DNA of 48,356 nt from Minisyncoccota bacterium (lineage in GTDB: Bacteria > Patescibacteriota > Microgenomatia > PFEM01 > JAFGMK01). Numbering within the stretch: position 1 is the stretch's first letter; every line of letters starts with the position of its first letter. Positions 1 through 48,356 of this stretch are shown here, in pieces. The position numbers were made by a program, and so were the translations under genes. Below the pieces are notes generated by a model. The model made no database searches, was not told where the DNA came from, and was given only the letters and a program-made list of their open reading frames with translations. The stretch is taken from the NCBI GenBank assembly GCA_016927565.1, contig JAFGMK010000023.1, forward strand, positions 1-48,356, in the 5' to 3' direction.

Positions 1-77
1 ATGGCGGAGTCGGAGTGGGCGTGTGAGGCGGTGTCGGTGTCGGTGTCGGGGTACATGGCGGAGTCGGAGTGGGCGTG
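1..77. repeat. Direct repeat encoding Pro/Thr tract
   Basis: The 23 bases at 1-23 recur exactly at 55-77. The sequence between them (24-54) is made of shorter GGTGTC-type units. On the minus strand they encode Thr-Pro repeats of a surface protein. The repeat runs into the window edge, so the copy number is unknown. Confidence 0.85.
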
Positions 78-295
78 ACGAAACAGGCAGCGCTTCTTAA
101 TTCTTGCCGTTCTTTAGTTAAAAAGATTGCCGCAATCAGCGAACTGACAGTTAAAAAGAGACCCAGAGAAGCGGCGATTATCTTGGGGTTGGTTTTACCT
201 GAAACTGATTTTGAAAGTGGCTTTTCTCTGGCAATGATTATATCAGGTGTTGCCGGCGAATAGTCTTGTTTCTCAACCTGATTAATTTTTTTCAT
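1..295 (-). CDS. Membrane-anchored protein with Pro/Thr repeats (partial, 3' end outside window)
   Basis: The frame is open on the minus strand from the ATG at 295-293 to the window edge, so about 98 residues are visible and the C-terminus is missing. It has a short charged cytoplasmic N-terminus, one predicted transmembrane segment at about residues 39-59, and then an external tract of alternating Thr-Pro. The Thr-Pro part is encoded by a repeat: bases 1-23 and 55-77 are identical (54-bp period). It starts 10 bases after the stop of the next minus-strand gene (306-1736), which also has a Pro/Thr tract and membrane anchors, so the two probably form one operon of surface proteins. The function of the missing C-terminal part cannot be judged. 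Confidence 0.75.
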   Translation of the reverse strand, partial: MKKINQVEKQDYSPATPDIIIAREKPLSKSVSGKTNPKIIAASLGLFLTVSSLIAAIFLTKERQELRSAACFVTPTPTPPCTPTPTPTPPHTPTPTPP

Positions 296-305
296 GCTAA
301 CTTTC

Positions 306-1736
306 TTAAAATAATTCCAGACCCAGTCCAAAAGTAATCATAATTACTCCTAAGGTAAAAACAAGCAGGGTGGGAATTAATACTCCGGGTTGCTGGGGAG
401 TGGTGGCAATTGGGGCGGGAGTAAAGTCCGGAGTGGGAGTAATTAGCGGACTGGTGGTTGGCCAAGGGGTGGGGCTGACTGAGACCGTTGACGTGGGTGT
501 TGTTAAGGGCGGCGGCGAAAGAGTTGGCGTCGGTGTCGGAGTAGGGGTGGCTGATGGTTTGGTTGTGGGACTCGGGCTCTCAGCGGGTGAGGCTGAGGGA
601 GAAGCAGTAAAAGCAGGCAAGTCGCTTTCTTCAGCAGCTAAAACAGTGAAAAGGTGGGAGATGAGACGTTTCTCTCCTTGTTTGTTAGTGTAAGTTAGGG
701 TAATTCGGTGCTCTCCGGTCGGCAGATTCTCCGGCGGGGCCCAGTGCCAATCGCCGGACTCGTTAGGGATAATTGTTCCTTCGTATTGAGGAGACTCGAC
801 TTTGATCACGATTTTCTCTCCCGCCGGTCCTTTACCAAAAAATTCCGGCTTTTCGGCAGTGATTGCTTCTCCTTCCTGGGGGTTAATAATGATTAAAGGA
901 TAAGTGTTATTTTTGACAGGAACTTCATCGACGGAAAAGCCGGAGATGGGATCGATTTCCTGGCCAATTACCGAACTTTTGCCGGCAGCCTGACGAAAAT
1001 CCAGGGATTGGCCGAGGGTAATTGGAGGAACCGGACTGTCATTGCCGGTGGTAAGAACGGCGCTGGCGGTTTGGTCAGGACTTTGAACAAGTATTTCGAT
1101 AGCGCTGGTTTCCGGGTGATAGGCAATGTAATTTGAAAGGTCTGAATTTCTGGCCAAATGCAAAGGGATAGTCCAATTGCCCGAAGAACTGACCAGAGAC
1201 GATTGAAGTGAAGAATTGGCCAGATTTAAATAAACAATCGCTTCTTTAGCAGGAGAGCCGTCCGGATTTAGGATAAGACCATATGAAAGATCATTGGGTG
1301 AGGAGGGATTGCCTATTTCAGGGGGGGTTTCAACTTGGTAGGGTCGGCCGTCATCATTGAATGTTTTTGAGCCGGAACGGATTTCGAAATAGTAAAGAGT
1401 TGAAGGCTCAAGGTTAGTTAGAGTAACGTAATGGGTTAAATACTGGCCCTCCTGATTGTTTTCAAAATCTCTTTCGTCAATTGATTCCAGGTTTAAAAGT
1501 TCCGGTTCCCGGCCAAATTTAATTGTTCCGGGTGCTTCAATAGGGGTAAGCCAAGAAACGGTAAAAGAGCTACTGTTGATGTTGCTGATTTTAATTTGGC
1601 CGGGAGTGACTTTAGACCTGGCTTTTAAAAGGATATTTTGACTTCTTTCAACTAAATAAATGCTGGTTATCAAACCAATGAAAATGATTGTAAAACCGAT
1701 AAAAGTGGGAATTTTCTTAATCCTTCTGGTCTTCAT
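306..1736 (-). CDS. Cell-surface protein with fibronectin III-like domain and two membrane segments
   Basis: This is a 476-residue protein. A positively charged N-terminus is followed by a hydrophobic signal-anchor (about residues 11-29). A fibronectin type III-like beta domain follows (about 45-135; it has the pattern of short domains that precede purple acid phosphatases, including an LEPSTLYYFEIR-like strand). Then come two further beta-rich, Ig-like segments (about 145-365), a Pro/Ser/Thr-rich linker (about 375-445) and a C-terminal hydrophobic helix (about 453-475). No enzymatic motif is visible. It is probably exposed on the cell envelope with the Pro/Thr linker spanning the wall region. 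A promoter lies just upstream and the next gene (1-295) follows after 10 bases. The exact role is unknown. Confidence 0.8.
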   Translation of the reverse strand: MKTRRIKKIPTFIGFTIIFIGLITSIYLVERSQNILLKARSKVTPGQIKISNINSSSFTVSWLTPIEAPGTIKFGREPELLNLESIDERDFENNQEGQYLTHYVTLTNLEPSTLYYFEIRSGSKTFNDDGRPYQVETPPEIGNPSSPNDLSYGLILNPDGSPAKEAIVYLNLANSSLQSSLVSSSGNWTIPLHLARNSDLSNYIAYHPETSAIEILVQSPDQTASAVLTTGNDSPVPPITLGQSLDFRQAAGKSSVIGQEIDPISGFSVDEVPVKNNTYPLIIINPQEGEAITAEKPEFFGKGPAGEKIVIKVESPQYEGTIIPNESGDWHWAPPENLPTGEHRITLTYTNKQGEKRLISHLFTVLAAEESDLPAFTASPSASPAESPSPTTKPSATPTPTPTPTLSPPPLTTPTSTVSVSPTPWPTTSPLITPTPDFTPAPIATTPQQPGVLIPTLLVFTLGVIMITFGLGLELF

Positions 1737-1748
1737 CTCTTTTTAGTC

Positions 1749-1777
1749 ATTGTGACGATTTTGATAAATAAAGTCAA
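1749..1777 (-). promoter_or_regulatory. Sigma-70-type promoter for the 306-1736 gene
   Basis: On the minus strand TTGACT (1777-1772) and CACAAT (1754-1749) are separated by 17 bases. Transcription would start near 1742, only about 6 bases before the ATG at 1736, so the mRNA would be nearly leaderless. Confidence 0.6.
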
Positions 1778-1797
1778 TAGAATCTGGGCTTATAAAT

Positions 1798-2118
1798 TCA
1801 GAGCTCTGTTTCTTTAGGTGCTTCCTCCGCGGATCCCGTTCCCTCTTCGGCAGGGGGAATTTCTTCAGTTTCTTCGATTTTAAACTGAGGGATTTGGCTG
1901 ATGTCTGACAGGGGAATTTCTCTTCTCTGCTCCAATTTTTGAATAACGGTTGATTCGAACTTGGGATTAAGCGGAAGGAGTTGTTTTTTCACATCCGCGC
2001 TGAGCTCGCCCTTGCTGTAAGATCGGTAAATGTCGAAGCCTGCCCAGGTTAGAACGGTGATCAGAGTAAGAATGGCAAAGGTCAGGGTTTCTTGATTGAT
2101 TCTTTTTTTGCTTTTCAT
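1798..2118 (-). CDS. Small single-pass membrane protein in the pilN-pilO operon
   Basis: This is a 106-residue protein with a basic N-terminus, one transmembrane helix (about residues 13-31), and a C-terminal half rich in Pro and Glu. It starts 2 bases after the stop of the PilO-like gene, so it is translated with the pilN/pilO pair. Its position is where a PilP-like lipoprotein is often found in type IV pilus operons, but no lipobox cysteine and no recognisable PilP domain is seen, so I do not assign it. A role in the same envelope complex as its neighbours is an inference from the operon. Confidence 0.7.
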   Translation of the reverse strand: MKSKKRINQETLTFAILTLITVLTWAGFDIYRSYSKGELSADVKKQLLPLNPKFESTVIQKLEQRREIPLSDISQIPQFKIEETEEIPPAEEGTGSAEEAPKETEL

Positions 2119-2120
2119 TT

Positions 2121-2759
2121 TTATGTCTTATCTTTGGTTGGGAGATAAAAAACTTCAATTTCTGTCCTGAGGCTGACTTCAGACAAGGCCTTGTCCTTTT
2201 TAGCAACCAGAACCAATTCTTTTAAAATCGTAGCCCGCCTCTGGTTTTCCAGTTCTTTAAGAAATTCTTTTAGGTTTTCATAAGAGCCTGAAAGAGAAAG
2301 TTTGACCGGAAAACCGGACGAAATGCCTTCTTTTTTTGAAAGAGAAACTTCTTTGCCCTTAACGGTGACTTGGCCGACTTGGACGGAGACGAGTTCGAGA
2401 TTTTTTTCCAAGGCTAACACCTCTATTTGACCTAAAAAAAGGGAAACTTGTGAGGATTGAGGAAGAGCTTCATCAATCAGGTAAAGTTTGGGTTTAAGGA
2501 TGAGGTATTCCTTTTGGGCTTCAGCCAGATCCTGAATTTTGTCCTCCAGCTTTTCGGCGACGATTTTTTGATCTTTTATTTCTCTGTTGAGAGAGGCAAT
2601 TGTTATTAGGGTTGGTCTGATAGCGAAGAAAGCAAAAAAAGCAACCACCAGCAAAGAAAGAGTGAGGGTGGTGTAATTTTTTATCTCTCCTGTTTGATAG
2701 GCTTTAGAAATTTTGGAGAGATAACCAGAATATTTCTGGGTTACGTTTTCAATATTCAT
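2121..2759 (-). CDS. pilO: PilO-like type IV pilus assembly protein
   Basis: This 212-residue protein has a cytoplasmic N-terminus of about 28 residues, a transmembrane helix (about 30-50), a coiled-coil segment (about 55-90), and a C-terminal alpha/beta domain (about 100-205). This is the architecture of PilO, an inner-membrane partner of PilN in the alignment complex of type IV pili and type II secretion systems. Its ATG overlaps the stop of the upstream PilN-like gene by 4 bases. Sequence similarity of PilO proteins is always weak, so the call rests on architecture and on the PilN neighbour. No pilM, pilQ, pilin or ATPase gene is present in the window. Confidence 0.7.
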   Translation of the reverse strand: MNIENVTQKYSGYLSKISKAYQTGEIKNYTTLTLSLLVVAFFAFFAIRPTLITIASLNREIKDQKIVAEKLEDKIQDLAEAQKEYLILKPKLYLIDEALPQSSQVSLFLGQIEVLALEKNLELVSVQVGQVTVKGKEVSLSKKEGISSGFPVKLSLSGSYENLKEFLKELENQRRATILKELVLVAKKDKALSEVSLRTEIEVFYLPTKDKT

Positions 2760-3304
2760 GCTTTAATGGGATTTAGGCTAACTGTCAGTTCAAAATCAAT
2801 AGTAAGACTGCTGCCCTTAGAGATTCTGGTGACCTCGATTTCGCCAAAAAAATCTGATTTTTTAAGATTGTTAATCAAGACGGCCAGGCTTGATTCAGAG
2901 AGGGAAAACCCGTCAATGCTTAATTTGTCTTTGTCAATTTCAAGACTATTAAGAGTGATGTTGAGCGGAATTGATGAAGTTAATTCTAAAATAATTTGAG
3001 AAAACGAATTTTTCCCTTTTTCTATCTCTTTAAGAACCTTGAGCCGGTTTTGCGTCAGTCTGAATTCCTCTTCAAACTTTTCTGAAGATTTAACCCGGGC
3101 TTGTTTAATTTCAATTTCCTCATAGAGGTCGGAGAGGTCGCGATCAAGTTTGAAGCGCGAGATAAAAGCGATGATTACAATTAGTTCTGTGGTGATAACA
3201 ATATAGCGTCCGATAGTTAAAACCCATCTGACCACTCGGGCGATCGGTTTTCTTTCCCAGCCTTCCTGGGGAAGAAGGTTAATTTCTCTTTTTTGGGCAG
3301 CCAC
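2756..3304 (-). CDS. pilN: PilN-like type IV pilus assembly protein
   Basis: This 182-residue protein begins with MAAQKREINLLPQ. The INLLP motif close to the N-terminus is the peptide by which PilN proteins bind cytoplasmic PilM. It is followed by a transmembrane helix (about 30-52), a coiled coil (about 55-95) and a C-terminal ferredoxin-like domain (about 100-180) with the pattern of PilN. It is the first gene of a minus-strand operon with the PilO-like gene (4-base overlap) and a small membrane protein. It may serve a pilus or a competence-like DNA-uptake machine. The PilM partner must be encoded elsewhere. Confidence 0.78.
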   Translation of the reverse strand: MAAQKREINLLPQEGWERKPIARVVRWVLTIGRYIVITTELIVIIAFISRFKLDRDLSDLYEEIEIKQARVKSSEKFEEEFRLTQNRLKVLKEIEKGKNSFSQIILELTSSIPLNITLNSLEIDKDKLSIDGFSLSESSLAVLINNLKKSDFFGEIEVTRISKGSSLTIDFELTVSLNPIKA

Positions 3305-3339
3305 AGTTTTAAAATTTCGTCCAGAGAATGAACTCGGCT

Positions 3340-3357
3340 AAAAGCCTGCCGGCTTTT
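3340..3357. terminator. Hairpin between rpsT and pilN
   Basis: AAAAGCC and GGCTTTT form a 7-bp stem with a 4-base loop (TGCC on the plus strand). It lies between the rpsT stop and the pilN start on the minus strand. It may be a weak terminator for rpsT, but it also lies inside the predicted pilN leader, so it could act there instead. There is no long U-tract. Confidence 0.35.
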
Positions 3358-3416
3358 GACTTAATCCTCCGGTTGAAAATAAGAAAGGTAAAGATTCCCA
3401 CCGACTTCTAATTTTA

Positions 3417-3446
3417 AGAATACAATAAAAAAGATAGGATTTGCAA
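3417..3446 (-). promoter_or_regulatory. Promoter for the pilN operon
   Basis: On the minus strand TTGCAA (3446-3441) is followed after 18 bases by TATTCT (3422-3417). Transcription would start near 3410, giving a leader of about 105 bases that contains the 3340-3357 hairpin. Confidence 0.4.
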
Positions 3447-3475
3447 TAGAAGGCGGTGGCAGCAGAGGGCTGTTT

Positions 3476-3760
3476 TTAATTTTTTGGGGTTGGCGGCTTT
3501 TTCTTTTTGGGGTTTTTGAGGTTGATTTTGTTGGTTAATTTGGCTAACTTTGATTTCAGCCGGGCGGCTTTATTTTTGTGGATCAGATGTTTTTTAGCCA
3601 TTCGGTCCAAGGCCTTTTGGGCTTGAACTAAAGAGTTGCTGTCAAGTTTGTTTTTGGCTGTTTTTAAAACAGCTTTTGCTTGTTGGCGTCTGTTAAGGTT
3701 TATTTTGGTTCGCCGCCGGCTTTGGCGGAGAGCTTTTAGGGCGGATTTGGTGATTGGCAT
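3476..3760 (-). CDS. rpsT: 30S ribosomal protein S20
   Basis: This 94-residue, very basic protein begins MPITKSALKALRQS and has the three-helix pattern and lysine richness of S20, which binds 16S rRNA at the bottom of the 30S body. The last dozen residues (a Lys/Pro-rich tail) extend beyond the usual end. It is a single-gene unit with its own strong promoter at 3806-3834. It is transcribed divergently from murJ, with a repeat element lying between the two. Confidence 0.92.
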   Translation of the reverse strand: MPITKSALKALRQSRRRTKINLNRRQQAKAVLKTAKNKLDSNSLVQAQKALDRMAKKHLIHKNKAARLKSKLAKLTNKINLKNPKKKKPPTPKN

Positions 3761-3805
3761 TTTTTCTTGCAGGCTAAGATCTAAAAAAGCTATAATTATT
3801 TGGCA

Positions 3806-3834
3806 ATTATAACTTATTGGGGTTAATTAAGCAA
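3806..3834 (-). promoter_or_regulatory. Sigma-70-type promoter for rpsT
   Basis: On the minus strand TTGCTT (3834-3829) and a perfect TATAAT (3811-3806) are separated by 17 bases. Transcription would start near 3799, leaving a leader of about 40 bases before the ATG at 3760. Confidence 0.7.
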
Positions 3835-3846
3835 ACTAAGTCTTTC

Positions 3847-3969
3847 GAGACTGTTGAATAACATCTTAGCTGCTCGTCATTCTGAGGCTAAAAGCCGAAG
3901 ATCCCCATTCGAAGGGGATGCTTCGCTACGCTCAGGATGACGATGCAAAAAACAACATTCAACACGCTC
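3847..3969. mobile_element. MITE-like inverted-repeat element, copy A
   Basis: The left end GAGACTGTTGAAT and the reverse complement of the right end, GAGCGTGTTGAAT, match at 11 of 13 positions. Further inside, CGTCATTCTGAG faces CTCAGGATGACG. The element has no coding capacity and could fold into a long imperfect hairpin. Related copies lie at 8126-8281, 23974-24092 and, inverted, 34547-34670. The flanks share a short imperfect direct repeat (GTCTTTC at 3840-3846, GTCTTTT at 3970-3976). It lies just upstream of murJ. Confidence 0.75.
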
Positions 3970-3993
3970 GTCTTTTTTAAGAAATAATGTCAA

Positions 3994-5685
3994 ATGAAAG
4001 ATTTTTTTAAAAATAATTCTCGAATTCTTCTCCGGCCGCAGAAAAGCATTTTTTCAGCGGCGACGATTATTATGCTGATGATGACCGTTTCCCGGGTTTT
4101 GGGTCTGATTCGCAACCGGATTCTGGCTCACTATTTTTCTGCTCAAACTTTATCAATTTATTTTGCTGCTTTTCGTTTACCGGAAATTGTTTTTGAGGTT
4201 TTGGTTTTGGGAACTTTGGCTTCAGCCTTTATTCCGGTTTTTACTTCTTACCTGAGCCGGGGCAGGCAAAAAGAAGCTTGGCGAGTAGCGGCCATGAGTT
4301 TTAATCTAATTGTTTTGGTCTTTATTGTCCTGGCCGGCTTGGTTTTAATTTTCACTCGACCTCTTTATCGGATGATTGTTCCCGGTTTTGCTCCGGCGGC
4401 GTTGGGAAAAACAGTTCTTTTGGCCCGGGTTTTAATTTTCGCTCAAGGCTTTTTTCTCCTGAGCTACTTTTCAACAGCAGTTCTCGAATCTTTGAAAAGA
4501 TTTCTGATTCCGGCAATCGCTCCGGTTTTTTATAATTTGGGGATTATTCTGGCAACTGTTTTTTTAGCCGAACACTTTCAAATTCTGGCTCCGGCAATCG
4601 GGGCGGTTTTTGGGGCGGTGATGCATTTTTTGATTCAGGCGCCGCTAACGGTTCATTTGGGTTTTAAACTCCAAAAAGGCCTAGATTTTTCCCATCCCGG
4701 AGTGAGAAAGATCAGCCGTTTGGCTTTTCCCCGGATAATCGAACTTTCTTTCTTGCAGGTTTTTAAAAGCATTGAGCTTTATTTGGCTTCAATGATTTCC
4801 GGGGCGGCTTACACCTACTTGACTTTTGCCAACAGCCTCCAGCTTTTTCCCGTCGGTCTTTTCGGGATCAGCTTGGCCAAGGCTTCCCTGCCGAGCCTTT
4901 CTTATCAGGCCAGCCGGCGAAATAAGTTTAGGGAGGTTTTTTTAAGCGCTTTTAATCAGATTCTTTTTTGGACCATTCCCTCTGCAATATTCTTGGCTGT
5001 TTTGAGAATTCCGATAGTGAGACTTTTTTTTGGTGCCTCCCGTTTTGACTGGCCGGCAACAGTTCAGACAAGTTTTGTTTTAAGCGCTTTTTGCTTGGGA
5101 ATTCCGGCCCAGGCGCTGATTTATCTTCTCAATCGGGCTTTCTATGCTTTCCATCAATCGGTAACTCCGATGTTGGTTTCGATTGGTGCTCTTGTTCTGG
5201 GAGCTTTTCTGGGAGCTGTTTTCGTTCTGATTTTTAATTGGCCGGTTTGGAGTTTGGCCTTGGCTTTTTCGCTGGCGCAGAATTTCCAATTTTCCCTTTT
5301 GGTCTTTTTGCTTTTCAAACACCGGAAGAATTTCGGCTTTTCTTTCTCGGATTTTTTCTCTCCTTTTGTTAAAATTTTTTCCTCAGCTTTTTTATCCGGA
5401 GGATTAATGTATTTCTGCCTTAAAATTCTGGATCGATCGGTTTCGGGTCAACGTTTTCTTTTCTTGCCGAAACTGGAGGTGGCTTTGGATACCCGTTACA
5501 CGATTAATTTAATTATGGTTACTTTGTTAACCGGCTTGCTGGGAGGGCTGGCCTATATTTTGCTGGCCTGGGTTTGGCGGATTAAAGAATTAATGATTCT
5601 TTTAAAATTTTTTGCCCGAATTGAAAAAATTAGCTTTTTTTCTCGCCGTTTCTGGAAAAAAAGAGAGTCGATTACGATGGACTAA
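3994..5685 (+). CDS. murJ: Lipid II flippase MurJ (MviN)
   Basis: This 563-residue integral membrane protein has about 14 predicted transmembrane helices. The N-terminal region contains the conserved MviN pattern (TMVSRVLGLIRN-like sequence near residue 32, then LPEIVFEVLVLGTLASAFIPVF). MurJ moves the peptidoglycan precursor lipid II across the cytoplasmic membrane. The C-terminal ~40 residues are cytoplasmic and basic. The gene is followed after 32 bases by lepA on the same strand. It implies that this cell makes peptidoglycan, consistent with the mltG and ftsK genes in the same window. Confidence 0.92.
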   Translation: MKDFFKNNSRILLRPQKSIFSAATIIMLMMTVSRVLGLIRNRILAHYFSAQTLSIYFAAFRLPEIVFEVLVLGTLASAFIPVFTSYLSRGRQKEAWRVAAMSFNLIVLVFIVLAGLVLIFTRPLYRMIVPGFAPAALGKTVLLARVLIFAQGFFLLSYFSTAVLESLKRFLIPAIAPVFYNLGIILATVFLAEHFQILAPAIGAVFGAVMHFLIQAPLTVHLGFKLQKGLDFSHPGVRKISRLAFPRIIELSFLQVFKSIELYLASMISGAAYTYLTFANSLQLFPVGLFGISLAKASLPSLSYQASRRNKFREVFLSAFNQILFWTIPSAIFLAVLRIPIVRLFFGASRFDWPATVQTSFVLSAFCLGIPAQALIYLLNRAFYAFHQSVTPMLVSIGALVLGAFLGAVFVLIFNWPVWSLALAFSLAQNFQFSLLVFLLFKHRKNFGFSFSDFFSPFVKIFSSAFLSGGLMYFCLKILDRSVSGQRFLFLPKLEVALDTRYTINLIMVTLLTGLLGGLAYILLAWVWRIKELMILLKFFARIEKISFFSRRFWKKRESITMD

Positions 5686-5717
5686 TCCTCCTGAGTTTTG
5701 ATTCTTTTAGAAAAAAG

Positions 5718-7529
5718 ATGACAAAAAACATCAGAAATTTTTGCATTATTGCTCATATAAACCATGGTAAATCTACCCTGGCTGACCGTCTTTTGGAACT
5801 GACGGGAACGGTTGCGCCGGAAAAAATGCGCTCCCAGTTCTTGGCTTCTCACCCGATTGAGCGGGAGCGGGGAATTACTATTCGCCTGGCTCCGGTTAAG
5901 ATGAACTATGCTGTAAATTCCCGTACTTATATCCTGAATCTGATTGACACTCCGGGACACGTTGATTTTTCTTATGAGGTTTCCCGTTCTCTGGCAGCTT
6001 GCGAAGGAGCGATCCTGGTAGTGGATGCCGTTTCCGGAGTTCAGGCTCAAACAGTCGCCAATTTAAGTTTGGCAAGAAAACAGAATTTGGCGATTATTCC
6101 CGTAATCAATAAGATTGATATCGAGGCGGCTCAGCCTGAGGAGGTTGCCTCGGAATTGGCAGGCGCCTTTGGTTTTTCCGAGAAAGAGATTTTATTTGTT
6201 TCAGCCAAAACCGGAGAGAATACCGGAGCAATTCTGGAGGCGGTAATTAAAAAGATTCCGCCTCCCTCAGGATCAACGACTAATGCTTTTCAGGGTCTGG
6301 TTTTTAACTCTACTTATGACTCTCATAAAGGAGTAATTGCCTGGGTGAGAATTAAACAGGGTAAATTGTCATTGCTGGGGCAGAATAGAAAAGAGACCAG
6401 AGTAAAGTTCTTGGCTACCGGAGTCCAAGGAGTAGTGGGAGAGCTTGGTTTTTTTACGCCTCAAATGAGCCGGGGTGATTCTTTGGATTGCGGTGATGTT
6501 GGCTATCTTTGCGCCGGAATTAAGGATTTGGCTTTGTGCCGGGTAGGCGATACGGTCGTTTCGGCCGATCAATCCGGGGTTGGAGTGTTAACCGGCTATC
6601 AGCCGGCCAGGCCGACTGTTTTTACCAGTTTTTATCCGACTGAGAACCAGGATTTTTATCTTTTAAAAGAGTCGCTTGAAAAGTTGAAACTTTCCGATAG
6701 CGCCTTAACCTTCTCGCCCGAATCATCACAAGGTTTGGGCAAGGGCTTCCGGATTGGTTTTTTGGGTTTGCTTCATGCCGAAGTGGTAGCGGATCGTCTG
6801 CGGCGCGACTTTGAGATTGACCTGGTAATGACGGCGCCGATGGTTTCTTACCAGGTCAGAAAAAGAAACGATGAGATTGTAAGAGTCAATCGTCCGGCTG
6901 ATTTCCCGGCGGCAAATCAAATCAGCGAGGTTTTAGAGCCGATTGTCAGCTTGAAGATTTTTTCGCCGTTTCAGTATGTGACCGGCCTGATTTCTTTGGT
7001 TAAGGAAAAAAGAGGGTCTTTGATTAAACAGGATTATTTTGGCCGGCAGGCAAGCTTAGTTTTTCAATTGCCTTTGGCAGAAATGATTGCCGATCTTTAT
7101 GATCGGGTTAAAAGCCTGTCCTCCGGTTTTGCTTCTTTTGATTGGGAGCTGGTTGGTTATGAGCCGGTTCGGGCAGTTAAATTGGAGGTTTTCCTTAATC
7201 AGCAGCCGGTGGACGCTTTTTCTCAAATTGTGCCTCAAAATCAGGCCCAAAACAAAGGCCGGAGGATTGTGGAAAAATTGAGAAAACTTATTCCCCGCCA
7301 GCAGTATGAAGTCATTATCCGAGCTCAAGTGGGGACGCGGGTAATAGCTCGGGAGACTTTAAAGCCTTTCCGTAAAGATGTAACGGCTAAGCTATACGGC
7401 GGTGATCAAACCCGGAAGGATAAGCTTTTGGGTAAACAGAAGAAGGGTAAAAAAAAGCTGAAGATGGTGGGTCGGGTTTCAATTCCTCAGGAAGTTTTCT
7501 GGCAGGCCCTGGGTGGGAGGGAAAACTAG
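5718..7529 (+). CDS. lepA: Elongation factor 4 (LepA), translational GTPase
   Basis: This 603-residue protein has the full LepA layout: GTPase domain (1-185) with RERGITI, DTPGHVDF, NKID and SAK motifs; domain II (about 190-275); the GFRIGFLGLLHAEVVADRL signature of EF4 (near residue 340); an EF-G-like domain V; and the LepA-specific C-terminal domain ending in a VSIPQEVFWQAL-like motif. EF4 acts on ribosomes to back-translocate or remodel stalled complexes. One oddity is that the P-loop reads AHINHGKS, with Asn15 (codon 5760-5762) where translational GTPases normally have Asp (AHIDHGKS). The start ATG at 5718 gives the standard N-terminus for the family. Confidence 0.95.
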   Translation: MTKNIRNFCIIAHINHGKSTLADRLLELTGTVAPEKMRSQFLASHPIERERGITIRLAPVKMNYAVNSRTYILNLIDTPGHVDFSYEVSRSLAACEGAILVVDAVSGVQAQTVANLSLARKQNLAIIPVINKIDIEAAQPEEVASELAGAFGFSEKEILFVSAKTGENTGAILEAVIKKIPPPSGSTTNAFQGLVFNSTYDSHKGVIAWVRIKQGKLSLLGQNRKETRVKFLATGVQGVVGELGFFTPQMSRGDSLDCGDVGYLCAGIKDLALCRVGDTVVSADQSGVGVLTGYQPARPTVFTSFYPTENQDFYLLKESLEKLKLSDSALTFSPESSQGLGKGFRIGFLGLLHAEVVADRLRRDFEIDLVMTAPMVSYQVRKRNDEIVRVNRPADFPAANQISEVLEPIVSLKIFSPFQYVTGLISLVKEKRGSLIKQDYFGRQASLVFQLPLAEMIADLYDRVKSLSSGFASFDWELVGYEPVRAVKLEVFLNQQPVDAFSQIVPQNQAQNKGRRIVEKLRKLIPRQQYEVIIRAQVGTRVIARETLKPFRKDVTAKLYGGDQTRKDKLLGKQKKGKKKLKMVGRVSIPQEVFWQALGGREN

Positions 7530-7708
7530 GGTTTCAGAGTTCAGTTTGAGGAGCGGGGTTTGCCTGCTTCCTGCTTTTGTCTATTTCAAAAATATAAGCA
7601 TGCTGTCAAGCTTCTCGGGGTTGGGAATGGGTTGTTCGCTGGCTCGGGAAAAGTTTTTGCCATTGGGATTGGTAAAAATACCCTTTTGCGTTAATTTTTT
7701 CTTTTTGT

Positions 7709-7739
7709 AAGAAAGGCGGGTCTGCTTCTTAGTTTTTTT
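7709..7739 (+). terminator. Possible terminator downstream of lepA
   Basis: AAGAA (7709-7713) pairs with TTCTT (7726-7730), with an inner GC/GC pair and a bulge, followed by a run of seven T (7733-7739). The stem is weak. The 7530-7803 gap otherwise holds no convincing gene. Confidence 0.35.
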
Positions 7740-7803
7740 ATCGGAACCGACTTAAAACTTTCTTTCCTTTTTTAGCTGATTAGCGCCAGGAGGCCAATAA
7801 TTT

Positions 7804-8073
7804 TTAACTTGTCAAAAACTTCATAAAAAAGACATAAAGACTGAAGATCCCTAAAAAAACTCCAGCGGCCCGGATAATCAGCGCTCCCGCATCAGTCGAG
7901 GTCATGGCTAAAAGAGCCCGGCCGAGAGTTTTTAGAAGCTGGTTGGTTTTTGATTCAATCTTAGCCAAATAAATTTTGGAATAAAACTCCTGGATGACAT
8001 CAGGTTTAAAGATAAGCAGGAGAGAAACAGGCAGAAGGATAATAAAACTAAAAAAATAAATAGCCCTGAACAT
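7804..8073 (-). CDS. Small two-helix membrane protein, unknown function
   Basis: This 89-residue protein has a hydrophobic N-terminal helix (about residues 5-23), a polar middle part (about 25-60) with regularly spaced Lys, Leu and Ala, and a second hydrophobic helix (about 65-86). The middle section looks amphipathic. It stands alone on the minus strand between lepA and the heat-shock operon. I do not recognise a family. The length, the clean ATG start and the coherent two-helix pattern favour a real gene over a chance frame. Confidence 0.6.
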   Translation of the reverse strand: MFRAIYFFSFIILLPVSLLLIFKPDVIQEFYSKIYLAKIESKTNQLLKTLGRALLAMTSTDAGALIIRAAGVFLGIFSLYVFFMKFLTS

Positions 8074-8125
8074 TGTCTTGTTATCTTAACAGATTTTTTG
8101 GGATTAAAGCAAGATCGATTTCTCC

Positions 8126-8281
8126 GAGACTCAAGATTATTGAATAACGTCTTGGTCCATTGTCATTCTGACCCCGCCCCGTCATTCAGAAGCCGAAGGC
8201 CGGAAGAATCCCTTCGGGTTCAAGCCGGGGATCCTTCGCTTGTCTCAGGTGGCGGCGGGAAAATTTTTATTCACCAGACTC
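8126..8281. mobile_element. MITE-like inverted-repeat element, copy D (longest, diverged)
   Basis: The left end GAGACTCAAGATTATTGAAT resembles copy A with a small insertion. GTCATTCTGA, AGCCGAAG, GAATCC, CTTCG and CTCAGG blocks follow in the same order, and the right end TATTCACCAGACTC mirrors the left. The flanks share a degenerate 8-bp direct repeat (8118-8125 and 8282-8289, 6 of 8 identical). It ends about 10 bases before the hrcA promoter. Confidence 0.6.
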
Positions 8282-8291
8282 ATTCCCCCGC

Positions 8292-8320
8292 TTGACATTT
8301 TTTAGCAGTCGTGATAGATT
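8292..8320 (+). promoter_or_regulatory. Promoter of the hrcA-grpE-dnaK operon
   Basis: TTGACA (8292-8297) and TAGATT (8315-8320) are spaced by 17 bases. The promoter is overlapped by the CIRCE-like operator at 8302-8328, so HrcA binding would block it. A strong Shine-Dalgarno sequence AAAGGAGG ends at 8340, five bases before the hrcA ATG. Confidence 0.75.
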
Positions 8321-8328
8321 ACTGCTAG
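8302..8328. promoter_or_regulatory. CIRCE-like HrcA operator
   Basis: TTAGCAGTC, nine bases, then TACTGCTAG. The geometry (9-9-9) and the outer bases match the CIRCE element (TTAGCACTC-N9-GAGTGCTAA). The change of C to G at position 6 is mirrored by G to C in the other arm, which preserves the dyad. The outermost position pairs (T with G, C with T) are imperfect. It lies directly on the promoter of hrcA, the gene of its own repressor, so autoregulation of the heat-shock operon is expected. Confidence 0.75.
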
Positions 8329-8345
8329 CTTAAAAGGAGGTAAAA

Positions 8346-9074
8346 ATGGCCGAATTAACTGATCGACAGAGAATAATTTTGAAATCTATTGTCGAGGAAT
8401 ATGTGGCTACGGCTGAGCCTGTAGGCAGCGAATCTCTGGAGAAAAAGTATTCTTTTGGCATTTCGCCGGCGACAGTCCGTCATGAGATGGTTGAGTTAAC
8501 CAGGGAAGGTTATCTTAAACAGCCTCACACTTCGGCCGGTCGAGTGCCGACGCCGGCCGGTTTGAAGCTTTACATTGACCAGCTGATGGAAGAAAGGAAG
8601 ATGTCGGTTACCGAGGAGGTGACCGCCAAGGAAAAAATTTGGGACTGGCGGCATGATTTTTCCCGGTTGGTTCGGGAGGCGACTAAGTCGCTGGCGTCTC
8701 AAACCGGCTATTTAGCGGTTTCGGCAACGGGGGAGGGTGATGTTTATCACGCCGGCCATTCTTATATCCTAGATCTGCCTGAATTTTTTGATATTGATGT
8801 GACTAAAACTGTTTTGGGGATGCTGGATCAAATTGAGATTTTGCGTTCTTTATTTGCCAAGTCCTATTCCGACGATCCGATTAAAGTCCTTTTGGGAGAA
8901 GATCTGGGTTATGAATATCTAGAGCCTTGCGGGTTGGTTTTTACAAAATTTGAGACTCCTCGTCATAAAGGCTCCCTCGGAATTCTTGGTCCCAATCGGT
9001 TTGACTTTGCCCGAGTAATTCCGATTGTCAGATATCACGGTGAATTGATTAGCGAAATTTTAAAAGATTGGTAA
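8346..9074 (+). CDS. hrcA: Heat-inducible transcription repressor HrcA
   Basis: This 242-residue protein has an N-terminal winged helix (residues 1-75; RQRIILKSIVEEYVATAEPVGS and ISPATVRHEMVELTREGYLKQPHTSAGRVPT are classic HrcA sequence), followed by a GAF-like dimerisation domain. HrcA binds CIRCE and represses chaperone genes until heat stress. At 242 residues it is clearly shorter than the usual ~340, with the loss in the central/C-terminal part. It has a very good ribosome-binding site. It is followed by grpE, whose ATG lies 14 bases after the hrcA stop, and then dnaK. Confidence 0.92.
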   Translation: MAELTDRQRIILKSIVEEYVATAEPVGSESLEKKYSFGISPATVRHEMVELTREGYLKQPHTSAGRVPTPAGLKLYIDQLMEERKMSVTEEVTAKEKIWDWRHDFSRLVREATKSLASQTGYLAVSATGEGDVYHAGHSYILDLPEFFDIDVTKTVLGMLDQIEILRSLFAKSYSDDPIKVLLGEDLGYEYLEPCGLVFTKFETPRHKGSLGILGPNRFDFARVIPIVRYHGELISEILKDW

Positions 9075-9088
9075 GACTTGGAGGGCAA

Positions 9089-9535
9089 ATGGCTTCCAGG
9101 ATTAAAGATTTTAAAAAAAACAGACAAAAATTGGCCGATTTGGAAGAAAAGCTAAAGCGGGCTTTGGCAGATTATGACAATCTGGAGAAAAGAATCCTCG
9201 GTCAGAGAGAAGCTTTGAGCAATTTGGCTAAGATTGAAATTTTAGATAAGTTCATTGCCGTTCTGGATGATCTGGAAAGGGCCGAAAAACATTTGAGAAA
9301 TAAGGGGCTATCGATGGCAGTTAGTCAGTTTCGGGCGGTGCTTACCAGCGAAGGAGTAAGAGAAGTGAAAGCTAAAGGAGAGATTTTTGATCCGGAAACA
9401 ATGGATTGCGTTGGGATGGTTGAGGGAGAAAAAAACCTTGTAATTAACCCGGTTCAAAAGGGATACCTTTTGAATGGCCGGGTAATCCGGCCGGCCAAGG
9501 TTGAGGTTGGACAGGGAAAAAAAATGATCAGCTGA
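9089..9535 (+). CDS. grpE: Nucleotide exchange factor GrpE
   Basis: This 148-residue protein has an N-terminal long coiled coil (residues 5-45, ADYDNLEKRI is the GrpE-type motif), a four-helix region with ILDKFIAVLDDLERA (about 55-70), and a C-terminal beta domain ending ...VQKGYLLNGRVIRPAKVEVG (typical GrpE GY.L.grvlRpa.V.V). GrpE releases ADP from DnaK. I chose the ATG at 9089 over an upstream TTG (9068) because GGAGGG lies at 9080-9085 and the longer form would overlap hrcA without any ribosome-binding site. It is the second gene of the heat-shock operon. Confidence 0.9.
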   Translation: MASRIKDFKKNRQKLADLEEKLKRALADYDNLEKRILGQREALSNLAKIEILDKFIAVLDDLERAEKHLRNKGLSMAVSQFRAVLTSEGVREVKAKGEIFDPETMDCVGMVEGEKNLVINPVQKGYLLNGRVIRPAKVEVGQGKKMIS

Positions 9536-9577
9536 GCGGTTTTATCTAATAGCTAATAAATAACAAAAGGAGCATCT

Positions 9578-11512
9578 ATGTCTAAAATAATCGGCATTGA
9601 TTTAGGAACAACTAATTCTTGCGTAGCGGTGATGGAGGGCGGCAAGCCTAAAGTAATCCCCACTGCTGAAGGAGAAAATCTGATTCCTTCTGTAGTTGAA
9701 CCGGTTAAGAAACTGGTTGGCCGGGTAGCCAAACGGCAGCAGATTCTAAATCCGGATAATACAGTTTATTCAATCAAACGGTTAATGGGGCGCAAGATTG
9801 ATGACCCGATGGTAAAAAAAGCCCAGGAAATGGTGTCTTACGAGATTGTAAAAGGTAAAGAGGAGATGGCTGTGGCTTTAATTGGAGGGAAAGAGTACAC
9901 TCCTCAGGAAATTTCTGCCAGGATTCTTCAAAAGGCTAAAAGCGATGCTGAGGCTTATTTGGGTGAAAAGGTTGAGCAGGCAGTGATAACCGTTCCGGCT
10001 TATTTTGATGATGCTCAGCGCCAGGCAACCAAGCAGGCGGGTGAGATTGCCGGACTTAAGGTCGAGCGGATAATTAACGAACCAACCGCCGCTTCTTTGG
10101 CGTATGGATTAGACAAAAAGAAAAACGAAACCGTGGCTGTCTATGATCTTGGCGGGGGAACTTTTGATGTTTCCGTTCTTGAGATTGGAGATGGCGTTTT
10201 CGAGGTTAAAGCAACCAACGGCGATACTTTTTTGGGTGGCGATGACTTTGACCAGGAAATAATCAATTTTATTGCTCAGGAATTTAAAAAGGAACAGGGG
10301 ATCGATTTAAAGAAAGACAAGCAGGCGCTCCAGCGGATCAGAGATGCGGCTGAGAAGGCCAAAATTGAACTTTCTTCAGCGACGGAGACGGAGATTAACC
10401 AGCCTTTTATTACCCAGGGCAAGGATGGCAATCCCCTTCATCTGACGATGAAGCTGACCCGAGCCAAGCTTGAGGAGTTGGTTGACGAGCTGATCCAACA
10501 GACTATGAAGCCGGTTAAGGAGTGTTTGAAAGATGCTAAAATCGGGCCTTCAGATATTGATGAGGTAGTTTTGGTCGGCGGTCAAACCAGAATGCCGAAA
10601 ATACAGGCATTGGTTAAAGAATACTTCGGGAAAGAACCCAATAAATCAGTCAACCCTGATGAGGTGGTGGCTATCGGAGCTGCCGTCCAGGGCGGGGTTT
10701 TAGCCGGAGAAGTGTCTGATATCCTCCTGTTGGATGTGACTCCCCTCACTTTGGGAGTAGAAACCCTGGGCGGGGTCAGAACTCCTTTAATTGAGCGCAA
10801 TTCTACTGTTCCCACTTCCAAGTCTCAGATTTTCTCGACTGCCTCCGATAGTCAGTCCCAGGTTGAGATTAACGTTTTGCAGGGTGAGCGACCGATGGCG
10901 GTGGACAATAAATCTCTGGGCCGATTTATTTTGGATGGGATTCCGCCCGCACCTCGGGGAATTCCTCAGATCGAGGTTGCCTTTGACATTGATTCCAATG
11001 GAATTCTTAATGTCTCGGCTAAGGATAAGGCAACAAACAAAGAGCAGAAGATCACCATCAAAAACGCGACCCATCTGACCGAAGAGGAAGTTGAACAGAT
11101 GAAAAAAGAGGCGGAAAAGCACGCTGAAGAAGACAAAACCAAAAAAGAAATGGCCGATGCCCGGAATCAGGCGGATGCGCTGATGATTAGTGCTGAGAAA
11201 ACTTTAAAAGAAGGCGGAGATAAAGTTAAAAAAGAGGACAAAGAGAAAATCGAGGCAGAAATTAAAAAAGTTAAGGAAATTCTCAGCAAGGACGAGGTTA
11301 AAAAAGAAGAAATCGAGAAAGCGGCTAATAATCTTTCAGAAGAACTGCAAAAAGTCGGCGCGGCAATGTATGCGGCTCAACAATCTGATCAGCCGGCCGG
11401 TGATCAGCCTCAGAATACCGCTGCCGATAAAAACTCTGGCGAAACGGCAACGGAAAAAGAGAAGGCCGGCGAGGATAAAAGCAAAGCCGAGGAGGGTGAA
11501 GTAGTCGAGTAA
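9578..11512 (+). CDS. dnaK: Chaperone DnaK (Hsp70)
   Basis: This 644-residue protein is a full-length Hsp70. The nucleotide-binding domain (1-385) opens with [19 protein letters not shown] and contains [31 protein letters not shown] and [10 protein letters not shown]. The linker [16 protein letters not shown] is followed by the substrate-binding beta domain and a helical lid. The last ~60 residues are a charged, disordered tail ending EEGEVVE. It works with the GrpE and DnaJ encoded on either side. AAAGGAGC precedes the start. No CIRCE lies directly in front of dnaK, so its control probably comes from the hrcA promoter. Confidence 0.97.
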
Positions 11513-11540
11513 AAAAAGAACGATGGCAAAAGGAATGGTT

Positions 11541-11951
11541 ATGACTAAAACCAAAACCCGGGTTCAATTGCTGGTTTTAGCCGATTATGCTTCGATTTCT
11601 AAAAACGGCAAATTAAGCATTAATGGCATTTTCGATCAAATTTTTAGCCGGAAGTTTCCCTCAAAGTTTCTTCGGATGTTCCTGGTGGCAGTTGTTGAGG
11701 GAGAGCCGGATGAGACCCGTGATATTGATTTGAGAATTATCAGTCCGGAGAAAAAAGATATTCTTTCGCCAAAGAAGCAAAAGGTGAGGTTCGGTGATAA
11801 TGGCAGAACAAACATTATTGCTGATATCGCCAACCTGCCCTTACCGGTGGCGGGTATTTATCAAATTAAGATTCTGGAAGGAATAAGAGAATTAGCCTCG
11901 ACCTCGCTTCGAGTAATTAAGGTTGAGAATAATTCCGGCATCAGGCATTAG
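11541..11951 (+). CDS. Conserved small protein resembling DUF6941, between dnaK and dnaJ
   Basis: This protein of about 136 residues has the pattern VQLLVLADYASISKNGKLSINGIFDQI, then FLRMFLVAVVEGEPDE and a C-terminal beta strand set. From memory it resembles the DUF6941 family of small beta proteins of unknown function, but I could not check this. I prefer the ATG at 11541 because AAAAGGA lies 7 bases upstream. An in-frame ATG at 11523 would add six residues but has no ribosome-binding site. It sits inside the heat-shock operon (28 bases after dnaK), which suggests co-expression with chaperones. No catalytic motif is visible. Confidence 0.65.
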   Translation: MTKTKTRVQLLVLADYASISKNGKLSINGIFDQIFSRKFPSKFLRMFLVAVVEGEPDETRDIDLRIISPEKKDILSPKKQKVRFGDNGRTNIIADIANLPLPVAGIYQIKILEGIRELASTSLRVIKVENNSGIRH

Positions 11952-11970
11952 TTTTTTTCAGGAGCGCAAA

Positions 11971-12017
11971 CACCCCGGGGGCGGCTGCCTGTTTTACCCT
12001 TGGGGTGAAGGTGTTTT
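11971..12017 (+). repeat. Palindrome cluster in the dnaJ leader (CACC...GGTG type, cluster 3)
   Basis: Two CACCCC/GGGGTG-type palindromes are centred at 11977 and 12001 (24 bases apart), followed by another GGTG half. As RNA, 11971-11981 can pair with 11997-12007 in an 11-bp helix with two G-U pairs and a 15-base loop. The cluster ends 5 bases before the dnaJ ATG at 12023. Similar clusters precede tsaD (45364-45429) and a sortase gene (46590-46658). Confidence 0.55.
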
Positions 12018-12022
12018 AAAGT

Positions 12023-12913
12023 ATGACAACTAGCCGTGATTATTATGATATTTTAGAGGTCCAAAAAGAGGCTTCTGAAGCCGAGATTAAAAAAGCCTAT
12101 CGCCGGCTGGCTTTAAAATGGCATCCGGATAAAAATAAATCGGCTGAAGCGGAAGCTAGATTTAAGGAAATCAATGAGGCTTACGAAGTCCTATCAGACG
12201 CTAAAAAAAGGGAGGCTTACGATCAATTCGGCCATGCGGCTTTTGACCCGCGCCAAGGTGGTTTTGGTGCCGCTGCCAGCGGAGCTAATCCCTTTGCCCG
12301 AACTTACCGGAGTGGTCCTTTTACCTATACTTACACTTCCGGTGGTGGTCAGGGGGCAGATTTTGAAGATATGTTCGGAGGATTTTCTGACCCGTTTGAA
12401 ATTTTCCGGTCATTTTTCGGCGGCGCCTCACCTTTCGGTTCCCAGCAGCGGCTTCCTCGCTATCCTTTAAGGCTGACTTTTTTAGAAGCGGCTAATGGTT
12501 GCGAAAAAGAAATTGATTTTCAGGGTAAAAAAAGAAAAATCAAAGTTCCGGCCGGAGTTGACGATGGTACCAGAATCCGCTTTGAAAATTTTTATATTTC
12601 GATTGATATTGCTCCCGACAAAATTTTTAAACGAGATGGAGTTGATGTTTTCGTGGAGCGGGAGATTTCTCTGGTGCCGGCTATTTTGGGGGGGACAATT
12701 CAGGTGCCGACTATCGATGATCCGGTGAAGTTAAAAATCCGGCCGGGAACCCAGTCGGGAACCTTGGTTCGTTTGCGTAATCGGGGCATTCCCTCCCTTC
12801 ACGGTCGGGGCCGGGGCGACCAATATCTCCGATTGACGGTTAAAATTCCCGAAAGGCTTTCCCGCCGGCAAAGAAAACTGATTGAGGAATTTGAAAAAGC
12901 CTCTAAAGCCTAA
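12023..12913 (+). CDS. dnaJ: DnaJ-family co-chaperone without zinc finger (type II/CbpA-like)
   Basis: This 296-residue protein has a J domain (residues 5-70, with the HPD motif in LKWHPDKNK), a Gly/Phe-rich region (about 75-140), and two C-terminal beta-barrel substrate domains (about 150-290). The CxxCxGxG zinc-binding repeats of classical DnaJ are absent, so it is a type II Hsp40. It stimulates DnaK ATPase and delivers substrates. It is the last gene of the hrcA-grpE-dnaK cluster, separated from the previous gene by a 71-base leader that contains unusual palindromes. Confidence 0.92.
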
Positions 12914-13016
12914 AAAAATAAATGAAACCGTTCTTGAGTATCAAAAAGCCGTTCCCGATTAATCAGCTTGAGCGAATCTTAGTGTGTGATGAAATAAAAC
13001 CCGAAGCAAGACGAAA

Positions 13017-13784
13017 ATGAAAAAAAGAACCTTTTTGTTTATAGGATTGATCTTGTTAGCTCTGGCAGGGGGCGGGTTTTATCTTTTAAAAAGCCGCTTT
13101 TTAGGTGGCGGAGATTTTCCAGAACCGGAGCTGGCTGTTTCCCTAACCGGAGAAACGGCTGGGGAAGAAATTAGTCAGAACAAATGTGACGGATCGGCCG
13201 GTTTTGTATGGTGTGATTCAGCCCAAAAATGCTATAAGCAGGGAGAAGAGTTTTGTGAAGATAAAAGCCTTACCAGCGGCTGGCCGATTTTTCAAAACCA
13301 AAAATATGGTTATGTTTTTAAACATCCGGCCGATTGTTTTTTGGGGCCGCGGCCTGATTATTGTCTCCAGAAGCCGCCCGAAGAAAGACTGCTTGACTGT
13401 CTTTGTTTCTTGAATAATCAGGATCCGAATCGGATTTTTCTACAAACTCTGACCGGGCCAAAGAATAATTTAACCAACGCCAATTTTTCGATTATTCATT
13501 TGGATATCAAGGAATATAATCCTCCGGCCGGAACCGAATTGGCAGTTTGGTTAAAGAAAAATCTCCCCCAGCTTGAAAATATTCCCGACCAGCCCAATCT
13601 GATGGTTGCCGGCCTGCCGGCGGTTCGAGTTTATACTCCGGCAGCGGGAACAGCTTTATCCCAGGAAGATATCTTTCTGATCAAAGGCGATAAACTTTTC
13701 CAGTTTTATCTTTTAAATGTTGATGCCATTCAGAATAAAGAACTTTATTACCAGCTTTTGGCAACTTTCAAATTTTCCTCTTAA
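13017..13784 (+). CDS. Secreted or membrane-anchored Cys-rich protein, unknown function
   Basis: This 255-residue protein has an N-terminal signal-anchor (residues 4-24), a short Cys-rich module (about 57-82, CDGSAGFVWCDSAQKCYKQ then GEEFC), and a C-terminal alpha/beta region (about 90-253) with LQTLTGPKNN, VAGLPAVRVYTPAAG and FYLLNVD patterns. The Cys-rich piece resembles short GfvWC..aqKCyk.xxexC modules that, from memory, occur in exported proteins of CPR bacteria. Further cysteines (about 107, 116, 128, 130) suggest disulfides outside the cell. The 3' end overlaps the convergent acyltransferase-like gene by 17 bases. There is no assigned function. Confidence 0.65.
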   Translation: MKKRTFLFIGLILLALAGGGFYLLKSRFLGGGDFPEPELAVSLTGETAGEEISQNKCDGSAGFVWCDSAQKCYKQGEEFCEDKSLTSGWPIFQNQKYGYVFKHPADCFLGPRPDYCLQKPPEERLLDCLCFLNNQDPNRIFLQTLTGPKNNLTNANFSIIHLDIKEYNPPAGTELAVWLKKNLPQLENIPDQPNLMVAGLPAVRVYTPAAGTALSQEDIFLIKGDKLFQFYLLNVDAIQNKELYYQLLATFKFSS

Positions 13785-14868
13785 ATTTTATTATTCCTTT
13801 TAGCCCCGCTATCATTTTCCCCAATAAAGTAAAAATAACTACTGCCGAAACCGGCGCCCAGGGGCCAAATTTGACTTCTTTTAAAAAATATTGGCGTACC
13901 CCCCACCCCAGGAGAAAATGGCAAAAATAAATGGCGAGGGCCGACTGTCCTAAGGCGGCAACTTTTTTGGCTAGTTTAATTTCTTGGAGTTTTTCCTCTC
14001 GGATAGCCAGCCAGGTCAGGCAGGCAGTGATTAAAAGAGTGTTAAAAACAACCAAAAACAGGTGAGGTTGCCAGAAACCGCTAATTACATACCGGGCTTT
14101 AAAGATAAAAAAAGGCCTAAAATCAAAAGCTGATAAGAGAGAAATCAAACCAATCAGGGAAAACCAAAAAAGTTTTCTCAGATTTTGGGCAAAATTTTTT
14201 TTGAACTGATAAAAGAAGATTTCGGCTGTTAAAAAACCGCTAAAGAAATAAAATGAGTGTGGCAGCCAAGGGAAGATATAGGTATTGATGCCGGGTAATT
14301 GAACGTTCTTTGTTCGCCAGATGAGATCCAATAGAAGAATTGAGCAACTTAAAAAAGCCACTAAACCAATTCGGAGTCCCGGCTGAAGATAAAAAAACAG
14401 CGAGCTCAAAATGAGAGATTGGCCAATTAAAGCTAAGATCCCGGGGGTAAGCCAAGCCTCCGGCCGGGTAAGCTGAAATTCAAAGAAAAAAAGCAAATAG
14501 GCCAGAAAAATCAGCCAAGCCCCCCGCCGCCATTTTTTTAACAACCAACCTTTTTTTCCCTTTTCCCGAAACTGGTAGAAAGAAATTACTAAGGAAAAGC
14601 CAGCCAAGAATAAAAAAAGACCGGAAGAAAGTGAAGTAACTCCTAAGATTTTATCGGCTAAGTTAGTAAAAAATTTTTGCCAGTCATTTTGACTTTTAAA
14701 ATTATAAAAAAGTTTTAAGGCGTGATCCCAAAACATCAAAAAAATTGCTCCGAATCGCAGCAGGTCAATAAAAAGAAATCTCTTCTTTTTTGAAACAGAC
14801 CGTCTTTGAGGCGGGCAGATACCGTTCTTAGGGGTAGAAGAAACCTGAATTGTTGCCTTCTCGATCAT
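13768..14868 (-). CDS. Multi-pass membrane protein of the DUF1624/HGSNAT acyltransferase type
   Basis: This 366-residue protein has about ten transmembrane helices. After a short Ser/Lys-rich N-terminus comes RFLFIDLLRFGAIFLMFWDH, the signature of the heparan-alpha-glucosaminide N-acetyltransferase-like (DUF1624) family (R...iD..R..ai.lMi..H, with His as the proposed catalytic residue). The C-terminal part has a GQSALAIYFCHFLLG stretch typical of these and of related acyltransferase-3 proteins. The likely role is moving an acyl group across the membrane onto an envelope sugar; the substrate is unknown. It is convergent with the 13017-13784 gene and stands alone. Confidence 0.75.
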   Translation of the reverse strand: MIEKATIQVSSTPKNGICPPQRRSVSKKKRFLFIDLLRFGAIFLMFWDHALKLFYNFKSQNDWQKFFTNLADKILGVTSLSSGLFLFLAGFSLVISFYQFREKGKKGWLLKKWRRGAWLIFLAYLLFFFEFQLTRPEAWLTPGILALIGQSLILSSLFFYLQPGLRIGLVAFLSCSILLLDLIWRTKNVQLPGINTYIFPWLPHSFYFFSGFLTAEIFFYQFKKNFAQNLRKLFWFSLIGLISLLSAFDFRPFFIFKARYVISGFWQPHLFLVVFNTLLITACLTWLAIREEKLQEIKLAKKVAALGQSALAIYFCHFLLGWGVRQYFLKEVKFGPWAPVSAVVIFTLLGKMIAGLKGIIKFKRKI

Positions 14869-14922
14869 CGCTTTATTTTACAACATTGAACCTGCATAAT
14901 TTAAACCGAGCCGATATATGAT

Positions 14923-15124
14923 ATGCAGAAGGAATTTCTAAAACTATCAGCAAAAAAGATTTTTTTCTCTGATTCTGGCTGGTTTAGTTCTTTTCTTAGG
15001 ATATTTTCTTAATTTCAACCTCAATTTAACTCCGAAGTTTATTAGGAACAATTTTCTGTTTGAATTAATTATGATATTTGGGGTTTTATTTTTTTCTTGC
15101 CGTTATGAAAGGGATAAAGATTAA
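14923..15124 (+). pseudogene. Small two-helix membrane protein broken by a +1 homopolymer frameshift
   Basis: From the ATG at 14923 the frame reads MQKEFLKLSAKKIFF and stops early. Removing a single T from the run of seven T at 14960-14966 joins it to a downstream frame (KIFSLILAGLVLFLGYFLN ... FELIMIFGVLFFSCRYERDKD) ending at the TAA at 15122-15124. The joined product would be 66 residues with two transmembrane helices and a charged tail. Membrane-protein character on both sides of the break argues that this was one gene. It could be a true pseudogene, a phase-variable gene or a sequencing error. The family is not recognised. Confidence 0.5.
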
Positions 15125-15148
15125 GCTAAAAACAATAAATAAATTGAT

Positions 15149-15171
15149 AAAAGAAGCGGCCTTCTTTTTTT
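15149..15171 (+). terminator. Intrinsic terminator after the broken small gene
   Basis: AAAAGAAG (15149-15156) pairs with CTTCTTTT (15161-15168) across a CGGC loop, continuing into a T run to 15171. The A-run on the left makes it potentially bidirectional. It lies 25 bases after the end of the frameshifted small gene. Confidence 0.65.
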
Positions 15172-15430
15172 AAACCATCTTAACCAACCCCGGACAGCCT
15201 GCTCTTTGTGAGAGAAGTTCTGGACAATAAAGTGGGCTGATGATCCCCGATGTTAAGAAGAACTGCTAGGGCCCTGTCCCGAACCAGAGGACTGGAACCA
15301 TGCCGGACGCCATCTCTCTAAAAGAATCCTTTCTTCTGCTGATACTTGGACAGGTGGCAGCACGCCAATATTATGCGAAAAAATTCACCAAATTTGTTTT
15401 TCGGGTACTATATTTTACCCGAAAAGGCGA
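15172..15430. other. Non-coding stretch with hairpin potential; possible unknown RNA
   Basis: No convincing reading frame is present on either strand. Complementary segments include CGGACAG near 15190 with CTGTCCCG near 15279, AGTTCT with AGAACT near 15215-15265, CCAG/CTGG near 15290, and a perfect 10-bp hairpin TTTTCGGGTA/TACCCGAAAA around 15398-15425. I compared it by eye with SRP RNA, RNase P RNA, tmRNA, 6S RNA and common riboswitches and saw none of their conserved cores. It lies between a terminator and the nusA promoter. It could be a structured RNA or simply spacer. Confidence 0.3.
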
Positions 15431-15459
15431 TTGACGATTCCTTTCCGAGGTGATAGAAT
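15431..15459 (+). promoter_or_regulatory. Sigma-70-type promoter of the nusA-infB operon
   Basis: TTGACG (15431-15436) and TAGAAT (15454-15459) are separated by 17 bases. Transcription would start near 15466, giving a leader of about 64 bases before nusA. The leader holds the hairpin at 15487-15505. Confidence 0.75.
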
Positions 15460-15486
15460 CGGTCCAAGGTTAGGAAGAGATAAGAC

Positions 15487-15505
15487 AAGGTGGGCCACCC
15501 ACCTT
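15487..15505 (+). promoter_or_regulatory. Hairpin in the nusA leader
   Basis: AAGGTGGG (15487-15494) and CCCACCTT (15498-15505) form a perfect 8-bp stem with a 3-base loop, followed by ATTTA. It lies between the predicted transcription start and the nusA ATG at 15530. With only a weak U-tract it may be a leaky attenuator or a stability or pausing hairpin. Feedback control of nusA by its own product is a possibility but is only inferred. Confidence 0.5.
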
Positions 15506-15529
15506 ATTTAGTATATAGGTTAGAAGAAT

Positions 15530-16711
15530 ATGGTTATTTTAAAAGCGCGAACCGAATTTGCTCTGGCTCTAAATCAGGTTTGTCATGAACGAGGGATTGA
15601 ACCTGAGGTCGTGCTTGAGAGCATTAAAGAAGCAGTTTTAGCCGCTTTTAGAAAAGACTTCGGTCTTAGCGAAGAGCAGGAATATGCGGTTGAAATCAAC
15701 CCGGAAACAGGCGAAACTAAGATTTTTTCTCAGCCTGAGACCAAAAAAGGCAAAAAAAAAGAAGTTACTCCTCCCGGTTTTGGCCGGATAGCGGCCCAGG
15801 TTGCCAAGCAGGTGATTTTACAAAAAATCAGAGAAGCGGAAAAAGACGTTATTTTAACCGAATACGGCAAGCGGGTTGGAACTCTGGTTAACGGAATGGT
15901 TTTAAGGTTTGACGGAGCGAATGTTATCTTGGATATTGGCAAAACTGAGGGTCTAATGCCGCCCGAAGAGCAGGTTAGAACCGAACATTATCGTTTTAAC
16001 CAACGACTGACTTTGCTTGTAAAAGACATCAGGGAGACGGTTAAAGGTCGGCGAGTAATTGTTTCCCGAAGTGATGCCGGCTTGATTGAGGGTCTTTTTA
16101 GAAGAGAAGTCCCTGAGGTGGCTTCGGGGGCGGTTGAAATTAAAGCGATTGCTCGCGAGGCGGGAGCCAGAAGCAAGGTGGCCGTTGTTTCGACTCAGCC
16201 GGGAGTAGATCCGGTCGGTTCTTGTGTCGGCCAAAAAGGGGTTCGGGTTCAAGCGGTGATTGGCGAGTTGGAGGGAGAAAAAATTGACATTGTTCCTTAT
16301 AGTGAAGACTTGGGAAAGTTGATTGTTTCGGCGCTGGCTCCGGCGGAAAACATCAAGCTGACTTTGGATAGCAAGAAGAAGCAGGCAGTGGTTGAAGTGC
16401 CGGATGATCAACTCTCTCTGGCGATCGGCAAGGAAGGCCAAAATGTCCGGTTGGCTGCTAAATTAACCGGTTTAAAAATTGATATTAAAGGAGCCAAATC
16501 AACTGCGGCTGGACAGAAGAAAACTGACGAGCCGGCCAAACCATCTGAATTGGGAAAGTTCGACTTTTCTTCAAGAGTAGTTAAGGCATTAGAAAAGGCT
16601 GGAATTAAGACCGAAGCTGATTTAAGGGAAAAGAACCGGAAAGATTTGACAGCCGTTAAAGGCATCGGCCCGAGGGCTTTGGAAGCAATTGAAAAATCTT
16701 TGAATAATTAG
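15530..16711 (+). CDS. nusA: Transcription termination/antitermination factor NusA
   Basis: This 393-residue protein has an N-terminal RNA polymerase-binding domain (about 1-115), an S1 domain (about 120-190, VGTLVNGMVLRFDGANVILDIGKTEGLMP), two KH domains (about 200-330; DPVGSCVGQKGVRVQAVIGELEGEKIDIV and LSLAIGKEGQNVRLAAKLTGLKIDIK are characteristic), and a C-terminal helix-hairpin-helix (about 345-393, LTAVKGIGPRALEAIEK). NusA binds the nascent RNA and modulates pausing and termination. It is the first gene of an operon with infB, as in most bacteria. rimP, which usually precedes nusA, is not here. Confidence 0.96.
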   Translation: MVILKARTEFALALNQVCHERGIEPEVVLESIKEAVLAAFRKDFGLSEEQEYAVEINPETGETKIFSQPETKKGKKKEVTPPGFGRIAAQVAKQVILQKIREAEKDVILTEYGKRVGTLVNGMVLRFDGANVILDIGKTEGLMPPEEQVRTEHYRFNQRLTLLVKDIRETVKGRRVIVSRSDAGLIEGLFRREVPEVASGAVEIKAIAREAGARSKVAVVSTQPGVDPVGSCVGQKGVRVQAVIGELEGEKIDIVPYSEDLGKLIVSALAPAENIKLTLDSKKKQAVVEVPDDQLSLAIGKEGQNVRLAAKLTGLKIDIKGAKSTAAGQKKTDEPAKPSELGKFDFSSRVVKALEKAGIKTEADLREKNRKDLTAVKGIGPRALEAIEKSLNN

Positions 16712-16743
16712 TTCTAGCCCTTTCCAGGTTATGGATTTCTTAA

Positions 16744-18243
16744 ATGGTCAAATTGAAGAAGCAAAAATTAGATTCTTCCGCTCAGTCCGGGCAATCCCGT
16801 CCTCCGGTAGTGAGTATTTTGGGACACATTGATCATGGTAAGACCTCGTTACTTGATTTTATCAGGAAAGCGAAAATTGCCACCAGTGAGGTCGGAGGAA
16901 TCACCCAGCATATTGGGGCTTATCAGATAAGTTTCAAAAACAAAAAAATTACCTTTATCGATACGCCGGGCCACGCTGCTTTTGCTGAGATGCGGGCTCG
17001 GGGAGCCAAAGCAACTGATCTGGCAGTTTTAGTGATTGCCGGGGATGAAGGAGTTAAGCCTCAAACTCGGGAATCGCTCAAGTTTATCCGCCAAGCAAAA
17101 ATCCCCTTTTTAGTGGCTGTAAATAAAATTGATCTCCCGTCAAGTAATGTCGAGATGGTTATTAAACAGCTGGCTAAAGAAAATGTTTTGGTGGAAAAAA
17201 GAGGCGGAGAAGTGGTTTTGGTTCCGGTTTCGGCCAAAACCGGCGAGGGGGTTGAAGACTTGCTGGAAATGATCGTCTTAATTGCTGAAATGGAGGATTG
17301 GCGAGTTGAAGCAGAGGCGGCCTTAACCGGAGTGGTGGTGGAGTCAAAACTCGACTCTTCCAGAGGGCCGGTAGCGACGATTTTGGTTAAGTCAGGCCAG
17401 CTTTCCCGATCAGACACGATCTGGGCCGAGGGGGTTAAGGGAAAGGTAAAGGCGATGCGCGATGAAATGGGCCGGGAGGTCAAGCGGGCTGTTCCCAGTC
17501 AACCGGTGGAGGTTTTGGGTTTTGAATCGCCCCCGCCTGTGGGGGCCTTAGTGAATTCTTTAATAATGCCGAAAATTGGATCCGGGCCGCTGCCGGTTAA
17601 AAACCAAACTGTTTCTGACCAGGAATCGGAACGGCCGGTTTCTGATGAATCCCGGGGAAAAAATCTAAAGGTGGTTTTGAAGGCTGATACTCAGGGAACC
17701 TTAGAGGCAATTGAAGCTAATTTGCCTTCTAAGATAGAGGTAATTTATCGGGGAGTAGGTGATATTTGTGAGTCTGATGTTCTATTGGCTCAAACCACGG
17801 CTAGTTTTGTGATTGGTTTCGGTGTTCGTCTTCCGGCCGGAGTGAAAAAACTGGCTCAAATTGAAAAGGTGAGAATTCAAACTTTTAACTTGATTTATAA
17901 GCTCTTGGAGGAAGTAGAAAGTCAACAGCTAAAAACAGTAAAGCCGTTGATTAATGAAGAGGTGCTTGGCGAGGCGGAAGTATTAAAACAGTTTCAAGTC
18001 AATCAGAAAAAAATAGTCGGGGGACGGGTTTTGTCCGGCCGAATTGCTCGGGGTGATAGAGTTCATCTTAAACGAGGAAATAAGGTCATCGCCGATTCTT
18101 TTCTGAAGTCGCTGAAGCAAGGTAAGGTCGAAGTGGAGAAAGCGAAACCGGAAGAAGAGTTCGGGGCCTTATTGTTGCCCGAAATTGATTTTAGGAAAGA
18201 AGATGTGTTAGTATCTTTCCGCGAACTGCCCTCAAAAGGATGA
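16744..18243 (+). CDS. infB: Translation initiation factor IF-2 (short form)
   Basis: This 499-residue protein starts almost directly with the GTPase domain ([10 protein letters not shown]-loop near residue 27, [12 protein letters not shown]), followed by domain II (about 195-285), domain III (about 310-400) and the C-terminal C2 domain that binds fMet-tRNA (about 410-495). The long N-terminal region of IF2 in most bacteria is missing, so this is a minimal version. A linker (about 285-315) between domains II and III is charged and poorly conserved. The stop overlaps the start of the next gene by 4 bases (ATGA), indicating translational coupling. Confidence 0.95.
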
Positions 18244-19247
18244 GCCGCTTACCAGAAATTGACTTACTGAATAAAAGTCTGGCTGATTTTCAGAAAGGGG
18301 CTATCTTTATTCCTCAGAATCCTTCTTTTGATCAGGCGGCGGCGGCCTTGGGTCTTTTTTTGTCTCTTTCTCAATCAGGTAAGAGTTTTTCAGTAATCTG
18401 TTCGACGCCGATGACGGTCGGCTTCTCGCAATTAGTAGGAGTGGATAAGATTACTGAAAAAATCAACAGTCAAAATCTGGTTGTTAGTCTGGACTATCAG
18501 GAAGATGCTGTTAGTAAGGTTAGTTACAACCTTAACGGGAAAAAGTTTAATTTGATAATTCAGCCCAAACCCGGTTTCTCTCCTTTGTCAACCAGAAATG
18601 TCAAATTCTCTTATTCGGGTAAAACAGATTTTCTGGTGACTATCGGAGCTGCATCGCTCACCGATTTGGGCTCTGTTTATCAGACGGAAGCAGGAATCTT
18701 CAAAGAAGCAAAAATTTTAAACATTGATATTAGCCATGAAAATTCCCGATTCGGCAAAATTAATGTTGTTTTTTCTTCGGCCAGCTCTTATTCTGAGGTA
18801 ATTGCGGCTTTGCTGGAGATTGCTGATTATCCGGCTGATCAGGATATCGCAAGTAATCTTTTTTTAGGAATTAAAAAAGCGACCGATAATTTTACCAATC
18901 CCGGGACGAGCGCTGAAGCTTTTTCGGGGGCCGCTTTCTGCTTGCGTCATGGTGCCAGACGCCAGTCCGATCCGGTTCGGGCGGCTCCGGTAAAAGAAGC
19001 GGCAACTTTGAAAGTAATGTCTAAAAAAGATTCAGCAGGAAAACCGCCTCCGGTTAATGCATCCGCGGAGGCGGATGTGTCGGAAAATGATTTACCGGCA
19101 GGGAATTTTTCGCCCGGTCTGGTTGGAGACGCAGCTGCTTTTGAAGAGCCGGCAACCCAGACAAATTCCGGCGAGCCGGTTCCTGTTCAATCGCCGGCAG
19201 ATGATTGGTACGGGCCGAAAATATTCCGGGCGCCCAAGCGGGCCTGA
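18240..19247 (+). CDS. DHH/NrnA-like protein lacking catalytic metal ligands
   Basis: This 335-residue protein has residues 1-240 aligning by eye with DHH phosphoesterases of the NrnA type: NPSFDQAAAALGLFLSL (near 27-43), NIDISHENSRFG (161-172) and LGIKKATDNFT (209-219). At each place where NrnA has metal ligands they are changed: the first Asp of the DxD pair is Ser, the DHH triad reads Asp-Ile-Ser, and the Asp of GI..DT is Ala. The tail (about 240-335) is low-complexity, Pro/Ala-rich and probably disordered. It is coupled to infB, at a position where an nrnA gene is common in infB-rbfA-nrnA-truB operons. It is probably a catalytically dead, perhaps nucleic-acid-binding, relative. Confidence 0.75.
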   Translation: MSRLPEIDLLNKSLADFQKGAIFIPQNPSFDQAAAALGLFLSLSQSGKSFSVICSTPMTVGFSQLVGVDKITEKINSQNLVVSLDYQEDAVSKVSYNLNGKKFNLIIQPKPGFSPLSTRNVKFSYSGKTDFLVTIGAASLTDLGSVYQTEAGIFKEAKILNIDISHENSRFGKINVVFSSASSYSEVIAALLEIADYPADQDIASNLFLGIKKATDNFTNPGTSAEAFSGAAFCLRHGARRQSDPVRAAPVKEAATLKVMSKKDSAGKPPPVNASAEADVSENDLPAGNFSPGLVGDAAAFEEPATQTNSGEPVPVQSPADDWYGPKIFRAPKRA

Positions 19248-19257
19248 ACTTAGGTTC

Positions 19258-19286
19258 TTGTTTTCCCAAAAGCTAATTGCTATAAT
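19258..19286 (+). promoter_or_regulatory. Promoter for rpsO
   Basis: TTGTTT (19258-19263) and a perfect TATAAT (19281-19286) are separated by 17 bases. The predicted start near 19293 gives a leader of about 47 bases before rpsO. Confidence 0.65.
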
Positions 19287-19339
19287 AATTTCCTGAGAGA
19301 TTTTTTTATTACTAACCAGCCAAAATTAATTTCTGACTA

Positions 19340-19621
19340 ATGGCTTTAAAGACCGACGAAAAGAAAAAAATTATTAAAAAATTTGCTACTGTTGCCGGTG
19401 ATACCGGTTCTCCTGAAGTCCAGATTGCCTTGCTGACGGCAAAGATTCAGAAGCTGTCATCTCACTTAAAGGAGCATAGGAAAGATACTCATTCTCGCCG
19501 CGGTCTCCTCTCGATGATTTCCAAAAGGAGACGTTTGCTAAATTATCTTTTAAAGGAAGACAAGAAAAAAGGAGCTGAGCGGTACAAGGGCGTGATTACC
19601 CATCTCGGACTTTCTAAGTAA
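19340..19621 (+). CDS. rpsO: 30S ribosomal protein S15
   Basis: This 93-residue protein has the S15 pattern: [52 protein letters not shown]15 binds the central domain of 16S rRNA early in 30S assembly. It is followed by pnp, the order found in many bacteria. It has its own promoter in addition to read-through from nusA-infB. Confidence 0.96.
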
Positions 19622-19648
19622 TTGACTTCCAAAACAAAGGAGAAGGAA

Positions 19649-21913
19649 ATGATTCAAAAGAAGACAAAGAGGGTTGTTGCTGATATTGAGGTTGGTGACA
19701 AGACTCTGGTTTTAGAAACCGGTTATTTGGCTGAGCAGGCAGATGGGGCAGTTCTTGCCAGGCTGGGCGATACTCTGGTTCTGGCGACAGTAGTGACAGA
19801 ACCAACCCGGGAAGAACTTGATTATTTCCCTTTGGGGGTTGAATTTATCGAAAGATTATATGCCGGAGGACGAATCAAGGGGTCGCGTTGGGTAAAAAGA
19901 GAGGGGCGGCCTTCTGACGAGGCGATTCTTACTGCCCGGTTAATTGATCGATCAATTAGGCCGCTTTTTGACAAGAGTTATCAATTTCGGATTCAAGTAA
20001 TAATAACCGTTCTTTCAGTTGATGCCGAAAATAGTCCGGATATTCCCGCTGCTTGTGCTACCAGCGCTGCTTTAGCTATCTCCGGAGTTCCCTGGAAGGG
20101 TCCGGTGGGAACGGTTAGATTGGGATTTGTAGCCAAAGACGGCGAAAGCAGTTTTATTATAAACCCGACTTATCAGGATCTTGAATATTCGGAAATGGAA
20201 ATGATTTTTTCAGGAACCGACCGGGCAGTGGTAATGATTGAGGGGAAGGCCAGAGAAATACCGGAAAAAACCTTTCTGGCTTCCCTGGACGAGTCTTTGA
20301 TTCAAATTAAAAAAATCATTAAAGGAATTAACGAATTTGCTGATAAGGCGGGGGTAAAAAAACAGATTTTCAGAAAGCTTGAAGTTGATCCGGCCTTAGT
20401 CGGAGAGATTAAGAAAGCAGCCGGTAAGGAAATTGAAGAAGCGGTTTTGGCGCCGGTCGGAGAGGGGGAAGCGATTAGGGATTCTGTTTCCCAATTAGTG
20501 GAAGCAATGATTGAGAAGTTCCCTGAAGCAGGCAGTTATCAGGTGAGAGAAGCGGTTGACCAGTTGATTAAAAAAGCTGTCCGAAGACAGATTCTTTTAA
20601 AGAAAAAGAGGATTGACGGCCGGGGTTTAAAAGAAATCCGTCCGATTGCGGTTGGAGTGAGCATCTTACCTCGAACTCATGGTTCGGCGATGTTTAAGAG
20701 AGGCAAAACTCAAGCCCTGACAATTGCGACTTTGGGCGCTCCTTCTCTGGGACAGTTGATCGAAAGCATGGAAGGAGAAGAAACTAAAAGGTATATGCAT
20801 CATTATTATATGCCTCCTTTTTCGACAGGCGAAACCGGACGATTGGGATGGCCTTCCCGGCGGGAAATTGGTCACGGGGCTTTGGCTGAAAGCGCTTTGG
20901 AACCGGTTATTCCCAGCGAGGAAAAATTCCCTTACACCGTTCGGGTAGTTTCAGAGATTATGTCTTCCAACGGTTCAACCTCGATGGCCTCAGTTTGTGG
21001 GTCAACCCTAGCTTTAATGGATGCCGGTGTGCCGATTAAGTCACCAGTGGCTGGGATAGCTATGGGCTTGATCAGTGACGGTAAGCAGCATCTGGTTCTT
21101 TCTGACATTCTCGGTCAGGAAGATTTTCAGGGAGATATGGATTTCAAGGTTGCCGGAAGCAAAGAGGGTATTACAGCGATTCAAATGGATGTTAAAAATA
21201 GTCAAATTCCCCTTAAAGTTTTAAAAGAAGCTTTCGAACAAGCCCGGGAAGGGCGGCTTTATATTCTGGATAAAATGTTGGCAGTCTTGCCGGCTTCGCG
21301 GACTCAAGTTTCTAAATTTGCGCCTAAAATTGAAGTAATTCATGTGCCGACCGAGAAAATCGGGGAAGTCATTGGCCCGGGCGGAAGAACAATCAAACGA
21401 ATTATCAGCGAAAGCGGGGCAACAGTAGACATCGAAGATGACGGCTCGGTTAATATTTCTTCTCCGGATAGAGTGGCAGTTGAGAAGGCGGCAGCAATGA
21501 TTCAAGGAATTACCCGGGAAGTTAAAGTAGACGATGAATTTGAGGGAACGGTTAAAAGAATTCAACCTTTCGGCGCCTTTGTCGAGATTGCTCCCGGGAA
21601 GGAAGGGTTGGTTCATGTATCTCAAATGTCAACCGATTTCGTCAATGACCCCGGCGAGGTGGTAGAGATCGATCAAAAGGTTAAGGTGAGAGTGGTTAAG
21701 ATTGATGAAATGAAACGGATCAATCTTTCAATGCTCGAAAAAGGCCAGAAGCCGCCGGAACGTTCAAGCCGGATGCCGGGGAGAGATCCGAATTCGGGAG
21801 GATACGATTCGGGAAGAAGATCTTCCGGGCGCTTTTCTGATCGGCCTCACCCTTACAAAAGGCGGTCGGATAATCGAAGATCGGGTTTCGGATCCCGCGA
21901 TTACCGTCGTTAG
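19649..21913 (+). CDS. pnp: Polyribonucleotide nucleotidyltransferase (PNPase)
   Basis: This 754-residue protein has two RNase PH domains (about 10-225 and 320-545), with a helical linker between them, then a KH domain (about 555-620, EKIGEVIGPGGRTIKRIISESGATVDIEDDG) and an S1 domain (about 625-695, GTVKRIQPFGAFVEIAPGKEGLVHVSQM). The tail is Arg/Ser/Gly-rich. PNPase degrades RNA 3' to 5' using phosphate. The ATG at 19649 is chosen because AAAGGAGAAGG precedes it; an upstream in-frame TTG at 19622 has no ribosome-binding site. It forms a unit with rpsO. Confidence 0.96.
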   Translation: MIQKKTKRVVADIEVGDKTLVLETGYLAEQADGAVLARLGDTLVLATVVTEPTREELDYFPLGVEFIERLYAGGRIKGSRWVKREGRPSDEAILTARLIDRSIRPLFDKSYQFRIQVIITVLSVDAENSPDIPAACATSAALAISGVPWKGPVGTVRLGFVAKDGESSFIINPTYQDLEYSEMEMIFSGTDRAVVMIEGKAREIPEKTFLASLDESLIQIKKIIKGINEFADKAGVKKQIFRKLEVDPALVGEIKKAAGKEIEEAVLAPVGEGEAIRDSVSQLVEAMIEKFPEAGSYQVREAVDQLIKKAVRRQILLKKKRIDGRGLKEIRPIAVGVSILPRTHGSAMFKRGKTQALTIATLGAPSLGQLIESMEGEETKRYMHHYYMPPFSTGETGRLGWPSRREIGHGALAESALEPVIPSEEKFPYTVRVVSEIMSSNGSTSMASVCGSTLALMDAGVPIKSPVAGIAMGLISDGKQHLVLSDILGQEDFQGDMDFKVAGSKEGITAIQMDVKNSQIPLKVLKEAFEQAREGRLYILDKMLAVLPASRTQVSKFAPKIEVIHVPTEKIGEVIGPGGRTIKRIISESGATVDIEDDGSVNISSPDRVAVEKAAAMIQGITREVKVDDEFEGTVKRIQPFGAFVEIAPGKEGLVHVSQMSTDFVNDPGEVVEIDQKVKVRVVKIDEMKRINLSMLEKGQKPPERSSRMPGRDPNSGGYDSGRRSSGRFSDRPHPYKRRSDNRRSGFGSRDYRR

Positions 21914-21938
21914 TAAATTTTTCCAAGTGAATTAGGTT

Positions 21939-21961
21939 AAGAAGCAGCTATTCAGCTTCTT
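21939..21961 (+). terminator. Hairpin after pnp
   Basis: AAGAAGC (21939-21945) and GCTTCTT (21955-21961) form a 7-bp stem with a 9-base loop, 26 bases after the pnp stop. The T run is short, so termination efficiency is uncertain. Confidence 0.45.
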
Positions 21962-22060
21962 TGACATTTCGAGATCATTATCTTTGTCAGAGAGCGTGAG
22001 TAACTATGATAAATGAATTCCTTGCCGGAGACCTCCTTTTTATGATAGGCTTTAGGTGCT

Positions 22061-23152
22061 ATGAAAAGTGATGCCGGCGGAACAGAACTCCTTGAGGGAA
22101 TTGCCAGACTCGAAAAAAGAGTCAGTTTGGCTGCGGTTCCTCCTGACCTCGAAGAAAAAATGCTGTTAACCATCAAAAGATTGGAGCGGATGATTAAATT
22201 CGGACGATATTCTTCCGAATACGAGCAGGCTGTTTTTTATATCGAATGGGTTACCGAGTTGCCCTGGAATAAGAGAAGCGAAGACATTCTTGACATGGAA
22301 AAAGCCAAAGAAGTGCTTTATAAAAATCACTATGGCTTGGAAGCGGTTAAGGATAGAATTCTGGAGTATCTGGCAGTTATGTCATTAAGGAGAGAAAGGG
22401 GTGAAGGTAACGGAGCGAAAGAGGAAGGGATTCTAAAGTTTATGCGAGCGCCGATTCTTTGTTTGGTTGGTTTAGTCGGCACCGGAAAAACAACTCTGGC
22501 TTATTCAATTGCTGAGGCAATGGGAAGGGAATTTGCCCGCATTCCTTTTGGCGGAATGGGAAGCGCTCTTGATTTGAGAGGTCAATCACGGGCTCATCCT
22601 GATGCTGAACCGGGTTTGGTGTTGAAGGCCGTTAAACGCTGCGGGACTAAAAATCCGGTTATTTTACTGGACGAAATTGATCGGGTATCAGATAATGCCC
22701 GGAGTGAGATTATGGGGGTTTTGGTTGAGCTCTTAGATCCGGAGCAAAACGCCGCTTTTCGGGATCATTTTGTTGATTTTCCTTTTGACCTTTCCCAAGC
22801 ATTATTCATCGCCACTTGCAATAATACTACTAACATTTCCACGGCGGTTTTAGATCGTTTGGAGCCGCTGCAAATGCCTTCTTATAATGATCAGGAGAAA
22901 ATAATTATTGGCCAGAAATATGTTCTGCCCCGATTGTTAAAAGAATCAGGTCTGACCGGAGAAAATTTAAAAATCGATAAGGACGTTTGGCCAAAAATAG
23001 TCAGGCCTTTGGGTTATGATGCCGGAATTAGAACTCTGGGCCGGACAATCAATACACTTTGTCGGAAAGTGGCAAAAATGATTGTTGAGGGTCAGGGTAA
23101 AAACTTTCATATTACTACTGAGAACATCAAAGAATATATTCCCATCTGGTAG
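22061..23152 (+). CDS. Lon-type AAA+ ATPase without protease domain
   Basis: This 363-residue protein matches the middle part of Lon: the helical segment ending YIEWVTELPWNK (60-70) and HYGLEAVKDRILEYLAV (90-106), the AAA+ domain with Walker A GLVGTGKTT (137-145), the GTKNPVILLDEID Walker B (195-207), LLDPEQNAAFRDHFVDFPFDLS, a sensor-1 Asn (about 254) and the small helical lid with RTLGRTINTLCRKVAKMI. It ends at the point where Lon enters its protease domain, so the Ser-Lys catalytic dyad is absent, and the substrate-binding N-terminal LAN domain is missing too. It is likely a stand-alone unfoldase or remodelling ATPase. A TATGAT box at 22041 suggests a promoter close to the ATG. udg follows after 20 bases. 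Confidence 0.85.
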   Translation: MKSDAGGTELLEGIARLEKRVSLAAVPPDLEEKMLLTIKRLERMIKFGRYSSEYEQAVFYIEWVTELPWNKRSEDILDMEKAKEVLYKNHYGLEAVKDRILEYLAVMSLRRERGEGNGAKEEGILKFMRAPILCLVGLVGTGKTTLAYSIAEAMGREFARIPFGGMGSALDLRGQSRAHPDAEPGLVLKAVKRCGTKNPVILLDEIDRVSDNARSEIMGVLVELLDPEQNAAFRDHFVDFPFDLSQALFIATCNNTTNISTAVLDRLEPLQMPSYNDQEKIIIGQKYVLPRLLKESGLTGENLKIDKDVWPKIVRPLGYDAGIRTLGRTINTLCRKVAKMIVEGQGKNFHITTENIKEYIPIW

Positions 23153-23172
23153 CCGGGCCGGTTTCAGTCAAA

Positions 23173-23814
23173 ATGTCCGAAAAAGAAAAAAAATTAATTG
23201 AAATTGCTCGGCGGGTAAGCCAATGCACTAATTGTCCGCTTCATAAAACAGCGACTAATCCGGTTCCGGGCGCCGGGAATCCGGAAGCAAAAATTGTTTT
23301 CATCGGGGAAGCCCCCGGTTTTCATGAAGATCAACAGGGTTTGCCTTTTGTTGGAGCTGCCGGGAAACTTCTGGAACGCCTGCTGGCGCTGATCGATTTA
23401 AAACGGGAGGAGGTTTTTATTTGTAATATGCTTCGACACCGGCCGCCGGGGAATCGGGATCCCCTGCCTGAGGAAATGAAAGCTTGTCAGCCTTTCCTGG
23501 ATGAGCAGATCAAAGTTATCGACCCTAAAATTTTAGTCACCCTTGGCCGGTTTTCAATGAATAAATTTTTGCCGGGAGCATATATCTCTCAAGTCCACGG
23601 GGTGGCGAGATATGTTAATTTTGCCGGCAAGAAGCGGATTGTTATTCCCATGTATCACCCGGCAGCGGCTTTGAGGAACGGTCGGGTGATGACGGCTTTT
23701 AGGAATGATTTTCAGAGGATTCCCCGATTTCTCTTTGAATCGCTGAATCAGGAAGAAACAGAGGAAGTTGTTTCGGAAGAAAAAACTCAAGATGAACAGA
23801 TGGGACTGTTTTAG
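23173..23814 (+). CDS. udg: Uracil-DNA glycosylase, family 4-like
   Basis: This 213-residue protein has CTNC (18-21), GEAPG (45-49, motif 1), QGLPFVGAAGKLLERLL and YHPAAAL (motif 2), all typical of family 4 uracil-DNA glycosylases that excise uracil from DNA. These enzymes hold a 4Fe-4S cluster with four Cys. Here the first two (18, 21) and the fourth (105) are present, but the third position (KCRPP in the family) reads LRHRPP, with His89 in place of Cys; Cys84 lies five residues earlier. The C-terminus is an acidic tail ending QMGLF, which fits the QxxLF sliding-clamp binding motif. It is co-transcribed with the Lon-like ATPase. Confidence 0.88.
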   Translation: MSEKEKKLIEIARRVSQCTNCPLHKTATNPVPGAGNPEAKIVFIGEAPGFHEDQQGLPFVGAAGKLLERLLALIDLKREEVFICNMLRHRPPGNRDPLPEEMKACQPFLDEQIKVIDPKILVTLGRFSMNKFLPGAYISQVHGVARYVNFAGKKRIVIPMYHPAAALRNGRVMTAFRNDFQRIPRFLFESLNQEETEEVVSEEKTQDEQMGLF

Positions 23815-23919
23815 ACTCCTCCCCGATCTGTCATTCTCGTGTGATTAACAGTAAGTGCAAAATAGGGTAAGGGATAGTATCTGTTTGGGTATTTACTCGG
23901 TTTCTTAAAATAATTCAGA

Positions 23920-23973
23920 GTTATTCGATCCCGGGTCGGGGGGGCTGCGGATTATCAAGGAAAGTAAGTAATT
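23920..23973. repeat. Minor intergenic repeat (second family)
   Basis: The order CGATCCCG, GGGG, CTGCGGATTATCAAGGAAAG and TAAGTAATT resembles 47424-47485 (CGATCCCG, GGGG, CTCCGGATTGTCAAAGAGAG, TGAATAGTT). A shorter related piece lies near 21985-22005. MITE copy B begins at its right end. The function is unknown. Confidence 0.4.
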
Positions 23974-24092
23974 GGGACTGTTGAATAATATCTTGGCTAT
24001 TCGTCATTCTGAGGCTAAAAGCCGAAGAATCCCATTCGAAAAGGGTCTTTAGCAGTTCAGGATGACGATGCGGAAAACAATATCCAACACTC
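23974..24092. mobile_element. MITE-like inverted-repeat element, copy B
   Basis: The left end GGGACTGTTGAATAATATC and the right end CAATATCCAACACTC are imperfect inverted repeats. The inner blocks CGTCATTCTGAG, GCTAAAAGCCGAAGAATCCC and TCAGGATGACGATGCG match copy A closely. It is non-coding. With the second-family repeat on its left, it fills most of the 344-base gap between udg and ftsK. Confidence 0.75.
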
Positions 24093-24120
24093 TTGTGAGT
24101 AACTACAGGTTAGTGCCTGT

Positions 24121-24151
24121 TTGGCTTCGGGGGGTAGTTTTGTTGTATAAT
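24121..24151 (+). promoter_or_regulatory. Promoter of ftsK, overlapping an apparent upstream ATG
   Basis: TTGGCT (24121-24126) and a perfect TATAAT (24146-24151) are spaced by 19 bases. The -10 box overlaps an in-frame ATG at 24150, so that ATG cannot be the start. Transcription would begin around 24158, directly at the ATG at 24159, which implies a leaderless mRNA. Confidence 0.65.
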
Positions 24152-24158
24152 GGTTAAA

Positions 24159-26297
24159 ATGCCCAAAAAGAAAAAAAAGATCTCCTCTGTGGCCAGGTCC
24201 CGCCGGGGTCGCCGTCGGAAGCCATTCAAGCTAAAACTCAAAAAAGAAACAATTTACACTTTTTCTTCGGTCATTTTTTTTGTCTTGGCGGGAATTGTGA
24301 TCCTTTCTTTTTCCCGTCAGGGAATTATTTTAGCTAAAATTTTTGATTTTCTTAGTTTCCTTCTGGGGTGGGGAATTATTTTTGTCCCTTTTTTTCTTTT
24401 AAGTGCCGGGTTGATGCTTTCCCGGCTGAAGTGGCAACTAACCCGGCCTAATGTTTTTGTCGGCGGTTTCGTTCTTCTGATAGCAGCAGTTTCTTTAACC
24501 AGATCGGGCAGTCTGGGACAACTAATGTGGTCAAGGTTGGCCTTCTTAATGACTTCGAGAGGCGCTTTTCTGATTTTTTTTGGCTTATTTTTCGTCGGTT
24601 TTGTTGTCACTTTTAACACTTCTTTGGAAGAGGTGATTCTTTTTGTGGCCCACTTTTTTTTAGGGATTAAAAAAATATGGCTTTTTTTTACTAAAATTAA
24701 AAAGCCCCGTTTTGTGCTTTCCAAACCGAAGTTATCAGCTTCGGAAACAGGAACAGAGAAAAGAGAGATCGAAGTAAAAGGGAGGCCGAAAGAATCAGAA
24801 GAAACGGAGAATCAACCGGCCCTAACATCGGATTTAGCGGCCAGTTTTTCCGGTCAGGGAAAGATTTGGCAGCTTCCTTCGCTATCGATTCTTGAGGATA
24901 AAGTAAGTGGTCAGGCCGATCGGGGCGATATTAAAAAGAATGCCGATATAATAGAAAAAACCTTGGAATCTTTTGGGATTTCGGCTAGTGTTGTTGAGGT
25001 AAATTTAGGGCCGGCAGTGACCCAGTATGCTCTGGAGATTGCTTTGGGGACAAAACTGTCAAAAATTACCTCATTGGCTACTGATCTTGCTTTGGCTTTG
25101 GCTGCGCCGACGGGTCAGATTAGAATTGAAGCGCCGATTCCGGGGCGGTCTTTAGTTGGCGTCGAAGTTCCCAATCAAGTGCCTGAATTTGTTTCTCTGA
25201 AAAAGATGCTGATTTCAGACAAAATGAAGAACGCCAAGTCTAAACTGACTGTTGCTTTGGGTTTGGATGTTTCCGGCAGTCCCCTGGCGGTGAATATTGC
25301 CAAAATGCCTCATGTTTTAATTGCCGGTGCGACCGGGAGCGGCAAGTCGGTTTGTATCAATTCCTTTATTGCCTCGATTCTTTTTCGGGCTTCTCCGGAT
25401 GAGGTGAAGCTTATTTTAGTTGATCCGAAAAGGGTGGAATTAACCCAATACAATGACATCCCGCATCTTTTGACGCCGGTAATTGTCGAGCCGGATAAAG
25501 TACTTTCTGCTTTGAAATGGGCAATCTCGGAAATGGAAAAGCGCTACAAGCTTTTTGCCGAGGTGGGGGTGAGAAACATTGATGCTTATAATGAACTTTC
25601 GGGCTTAACGATTCTCCCTTATATTATCATTTTTATTGATGAATTAGCCGATATTATGCTTTTTGCTCCGGCTGATGTTGAAGATACCATTTGTCGGATT
25701 GCTCAGATGGCCCGAGCGACGGGAATTCATCTGGTTATTTCTACTCAAAGGCCGTCGGTAGATGTCATTACCGGCCTGATCAAGGCCAATATCCCCTGTC
25801 GGATTGCTTTCAATGTTTCTTCTCAAATTGATTCCCGAGTGATCATTGACACTCCGGGAGCAGAGAAACTTTTAGGTCGGGGGGATATGCTTTATATTCC
25901 GCCGGATCAAGCCAAGCCGACTCGAGTTCAGGGAACCTTTGTTTCCGATCCGGAGATTCAGCGGCTGATTTCGGCCCTTAAAAATTCGGGGATAGCGCCG
26001 GTTTACACTGAAGAGGTGATAGTTGATCATCAACCGAAAGACCGTCCCGGAATTGCCGGCGAAGATGAAGAAAGAGACGAGCTCTTTAAAGAAGCAGTAG
26101 AAATAGTTTGCCGTTTTGAGAGAGCTTCGGCTTCTTTGCTTCAAAGACGTCTAAAAGTCGGGTACGCCCGGGCCGCCCGGATTTTAGATCAACTGGAAAA
26201 AATGCAAATTGTCGGTCCGGCTGAAGGGGCAAAACCGCGAGAGATCCTGATCGGGAGTGCCGAGGAATATTTTTCTTCACAAACATCCCGGCCATAA
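24159..26297 (+). CDS. ftsK: DNA translocase FtsK
   Basis: This 712-residue protein has a very basic N-terminus, four transmembrane helices (about 30-165), and a charged linker. The motor domain (about 255-610) has Walker A GATGSGKS and Walker B IIIFIDELAD, then the FtsK-specific ISTQRPSVDVITGLIKANIPCRIAF. A C-terminal gamma winged-helix domain (about 635-705, RASASLLQRRLKVGYARAARILDQLEKMQIVGP) recognises KOPS-type sites. FtsK pumps chromosomal DNA at the division septum and activates XerCD recombination. The start is placed at 24159 because of the promoter position. The next gene starts directly after its stop. Confidence 0.95.
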   Translation: MPKKKKKISSVARSRRGRRRKPFKLKLKKETIYTFSSVIFFVLAGIVILSFSRQGIILAKIFDFLSFLLGWGIIFVPFFLLSAGLMLSRLKWQLTRPNVFVGGFVLLIAAVSLTRSGSLGQLMWSRLAFLMTSRGAFLIFFGLFFVGFVVTFNTSLEEVILFVAHFFLGIKKIWLFFTKIKKPRFVLSKPKLSASETGTEKREIEVKGRPKESEETENQPALTSDLAASFSGQGKIWQLPSLSILEDKVSGQADRGDIKKNADIIEKTLESFGISASVVEVNLGPAVTQYALEIALGTKLSKITSLATDLALALAAPTGQIRIEAPIPGRSLVGVEVPNQVPEFVSLKKMLISDKMKNAKSKLTVALGLDVSGSPLAVNIAKMPHVLIAGATGSGKSVCINSFIASILFRASPDEVKLILVDPKRVELTQYNDIPHLLTPVIVEPDKVLSALKWAISEMEKRYKLFAEVGVRNIDAYNELSGLTILPYIIIFIDELADIMLFAPADVEDTICRIAQMARATGIHLVISTQRPSVDVITGLIKANIPCRIAFNVSSQIDSRVIIDTPGAEKLLGRGDMLYIPPDQAKPTRVQGTFVSDPEIQRLISALKNSGIAPVYTEEVIVDHQPKDRPGIAGEDEERDELFKEAVEIVCRFERASASLLQRRLKVGYARAARILDQLEKMQIVGPAEGAKPREILIGSAEEYFSSQTSRP

Positions 26298-26930
26298 ATG
26301 AAAACCGTCGGCAAAATCCTGAAAGAAACCAGAAAAAAGAAAGAAATTAGTCTTGTCCGGGCGGCTTCTTCAACCCGAATCAGGCTTGGTTTCTTAAGAT
26401 CGATTGAAAATAATGATTTTGCCAGATTGCCTTCAGCCGCAAGCGCATATGGGTTTGTTAAGAATTATGCCGAATATCTTGGGGTTTCGACTGAGCGGGT
26501 TTTGGCTGTCTTCAGGCGTGATTTTTTAACGGATAAAAAAGGGAGAGTGGTTCCCCGGGGTTTGGTGAAGCCGTTGGACACTCCTGGTTTTTTCCGCTCG
26601 TCGCGGCTAGGTTTTTTTCTGGCAACCTTTTGCTTCATTGCAGCGATCCTTGCTTATCTTGGCTGGCAGTATTTTAGCCTTAGCCGTGGGCCGCAGCTGG
26701 CCCTTGTCAGTCCTGATGATCAGGTTCGGGTTTTTGGTGATTCCATAGAGGTGGCGGGCAACTCAGAGCCCGATGCAACCGTAAGAATCAACGGCGAGTC
26801 GATTGTTCTTTCCGGTCGGGGAGACTTTACGGCGATTGTTTTTTTGAAAGAAGGGAAAAATGTGATTCTCGTGGAGGCGACTAATAAATGGGGAAAGAAA
26901 ACACGTCAGGTCAGAGAGGTTTACCGATAA
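26298..26930 (+). CDS. RodZ-like protein (HTH, membrane helix, external beta domain)
   Basis: This 210-residue protein has an N-terminal helix-turn-helix of the RodZ type (residues 4-75, GKILKETRKKKEISLVRAASSTRI and YGFVKNYAEYLGV), a transmembrane helix (about 104-126), and an external beta-sandwich (about 135-208) with an SIEVAGNSEPDATVRINGE repeat-like strand pattern as seen in glucodextranase-B-like/Big domains. RodZ links MreB to the elongation machinery; no mreB is seen in this window. Its ATG directly follows the ftsK stop (TAAATG), so the two are co-translated. Confidence 0.8.
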   Translation: MKTVGKILKETRKKKEISLVRAASSTRIRLGFLRSIENNDFARLPSAASAYGFVKNYAEYLGVSTERVLAVFRRDFLTDKKGRVVPRGLVKPLDTPGFFRSSRLGFFLATFCFIAAILAYLGWQYFSLSRGPQLALVSPDDQVRVFGDSIEVAGNSEPDATVRINGESIVLSGRGDFTAIVFLKEGKNVILVEATNKWGKKTRQVREVYR

Positions 26931-26965
26931 TCTCCGGAGAGTTTGTTTGATGTATAAAATTATGG

Positions 26966-26994
26966 TTGACAGTGTTTCCGGGATATAGCAAAAT
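26966..26994 (+). promoter_or_regulatory. Promoter for the small membrane-protein pair
   Basis: A perfect TTGACA (26966-26971) and CAAAAT (26989-26994) are separated by 17 bases. TATAGC at 26984 is an alternative -10. The start would be near 27001; GGAGG at 27012-27016 precedes the ATG at 27022. Confidence 0.6.
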
Positions 26995-27021
26995 GGAATT
27001 GTTGCAAATTGAGGAGGTTTT

Positions 27022-27300
27022 ATGGTTGACGTTGTTCAGATTATTTTGGTTATGGTGGTGACAACAGTAACAATTCTGTTGGTTATTTTAGGGATTCAGG
27101 TTTTTAATATCCTGAAAGAATTTAGAGGAACAATCAATAAGGTGAATAAAATGCTTGATGACTTCGGAACTGTTTCCGAATCAATTGCCAAGCCGATTGC
27201 TTCGGCTGCCGATATTTTGACCGGGGCAACCGGGATCACTGGTTTGTTGGGCTGGCTATTTAACCGAAAGAAAAAAGACGGAGGGATTGAAGATGAATGA
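27022..27300 (+). CDS. Small membrane protein, DUF948-like
   Basis: This 92-residue protein has an N-terminal transmembrane helix (residues 4-30) followed by an amphipathic helix (about 33-50, EFRGTINKVNKMLDDFGTVSESI), a glycine-rich turn and a basic-acidic tail. The pattern resembles DUF948/YtxG-type stress-associated small membrane proteins. It overlaps the start of the next gene by 8 bases. Together the two look like the ytxG-ytxH pair of general-stress proteins in Firmicutes. Function is inferred only from this resemblance. Confidence 0.7.
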   Translation: MVDVVQIILVMVVTTVTILLVILGIQVFNILKEFRGTINKVNKMLDDFGTVSESIAKPIASAADILTGATGITGLLGWLFNRKKKDGGIEDE

Positions 27301-27670
27301 GCGGGAGCGAGGGAACAGTTTCTTTTCCGGGTTTATTGCCGGGGGTTTAATCGGAGCTGTTTTAGTTTTTTTATTCGGCACTAAAGAAGGCCGGAAAATA
27401 AAAAAAAGGCTTGAGAAAAAAGGCCAGGAATTGGCTAAAGATTTACCCGGGATTGTCAGCGATTTGGAAAAAAGAGGAGCAGAGTTTGCTCAAAAGGCGG
27501 AAGAGGTTAAACAAACATTGGAAAAAAAAGCCGAGGAGCTTTCTCCCAAAATCAAGAGAAAGCTGGATCAATCTTTGGCTTCAATTGAAGAAACTCAAGA
27601 AAAGGGTCGCCAAACAGCGGCCAGGATCCGTCGCCGTTTCTTTGTCAAAAAGGGCCGGCAGTTAGGCTGA
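27293..27670 (+). CDS. YtxH-like small membrane protein
   Basis: This 125-residue protein begins with a Gly-rich transmembrane helix (about 10-30, FFSGFIAGGLIGAVLVFLFGTKEGRKIKK), the classical YtxH signature, and continues as a long charged amphipathic coil (about 33-115). The ATG at 27293 is preferred because GGAGGG (27280-27285) lies upstream; an in-frame TTG at 27287 is less likely. It is translationally coupled to the DUF948-like gene. It is probably an envelope-associated structural or stress protein. Confidence 0.75.
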   Translation: MNERERGNSFFSGFIAGGLIGAVLVFLFGTKEGRKIKKRLEKKGQELAKDLPGIVSDLEKRGAEFAQKAEEVKQTLEKKAEELSPKIKRKLDQSLASIEETQEKGRQTAARIRRRFFVKKGRQLG

Positions 27671-27828
27671 GGCTTTTTAATTTTCTTCAAAATAGCTTCC
27701 TGGTTACGGGTTTTCCGGTTTGTCCGATATTCTTTGACAAAGGCATTTCTTTTCAATTTGATTTCCCCCCGTCTGAGTTAGAAGATTCAGAATAAAGAAG
27801 AATCCGGAGGTTTCCTATCAATTTGTCA

Positions 27829-27857
27829 TTGCCAGGTCTGGCTTAGCTCAGTATAAT
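27829..27857 (+). promoter_or_regulatory. Strong promoter of alaS; leaderless transcript predicted
   Basis: TTGCCA (27829-27834) and a perfect TATAAT (27852-27857) are separated by exactly 17 bases. The start would fall at about 27864-27866, immediately before the ATG at 27867. No Shine-Dalgarno sequence is visible in front of the ATG. Confidence 0.7.
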
Positions 27858-27866
27858 AGAATCAAG

Positions 27867-29723
27867 ATGAAGGCTAATCAACTCCGGGAAAAATACTTTG
27901 CTTTTTTTGAAAAGAAAGGCCATCGAAGGGTTCCGGCAGCTCTTCTGGTGCCGGAAAATGATCCGACCACTCTTTTTGTCAGTTCCGGGATGCAGCCGAT
28001 GATGCCTTATCTTTTAGGTGAAAAACATCCTTTGGGAAGCAGGATTGTCAATAGTCAGCCCTGTATCAGGACTCAGGATATCAAAGAGGTGGGTGACGGC
28101 CGTCATACCACCTTTTTTGAGATGCTGGGTAACTGGTCTCTGGGAGACTATTTCAAAAAAGAGCAATTGGCCTGGTTTTTTGAATTTTTAACCGGCGAGA
28201 TCGGCCTTGACCCCGCCAGATTATATGTGACTGTTTTTGCCGGTAATGATCAAGTGCAAAAAGATCAGGAGGCGATAGAAATTTGGCAGGAACTTTTTAA
28301 AACAAAAAAAGCGCCCAGAGAAGGTAAAGAAGGTTTTGATCCCGAAGTTAAAGTCTACCTTTATGGCTCGAAGAAAAACTGGTGGTCAAGGTCAGGAGCG
28401 CCGGATCAAATGCCGACAGGCGAGCCCGGCGGGCCGGACTCAGAAATGTTTTTTGATTTCGGGGCTGACCTCGGGATTCATGAGCGCTCAATTTTTGCCC
28501 AAAACGAATGCCATTTAAATTGCGACTGCGGCCGTTTTTTAGAGATTGGCAATTCCGTTTTTATGGAGTATCAAAAGAATCAGTCGGGTGGCTTTGACAA
28601 GTTGCCGGCTCGGAATATCGATTTTGGCGGCGGTTTTGAAAGGATTTTAGCTTCAAGTTGGGATCAGCCGGATATTTTCCGCACAGAATTGTTTTATCCG
28701 ATAATTGGCGCAATTCAAAAAGCAACAGGCGTGGGATACCGGCAAAATCCGGTTTTTATGCAGGTGATTGCCGACCACCTCAAGGCAGCTGTCTTTTTGG
28801 TTGATCAGGGTGTCGAGCCAAGCAATAAACAACAGGGCTATGTTTTAAGGCGTTTGTTGCGCCGGGCGGTGGTAAAAATGCAGCAGCTTAAAAAAGAAAA
28901 AATTTCGGAGACTGATTTTGAGCCGCTTTGTGAGGCGGTTCTGAGGATTTATCAGGGAATTTACTTTGATGATATTGCCAAGCGGAAAAAAAAGATTGCT
29001 CCGGTTATTAGTCAGGAAGTTGACCGGTTTAATCAAAACCTCATTCGAGGTTTAAGAATAGTTGCCGAAACGGTTCCGGAAGAAATCAACGGGCAGTTTG
29101 CCTTTAAACTTTTTTCCACTTACGGTTTTCCTTTTGAGGTTACCCGGGAGTTGGCTCTGGTTAAGGGAATAGATCTGGCTAGAGAGGCTTTTGAAAAAGA
29201 ATTCAAAGGTCATCAGGCCAAATCCCGAACGGCTGCCAGAGGGATGTTTAAAGGCGGTTTAGCTGATTCTTCTGAGAGGATTGTTAAGCTTCATACCGCC
29301 ACTCACCTGCTTCATCAGGCGCTCCGGAAAGTTTTGGGCAACCATGTCCGGCAGGTCGGCAGCAATATTACTGCCGAACGTCTCCGCTTTGATTTTACTC
29401 ATCCGGAAAAATTAACTCCAAAGCAAGTTAAAGAAATTCAAGATATTGTCAACCAGACAATTGATCGTGGCCTGGAAGTTAAAAAAGAAATAATGAGTTT
29501 GGCAGAAGCCGAGAAGTGCGGCGCCCTGGCTTTTTTTAAAGAGAGATATGCCCGGGAAGTAACTGTTTATTCAATCGGTGGTTTTTCCCGGGAAGTTTGC
29601 GCCGGACCTCATGTTCAAAACACCCGGAAGGTTGGACATGTTGAAATAACAAAAGAAGAGAGTGTGGGAACAGGACGACGTCGGCTTTATATGATCCTTA
29701 AGGAGCTGCCCAATGGATCCTAG
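27867..29723 (+). CDS. alaS: Alanyl-tRNA synthetase without C-Ala domain
   Basis: This 618-residue protein contains the class II catalytic domain (1-250, LFVSSGMQPMMPYLLGEKHP, RHTTFFEMLGNWSLGDYFKKE motif 2), the tRNA-recognition helical region (about 255-460) and the editing domain (about 470-610) with HTATHLLHQALR and CAGPHVQNT zinc-binding residues. A typical bacterial AlaRS has ~875 residues, ending in a coiled coil and the C-Ala domain; both are missing here, and the gene ends right after the editing domain by overlapping the next gene by 11 bases. It attaches alanine to tRNA-Ala and is expected to be monomeric. Confidence 0.93.
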   Translation: MKANQLREKYFAFFEKKGHRRVPAALLVPENDPTTLFVSSGMQPMMPYLLGEKHPLGSRIVNSQPCIRTQDIKEVGDGRHTTFFEMLGNWSLGDYFKKEQLAWFFEFLTGEIGLDPARLYVTVFAGNDQVQKDQEAIEIWQELFKTKKAPREGKEGFDPEVKVYLYGSKKNWWSRSGAPDQMPTGEPGGPDSEMFFDFGADLGIHERSIFAQNECHLNCDCGRFLEIGNSVFMEYQKNQSGGFDKLPARNIDFGGGFERILASSWDQPDIFRTELFYPIIGAIQKATGVGYRQNPVFMQVIADHLKAAVFLVDQGVEPSNKQQGYVLRRLLRRAVVKMQQLKKEKISETDFEPLCEAVLRIYQGIYFDDIAKRKKKIAPVISQEVDRFNQNLIRGLRIVAETVPEEINGQFAFKLFSTYGFPFEVTRELALVKGIDLAREAFEKEFKGHQAKSRTAARGMFKGGLADSSERIVKLHTATHLLHQALRKVLGNHVRQVGSNITAERLRFDFTHPEKLTPKQVKEIQDIVNQTIDRGLEVKKEIMSLAEAEKCGALAFFKERYAREVTVYSIGGFSREVCAGPHVQNTRKVGHVEITKEESVGTGRRRLYMILKELPNGS

Positions 29724-32007
29724 ACAAATTTTTGAAAGAATTCGCCAAACGGAAACCCCGCTGGAATATACCTTTGCTTTTGAAATTGCTCCAGATGTGG
29801 TGAAGGGGGCGATTTGGGCCATTGACGATCAAAAAGCAAAAACTTTTTCTGTCAGTCCGCCAATTTCCTGGCAAAATGGCAAACTTCTGGAAGCGGCTGA
29901 TCGCTGTTTTTCGCTTGCGGTAGAAAAGGCAGCTCTTTCTCAGGAAGATGAACCGAAAAAAGTAATGTTCGGCTTGCCCTATTCTTGGGTTGAGGGTGAT
30001 AAAATTGTCAGCCAGAAATTAAGTTTATTGAAAAATCTTTGCCAAAGTTTAGATCTCAAGCCGGTTGGTTTTGTAGTAGTGGCCGAAGCAATTGTTTCTT
30101 ATTTGGAAACAATTGAAGGTTTGCCGCCGAATGCGATCTTGGTTCAGATTGGAATAAGCGAAGCTGAGATTACGCTTCTCCGGTTAGGGAAGATCATCGG
30201 TCGGGCGGTTGTCGGCCGGAGTGAAAATTTAGGCGAAGATGTCGCCGAGGGGCTTTCGCGGATTAAAAGTCAGGAGGTCTTACCGGCCAGAATGATTCTC
30301 TATAATGGCCAGGGAGAAATCGAAGAAAAAAAAGAAGAAATTCTTACTTATCCCTGGCTGGCCAAGGAAAGTTCTTTTAACTTTTTGCATCTACCTAAGG
30401 TAGAAGTGGTTTCAGCAGAGTTTGATATTAAGGCCGTGGCTTTGGCAGGAGGGGCGGAAATCGCTAAAGCCAAAGGGATTAAGGCCGAGATTTTTACTCA
30501 AGAGGAAAAAGAAAATTCCCCATCCGGAGAAAAGGCTTCTTTTCCGGAAACTTCTGAAGAAGGCCAGCGGCCTTTAGATAAAGACAGGGAAGAGGATTCG
30601 ACTCCAGACGAAGCCAGGTTGCTTTTAAAGTCCGATTCGCTGAAAAAGTCAGATGAGCTTGATTTTGGTTTTGTAAAAGAAAAAGATATCACTCTTGACC
30701 AGGTAAATGAAGAAAAAAAAGTTGTTTCCGACCCGGCCCGATTGGCAAAGAAATCGGCTCAAAAACCAAAATTAGCTTTTTTAAAGCGTCTGAAACGGCC
30801 GAAAATAAAATTGAGCCGGGTAAATTTTAAAAATTTTTTTTCCGGGATAAGGCGTCAGCGGTTGCCCTTTTTAGGAGCTTTTCTCCTGGTATTTTTCTTG
30901 CTGCTGGGCGGAGCTTTGTTTTGGTTTTGGTGGTTTTTCCCCAAAGCGGAAATAACCCTTTTTGTTAAGCCTCAAACTCTGGAAAAGGAATTTGAAATCA
31001 TTCTTGACGCTGATGCGGAGCAGGTGGATATCGAAACAATGACTTTGCCGGCCAAACTAATGGAAAGAGACCTTAAAAGTGAAGAAGAACAAGATACCAC
31101 CGGAACTAAGTTGGTGGGAGAGAAGGCCGGCGGCGAAGTGATGATTTATAACCGTACTTTAGAAGAAAAGACGCTTAAGCCGGGCACTGTTTTAATCGGG
31201 CCAAGCGGCTTGGAGTTTTCACTGAGTGAAACAGTAATTGTCGCTTCTGAAAGCAGTGGCCCTGATTATGTTAGGATTCCCGGTAAAGCATCAGTCAGGG
31301 TAAGCGCGACGGCGATTGGAGCTGAAAGCAACCTGGCTTCAGGAACGGAATTCGAAATTGATAAGTATTCGCGGACCGATCTGGTTGCCCGAAATGACTC
31401 TGCCTTCAGCGGGGGAAGCAGCCGAGAAATTAAGATTGTAAGCGAGAAAGATCAGGAAAAACTGGCGGCTTTGCTTTTAAACCGATTGAGAGAGCGGGCG
31501 ATCGGGCAGTTGGAAGAGGAGATTTCAGCGGAAGATAGTCTGATCGGGGAATCTTTGACCGAGGAAATTTTGGCTAAAAGCTTTGACCGTCAGGCAGGAG
31601 AAGAGGCAAACCAATTAAGGTTGGTGCTTGAAATCCGCTTTAAAGCGCTGGCTTATCAGAAAGACCAGCTTACGAGTTTGGTAAGAGAGAAAATTAAAAA
31701 GGCAGTTTCTTCCGGGTTTGAATTCAAAGAGGAGGAAAGCGAAGTTGATTTTAAACTGGAAAAGATTCTAGATAAAGGAAGAGTGGTTTTTGCCGCTTCC
31801 TTTAAGGCGATTCTCTGGCCGAAGATAGATGTGTTGCAAATCCGGGAAAATTTAAGGGGAAAAGAACCAGAAACGGGAGAGTTTTATCTTAACAGTTTGC
31901 CTAATCTGGCCGGTTTTGAGGTTTTGATTACTCCTAATTTACCCTCAGGAATAAAGACTTTTCCCAGGGTGGCGGATAATATTCAGATTGAGTTAAAATC
32001 GCGATAA
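29713..32007 (+). CDS. Large fusion: actin-like (PilM/FtsA-type) cytoplasmic domain, membrane helix, external baseplate-J-like domain
   Basis: This is a 764-residue protein. Residues about 18-255 show an actin-like ATPase (ASKHA) pattern (VVVAEAIVSYLE, ILVQIGISEAEITLLRLGK, GEDVAEGLSRIK, VALAGGAE) as in PilM or FtsA. Residues about 262-380 are a charged, low-complexity linker, followed by a transmembrane helix (385-409). The external part (410-764) has a beta domain (EVMIYNRTLEEKTLKPGTVLIGPSGLEFSLSE, GKASVRVSATAIGAESNLASGTEF) resembling baseplate J/gp47-type domains. The gene overlaps alaS by 11 bases and is coupled to a sortase gene by a 1-base overlap. It is probably a structural envelope component of CPR bacteria; the function is unknown. 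Confidence 0.65.
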   Translation: MDPRQIFERIRQTETPLEYTFAFEIAPDVVKGAIWAIDDQKAKTFSVSPPISWQNGKLLEAADRCFSLAVEKAALSQEDEPKKVMFGLPYSWVEGDKIVSQKLSLLKNLCQSLDLKPVGFVVVAEAIVSYLETIEGLPPNAILVQIGISEAEITLLRLGKIIGRAVVGRSENLGEDVAEGLSRIKSQEVLPARMILYNGQGEIEEKKEEILTYPWLAKESSFNFLHLPKVEVVSAEFDIKAVALAGGAEIAKAKGIKAEIFTQEEKENSPSGEKASFPETSEEGQRPLDKDREEDSTPDEARLLLKSDSLKKSDELDFGFVKEKDITLDQVNEEKKVVSDPARLAKKSAQKPKLAFLKRLKRPKIKLSRVNFKNFFSGIRRQRLPFLGAFLLVFFLLLGGALFWFWWFFPKAEITLFVKPQTLEKEFEIILDADAEQVDIETMTLPAKLMERDLKSEEEQDTTGTKLVGEKAGGEVMIYNRTLEEKTLKPGTVLIGPSGLEFSLSETVIVASESSGPDYVRIPGKASVRVSATAIGAESNLASGTEFEIDKYSRTDLVARNDSAFSGGSSREIKIVSEKDQEKLAALLLNRLRERAIGQLEEEISAEDSLIGESLTEEILAKSFDRQAGEEANQLRLVLEIRFKALAYQKDQLTSLVREKIKKAVSSGFEFKEEESEVDFKLEKILDKGRVVFAASFKAILWPKIDVLQIRENLRGKEPETGEFYLNSLPNLAGFEVLITPNLPSGIKTFPRVADNIQIELKSR

Positions 32008-32759
32008 TGGCTCTTTATTGTTACCTCAAAAGTCCTTCCAGTCCGCCGCGGCGAATTAATTCCGATTTAAAACGGGGCTGGGGTCGGCCGGGAATCGACT
32101 CAGCCAAAAAAGGACGTTTTTTTTCCGGTTTTTTAATCGGCTTGGGGGTAATTATTTTACTGGTGGTTTTAGGTTCATTTGGCTTTTATCAAGTGCAAAG
32201 CAGCCGGAATTTTGCCAAGAAAGATTACTTCTTGTCGCCTTTGCCTAAAGCTTCGGTTCTGGGAGAATCTCAAAAAGCTTTGCCGGCCGGGTATCAGCAA
32301 CCTGCCTATTGGTTCTCCAGTCCGCCGCCGCTGCCCTTCAAAAACAGCAAAATCACCCACTATAATCTTTCAATTCCTGTTTTGGGGATTAATCGAGCGG
32401 TGGTCGAAATTGGCGGGGAAGATTTGGGTAAAAGCATGGTGCACTATCCGGGAACAGCTTTTCCGGGCGAGAAAGGCAACGCGGTGGTTTTTTGCCATTC
32501 GGTTTTGCCCCAGTTTTTTAACCCCAAAAATTATAAAACGATTTGCTCAACTTTGCCGACAATGAAGACCGGAGATGAGATTTTAATTTATTTTGACGGA
32601 ATCGAATATGCCTATCAGGTTTTTGAAATGATTGAGGTTCAACCGACTAATATTTCAGTCTTGGAGCCGGATTTGTCGGGCGAGTATCTTTCAATGATTA
32701 CCTGCGTTCCGCCGGGAACTTATTTAAGAAGACTTATCGTTAAGGCAAGATTGATATAA
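32007..32759 (+). CDS. Sortase (class D/E-like)
   Basis: This 250-residue protein has an N-terminal basic region, a transmembrane helix (about 42-62) and a sortase domain (about 115-250). The catalytic His lies in VVFCHSVL, the Cys in MITCVPPG, and the Arg in TYLRRLIV, in the usual order. Sortases cut an LPXTG-like signal and join the protein to the cell envelope or polymerise it. Its start overlaps the preceding 764-residue gene's stop (TAATG). A second sortase is encoded at 46674-47363 next to an LPXTG-like protein. Confidence 0.88.
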   Translation: MALYCYLKSPSSPPRRINSDLKRGWGRPGIDSAKKGRFFSGFLIGLGVIILLVVLGSFGFYQVQSSRNFAKKDYFLSPLPKASVLGESQKALPAGYQQPAYWFSSPPPLPFKNSKITHYNLSIPVLGINRAVVEIGGEDLGKSMVHYPGTAFPGEKGNAVVFCHSVLPQFFNPKNYKTICSTLPTMKTGDEILIYFDGIEYAYQVFEMIEVQPTNISVLEPDLSGEYLSMITCVPPGTYLRRLIVKARLI

Positions 32760-32817
32760 TCGGATTCAGAATGTTTTAAAAAAGGGAGTTGGAAATTCTT
32801 TAATTCCTGTTTTTTTT

Positions 32818-33195
32818 ATGATTTTCCTTGGGGTTGATTACGGTCGGGTGAAAATTGGTTTGGCTTTGGGCAATGAGTTGGCGGTTTGGCCGGTGGCTGT
32901 GTGGAAAAATAAAGAAGGCTTCTTTCGGCGGATCAAAGTCTTTTGCCTTGAAAACCAGGTTGAAAAAATCATAGTCGGTTTACCGGAGGGCGAGCTGGAA
33001 AGAGAAATCAGAAATTTCGGCCAGCAACTGGGGCAATTGACCGGCTTGGCGGTGATTTATGAAGCTGAAACCTTGACCACTCAGGAGGCAATTGCTAAAA
33101 TGATCCAGGTCGGTAAAAAAAAGAAATTCAGACAGAAAAAAGAAGATGCCTTTGCGGCGGCGATGATTCTGGAAAATTATTTAAATAGATTATGA
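32818..33195 (+). CDS. ruvX: RuvX/YqgF-family putative Holliday junction resolvase
   Basis: This 125-residue protein begins MIFLGVDYGRVKIGLALGNE, the RNase H-fold signature of YqgF/RuvX (D-Y-G). It has IIVGLPEGELE in the middle and EDAFAAAMILENYL at the end, where the last catalytic Asp normally lies. YqgF proteins function in 16S rRNA maturation and possibly in DNA recombination. A TATAAT at 32755-32760 suggests a promoter upstream. The stop codon forms part of a perfect palindrome at 33193-33222. Confidence 0.9.
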   Translation: MIFLGVDYGRVKIGLALGNELAVWPVAVWKNKEGFFRRIKVFCLENQVEKIIVGLPEGELEREIRNFGQQLGQLTGLAVIYEAETLTTQEAIAKMIQVGKKKKFRQKKEDAFAAAMILENYLNRL

Positions 33196-33222
33196 ATTAC
33201 AAAAGTTAACTTTTGTAATTCA
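33193..33222. repeat. Perfect 30-bp palindrome overlapping the ruvX stop codon
   Basis: A fully symmetrical sequence with no loop, centred on GTTAAC (33205-33210), arms TGAATTACAAAAGTT and its complement. It begins with the TGA stop of ruvX and ends 8 bases before the zinc-ribbon ATG (33231). AT-rich arms and no U-tract make it an unlikely terminator. It could be a binding site for a dimeric protein or an RNA hairpin. Confidence 0.75.
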
Positions 33223-33230
33223 AACAAAAT

Positions 33231-33431
33231 ATGTTTAAAAAGATTATTGCTCCGGTTCAGGCTTGGCTTTTGTCTCAGGGTAAATGTGTTGGGTGCGGCC
33301 GCTCCCTAAAAAAAGGAAAAAGAGAGAGCCGCCAGGACAAAACTGAAAAGGTGACTTGTTCCTGCGGCCGGATATTTATTCATAATCAAGGGACCGGCCG
33401 GTACCGAAGAGCTCTTTTTGAGGAAGTATAA
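33231..33431 (+). CDS. Small zinc-ribbon protein
   Basis: This 66-residue basic protein has two Cys pairs, CVGC (19-22) and CSC (43-45), separated by a Lys/Arg-rich loop. This is a zinc-ribbon-like arrangement. The C-terminal part IFIHNQGTGRYRRALFEEV is conserved-looking. It is located five bases before mltG. Small ribbon proteins often bind nucleic acid or ribosomes, but no specific function can be given. Confidence 0.65.
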   Translation: MFKKIIAPVQAWLLSQGKCVGCGRSLKKGKRESRQDKTEKVTCSCGRIFIHNQGTGRYRRALFEEV

Positions 33432-33436
33432 AAACG

Positions 33437-34459
33437 ATGGCTCGAAAACCTCGGCGGGTGCTGATTATCGGTTTGGTATTTTTGGCTGTCGGAGTCGCCT
33501 TTGGCGGCTTTTTTTGGTGGCAACAAGCGAAAGCTCCTTTAACTGACTCCGGACAGGTCAAAAACTTCGTGATAAAAAAGGGAGAAAGCTTAGATTCGGT
33601 CGCCCGGCGGCTCAAAAGAGAGGGTTTTTTAAGAAATGCTCTTGCCTTTAAAATCTGGGTTCAAGCAAAAAACTCAGCCGATAAAATCCAAGCCGGGAGT
33701 TTTAAGTTAAGTCCGGACTTTGATTTTGAAAAATTATTTTCCAGCCTAACTCATGGGAAACACGATGTTTGGGTGACTTTTCCCGAGGGTTGGCGGAGAG
33801 AAGAATTTGCTCTGGAACTAATCAGGCAGGGCTTTGAAATTGACCTGGCGGATTGGATAAGGGAAACTGCCGGTCTCGAAGGCTATTTATTTCCCGATAC
33901 CTACCTTTTCCCCCAAAATTATTCTCAAGGAGAAATTCTCGGCAAACTCAGGGATACATTTTCAGAAAAGATAACCAGTGGTTTAAAAACCGACCTGGCT
34001 CAAAGCAGATTTTCTTTGACGGAGACAGTTATTCTCGGCTCATTGATTGAACGCGAGGTTAATATTGACCAGGATCGGCCAATTGTCGCCGGAATTCTGA
34101 TTAAAAGATGGCAAAATGACTGGCCGCTTGAGATCGACGCTACTGTTCAGTACGCAAAAGTTGAAAACTTTTTAGCCATAATCGAGTTTGAGGATTTGCT
34201 TGAAGTGTATCGCAGTATAGAATGGTGGCCCGGAAACATTGATCAAAAAGATTTAAAAATAGATTCTCCATACAATACCCGTCTTTACAAAAATCTGCCT
34301 CCCGGGCCGATCTGCAATCCCGGATTGGCCTCAATTAAGGCGGTTTTAGACTATCGGGAGACGCCTTATTGGTTTTATCTTTCCGATTCTCAGGGCCGGA
34401 CTCATTATGCTGAGGATTTGGCCGAGCACAATGCTAATGTTGCCAAATACTTAAGGTAG
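33437..34459 (+). CDS. mltG: Endolytic transglycosylase MltG (YceG-like)
   Basis: This 340-residue protein has a signal-anchor (residues 8-28), a LysM-like subdomain (about 42-90, FVIKKGESLDSVARRLKREGFL), and the YceG catalytic domain (about 110-335) with GYLFPDTYLFP, the catalytic Glu in SLIEREV (in the position of the ASIVEKE motif), the downstream SPYNTRLYKNLPPGPICNPGLASIKAVL, and GRTHYAEDLAEHNANV. MltG cleaves nascent glycan strands and sets their length. With murJ and ftsK it supports a peptidoglycan-containing cell wall. Confidence 0.95.
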   Translation: MARKPRRVLIIGLVFLAVGVAFGGFFWWQQAKAPLTDSGQVKNFVIKKGESLDSVARRLKREGFLRNALAFKIWVQAKNSADKIQAGSFKLSPDFDFEKLFSSLTHGKHDVWVTFPEGWRREEFALELIRQGFEIDLADWIRETAGLEGYLFPDTYLFPQNYSQGEILGKLRDTFSEKITSGLKTDLAQSRFSLTETVILGSLIEREVNIDQDRPIVAGILIKRWQNDWPLEIDATVQYAKVENFLAIIEFEDLLEVYRSIEWWPGNIDQKDLKIDSPYNTRLYKNLPPGPICNPGLASIKAVLDYRETPYWFYLSDSQGRTHYAEDLAEHNANVAKYLR

Positions 34460-34546
34460 TTTGAGAGAAACACCAAATTCAGGACCCTGGATCTGAAGAT
34501 TCCCGGTCTGATTGCTTGCCCGCAATCTTGATCTTAAAAACCCGGA

Positions 34547-34670
34547 GAGTGTTGGATATTGTTTTTCGCATCGTCATCCTGGGCGTAGCGAAGAAGGATC
34601 CCCTTCGAATAGGATTCTTCGGCTTTTAGTCTTAGAATGACGAGCAGCTAAGATCTTATTCCACAATCTC
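34547..34670. mobile_element. MITE-like inverted-repeat element, copy C (inverted orientation)
   Basis: Same family as the 3847, 8126 and 23974 elements, but reversed. The ends are GAGTGTTGGATATTG and, reversed, GAGATTGTGGAATAAG. The inner CATCGTCATCCTG faces AGAATGACGAGCAGC. It is bounded by an exact 10-bp direct repeat AAAACCCGGA: 34537-34546 directly to the left, and 34672-34681 one base beyond the right end. This looks like a target-site duplication. It fills a third of the 373-base gap between mltG and rpoB. Confidence 0.85.
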
Positions 34671-34684
34671 GAAAACCCGGAAAT

Positions 34685-34713
34685 TTGACAAAGGTCAGTT
34701 CTTGTGTTATCTT
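34685..34713 (+). promoter_or_regulatory. Promoter of rpoB-rpoC
   Basis: A perfect TTGACA (34685-34690) and TATCTT (34708-34713) are separated by 17 bases. Transcription would start near 34720, giving a leader of about 112 bases before the ATG at 34833. The TACAAT at 34739-34744 could be the -10 of a second start, but it has no good -35. Confidence 0.65.
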
Positions 34714-34832
34714 TACCATCAGCTTTTTTTAAAAAGCGTACAATGGAGTACGTGTAACTTTATTGTTGCCAATTTTGGGCAATTTTTTATACCCAATTTT
34801 TGGTTTTTGCCAGGATTTTTCAAAGAAAACCG

Positions 34833-37800
34833 ATGAGCCTCTCTGATATTCCCGATATCGTTAAAAGCAGGCCGGCCCCAAAAAACGGAAGGATTTCCTG
34901 GGGGAAATCCTATCAAAATCTTCCTCAGCTTGATCTGGTTGCGATTCAGAAAAATTCTTACCGCAATTTTGTAGAAGAGGGCCTCGGCCAGTTATTAAAA
35001 GAAATTTCTCCGGTTGAAGATTTTACCGGCAAAAACTGGAAACTTTATTTCCATCAATGTTTGTTAGGCGAGCCGAAGTATTCCCCGATTGAGGCAATGA
35101 GAAAAGGAGTAACCTACGAATTGCCGCTTCGGGTCAAAGCTACTCTTTGCAATTTAAGAACAGGAAGAGAGAATGAAAAAGAGGTTTTTCTGGGCAATCT
35201 TCCGGGGATGACCGAAAGGGGCACTTTTGTCATTAACGGAATTGAGAGGGCAGTGGTAAATCAATTGGTTCGTTCCCCCGGGGTTTTTTTCTTTGGTGAA
35301 ATTGACAAGATCAGCGGCAGAACTCTTTATTACGGAGAGGTAAGGCCGATCAGAGGCTCGTGGTTGGAGTTTTTTGTGGCCAGAAATGATGTGATTTCCG
35401 TTAGGGTAGATCGTCGGCGGAAGTTTCCGATGACGATTTTGCTCAGGGCTTTCGGTCTTTCCGATGATGAGGAAATTTTGAATATTTTCCCCCTCGGGCA
35501 AGAAAAGGAAAGAAAATATATTATTGCGACTTTGGAAAATGACCCGACAAAAAATAAAGAAGAAGCCCTTTTGGAGATTTATCAAAAACTGCGCCCCGGC
35601 GAGCCGGCGATTCTGGAAAATGCGATCGGATTAGTCAATAGTTTGTTTTCCGATGTCAGGCGCTACAATCTTGGGAAGGTCGGCCGATATAAAATTAATA
35701 AAAGATTGGGCTTGACAATTCCCAATGTCGAGAAAAACTGGATTCTGACCCAAAAGGATCTGGTTTCTACTTTGAAATATCTGATTAAGCTTCAAGCGGG
35801 TGAAGGAGAGGTTGACGATATTGACCATTTGTCTAATCGCCGGGTAAGATGCGTTGGCGAATTGGTGGCTGATGTTGCCTTTCGGCCCGGTCTTTTAAGG
35901 CTTGAGCGTTCGATTAAAGAGAGAATGAGTCTGGTCAGTACTGAGGAAACGACAACTCCAACCCAGCTGGTTAACGCCCGGCCGCTTTCGGCCTCGCTAA
36001 ACAATTTTTTCCGAACCAGCCAGCTTTCAACTATTTTAGACCAGACAAATCCTTTGGCGGAAATCGACAATCTGCGTCGTTTGACAGTAATGGGTCCGGG
36101 TGGAATTACTAAGGAAAGAGCCTCCTTTTCGATCCGGGATATTAATGCCAGCCAATATGGTCGGGTTTGTCCGATTCGTTCACCGGAGGGGCCGAATATC
36201 GGTTTGGTGACTTACCTGGCTCTTTATGCCCGGGTTAACGAGTATGGTTTCCTGGAAACCCCCTATTTTCGAGTGATCAAGCAAAAACAGGGGGCAGGAA
36301 TTAAAATGAAGGTTAGCCGGGAGGTGGTTTATCTTCAGGCTGACGATGAGCAAAATCATTATATTACTCTGGCGAGCATTGATCTTGAAGAAAAAGATTT
36401 TGTTAAAGATGACTGGCTGCCGGCTCGTTTTAACGGTCAATTTTTGGAAGTCCCGGCGGAAAAAGTTGAGTTTATTGATGTTGCTCCGGTTCAGGTAGTG
36501 GGCACTTCGGCTTCTCTGATTCCTTTTCTGGCTCATGATGAAGCCAATCGGGCTTTAATGGGAACTCACATGCAATGCCAGGCGGTGCCTTTAATTAGGC
36601 CTTCATCTCCGGTTGTGGGAACAGGGATGGAGGGGATGGCGGCCTCAGCGATGCGAAGAGTACTGAGAGCCAGGCATGCCGGTAAGGTTGTTTGGGTCGA
36701 TGCGGGTAAAGTGGTAGTTGAAGTGGATAAGAAAGAAACGGCAACTCTGATGAAAGAGGGCATTGAGGAGCGGGAAGATATAATTGTCGATAAAGGCCTG
36801 GAGACATATTTTCTGAAAAAATTTTCCCGTTCGGCTCAGAGTACTTGTTACTCGCAAAAACCGCTTGTGGTTGTCGGTGATAGAGTTAAGACGGGAGATC
36901 TGCTAATTGATGGCCCGGCTTGTGAAAAAGGCGAATTGGCTTTAGGTCAAAATTTATTAATCGCCTATTGTTCTCTTGACGGTTTGGGATATGAAGACGC
37001 GATGATCGTTTCTGACCGCTTGGTCAGAGAAGATCTTCTGACTTCAATTTATATCGAAGAATACGATACGGCAGTAATGGAAACTAAGCTTGGTCCGGAA
37101 GAATTAACTCGTGACATTCCCAATGTGAGCGAACAAGACTTGGCTAATCTTGATAAAGAAGGGATTATTGTTGTGGGAAGCGAAGTCGGGCCAAACGATA
37201 TTTTGGTGGGTAAAATTGCTCCCAAAGGGGAAACCGAGCTGACTGCTGAGGAAAAACTGTTGCGGGCGATTTTCGGCGAAAAAGCCCGAGAGGTAAGAGA
37301 TGTTTCCCTGAGAATTCCTCATGGTGAGCGAGGGACAGTGGTCGAAGTTCAAGTATTGGATCGGAGTCAGGGAGATGAACTTGAGCCCGGGGCAATTAAG
37401 CAGGTAATCGTCAAGGTTGCCCAGTTAAGGAAAGTAACTGTTGGTGACAAACTTGCCGGTCGGCACGGAAATAAAGGAGTTATCTCCAGGATTGTTCCGG
37501 CGGCTGATATGCCCTATCTTAAAAACGGTCAACCGGTGGATATTATTATTTCTCCTCTTTCGGTTTTGGCAAGAATGAATTTGGGGCAGTTGCTGGAAAC
37601 TCATTTAGGTTGGGCGGCTGACCGGTTAGGTTATAAAGCGGCGGCCCCGGTTTTTGAAAAAATTCCGGAAGAAGCTATCCGGGCGGAGCTGGAAAAGGCC
37701 GGTTTGCCGCCTGACGGCAAGATAACTCTTTATGACGGCCGGACCGGCGAGCCTCTTTCTCAAAAAACAGTGGTGGGGATTAACTATATCCTTAAACTGA

Positions 37801-38165
37801 TTCACATGGTTGAGGATAAAATTCATGCCCGCTCGACTGGTCCTTACTCTTTAGTAACCCAACAACCCCTGGGGGGAAAAGCTCAAATGGGCGGCCAGCG
37901 ATTGGGAGAAATGGAAGTTTGGGCTCTGGAGGCCCATCGGGCGGCTCACACTCTTCAAGAAATGCTTACTTTCAAATCTGATGACGTCGTGGGCCGGGCT
38001 AAGACTTTTGAAGCGATTGTGAAAGGAACACCAGTTCCGGAGCCAACTGTGCCCGAATCGTTTAAAGTTTTGGTAAAAGAACTCAATAGCTTGGGATTGG
38101 AAATTATTCCGACCGGAATGGTTAAAAAAGAAATTAAAAAAGAAGGCGAAATAGAGGATTTATAA
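34833..38165 (+). CDS. rpoB: RNA polymerase beta subunit
   Basis: This 1110-residue protein has the conserved beta regions: protrusion and lobe; the rifampicin-pocket segment (SQLSTILDQTNPLAEIDNLRRLTVMGPGG, about residues 401-429); the RVCPIRSPEGPNIGL fork; the GDKLAGRHGNKGVIS active-site region; and C-terminal GGKAQMGGQRLGEMEVWALEAHRAAHTLQEMLTFKSDDVVGR. It starts at the ATG at 34833; an in-frame TTG at 34800 lacks a ribosome-binding site. In the rifampicin pocket the E. coli His526 position is Asn (codon 36069-36071) and Ser531 is Thr (36084-36086). rpoC follows after 4 bases. Confidence 0.97.
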   Translation: MSLSDIPDIVKSRPAPKNGRISWGKSYQNLPQLDLVAIQKNSYRNFVEEGLGQLLKEISPVEDFTGKNWKLYFHQCLLGEPKYSPIEAMRKGVTYELPLRVKATLCNLRTGRENEKEVFLGNLPGMTERGTFVINGIERAVVNQLVRSPGVFFFGEIDKISGRTLYYGEVRPIRGSWLEFFVARNDVISVRVDRRRKFPMTILLRAFGLSDDEEILNIFPLGQEKERKYIIATLENDPTKNKEEALLEIYQKLRPGEPAILENAIGLVNSLFSDVRRYNLGKVGRYKINKRLGLTIPNVEKNWILTQKDLVSTLKYLIKLQAGEGEVDDIDHLSNRRVRCVGELVADVAFRPGLLRLERSIKERMSLVSTEETTTPTQLVNARPLSASLNNFFRTSQLSTILDQTNPLAEIDNLRRLTVMGPGGITKERASFSIRDINASQYGRVCPIRSPEGPNIGLVTYLALYARVNEYGFLETPYFRVIKQKQGAGIKMKVSREVVYLQADDEQNHYITLASIDLEEKDFVKDDWLPARFNGQFLEVPAEKVEFIDVAPVQVVGTSASLIPFLAHDEANRALMGTHMQCQAVPLIRPSSPVVGTGMEGMAASAMRRVLRARHAGKVVWVDAGKVVVEVDKKETATLMKEGIEEREDIIVDKGLETYFLKKFSRSAQSTCYSQKPLVVVGDRVKTGDLLIDGPACEKGELALGQNLLIAYCSLDGLGYEDAMIVSDRLVREDLLTSIYIEEYDTAVMETKLGPEELTRDIPNVSEQDLANLDKEGIIVVGSEVGPNDILVGKIAPKGETELTAEEKLLRAIFGEKAREVRDVSLRIPHGERGTVVEVQVLDRSQGDELEPGAIKQVIVKVAQLRKVTVGDKLAGRHGNKGVISRIVPAADMPYLKNGQPVDIIISPLSVLARMNLGQLLETHLGWAADRLGYKAAAPVFEKIPEEAIRAELEKAGLPPDGKITLYDGRTGEPLSQKTVVGINYILKLIHMVEDKIHARSTGPYSLVTQQPLGGKAQMGGQRLGEMEVWALEAHRAAHTLQEMLTFKSDDVVGRAKTFEAIVKGTPVPEPTVPESFKVLVKELNSLGLEIIPTGMVKKEIKKEGEIEDL

Positions 38166-38169
38166 AAAA

Positions 38170-41100
38170 ATGAGAGAACTTAAAGATCTGGTTGATTTTT
38201 CCGGCTTAAAAATTAAGTTGGCCTCCCCGGCGGTAATTAAAAGCTGGTCTTGGGGGGAAGTGACCAAGCCGGAAACAATTAATTACCGGACTCTCAAGCC
38301 TGAGAAGAGCGGCCTTTTTTCGGAAAGTATTTTTGGGCCAACCAAGGACTGGGAGTGTTATTGCGGGAAATATAAAAGAATCCGTTATCGGGGGATTGTC
38401 TGCGATAAGTGCGGGGTCGAAGTGACCCAGTCTAAAGTTCGTCGGGAAAGAATGGGCCACATTGCTCTAGCCTATCCGGTAGCCCATATTTGGTTTTTTA
38501 AAAAAGCGCCTTCGAAATTGTCGTTGCTTTTAAATCTTCCTCCTAAGGATTTGGAGATGGTGATTTACTTTGCTCAGTATTTAATTACTGAGGTTGATGA
38601 AAAAATGAGGAAGTCGGTTTTAAAGAGTTTGGTTGAGAGATTTAAAAAAAGGAAACAGGAACTTAAGGTAAGCTTTGAGAGAAAGCGTCGGGAATTAAAA
38701 AAAGAAGAAAAAAAAGAGAAAAAGGCAATTGATGAAAAAATCAAAAATAAAGAAAGAAGAATGCTGGCCTTAAAAGAGGCAGATTTGAAATATAAACAAA
38801 AATTGCAGAATGCCCGGGATGAGTTAATTTTAGAACAGGATAAAGTTGAAGAAATCCAAAAGGCGGTTTCTGATAAAGTAAGAGCTTTGCGAAAATTAGC
38901 CCTGCTTTCAGAAGACGAATATTTGAATCTGGCCGAGTATCAGGCCACCGGCTTTTTTAAATCCGGTATGGGAGCGGAAGTGCTTCTGGAAGTAATAAAA
39001 ACTTTGGATCTCGAAGAACTGATGATGAGTTTGAGAAAAGAGATTCAGGAGACCAAGGGAGCGCGCTATGTTAAGGCAACTAAACGTTTGAGAGTGGTTG
39101 AAGGGATCAGAAGGGCGGAAATTGATCCGGCTTGGATGATTTTGAGGATTTTGCCGGTTTTGCCACCGGATTTAAGGCCAATGGTTCAGCTGTCCGGAGG
39201 GCGCTTTGCAACCTCGGATTTAAATGATCTTTACCGCCGGGTGATTAATCGCAATAATCGTTTGAAGCATTTGATTGAAATCGGAGCTCCGGAAATTATT
39301 CTTCGGAATGAAAAAAGAATGCTCCAGGAAGCGGTTGATAGTTTAATTGATGCCAGCAAGGGTCTTAAAAGAAGGCGTCTCAGGCGTCAGCGTCAACCTC
39401 TCCGATCTTTATCGGACATGTTGAAAGGCAAACAAGGCAGGTTCCGTCAGAACCTTTTGGGGAAGAGGGTTGATTATTCCGGCCGATCGGTGATTGTGGT
39501 TGGTCCGGAGTTAAAGCTTAACCAATGCGGATTGCCTAAAGAAATGGCTCTGGAAATGTTTAAGCCCTTTGTTTTGAGAGAGCTGATTTTATCCGGAGTG
39601 GCCCCCAATGTTAAAAGTGCCAAAATTATCTTAGAAAAAAGACCTCCTGAAGTCTTTGATGTTTTAGATAAGGTGACGCGTGATCATCCGGTGCTTTTGA
39701 ACCGCGCGCCGACCTTGCATAAATTAGGAATTCAAGCCTTCTTTCCCCTTTTAATTGAAGGAAGCGCGATCCAGATCCATCCTTGTATTTGTTCCGGGTT
39801 TAACGCTGATTTTGACGGTGATCAGATGGCAGTTCATATCCCTTTGGGAGAAAAAGCCAAAGAAGAATCCATCAAGCTGATGAGTCCGGAAAACAATCTT
39901 CTGAAACCGGCTGACGGTTCACCAATTACAATTCCTAACAAGGAAATGGTTTTAGGGTGCTATTTTGTGACTTCCTTAAATCAGGAACTGCCGCTTTATC
40001 CTTCAATTTTCTTTGGCTCTGAAGAGGCTATTTTGGCTTTTAAGAGCGGGAGAATCGATCTCAGGCAAAGAATTAAGATTAAAGTGGCGGGCAAGATACT
40101 GGAAACTTCAGTCGGGCGGGTTATTTTCAATCAAATCTTGCCGAAAGAATTAGACTTCCTAAATGAAGAACTGAGAAAAAAGGGAATGCGGGATTTGGTA
40201 ATCAAGGCGTTCCGGCTTTGTCCGCGCGAAGCGGTGGTGAAGTTAATTGATGATCTAAAAGATATCGGTTTCTGGGGGGCAACTGTTTCCGGATTGTCGG
40301 TTGGGGTTTGGGATTGTCTGACTACCGATGAGAAAGAGTCAATTATCAATCAAGCCAACGAAAAGGTGGCGGAGATAGAAAGTAATTTTAATCGGGGCTT
40401 GGTGACTGACCAGGAACGCAAAAGGCTGATCCAGGATGTTTGGATGGAGACAACCGAGTCCTTGGCCGAGCTGACTTGGCAGCGTTTTGGCTCGGAAAAC
40501 AGTGTAAAGATAATTATTAATTCCGGTGGAACCAGGGCTTCGCGGGATCAGATTAAACAATTGTCGGCAATGAGGGGTCTGGTGCTTGATCCTTTGGGTA
40601 ATATCGTCGAGTTGCCGACAAAATCAAATTTCAGGGAGGGGCTTTCTGTTTTTGAATATGTCACTTCAGCTCGGGGGTCGAGAAAAGGTTTGACAGATAC
40701 GGCAATAAAAACTTCCGACGCCGGTTATTTAACCAGGCGCTTGGTTGATGTTGCCCATGAAGTAATTATCAGGGAGAAGGATTGTAAAACTGAAAGAGGG
40801 ATCAGAATTGGCAAAGATGGCCGGGGAACTCCCTTGGGGGCCAGAATTTTCGGTCGGGTTTTGGCTGAAGATGTTTTAGACGAGAAAAAGGAAAAACTTT
40901 TTGCTAAAGGTGAAGTGATTGACGAGGAGAAAATTGGAATTTTGAAAGAAAAAGGAATTTCGGAAGTAGTCGTCCGTTCCCCTTTAACCTGCCAGGCCCG
41001 TTATGGTTTGTGCGCGACTTGTTATGGTTGGGACCTTTCAGTCAGAAAGATGGTTGATTTGGGAAGTCCGGTGGGAGTAATTGCGGCTCAGTCTATCGGC

Positions 41101-41871
41101 GAACCCGGAACCCAGCTGACCTTAAGGACAAAACATTTTGGCGGGATTGTTGTTTCCGATGTAACCCAGGGCTTGCCTCGGGTAGAGGAAATCTTTGAGA
41201 TCAGGACTCCCAAAGTGCTTTCGCCGCTTTCTGAGATTGCAGGTAAGGTAGAAGTGATTGAAACAGAAGAAGGAATTAAGGTAAGGGTTAAGACAGTTGG
41301 CGTAAAACCGGTTGAGGAGAGAGAATATTTTATTCCGCCTTTGTCCACTCTGAGAGTTGAAGACGGCCAACTGATCGACATTGGAACCCAGCTTGCCTCA
41401 GGCTCACTGGATGTCAGGGGGATTCTTGAAGTGAAAGGTCTGCAAGAGGCCCAAAAATATCTGATCAAAGAGGTCCAGGCAGTTTATGAATCGCAGGGGA
41501 TTCCGATTGATGACCGCCACTTTGAGGTAATAGTCAGAAAAATGAGCGATAAGGTTCAAATTGAGACTGCCGGAAATACCGATTTTCTTCCGGGTGAATT
41601 GGTTAGCCAATTAAGCTTTGAAGAAGAAAATGAGCGGATTTTAGCTCAAGGCGGCGAGCCGGCCAGCGCCAGAGTAATTGTTTTGGGAATTACCCGGTCG
41701 GCGCTTTATACCGATTCCTGGCTTTCGGCGGCCTCTTTTGAAGAAACAACTAATGTCTTAACTGATGCCGCCTCTTTGGGACGGGAAGATAAATTGGTGG
41801 GTTTGAAGGAGAATGTAATTATCGGCCGTTTGATTCCGGTGACGGCCAAGAGAGCCAGAATTAAGAATTGA
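38170..41871 (+). CDS. rpoC: RNA polymerase beta' subunit
   Basis: This 1233-residue protein has the first zinc finger CYCGKYKRIRYRGIVCDKCGVEV (about 58-80), a Lys/Glu-rich coiled-coil region (about 145-240), the clamp helices and rudder, the active-site NADFDGDQMAVHIPL motif (Mg-binding Asp residues), the second zinc site (CKTERG ... CQARYGLCATCYG), and the trigger loop/bridge helix region (GEPGTQLTLRTKHFGG). It ends with the omega-binding region. It is transcribed with rpoB as in nearly all bacteria. Confidence 0.97.
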   Translation: MRELKDLVDFSGLKIKLASPAVIKSWSWGEVTKPETINYRTLKPEKSGLFSESIFGPTKDWECYCGKYKRIRYRGIVCDKCGVEVTQSKVRRERMGHIALAYPVAHIWFFKKAPSKLSLLLNLPPKDLEMVIYFAQYLITEVDEKMRKSVLKSLVERFKKRKQELKVSFERKRRELKKEEKKEKKAIDEKIKNKERRMLALKEADLKYKQKLQNARDELILEQDKVEEIQKAVSDKVRALRKLALLSEDEYLNLAEYQATGFFKSGMGAEVLLEVIKTLDLEELMMSLRKEIQETKGARYVKATKRLRVVEGIRRAEIDPAWMILRILPVLPPDLRPMVQLSGGRFATSDLNDLYRRVINRNNRLKHLIEIGAPEIILRNEKRMLQEAVDSLIDASKGLKRRRLRRQRQPLRSLSDMLKGKQGRFRQNLLGKRVDYSGRSVIVVGPELKLNQCGLPKEMALEMFKPFVLRELILSGVAPNVKSAKIILEKRPPEVFDVLDKVTRDHPVLLNRAPTLHKLGIQAFFPLLIEGSAIQIHPCICSGFNADFDGDQMAVHIPLGEKAKEESIKLMSPENNLLKPADGSPITIPNKEMVLGCYFVTSLNQELPLYPSIFFGSEEAILAFKSGRIDLRQRIKIKVAGKILETSVGRVIFNQILPKELDFLNEELRKKGMRDLVIKAFRLCPREAVVKLIDDLKDIGFWGATVSGLSVGVWDCLTTDEKESIINQANEKVAEIESNFNRGLVTDQERKRLIQDVWMETTESLAELTWQRFGSENSVKIIINSGGTRASRDQIKQLSAMRGLVLDPLGNIVELPTKSNFREGLSVFEYVTSARGSRKGLTDTAIKTSDAGYLTRRLVDVAHEVIIREKDCKTERGIRIGKDGRGTPLGARIFGRVLAEDVLDEKKEKLFAKGEVIDEEKIGILKEKGISEVVVRSPLTCQARYGLCATCYGWDLSVRKMVDLGSPVGVIAAQSIGEPGTQLTLRTKHFGGIVVSDVTQGLPRVEEIFEIRTPKVLSPLSEIAGKVEVIETEEGIKVRVKTVGVKPVEEREYFIPPLSTLRVEDGQLIDIGTQLASGSLDVRGILEVKGLQEAQKYLIKEVQAVYESQGIPIDDRHFEVIVRKMSDKVQIETAGNTDFLPGELVSQLSFEEENERILAQGGEPASARVIVLGITRSALYTDSWLSAASFEETTNVLTDAASLGREDKLVGLKENVIIGRLIPVTAKRARIKN

Positions 41872-41872
41872 G

Positions 41873-41902
41873 TTAGACTATTAAGGCCGATTTTGCTAAA
41901 AT
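41873..41902 (+). promoter_or_regulatory. Possible promoter for rpsL-rpsG
   Basis: TTAGAC (41873-41878) is followed after 18 bases by TAAAAT (41897-41902), which is preceded by TGC (extended -10). The start would be near 41909, about 50 bases before the rpsL GTG. Read-through from rpoC is also possible. Confidence 0.4.
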
Positions 41903-41958
41903 AACAATTTACCTGCGCCAAATTTTGGTTTTTATATTTAATTTTTAATCTTGTTAAC

Positions 41959-42420
41959 GTGGCAACGATTTCTCAACTGATCCGAAAAGGACGAAAAAAA
42001 ATTAAAAAGAAGATTAAAGCTACAGCTTTGCGACGCTCTTTTAATAGCAAAGATCGGCGGATGGTTAAAACCGTTAATCCTTTCAAAAGAGGCGTAGTTT
42101 TACTGGTTAAAACAATGCCGCCCAAAAAACCAAATTCGGCTTTAAGAAAAGTGGCCCGGGTTAGACTTTCTAACAAACAAGAAATCACCGCTTATATTCC
42201 GGGCGAAGGTCATGATTTGGCTGAACATTCAATTGTGCTGGTTCGTTTTGGCCGGGTTAAAGATCTTCCGGGGGTAAAGTATCATATTATCAGGGGTAAG
42301 TATGATACCGGCGGCGTCGAGGGAAAGAAAAAGGCTCGGTCCCGATACGGAACCAAAAAGGCCGGAGCGGCGTCTCCGGCGGCAGAAGCTGTTCCGCCGG
42401 AACCGGCCATGCCGGCATAA
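41959..42420 (+). CDS. rpsL: 30S ribosomal protein S12
   Basis: This 153-residue protein has the S12 core [37 protein letters not shown] and [34 protein letters not shown]. It begins with a GTG codon (GTGGCAACG reads MAT), matching the standard S12 N-terminus. It is ~30 residues longer than usual: a short insertion near residues 28-38 and a Pro/Ala-rich tail (about 137-153). The Lys positions that, when changed, give streptomycin resistance (in PKKPN and GRVKDLPG) are intact. It is the first gene of the rpsL-rpsG pair; the usual next genes fusA and tuf do not follow. Confidence 0.95.
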
Positions 42421-42474
42421 TTCTTGATTTTGACTGATTTACCTGCTTATTGGCAGGGAGAAAAGTGAGGTAAT

Positions 42475-42954
42475 GTGCCCAGGAGCGGAAAGGTAAAAAA
42501 AAGACCGATTGCGTCTGATCCGATTTACAATCACCGGTTGGTAACCCGATTGATCAATCGGGTTATGCGGGGGGGGAAAAAGTCAATCGCCCAAAAGCAG
42601 GTTTATCAGGCTTTTGAAGAGGTTGAGAAGAAAACCGGCCGGCCGTCCTTGGAAATTTTTTTGCAGGCAATCGAAAATATTAAACCCAGCGTAGAAGTCC
42701 GTCCCCGGAGAATCGGAGGAGCGGCTTATCAAGTTCCCTTACCGGTTAGAGGAGACCGGCGGGAATCTTTGGCAATCCGCTGGTTGATTCAGGCAGCCCG
42801 ATCCAAATCTAATAAGGAGCATCATCATTTTTGGCTTAAATTGGCTTCTGAGATTATTGAAGCGGCTAAAGGCGAGGGAATAGCAATTCAAAAGAAAAAA
42901 GACATTCATCGTTTAGCGGAAGCTAATCGGGCTTTTGCCCACTTTCGTTGGTAA
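42475..42954 (+). CDS. rpsG: 30S ribosomal protein S7
   Basis: This 159-residue protein has the S7 pattern: DPIYNHRLVTRLINRVMRGGKKSIAQKQVYQAFEEV, then ALQAIENIKPSVEVRPRRIGGAAYQVPLPVR and a C-terminal HRLAEANRAFAHFRW. S7 nucleates the 30S head. It begins with GTG (GTGCCC), with GAGG (42467-42470) just upstream. It follows rpsL by 54 bases. Confidence 0.96.
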   Translation: MPRSGKVKKRPIASDPIYNHRLVTRLINRVMRGGKKSIAQKQVYQAFEEVEKKTGRPSLEIFLQAIENIKPSVEVRPRRIGGAAYQVPLPVRGDRRESLAIRWLIQAARSKSNKEHHHFWLKLASEIIEAAKGEGIAIQKKKDIHRLAEANRAFAHFRW

Positions 42955-43013
42955 ATCAGCTTAAACCTTTCTCCTCTTGCATACAAGTTCAATTTTATGA
43001 TAAAAAATAATTA

Positions 43014-43772
43014 ATGAACAACCAAACAGATAATCCAGGTGATCCGAATAGTCAGACCCAGCTTCCCGGTTCCGGCCCTGCTTCTCAATCGGAACAGGTC
43101 GGATCATTGAGTTCCGGACCGAGTTTTCCTGCCGAAACGCCGGTTGCCCCCGGAATGGGCGTTTCGTCTGGACCAAGCCTTTCCTCTGATCGAATAGGTG
43201 TTAGCCAGAATCCGGCCGGGCCAACGATCAATCCGCCGCCGCCGCCAATTAATCATTATCCGTCTGGCGCCGGACCGGTAGCTGCTGCTCCTCCCCAATA
43301 TTCGCCGCCGCCGACAGTGGTTTCTCCCCCGCCGGCACCGGTGACATACCAGGCACCGGCGATGCCGACTATCATTTCACCCATGCCGCCGCCGACCCAA
43401 ACTGTAATTCAGGCCGGTCCGGCCGAAACGGCCAGTGAAATTCAACAGCGGATCGTTCAGGACGAACAGGTAAAAGAGGTTAAACGGGTTCGCCGGGGTT
43501 ATAAATTGGAGAATGCGGTTAATGTTCTTTTTGGGATGATCGAGGGAGCTCTGGCCTTAAGACTGATTTTTAAACTTTTGGGAGCTAAAGACAATAATCC
43601 TTTCATTGCTTTGCTTTATCAGTTTACCGGTATTTTCGCGACTCCGTTTGATGGTATTTTCGGCGGCAATCCCAGCTTCGGCCGGTTTGTCCTTGACATC
43701 GGTTCGGTTATCGGCATGGTTGTTTATGCTTTGATCGGTTTTGGCCTGCTGAGATTGGTGAAGGTTCTTTAG
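43014..43772 (+). CDS. YggT-family membrane protein with long Pro-rich N-terminus
   Basis: This is a 252-residue protein. Residues 1-140 are low-complexity, rich in Pro, Gly, Ser and Gln, and probably disordered. Residues 155-250 contain two pairs of hydrophobic segments with VLFGMIEGALALRLIFKLLGA and GIFATPFDGIFGG, the pattern of YggT/YlmG membrane proteins, which are linked to cell division and envelope organisation. The Pro-rich extension is not part of the classical family. The 3' end overlaps the convergent HIT gene by 65 bases. Confidence 0.8.
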   Translation: MNNQTDNPGDPNSQTQLPGSGPASQSEQVGSLSSGPSFPAETPVAPGMGVSSGPSLSSDRIGVSQNPAGPTINPPPPPINHYPSGAGPVAAAPPQYSPPPTVVSPPPAPVTYQAPAMPTIISPMPPPTQTVIQAGPAETASEIQQRIVQDEQVKEVKRVRRGYKLENAVNVLFGMIEGALALRLIFKLLGAKDNNPFIALLYQFTGIFATPFDGIFGGNPSFGRFVLDIGSVIGMVVYALIGFGLLRLVKVL

Positions 43773-44166
43773 CTTCTGAGGAACTTTGTTCCAGGGATAG
43801 TTTTTTAGCTAGCATCCGGCCTTTTGCTTTAGTTAATTTGTTTCTTTTCCAAACCAGATCGGTTCCCTTTGGTGCTGGTAAAATTTGAATGTGGGCATGT
43901 TCAACCATCTTTCCCCAAACAATTGAAGCTACCCAGGAATTTTTAAAAAATTTTTGATAATGGCGGGCGATTTTGGCCGCTACTTTGAAAAACTCACCCG
44001 TCTGAGGAACATCCCAAACCCAACGGTAGTGTTTTTTAGTGATCACTTGGGTGTGGCCGGGGGTAAAATAGTTTATATCCAAAAAAGCCAAGTAGTTTTT
44101 ATCTTCGTAGATTTTAAAACAGGGCCGGCGGCCTTTGGCGATTTGGCAGAAAATGCATTTTTTCAT
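43708..44166 (-). CDS. HIT-domain protein with a His-to-Gln change in the catalytic triad
   Basis: This 152-residue protein starts MKKCIFCQIAKGRRPCFKIYED, followed by YLAFLDINYFTPGHTQVITKKHY, and has the HIT signature HAHIQILP (near 90-97). The classic triad is His-x-His-x-His; here the third position is Gln, as in GalT- and Ap4A-phosphorylase-like branches. It may hydrolyse or transfer nucleotidyl groups of small nucleotides. The last ~40 residues are basic and polar. It lies on the minus strand and its 3' end overlaps the convergent YggT-family gene by 65 bases. Confidence 0.85.
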   Translation of the reverse strand: MKKCIFCQIAKGRRPCFKIYEDKNYLAFLDINYFTPGHTQVITKKHYRWVWDVPQTGEFFKVAAKIARHYQKFFKNSWVASIVWGKMVEHAHIQILPAPKGTDLVWKRNKLTKAKGRMLAKKLSLEQSSSEAKEPSPISAGQNRSKHKQPCR

Positions 44167-44195
44167 CAGTTTAAGTTTACCATATTAATCTCTTC

Positions 44196-44242
44196 CGGTC
44201 CCGGACCATGGGTCCCGCCGATGGCGGGATCGGTCCGGGATC
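44196..44242. repeat. Nested GC-rich inverted repeat between the HIT gene and tsaC-tsaE
   Basis: An outer GGTCCCGGACC/GGTCCGGGATC pair (one mismatch) encloses a TCCCGCC/GGCGGGA stem. The inner CCCGCCGA-GGCGGG motif is also present at 47426-47446. It lies between divergent genes, so it is not a terminator for either of them. It may be a repeat element or operator. Confidence 0.5.
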
Positions 44243-44263
44243 GTGATCCTTCTAATCTTGCGG

Positions 44264-44269
44264 TATAAT
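44264..44269 (+). promoter_or_regulatory. -10 box of the tsaC-tsaE promoter
   Basis: A perfect TATAAT with a weak TCGTGA 17 bases upstream. Transcription would start near 44276, one or two bases before the ATG at 44278, so a leaderless transcript is predicted. Confidence 0.5.
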
Positions 44270-44277
44270 CAGGCTTA

Positions 44278-45348
44278 ATGAAAATTATCAAACTCACTCT
44301 AGCTAACTTGGAGAAAATTGCCAATTCGGCTCAAAAAGCGCTTCAGGCTGGTAATCTAATTGTTATTCCTTCTGACACGGCTTACGGTTTGGCCGCCCGG
44401 GCTGATTCTTCAAAAGCGGTCAGGAAAGTTTTGGATTTTAAAGGCCGCCTGCCGGATAAGGGAATTTCTGTTTTCTTGTCCGGTTTGGCAGCCGTTAAAA
44501 AATATGCTTTTATTTCCTCCGGCCAGCTTGAGGTTCTTCGGACTCTTTTGCCCGGGGCATTCACCCTCATTTTAGATTCGCGTCGGCTTTTGTCTTCCCT
44601 ACTGGAGCCGGCCGATAAGACTTTGGGAGTAAGAGTAATTAAACATGAGTTTGTTAGTCAGCTTCTCAAAAAAACCGGTTTTCCCTTTACCGCCACTTCC
44701 GCCAATCTGTCCGGGCGGGGACCGCATTATTCAATTCCGGCTTTTTTAAAGACTCTTTCAGACAGAAAAAAGAAGCAGTTAAGTCTGGTTATTGATGCGG
44801 GTCGGTTGCCGCGGCGGCCGGTTTCGACGGTCATCCGATTAACGAGTGAAAAGATAAAAGTTATTCGCCCCGGTCTTTTAAATCCCCGGCTGGTTTTAAA
44901 TCAAAGAACTAAAAACCCGATGGCTACAATCAAACTGGCGCAAAAAATTTACCAAGATTTTTTAGAAAAGAAATTAGCCTCTCGGGCGGTTGGCGTTATT
45001 CTGAGGGGCGGCTTGGGCAGCGGCAAAACTGTTTTCGCTCAAGGGATCGGTCGTTTATTTAATCGCCAGCTTTTTTCCCCGACTTTTGTTTTAATGGATG
45101 AGCACCCGATTAATCGAGGGAATTTAAGAAATATTTATCATTTGGATCTTTATCGGCTGGAAAATCCGGAAGAAATAAATGATTTGGATTTGACTCATTT
45201 TTTCCAGAAGGGTAATTTGCTGCTTTTTGAGTGGGGAGAAAAACTGGCCTCTTTTGGTGAATTTAAAAAAACCGGGGCGGCTTTTTACTGGCTTCAGATC
45301 GAAGCAAAGGGGGAAAATATCCGGGATTTTAAACTTTATCAGCTTTAA
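44278..45348 (+). CDS. TsaC (Sua5/YrdC)-TsaE fusion, t6A tRNA modification
   Basis: This is a 356-residue protein. Residues 1-205 are a TsaC/YrdC domain (KGRLPDKGISVFLSG, PFTATSANLSG) that makes threonylcarbamoyl-AMP. Residues 215-356 are a TsaE P-loop domain: Walker A GGLGSGKT (244-251), SPTFVLMDEH, and YHLDLYRLENPEEINDLDLTHFF followed by LLLFEWGEK. TsaC and TsaE are usually separate. Met215 (ATG at 44920) coincides with the natural start of TsaE proteins, so an additional internal start is possible. tsaD follows directly. tsaB is not in the window. Confidence 0.9.
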   Translation: MKIIKLTLANLEKIANSAQKALQAGNLIVIPSDTAYGLAARADSSKAVRKVLDFKGRLPDKGISVFLSGLAAVKKYAFISSGQLEVLRTLLPGAFTLILDSRRLLSSLLEPADKTLGVRVIKHEFVSQLLKKTGFPFTATSANLSGRGPHYSIPAFLKTLSDRKKKQLSLVIDAGRLPRRPVSTVIRLTSEKIKVIRPGLLNPRLVLNQRTKNPMATIKLAQKIYQDFLEKKLASRAVGVILRGGLGSGKTVFAQGIGRLFNRQLFSPTFVLMDEHPINRGNLRNIYHLDLYRLENPEEINDLDLTHFFQKGNLLLFEWGEKLASFGEFKKTGAAFYWLQIEAKGENIRDFKLYQL

Positions 45349-45363
45349 AAAAACACAAAGCAA

Positions 45364-45429
45364 ACACCCCAGGGGTGTCTTTGATATTTCACCCCTGGGG
45401 TGAAACTTATATTACACCTTGAAGGTGAA
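45364..45429 (+). repeat. Palindrome cluster in the tsaD leader (cluster 1)
   Basis: Three 13-bp palindromes are centred at 45371 (CACCCCAGGGGTG), 45396 (CACCCCTGGGGTG, extended to TTTCACCCCTGGGGTGAAA) and 45421 (CACCTTGAAGGTG), exactly 25 bases apart. The first two are perfect reverse complements, so in RNA they can form a 13-bp stem with a 12-base loop. There is no U-tract. The tsaD ATG is at 45455. Confidence 0.75.
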
Positions 45430-45454
45430 TTAACAATCCAGGGCAAGCGAAAAC

Positions 45455-46528
45455 ATGAAAATTCTATCAATCGAAACCAGTTGTGATGAAACCGCTGCTG
45501 CCGTTACCGAAGGCCGGCGGGTTCTTTCTAATGTGGTCTTTTCTCAAATCAATATCCATAAAAAATATGGCGGCGTTTACCCGGCTTTGGCTAAGCGGGC
45601 CCATGAGGAAAAATTGCCGATAGTGGTTAAAAAAGCGGTTAAAAATGCCGGAATTGATCTTGGTGAAATTGGGGCGATTGCGGTAACCTTTGGTCCCGGA
45701 TTGGTGGTTGCTTTGGAAGTAGGCCTCAGAAAGGCTAAAAAACTGGCTTCGGAACTTAAAAAACCACTCATTCCGGTTAATCATCTTGAAGCCCATTTTT
45801 ATAGTTGCTGGGCTCAAAACCGGAATGGCCGGCCTTTGAGAGAGTTTGCTTTTCCGTTTCTGGGTTTGGTGGTGTCGGGCGGTCATACCAGCCTGATTCT
45901 GGTCAAGAATCATCTTGATTATCAGGTTTTGGGCCAAACTTTGGACGATGCCTGCGGTGAAGCTCTGGATAAAGCGGCTAAAGTGCTGGGCTTAGGTTAT
46001 CCCGGCGGACCGATTATGGAAGAACTGAGCCTGAAAGGCGACCCTGATTTTCTCGATTTACCGGTTCCCATGAAAACCCATCCGGGGCTTAATCTTTCTT
46101 ATTCAGGCTTGAAGACCTCATTTAAAAATCGGGTGGCGAGGTTGTCCCAAAAGACAGTTCGGAAAAATCTGCCTGGCTTAGCTGCTTCTTTCCAGCAAGT
46201 TGCTTTTGAAGCCATTTTGGTGAAACTGAAAAGAGCCTTATTGACTACCGGAACAAAAAACCTTGTTGCCGGTGGCGGTGTTTTGGCCAATAAGAAACTC
46301 CGTTTATTAATTAAGCAATTAGCCCTGAAATTAGGTGTAAAAGTTTTTTTCCCGCCGTTTCCCAAGCTGGTGGGTGATAACGCCGCTATGGTCGGCGTTG
46401 CCGGCTATTATAAATACCAAGAAGGAATTTATCTGAAGAAGAATTTTGATCCGTTGGACCGGATCGCCCGCCCGGATTTGAATCTGTGGACCAAAAACCC
46501 ACCGGGAGTGGCAAAAAGAGCGCGATAA
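45455..46528 (+). CDS. tsaD: tRNA threonylcarbamoyladenosine synthase TsaD
   Basis: This 357-residue protein has the ASKHA fold of TsaD: MKILSIETSCDETAAAV at the N-terminus; KYGGVYPALAKRAHEE, with the first metal-binding His of the HxxxH site (H in RAHEE; the second His of the usual R.H...H is not obvious); NHLEAHFYS; VVSGGHTSLIL; TLDDACGEALDKAAKVLGLGYPGGP; and VAGGGVLANKKLR with GDNAAM. It uses the TsaC product to form t6A37 on ANN-decoding tRNAs. The last ~15 residues (NPPGVAKRAR) come from a repeated DNA motif also present at the window end (48329-48353). It is adjacent to the tsaC-tsaE fusion. Confidence 0.93.
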   Translation: MKILSIETSCDETAAAVTEGRRVLSNVVFSQINIHKKYGGVYPALAKRAHEEKLPIVVKKAVKNAGIDLGEIGAIAVTFGPGLVVALEVGLRKAKKLASELKKPLIPVNHLEAHFYSCWAQNRNGRPLREFAFPFLGLVVSGGHTSLILVKNHLDYQVLGQTLDDACGEALDKAAKVLGLGYPGGPIMEELSLKGDPDFLDLPVPMKTHPGLNLSYSGLKTSFKNRVARLSQKTVRKNLPGLAASFQQVAFEAILVKLKRALLTTGTKNLVAGGGVLANKKLRLLIKQLALKLGVKVFFPPFPKLVGDNAAMVGVAGYYKYQEGIYLKKNFDPLDRIARPDLNLWTKNPPGVAKRAR

Positions 46529-46565
46529 CTATCCCGGATGGTCGCTTATAACTGTCCTATAGTGG

Positions 46566-46571
46566 TATAAT
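46566..46571 (+). promoter_or_regulatory. -10 box of the 46674 sortase promoter
   Basis: A perfect TATAAT at 46566-46571 with no good -35. A start near 46578 would place the palindrome cluster 46590-46658 inside the transcribed leader of the sortase gene. Confidence 0.45.
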
Positions 46572-46589
46572 ATTTTCTAAGGAATCTTT

Positions 46590-46658
46590 CGCCCCAGGGG
46601 TGTTTTAATCAATCTCATAACACCTTTAGGGTGTCTGCATATTTCACCTTGAAGGTGG
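46590..46658 (+). repeat. Palindrome cluster in the sortase leader (cluster 2)
   Basis: Palindromes CGCCCCAGGGGTG (46590-46602), CACCTTTAGGGTG (46621-46633) and CACCTTGAAGGTG (46645-46657). In RNA, 46592-46604 can pair with 46619-46631 (12 of 13 pairs, two of them G-U) around a 14-base loop. It lies 16 bases before the sortase ATG at 46674. Confidence 0.65.
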
Positions 46659-46673
46659 AAAACCCGAAACTTT

Positions 46674-47363
46674 ATGATGAAAAAGTTTCTAACCAGTCTT
46701 AAACACCGCCCTGCCTGCTTCTGGGCCTTATTTTTTTTGAGTTTCGGTCTGATAACCGCCGCCTTTTTTGCCAGCCCGTTTTTTTATCTTGAAACCCGTT
46801 ATTATCTTAATAACCTGTCCCAATCAAAACCCGAGGAAATCTCCGGCTTTGGCAGAATTTTAAAAAAGATCGAAGAAGAATCCGGTTTTGCCGCCATTAT
46901 CAGAAAAAGCGATTTGAGCTTGCTTGAACCGATTGAGCCGGATTTTGGTTTGGTGATTCCTAAAATTCAGGTTAATGCCCGGGTAGTGGCCAATGTTCCC
47001 GAGGATGATAAAAACGCTTATCAAGCGGCCTTAAAAAAAGGCGTTGCCCATGCTGCGGGCAGTGTTTTGCCGGGAGAAGAAGGTACGATTTATCTCTTCG
47101 GCCACTCAACCGATTATATCTTTAATGTCAGCCGGTTCAACGCCCTTTTTTATCTCTTGAACAAACTGGAAGCCGGTGACCGGCTGAGTCTTTTTTATCA
47201 GGCAAAACGGTTTGAGTATGAAGTCGCCGAAAAAAAAGTTCTTAATCCCAATCAGCTTGACGAAGTTAATTTGACCTTTGATCAGAATCAGTTGATCCTT
47301 CAGACCTGCTGGCCGCCGGGCACAACTTGGAAACGACTGTTGGTTTTTGCTAAACCTGTTTAA
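46674..47363 (+). CDS. Sortase adjacent to an LPXTG-like substrate gene
   Basis: This 229-residue protein has an N-terminal transmembrane helix (about 15-36), a coiled linker, and a sortase beta-barrel (about 90-229). Catalytic His is in YLFGHSTD, Cys in LQTCWPPGT, Arg in WKRLLVFAK. The gene has a leader with a -10 box and the palindrome cluster. It is next to the gene for an MPETG-containing surface protein, which is its likely substrate. An alternative start at 46677 differs by one Met. Confidence 0.9.
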   Translation: MMKKFLTSLKHRPACFWALFFLSFGLITAAFFASPFFYLETRYYLNNLSQSKPEEISGFGRILKKIEEESGFAAIIRKSDLSLLEPIEPDFGLVIPKIQVNARVVANVPEDDKNAYQAALKKGVAHAAGSVLPGEEGTIYLFGHSTDYIFNVSRFNALFYLLNKLEAGDRLSLFYQAKRFEYEVAEKKVLNPNQLDEVNLTFDQNQLILQTCWPPGTTWKRLLVFAKPV

Positions 47364-47423
47364 AAATTCCATCCGGCAAAAGGGTCTCTTTTTGGTTGGC
47401 GCAAGACAATAATCTTGTTCAAT

Positions 47424-47485
47424 AACGATCCCGCCGACGGCGGGATCGGGGAAGCTCCGGATTGTCAAAGAGAGTGAATAGTTAC
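47424..47485. repeat. Minor intergenic repeat (second family) with GC-rich hairpin
   Basis: GATCCCGCC (47428-47436) and GGCGGGATC (47440-47448) form a perfect stem. Downstream GGGGAAGCTCCGGATTGTC and AAAGAGAGTGAATAGTTA resemble the 23920-23973 region. It lies between the sortase gene and the promoter of the LPXTG-like gene. Confidence 0.4.
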
Positions 47486-47500
47486 ATAATCCTATAGTCA

Positions 47501-47529
47501 TTGACGCTTTTGTGAAAATATGGTAAAGT
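47501..47529 (+). promoter_or_regulatory. Promoter of the LPXTG-like gene
   Basis: TTGACG (47501-47506) and TAAAGT (47524-47529) are separated by 17 bases. The start would be near 47536. It overlaps an in-frame ATG at 47520, which therefore is not the real start of the downstream gene. Confidence 0.65.
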
Positions 47530-47541
47530 ATCACCACTATC

Positions 47542-47569
47542 AAACCTTGCCCAATAGGCAGGTTTTTTT
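47542..47569 (+). terminator. Intrinsic terminator inside the leader of the LPXTG-like gene
   Basis: AAACCTTGCC (47542-47551) pairs with GGCAGGTTT (47557-47565) with one bulged base and a 5-base loop, followed by a run of T to 47569 and more T after one A. It sits between the promoter (47501-47529) and the ATG (47583). A terminator in this position would act as an attenuator of the surface-protein gene or end a short leader RNA. Confidence 0.7.
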
Positions 47570-47582
47570 ATTTTATAGATTT

Positions 47583-48239
47583 ATGAAAACAAAAAAAACA
47601 TCTTTCCGATTTTGGCTTTGTCTTCTTTCCTTAGCGGCCTTTTTATTAACCGCTCCTTTAGCCAAAGCCTACTACTATGATGACGAAGAAGACCGGAGTG
47701 AGGTTTATGTGGTTAAAAAGGTTTCCCGCCCGCGGCAAAATAACGAGGGCGGTTATGATTTTGTTTATGAGCTGGGTGAAGGCGAAGCCGAGCGTTACCA
47801 AAAAAATCAAGTGGTGGCTTTTGAAATCCGGGTCAAAAATACCGGGGAAGAAACCCTTTCCAAAGTTGTCGTCACTGACAAATATCCCAATGAGGTTGAC
47901 TTCCCCCGTGATGACGATGACAATTGGGACGACGGCAAAAAAGAATACCGCTATGAGATCTTTGATTTAGGGGTTGATGAAGAAGCGGTGAGAACTATCG
48001 AGGGCCGGGTGACCTCTGACAGCCGGGTTTGCGTCCAAAACCAGGTTTGGGCTGATCCGGACCGCGGTGAAACTGATTACGACGATGCCCGGTTTTGTCT
48101 TGGTAAAGAAACCGAAGGCGAGGTCTTAGGGGTTAAGGCCATGCCCGAAACCGGAGTGTCAGCCTTGATTTGGTTAGCGCCAATGGTTTTTTTGGGAACT
48201 GGGGTGGTTCTTAGTCAAAAGAGACAATCACTTCTTTAG
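47583..48239 (+). CDS. Surface protein with DUF11-like domain and LPXTG-like sorting signal (MPETG)
   Basis: This 218-residue protein has a signal peptide (residues 1-29, cut after AKA). It continues with an acidic region (DDEEDRSE) and a beta-sandwich resembling DUF11-type repeats (about 60-165, AFEIRVKNTGEETLSKVVVTDKYPNEVDF), and ends in MPETG (about 190-194), a hydrophobic helix and a short KRQ-type basic tail. This is the classic layout of a sortase substrate. The gene directly follows a sortase gene. The ATG at 47583 is chosen because the upstream ATG (47520) is inside the promoter. Confidence 0.85.
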   Translation: MKTKKTSFRFWLCLLSLAAFLLTAPLAKAYYYDDEEDRSEVYVVKKVSRPRQNNEGGYDFVYELGEGEAERYQKNQVVAFEIRVKNTGEETLSKVVVTDKYPNEVDFPRDDDDNWDDGKKEYRYEIFDLGVDEEAVRTIEGRVTSDSRVCVQNQVWADPDRGETDYDDARFCLGKETEGEVLGVKAMPETGVSALIWLAPMVFLGTGVVLSQKRQSLL

Positions 48240-48328
48240 AGGTAATCCCTCCTGCAAGATGGCCGGATGGCCTCCTTGGAGTGTGGGGTGGCCAGGTGAA
48301 AATGCGCTTTTTTATATTTACCAAAAAT

Positions 48329-48353
48329 ACTCACCGGGAGCGGCAAAAAGAGC
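48329..48353. repeat. Copy of the repeat at the tsaD 3' end
   Basis: The 25 bases at 48329-48353 match 46497-46521 with two differences. At 46497-46521 the segment encodes the last residues of TsaD (PPGVAKRA). At 48329 it runs close to the window edge, so it cannot be said whether it ends a gene there. Confidence 0.6.
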
Positions 48354-48356
48354 GAA

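Follow-up and report, generated by a model that had tools for sequence, protein, structure and literature searches.

LON0, the label used here for the protease-less, stand-alone Lon-type ATPase encoded by the open reading frame at 22061–23152 of the analysed window (the whole 48,356-nucleotide stretch of DNA) and for its homologues, is almost certainly a strongly conserved, Lon-derived protein of single origin, consisting only of a three-helix (3H) region, an AAA+ core and a lid. Judged from its sequence, it looks fit for ATP hydrolysis and unsuited to Lon-style threading of polypeptides, and it is most fittingly described as a Lon-clade ATPase subfamily without a protease. The features of the window copy, which starts with ATG on the + strand and is 363 residues long, are as follows.

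22061–23152, + strand: LON0, stand-alone Lon-type AAA+ ATPase, 363 residues (Pfam, NCBIfam and PDB matches, model)
22100–22396, + strand: Lon three-helix (3H) region before the AAA+ core, residues about 14–112 (Lon alignment; helical in the model)
22469–22495, + strand: Walker A, residues 137–145, GLVGTGKTT, with Lys143 and Thr144 in 135/135 homologues (homologue alignment)
22577–22618, + strand: pore loop 1, residues 173–186, RGQSRAHPDAEPGL, in which His179-Pro180 replace the Tyr-Val/Ile pair of Lon (Lon alignment, homologues, cited papers)
22658–22681, + strand: Walker B, residues 200–207, VILLDEID, with Asp204 and Glu205 in 135/135 homologues (homologue alignment)
22682–22720, + strand: pore loop 2 region, residues 208–220, with Ala213 at the Phe/Tyr/Trp site of Lon (Lon alignment, homologues)
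22820–22822, + strand: sensor-1 Asn254 (homologue alignment)
22856–22858, + strand: arginine finger Arg266 (homologue alignment)
22940–23098, + strand: Lon lid subdomain, residues 294–346, with LON0-specific Trp310 and Arg315-Pro316-x-Gly318 (Pfam, homologue alignment)
23030–23032, + strand: sensor-2 Arg324 (homologue alignment)

The open frame comprises 367 codons and no N-domain is hidden 5' of the ATG, because an in-frame stop lies only four codons before it; at the other end, 20 intergenic bases separate the LON0 stop from the start of udg (23173). The informative Pfam matches were AAA (E = 3.8e-17) and Lon_lid (E = 4.4e-12), and neither LON_substr_bdg (PF02190) nor Lon_C (PF05362, the Ser-Lys protease domain) was matched. 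Against the NCBIfam profile 'lon' (TIGR00763) LON0 scored 313.6 bits, below the family cut-off of 608, and the alignment spanned profile positions 255–571 of 795, so that LON0 is without both ends of Lon: the globular N-domain, the long-helix part and the protease domain are absent. A search of other frames, of the upstream region and of the nearby DNA for an N-domain or a protease domain found none, and no frameshift was seen. The C-terminus is uniform, with 125 of 135 homologues stopping 0–4 residues past position 361. In a PDB sequence search the best relatives were all Lon, and the AlphaFold model (52 homologues as input; pLDDT 92.7, pTM 0.88) retrieved Lon structures only among the best 50 Foldseek matches, with TM scores of 0.85/0.91 against 6n2i, the isolated Lon AAA+ domain. 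LON0 is slightly acidic (pI 6.5 in the window copy; mean 6.0, n = 132) and therefore gives no sign of a basic nucleic-acid-binding surface. An earlier reading of the DNA, made from the sequence only, had described a Lon AAA+ module that had lost the N-domain and the protease domain other than by frameshift. Pfam, NCBIfam and the model bear this out, except that the lack of an N-domain holds for its globular and long-helix parts and not for the 3H region, which is retained.

The sequence-only reading had also listed a complete Walker A, Walker B, sensor-1 Asn and lid, all of which were found, together with the arginine finger and the sensor-2 Arg. The sensor-1 Asn, the arginine finger and the sensor-2 Arg occur in 134/135 homologues, the exception being a frame-broken copy. 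The P-loop GLVGTGKT, which that reading had set apart from GPPGVGKT, proved to be shared, as GL is found where Lon has GP in 134/135 homologues; the motif still fits the Walker A consensus, and the Pro-to-Leu replacement is a family trait and not a defect. By these motifs LON0 retains all of the residues predicted to serve ATP binding, hydrolysis and inter-subunit signalling, which makes both its assembly into a hexameric ring or spiral and its hydrolysis of ATP very probable.

The pore loops are altered. The residues that grip the substrate are Tyr565 in human Lon (PMC8163871), Tyr674/Ile675 in yeast Lon (PMC8913295) and Tyr397/Trp431 in MtaLon, with Trp431 being the pore-loop-2 aromatic (PMC10643698). 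Pore loop 1 of the Lons that co-reside with LON0 reads GHRRTYVGAMPG, with Tyr and Val in 20/20, whereas across the 135 LON0 homologues the Tyr site is occupied by His (36), Phe (24), Tyr (14), Arg (10), Ser (9) and others, and the Val site by Pro (82), Ala (19) and Leu (15); Asp/Glu181 and Glu183 have been gained in the same loop. The pore-loop-2 aromatic, Phe/Tyr in co-resident Lons, is replaced in most homologues by Ala (71), Ser (23) or Gly (19). The alignments thus indicate that the conserved polypeptide-gripping residues have been lost from both pore loops, and LON0 would not be built for threading in the manner of Lon, because the residues that grip substrate in Lon are not conserved.

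The sequence-only reading had proposed looking for a separate full-length Lon in the same genome and for the same architecture in other Patescibacteria, and both exist. The window's genome encodes an intact Lon on contig C9 (an 831-codon frame with N-domain, AAA, lid and Lon_C). Nearly all of 59 genomes (its own and 58 relatives) carry the stand-alone version, of about 330–455 codons and 49–69% identity, accompanied in those genomes by a full-length Lon with 35–43% identity to LON0. In a sample of the class, LON0 was called in about 214 of 233 genomes at a best E ≤ 1e-100, full-length Lon alone giving matches weaker than 1e-81. Relatives were recovered by an alignment-based contig scan, a single-sequence scan having returned none; among the matches listed, they belong to Microgenomates (Gottesman-, Woese-, Shapiro-, Levy-, Roizman- and Daviesbacteria and others), Dojkabacteria, WWE3 and Woykebacteria, and ordinary Lon of other phyla ranks below them. 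In a phylum sample of 241 genomes, LON0 and Lon occurred together in 31, LON0 only in 38 and Lon only in ten. No intact Lon_C domain was found anywhere in the 38 LON0-only genomes; the weak partial matches there fall nearly all in frames of 430–570 codons, which by their size we take to be RadA and ComM. Some of these bacteria have retained LON0 after loss of the Lon protease. A split Lon with a separate protease gene is ruled out by the same 38 genomes.

In a tree of 59 AAA+ regions LON0 forms one clade (branch support 100/99), with the co-resident Lons and the Lons of other phyla on the other side of the branch. Pairwise dN/dS is 0.035–0.127 in all unsaturated pairs, a mark of purifying selection. 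LON0 is an old, strongly conserved protein of a large branch of tiny-genome bacteria and not a broken gene. The suspicion that it is an assembly truncation, a frameshift or a decaying Lon pseudogene draws on an architecture that resembles Lon cut at both ends and on a frame break in one relative (G039), but the same architecture recurs in hundreds of genomes as a single clade, under selection, with invariant catalytic residues and a uniform C-terminus; this explanation is refuted, and its chance of being right is negligible. The module is genuine, as the sequence-only reading had supposed. A mobile or viral origin was rejected, no LON0 relative being found in viral contigs and the plasmid matches listed being ordinary Lon of <40% identity; an anti-phage defence ATPase was likewise rejected, PADLOC having given weak partial P-loop matches only (best E = 3e-5) in a stable chromosomal context. 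One family, f52 (L211 in G075; G094:C27), has a very divergent LON0 at the pnp–rnj position as well as full-length Lons; L211 has a long branch and an unsure placement in the AAA+ tree, and its Walker A is GPPGTGKT.

The order of genes in the window is nusA–infB–ORF–rpsO–pnp–LON0–udg–ftsK, with the following neighbours of LON0.

19340–19621, + strand: rpsO (ribosomal protein S15), conserved neighbour (neighbourhood survey)
19622–21913, + strand: pnp (PNPase), usual upstream neighbour (neighbourhood survey)
23173–23814, + strand: udg, family 4 uracil-DNA glycosylase, frequent downstream neighbour (Pfam, NCBIfam, neighbourhood survey)
24150–26297, + strand: ftsK, distal neighbour (neighbourhood survey)

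The commonest context is rpsO–pnp–LON0–(udg)–RNase J–ftsK. Within three genes of LON0 at 135 distinct loci, rnj was found 89 times, pnp 86, rpsO 65, ftsK 53 and udg 50, and the distances to udg and rnj are often only a few bases, or the genes overlap. Promoter and terminator scans gave chance-level results, so that the case for an operon is made from intergenic gaps and synteny. The usual place of RNase J in relatives is between ftsK and LON0 (or udg), and it is absent there in the window (23815–24149); the sole RNase J of the window's genome is a divergent copy elsewhere (G000:C5:90866-92245, 29% identity). LON0 is dispensable: clean rpsO–pnp–rnj–ftsK sites empty of it occur in G422, G409, G315 and G384. 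In Dojkabacteria-like (f51) and Roizmanbacteria-like genomes LON0 lies away from pnp and rnj, the Dojkabacteria-like copies having unrelated neighbours. One lineage, whose named members are mostly Roizmanbacteria, has it beside divergently transcribed groES–groEL (10/135 loci: L078, L082, L087, L112, L118, L121, L137, L141, L147 and L152). The near-complete genomes of family f9 (e.g. G008, G032 and G047) have PNPase and LON0 with no recognized RNase J, and in G001, G002, G312 and G441 neither PNPase nor LON0 was found, for some of which missing contigs could account. Co-loss of LON0 with PNPase or RNase J was considered and rejected, as the loss is confined to LON0 in G315, G384, G409 and G422 and to RNase J in f9. 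Because almost every genome of the phylum has PNPase and RNase J, and LON0 or RNase J is also lost singly, presence/absence profiles are uninformative.

As a tentative proposal, LON0 may act by ATP-driven non-proteolytic remodelling, most likely for the RNA-decay and translation machinery whose genes surround it (rpsO, PNPase and RNase J): a partner, either protein or ribonucleoprotein, would be remodelled or held by its ATP-driven conformational change and would not be threaded into a protease. For the identity of LON0 and this mechanism taken jointly, our confidence falls a little short of even. The argument from synteny is limited, because this is an ancient and stable cluster, because PNPase and RNase J are near-universal and because f9 keeps LON0 without RNase J; likewise, gene position is no proof of function in a cluster that is old, conserved and sometimes without LON0. 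A more specific form, in which LON0 would power an RNA-decay complex of the Patescibacteria as its Lon-derived motor, the AAA+ ring remodelling RNA or ribonucleoproteins for PNPase and RNase J and so taking the role of the DEAD-box helicases of other degradosomes, is a long shot. A ribosome-assembly or translation-linked ATPase, to which the conserved nusA–infB–ORF–rpsO–pnp upstream of LON0 points, is improbable, since the same context occurs without LON0 and no ribosome-binding feature was recognized in the protein.

The sequence-only reading had favoured a stand-alone unfoldase, and LON0 as a chaperone similar in action to ClpB or ClpX, threading or remodelling misfolded proteins, is consistent with the Lon-type AAA+ fold, the intact ATPase residues, the adjoining groES–groEL genes and the Phe or Tyr that remains at the pore-loop-1 site in 38/135 homologues. 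This reading is weakened, however, by the pore loops, as conservation has been lost at the pore-loop-1 Tyr, at the hydrophobic residue paired with it and at the pore-loop-2 aromatic, the aromatic–hydrophobic pair being invariant in co-resident Lons and variable in LON0; mutating the pore-loop-1 Tyr impairs human LONP1 (PMC8163871), and in MtaLon with a mutated pore-loop Tyr the substrate-bound closed ring does not form (PMC10643698). With the groESL neighbourhood also limited to a single lineage, we regard an unfoldase as unlikely, though worth keeping in mind. That reading's broader suggestion, a role other than bulk proteolysis, stands, but its link to DNA repair has lost ground. A partnership with the neighbouring uracil-DNA glycosylase could explain why udg lies directly downstream in 39/135 loci with short or overlapping gaps and why the two genes remain paired in some rearranged genomes (L198–L200, L208). 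Against it, udg and LON0 do not co-occur in the phylum sample (udg in 49/69 genomes with LON0 and 111/172 without; p = 0.37), of the 45 udg genes that could be placed in LON0 genomes 17 do not adjoin LON0, many genomes retain LON0 without udg, and pnp–udg–rnj is contiguous where LON0 was not found (G080, G224). Because udg is thus independent of LON0 and the three genes adjoin one another without it, the adjacency seems to be a legacy of an older gene cluster, and a repair role is very doubtful. Truncated Lon monomers can join and inhibit the Lon pentamer (PMC10643698) and LON0 keeps the inter-subunit arginine finger, but 38 of the 69 LON0 genomes of the phylum sample have neither full-length Lon nor an intact Lon_C. 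LON0 is therefore neither half of a split Lon nor a general Lon subunit; a part inhibiting or tuning full-length Lon is refuted as its general role and is highly unlikely altogether. Non-proteolytic remodelling for the surrounding machinery is the reading that we prefer. In G126, LON0 stands beside udg on C5 and a second pnp–udg–rnj set lies on C9; C5 may be a binning contaminant.

Among known systems, the LonA protease (endopeptidase La, MEROPS S16, TIGR00763) is the closest: from the 3H region through the AAA+ core to the lid it aligns with LON0 over the full length at about 38% identity, the ATPase motifs are common to both, and it provides the closest PDB fold. Unlike LonA, LON0 has no globular N-domain, long-helix part or Lon_C, its pore loops are degenerate and it forms a separate clade; lacking the N-domain, the protease domain and a gripping pore loop, and scoring below the cut-off, it falls outside the LonA protease family. 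Stand-alone unfoldases of the ClpX/ClpB type are, like LON0, AAA+ ATPases without an in-chain protease, but they belong to other AAA+ clades and have conserved aromatic pore loops, whereas in LON0, which belongs to the Lon clade, these aromatics are not conserved. Isolated Lon AAA+ constructs (PDB entry 6n2i, ΔN-Lon fragments) have nearly the same boundaries but are engineered pieces of a protease, whereas LON0 is a natural gene. The truncated monomeric Lon that inhibits the Lon pentamer (PMC10643698) also lacks the N-domain, but it is engineered, the solved one keeps the protease domain, and LON0 occurs where there is no Lon to inhibit. A search of the open-access literature on Lon in Patescibacteria or Microgenomates and on protease-less Lon found no description of such a protein; the novelty of LON0 is provisional, because that search was limited to open access.

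LON0 shows that, in a large branch of the Patescibacteria, the Lon ATPase module parted from proteolysis at an early stage and stayed under strong selection even where Lon was lost; in gene-poor genomes of about 1 Mb, a Lon-like ATPase so widely kept must be useful. As a natural Lon motor that is free of protease and altered in its pore loops, LON0 can serve to probe what the module does beyond threading, and it is a candidate part of the RNA-decay machinery in these bacteria. If annotated automatically, it could be labelled 'Lon protease' or a generic AAA ATPase, and the proteases of these genomes would then be overcounted.

Two further frames in the window have no Pfam match. A 335-residue ORF (18240–19247) lies between infB and rpsO, with cluster members at 28 loci in the 20 kb neighbourhood survey. 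The other, of 92 residues (27022–27300), has homologues that follow ftsK/HTH_25 genes in related loci.
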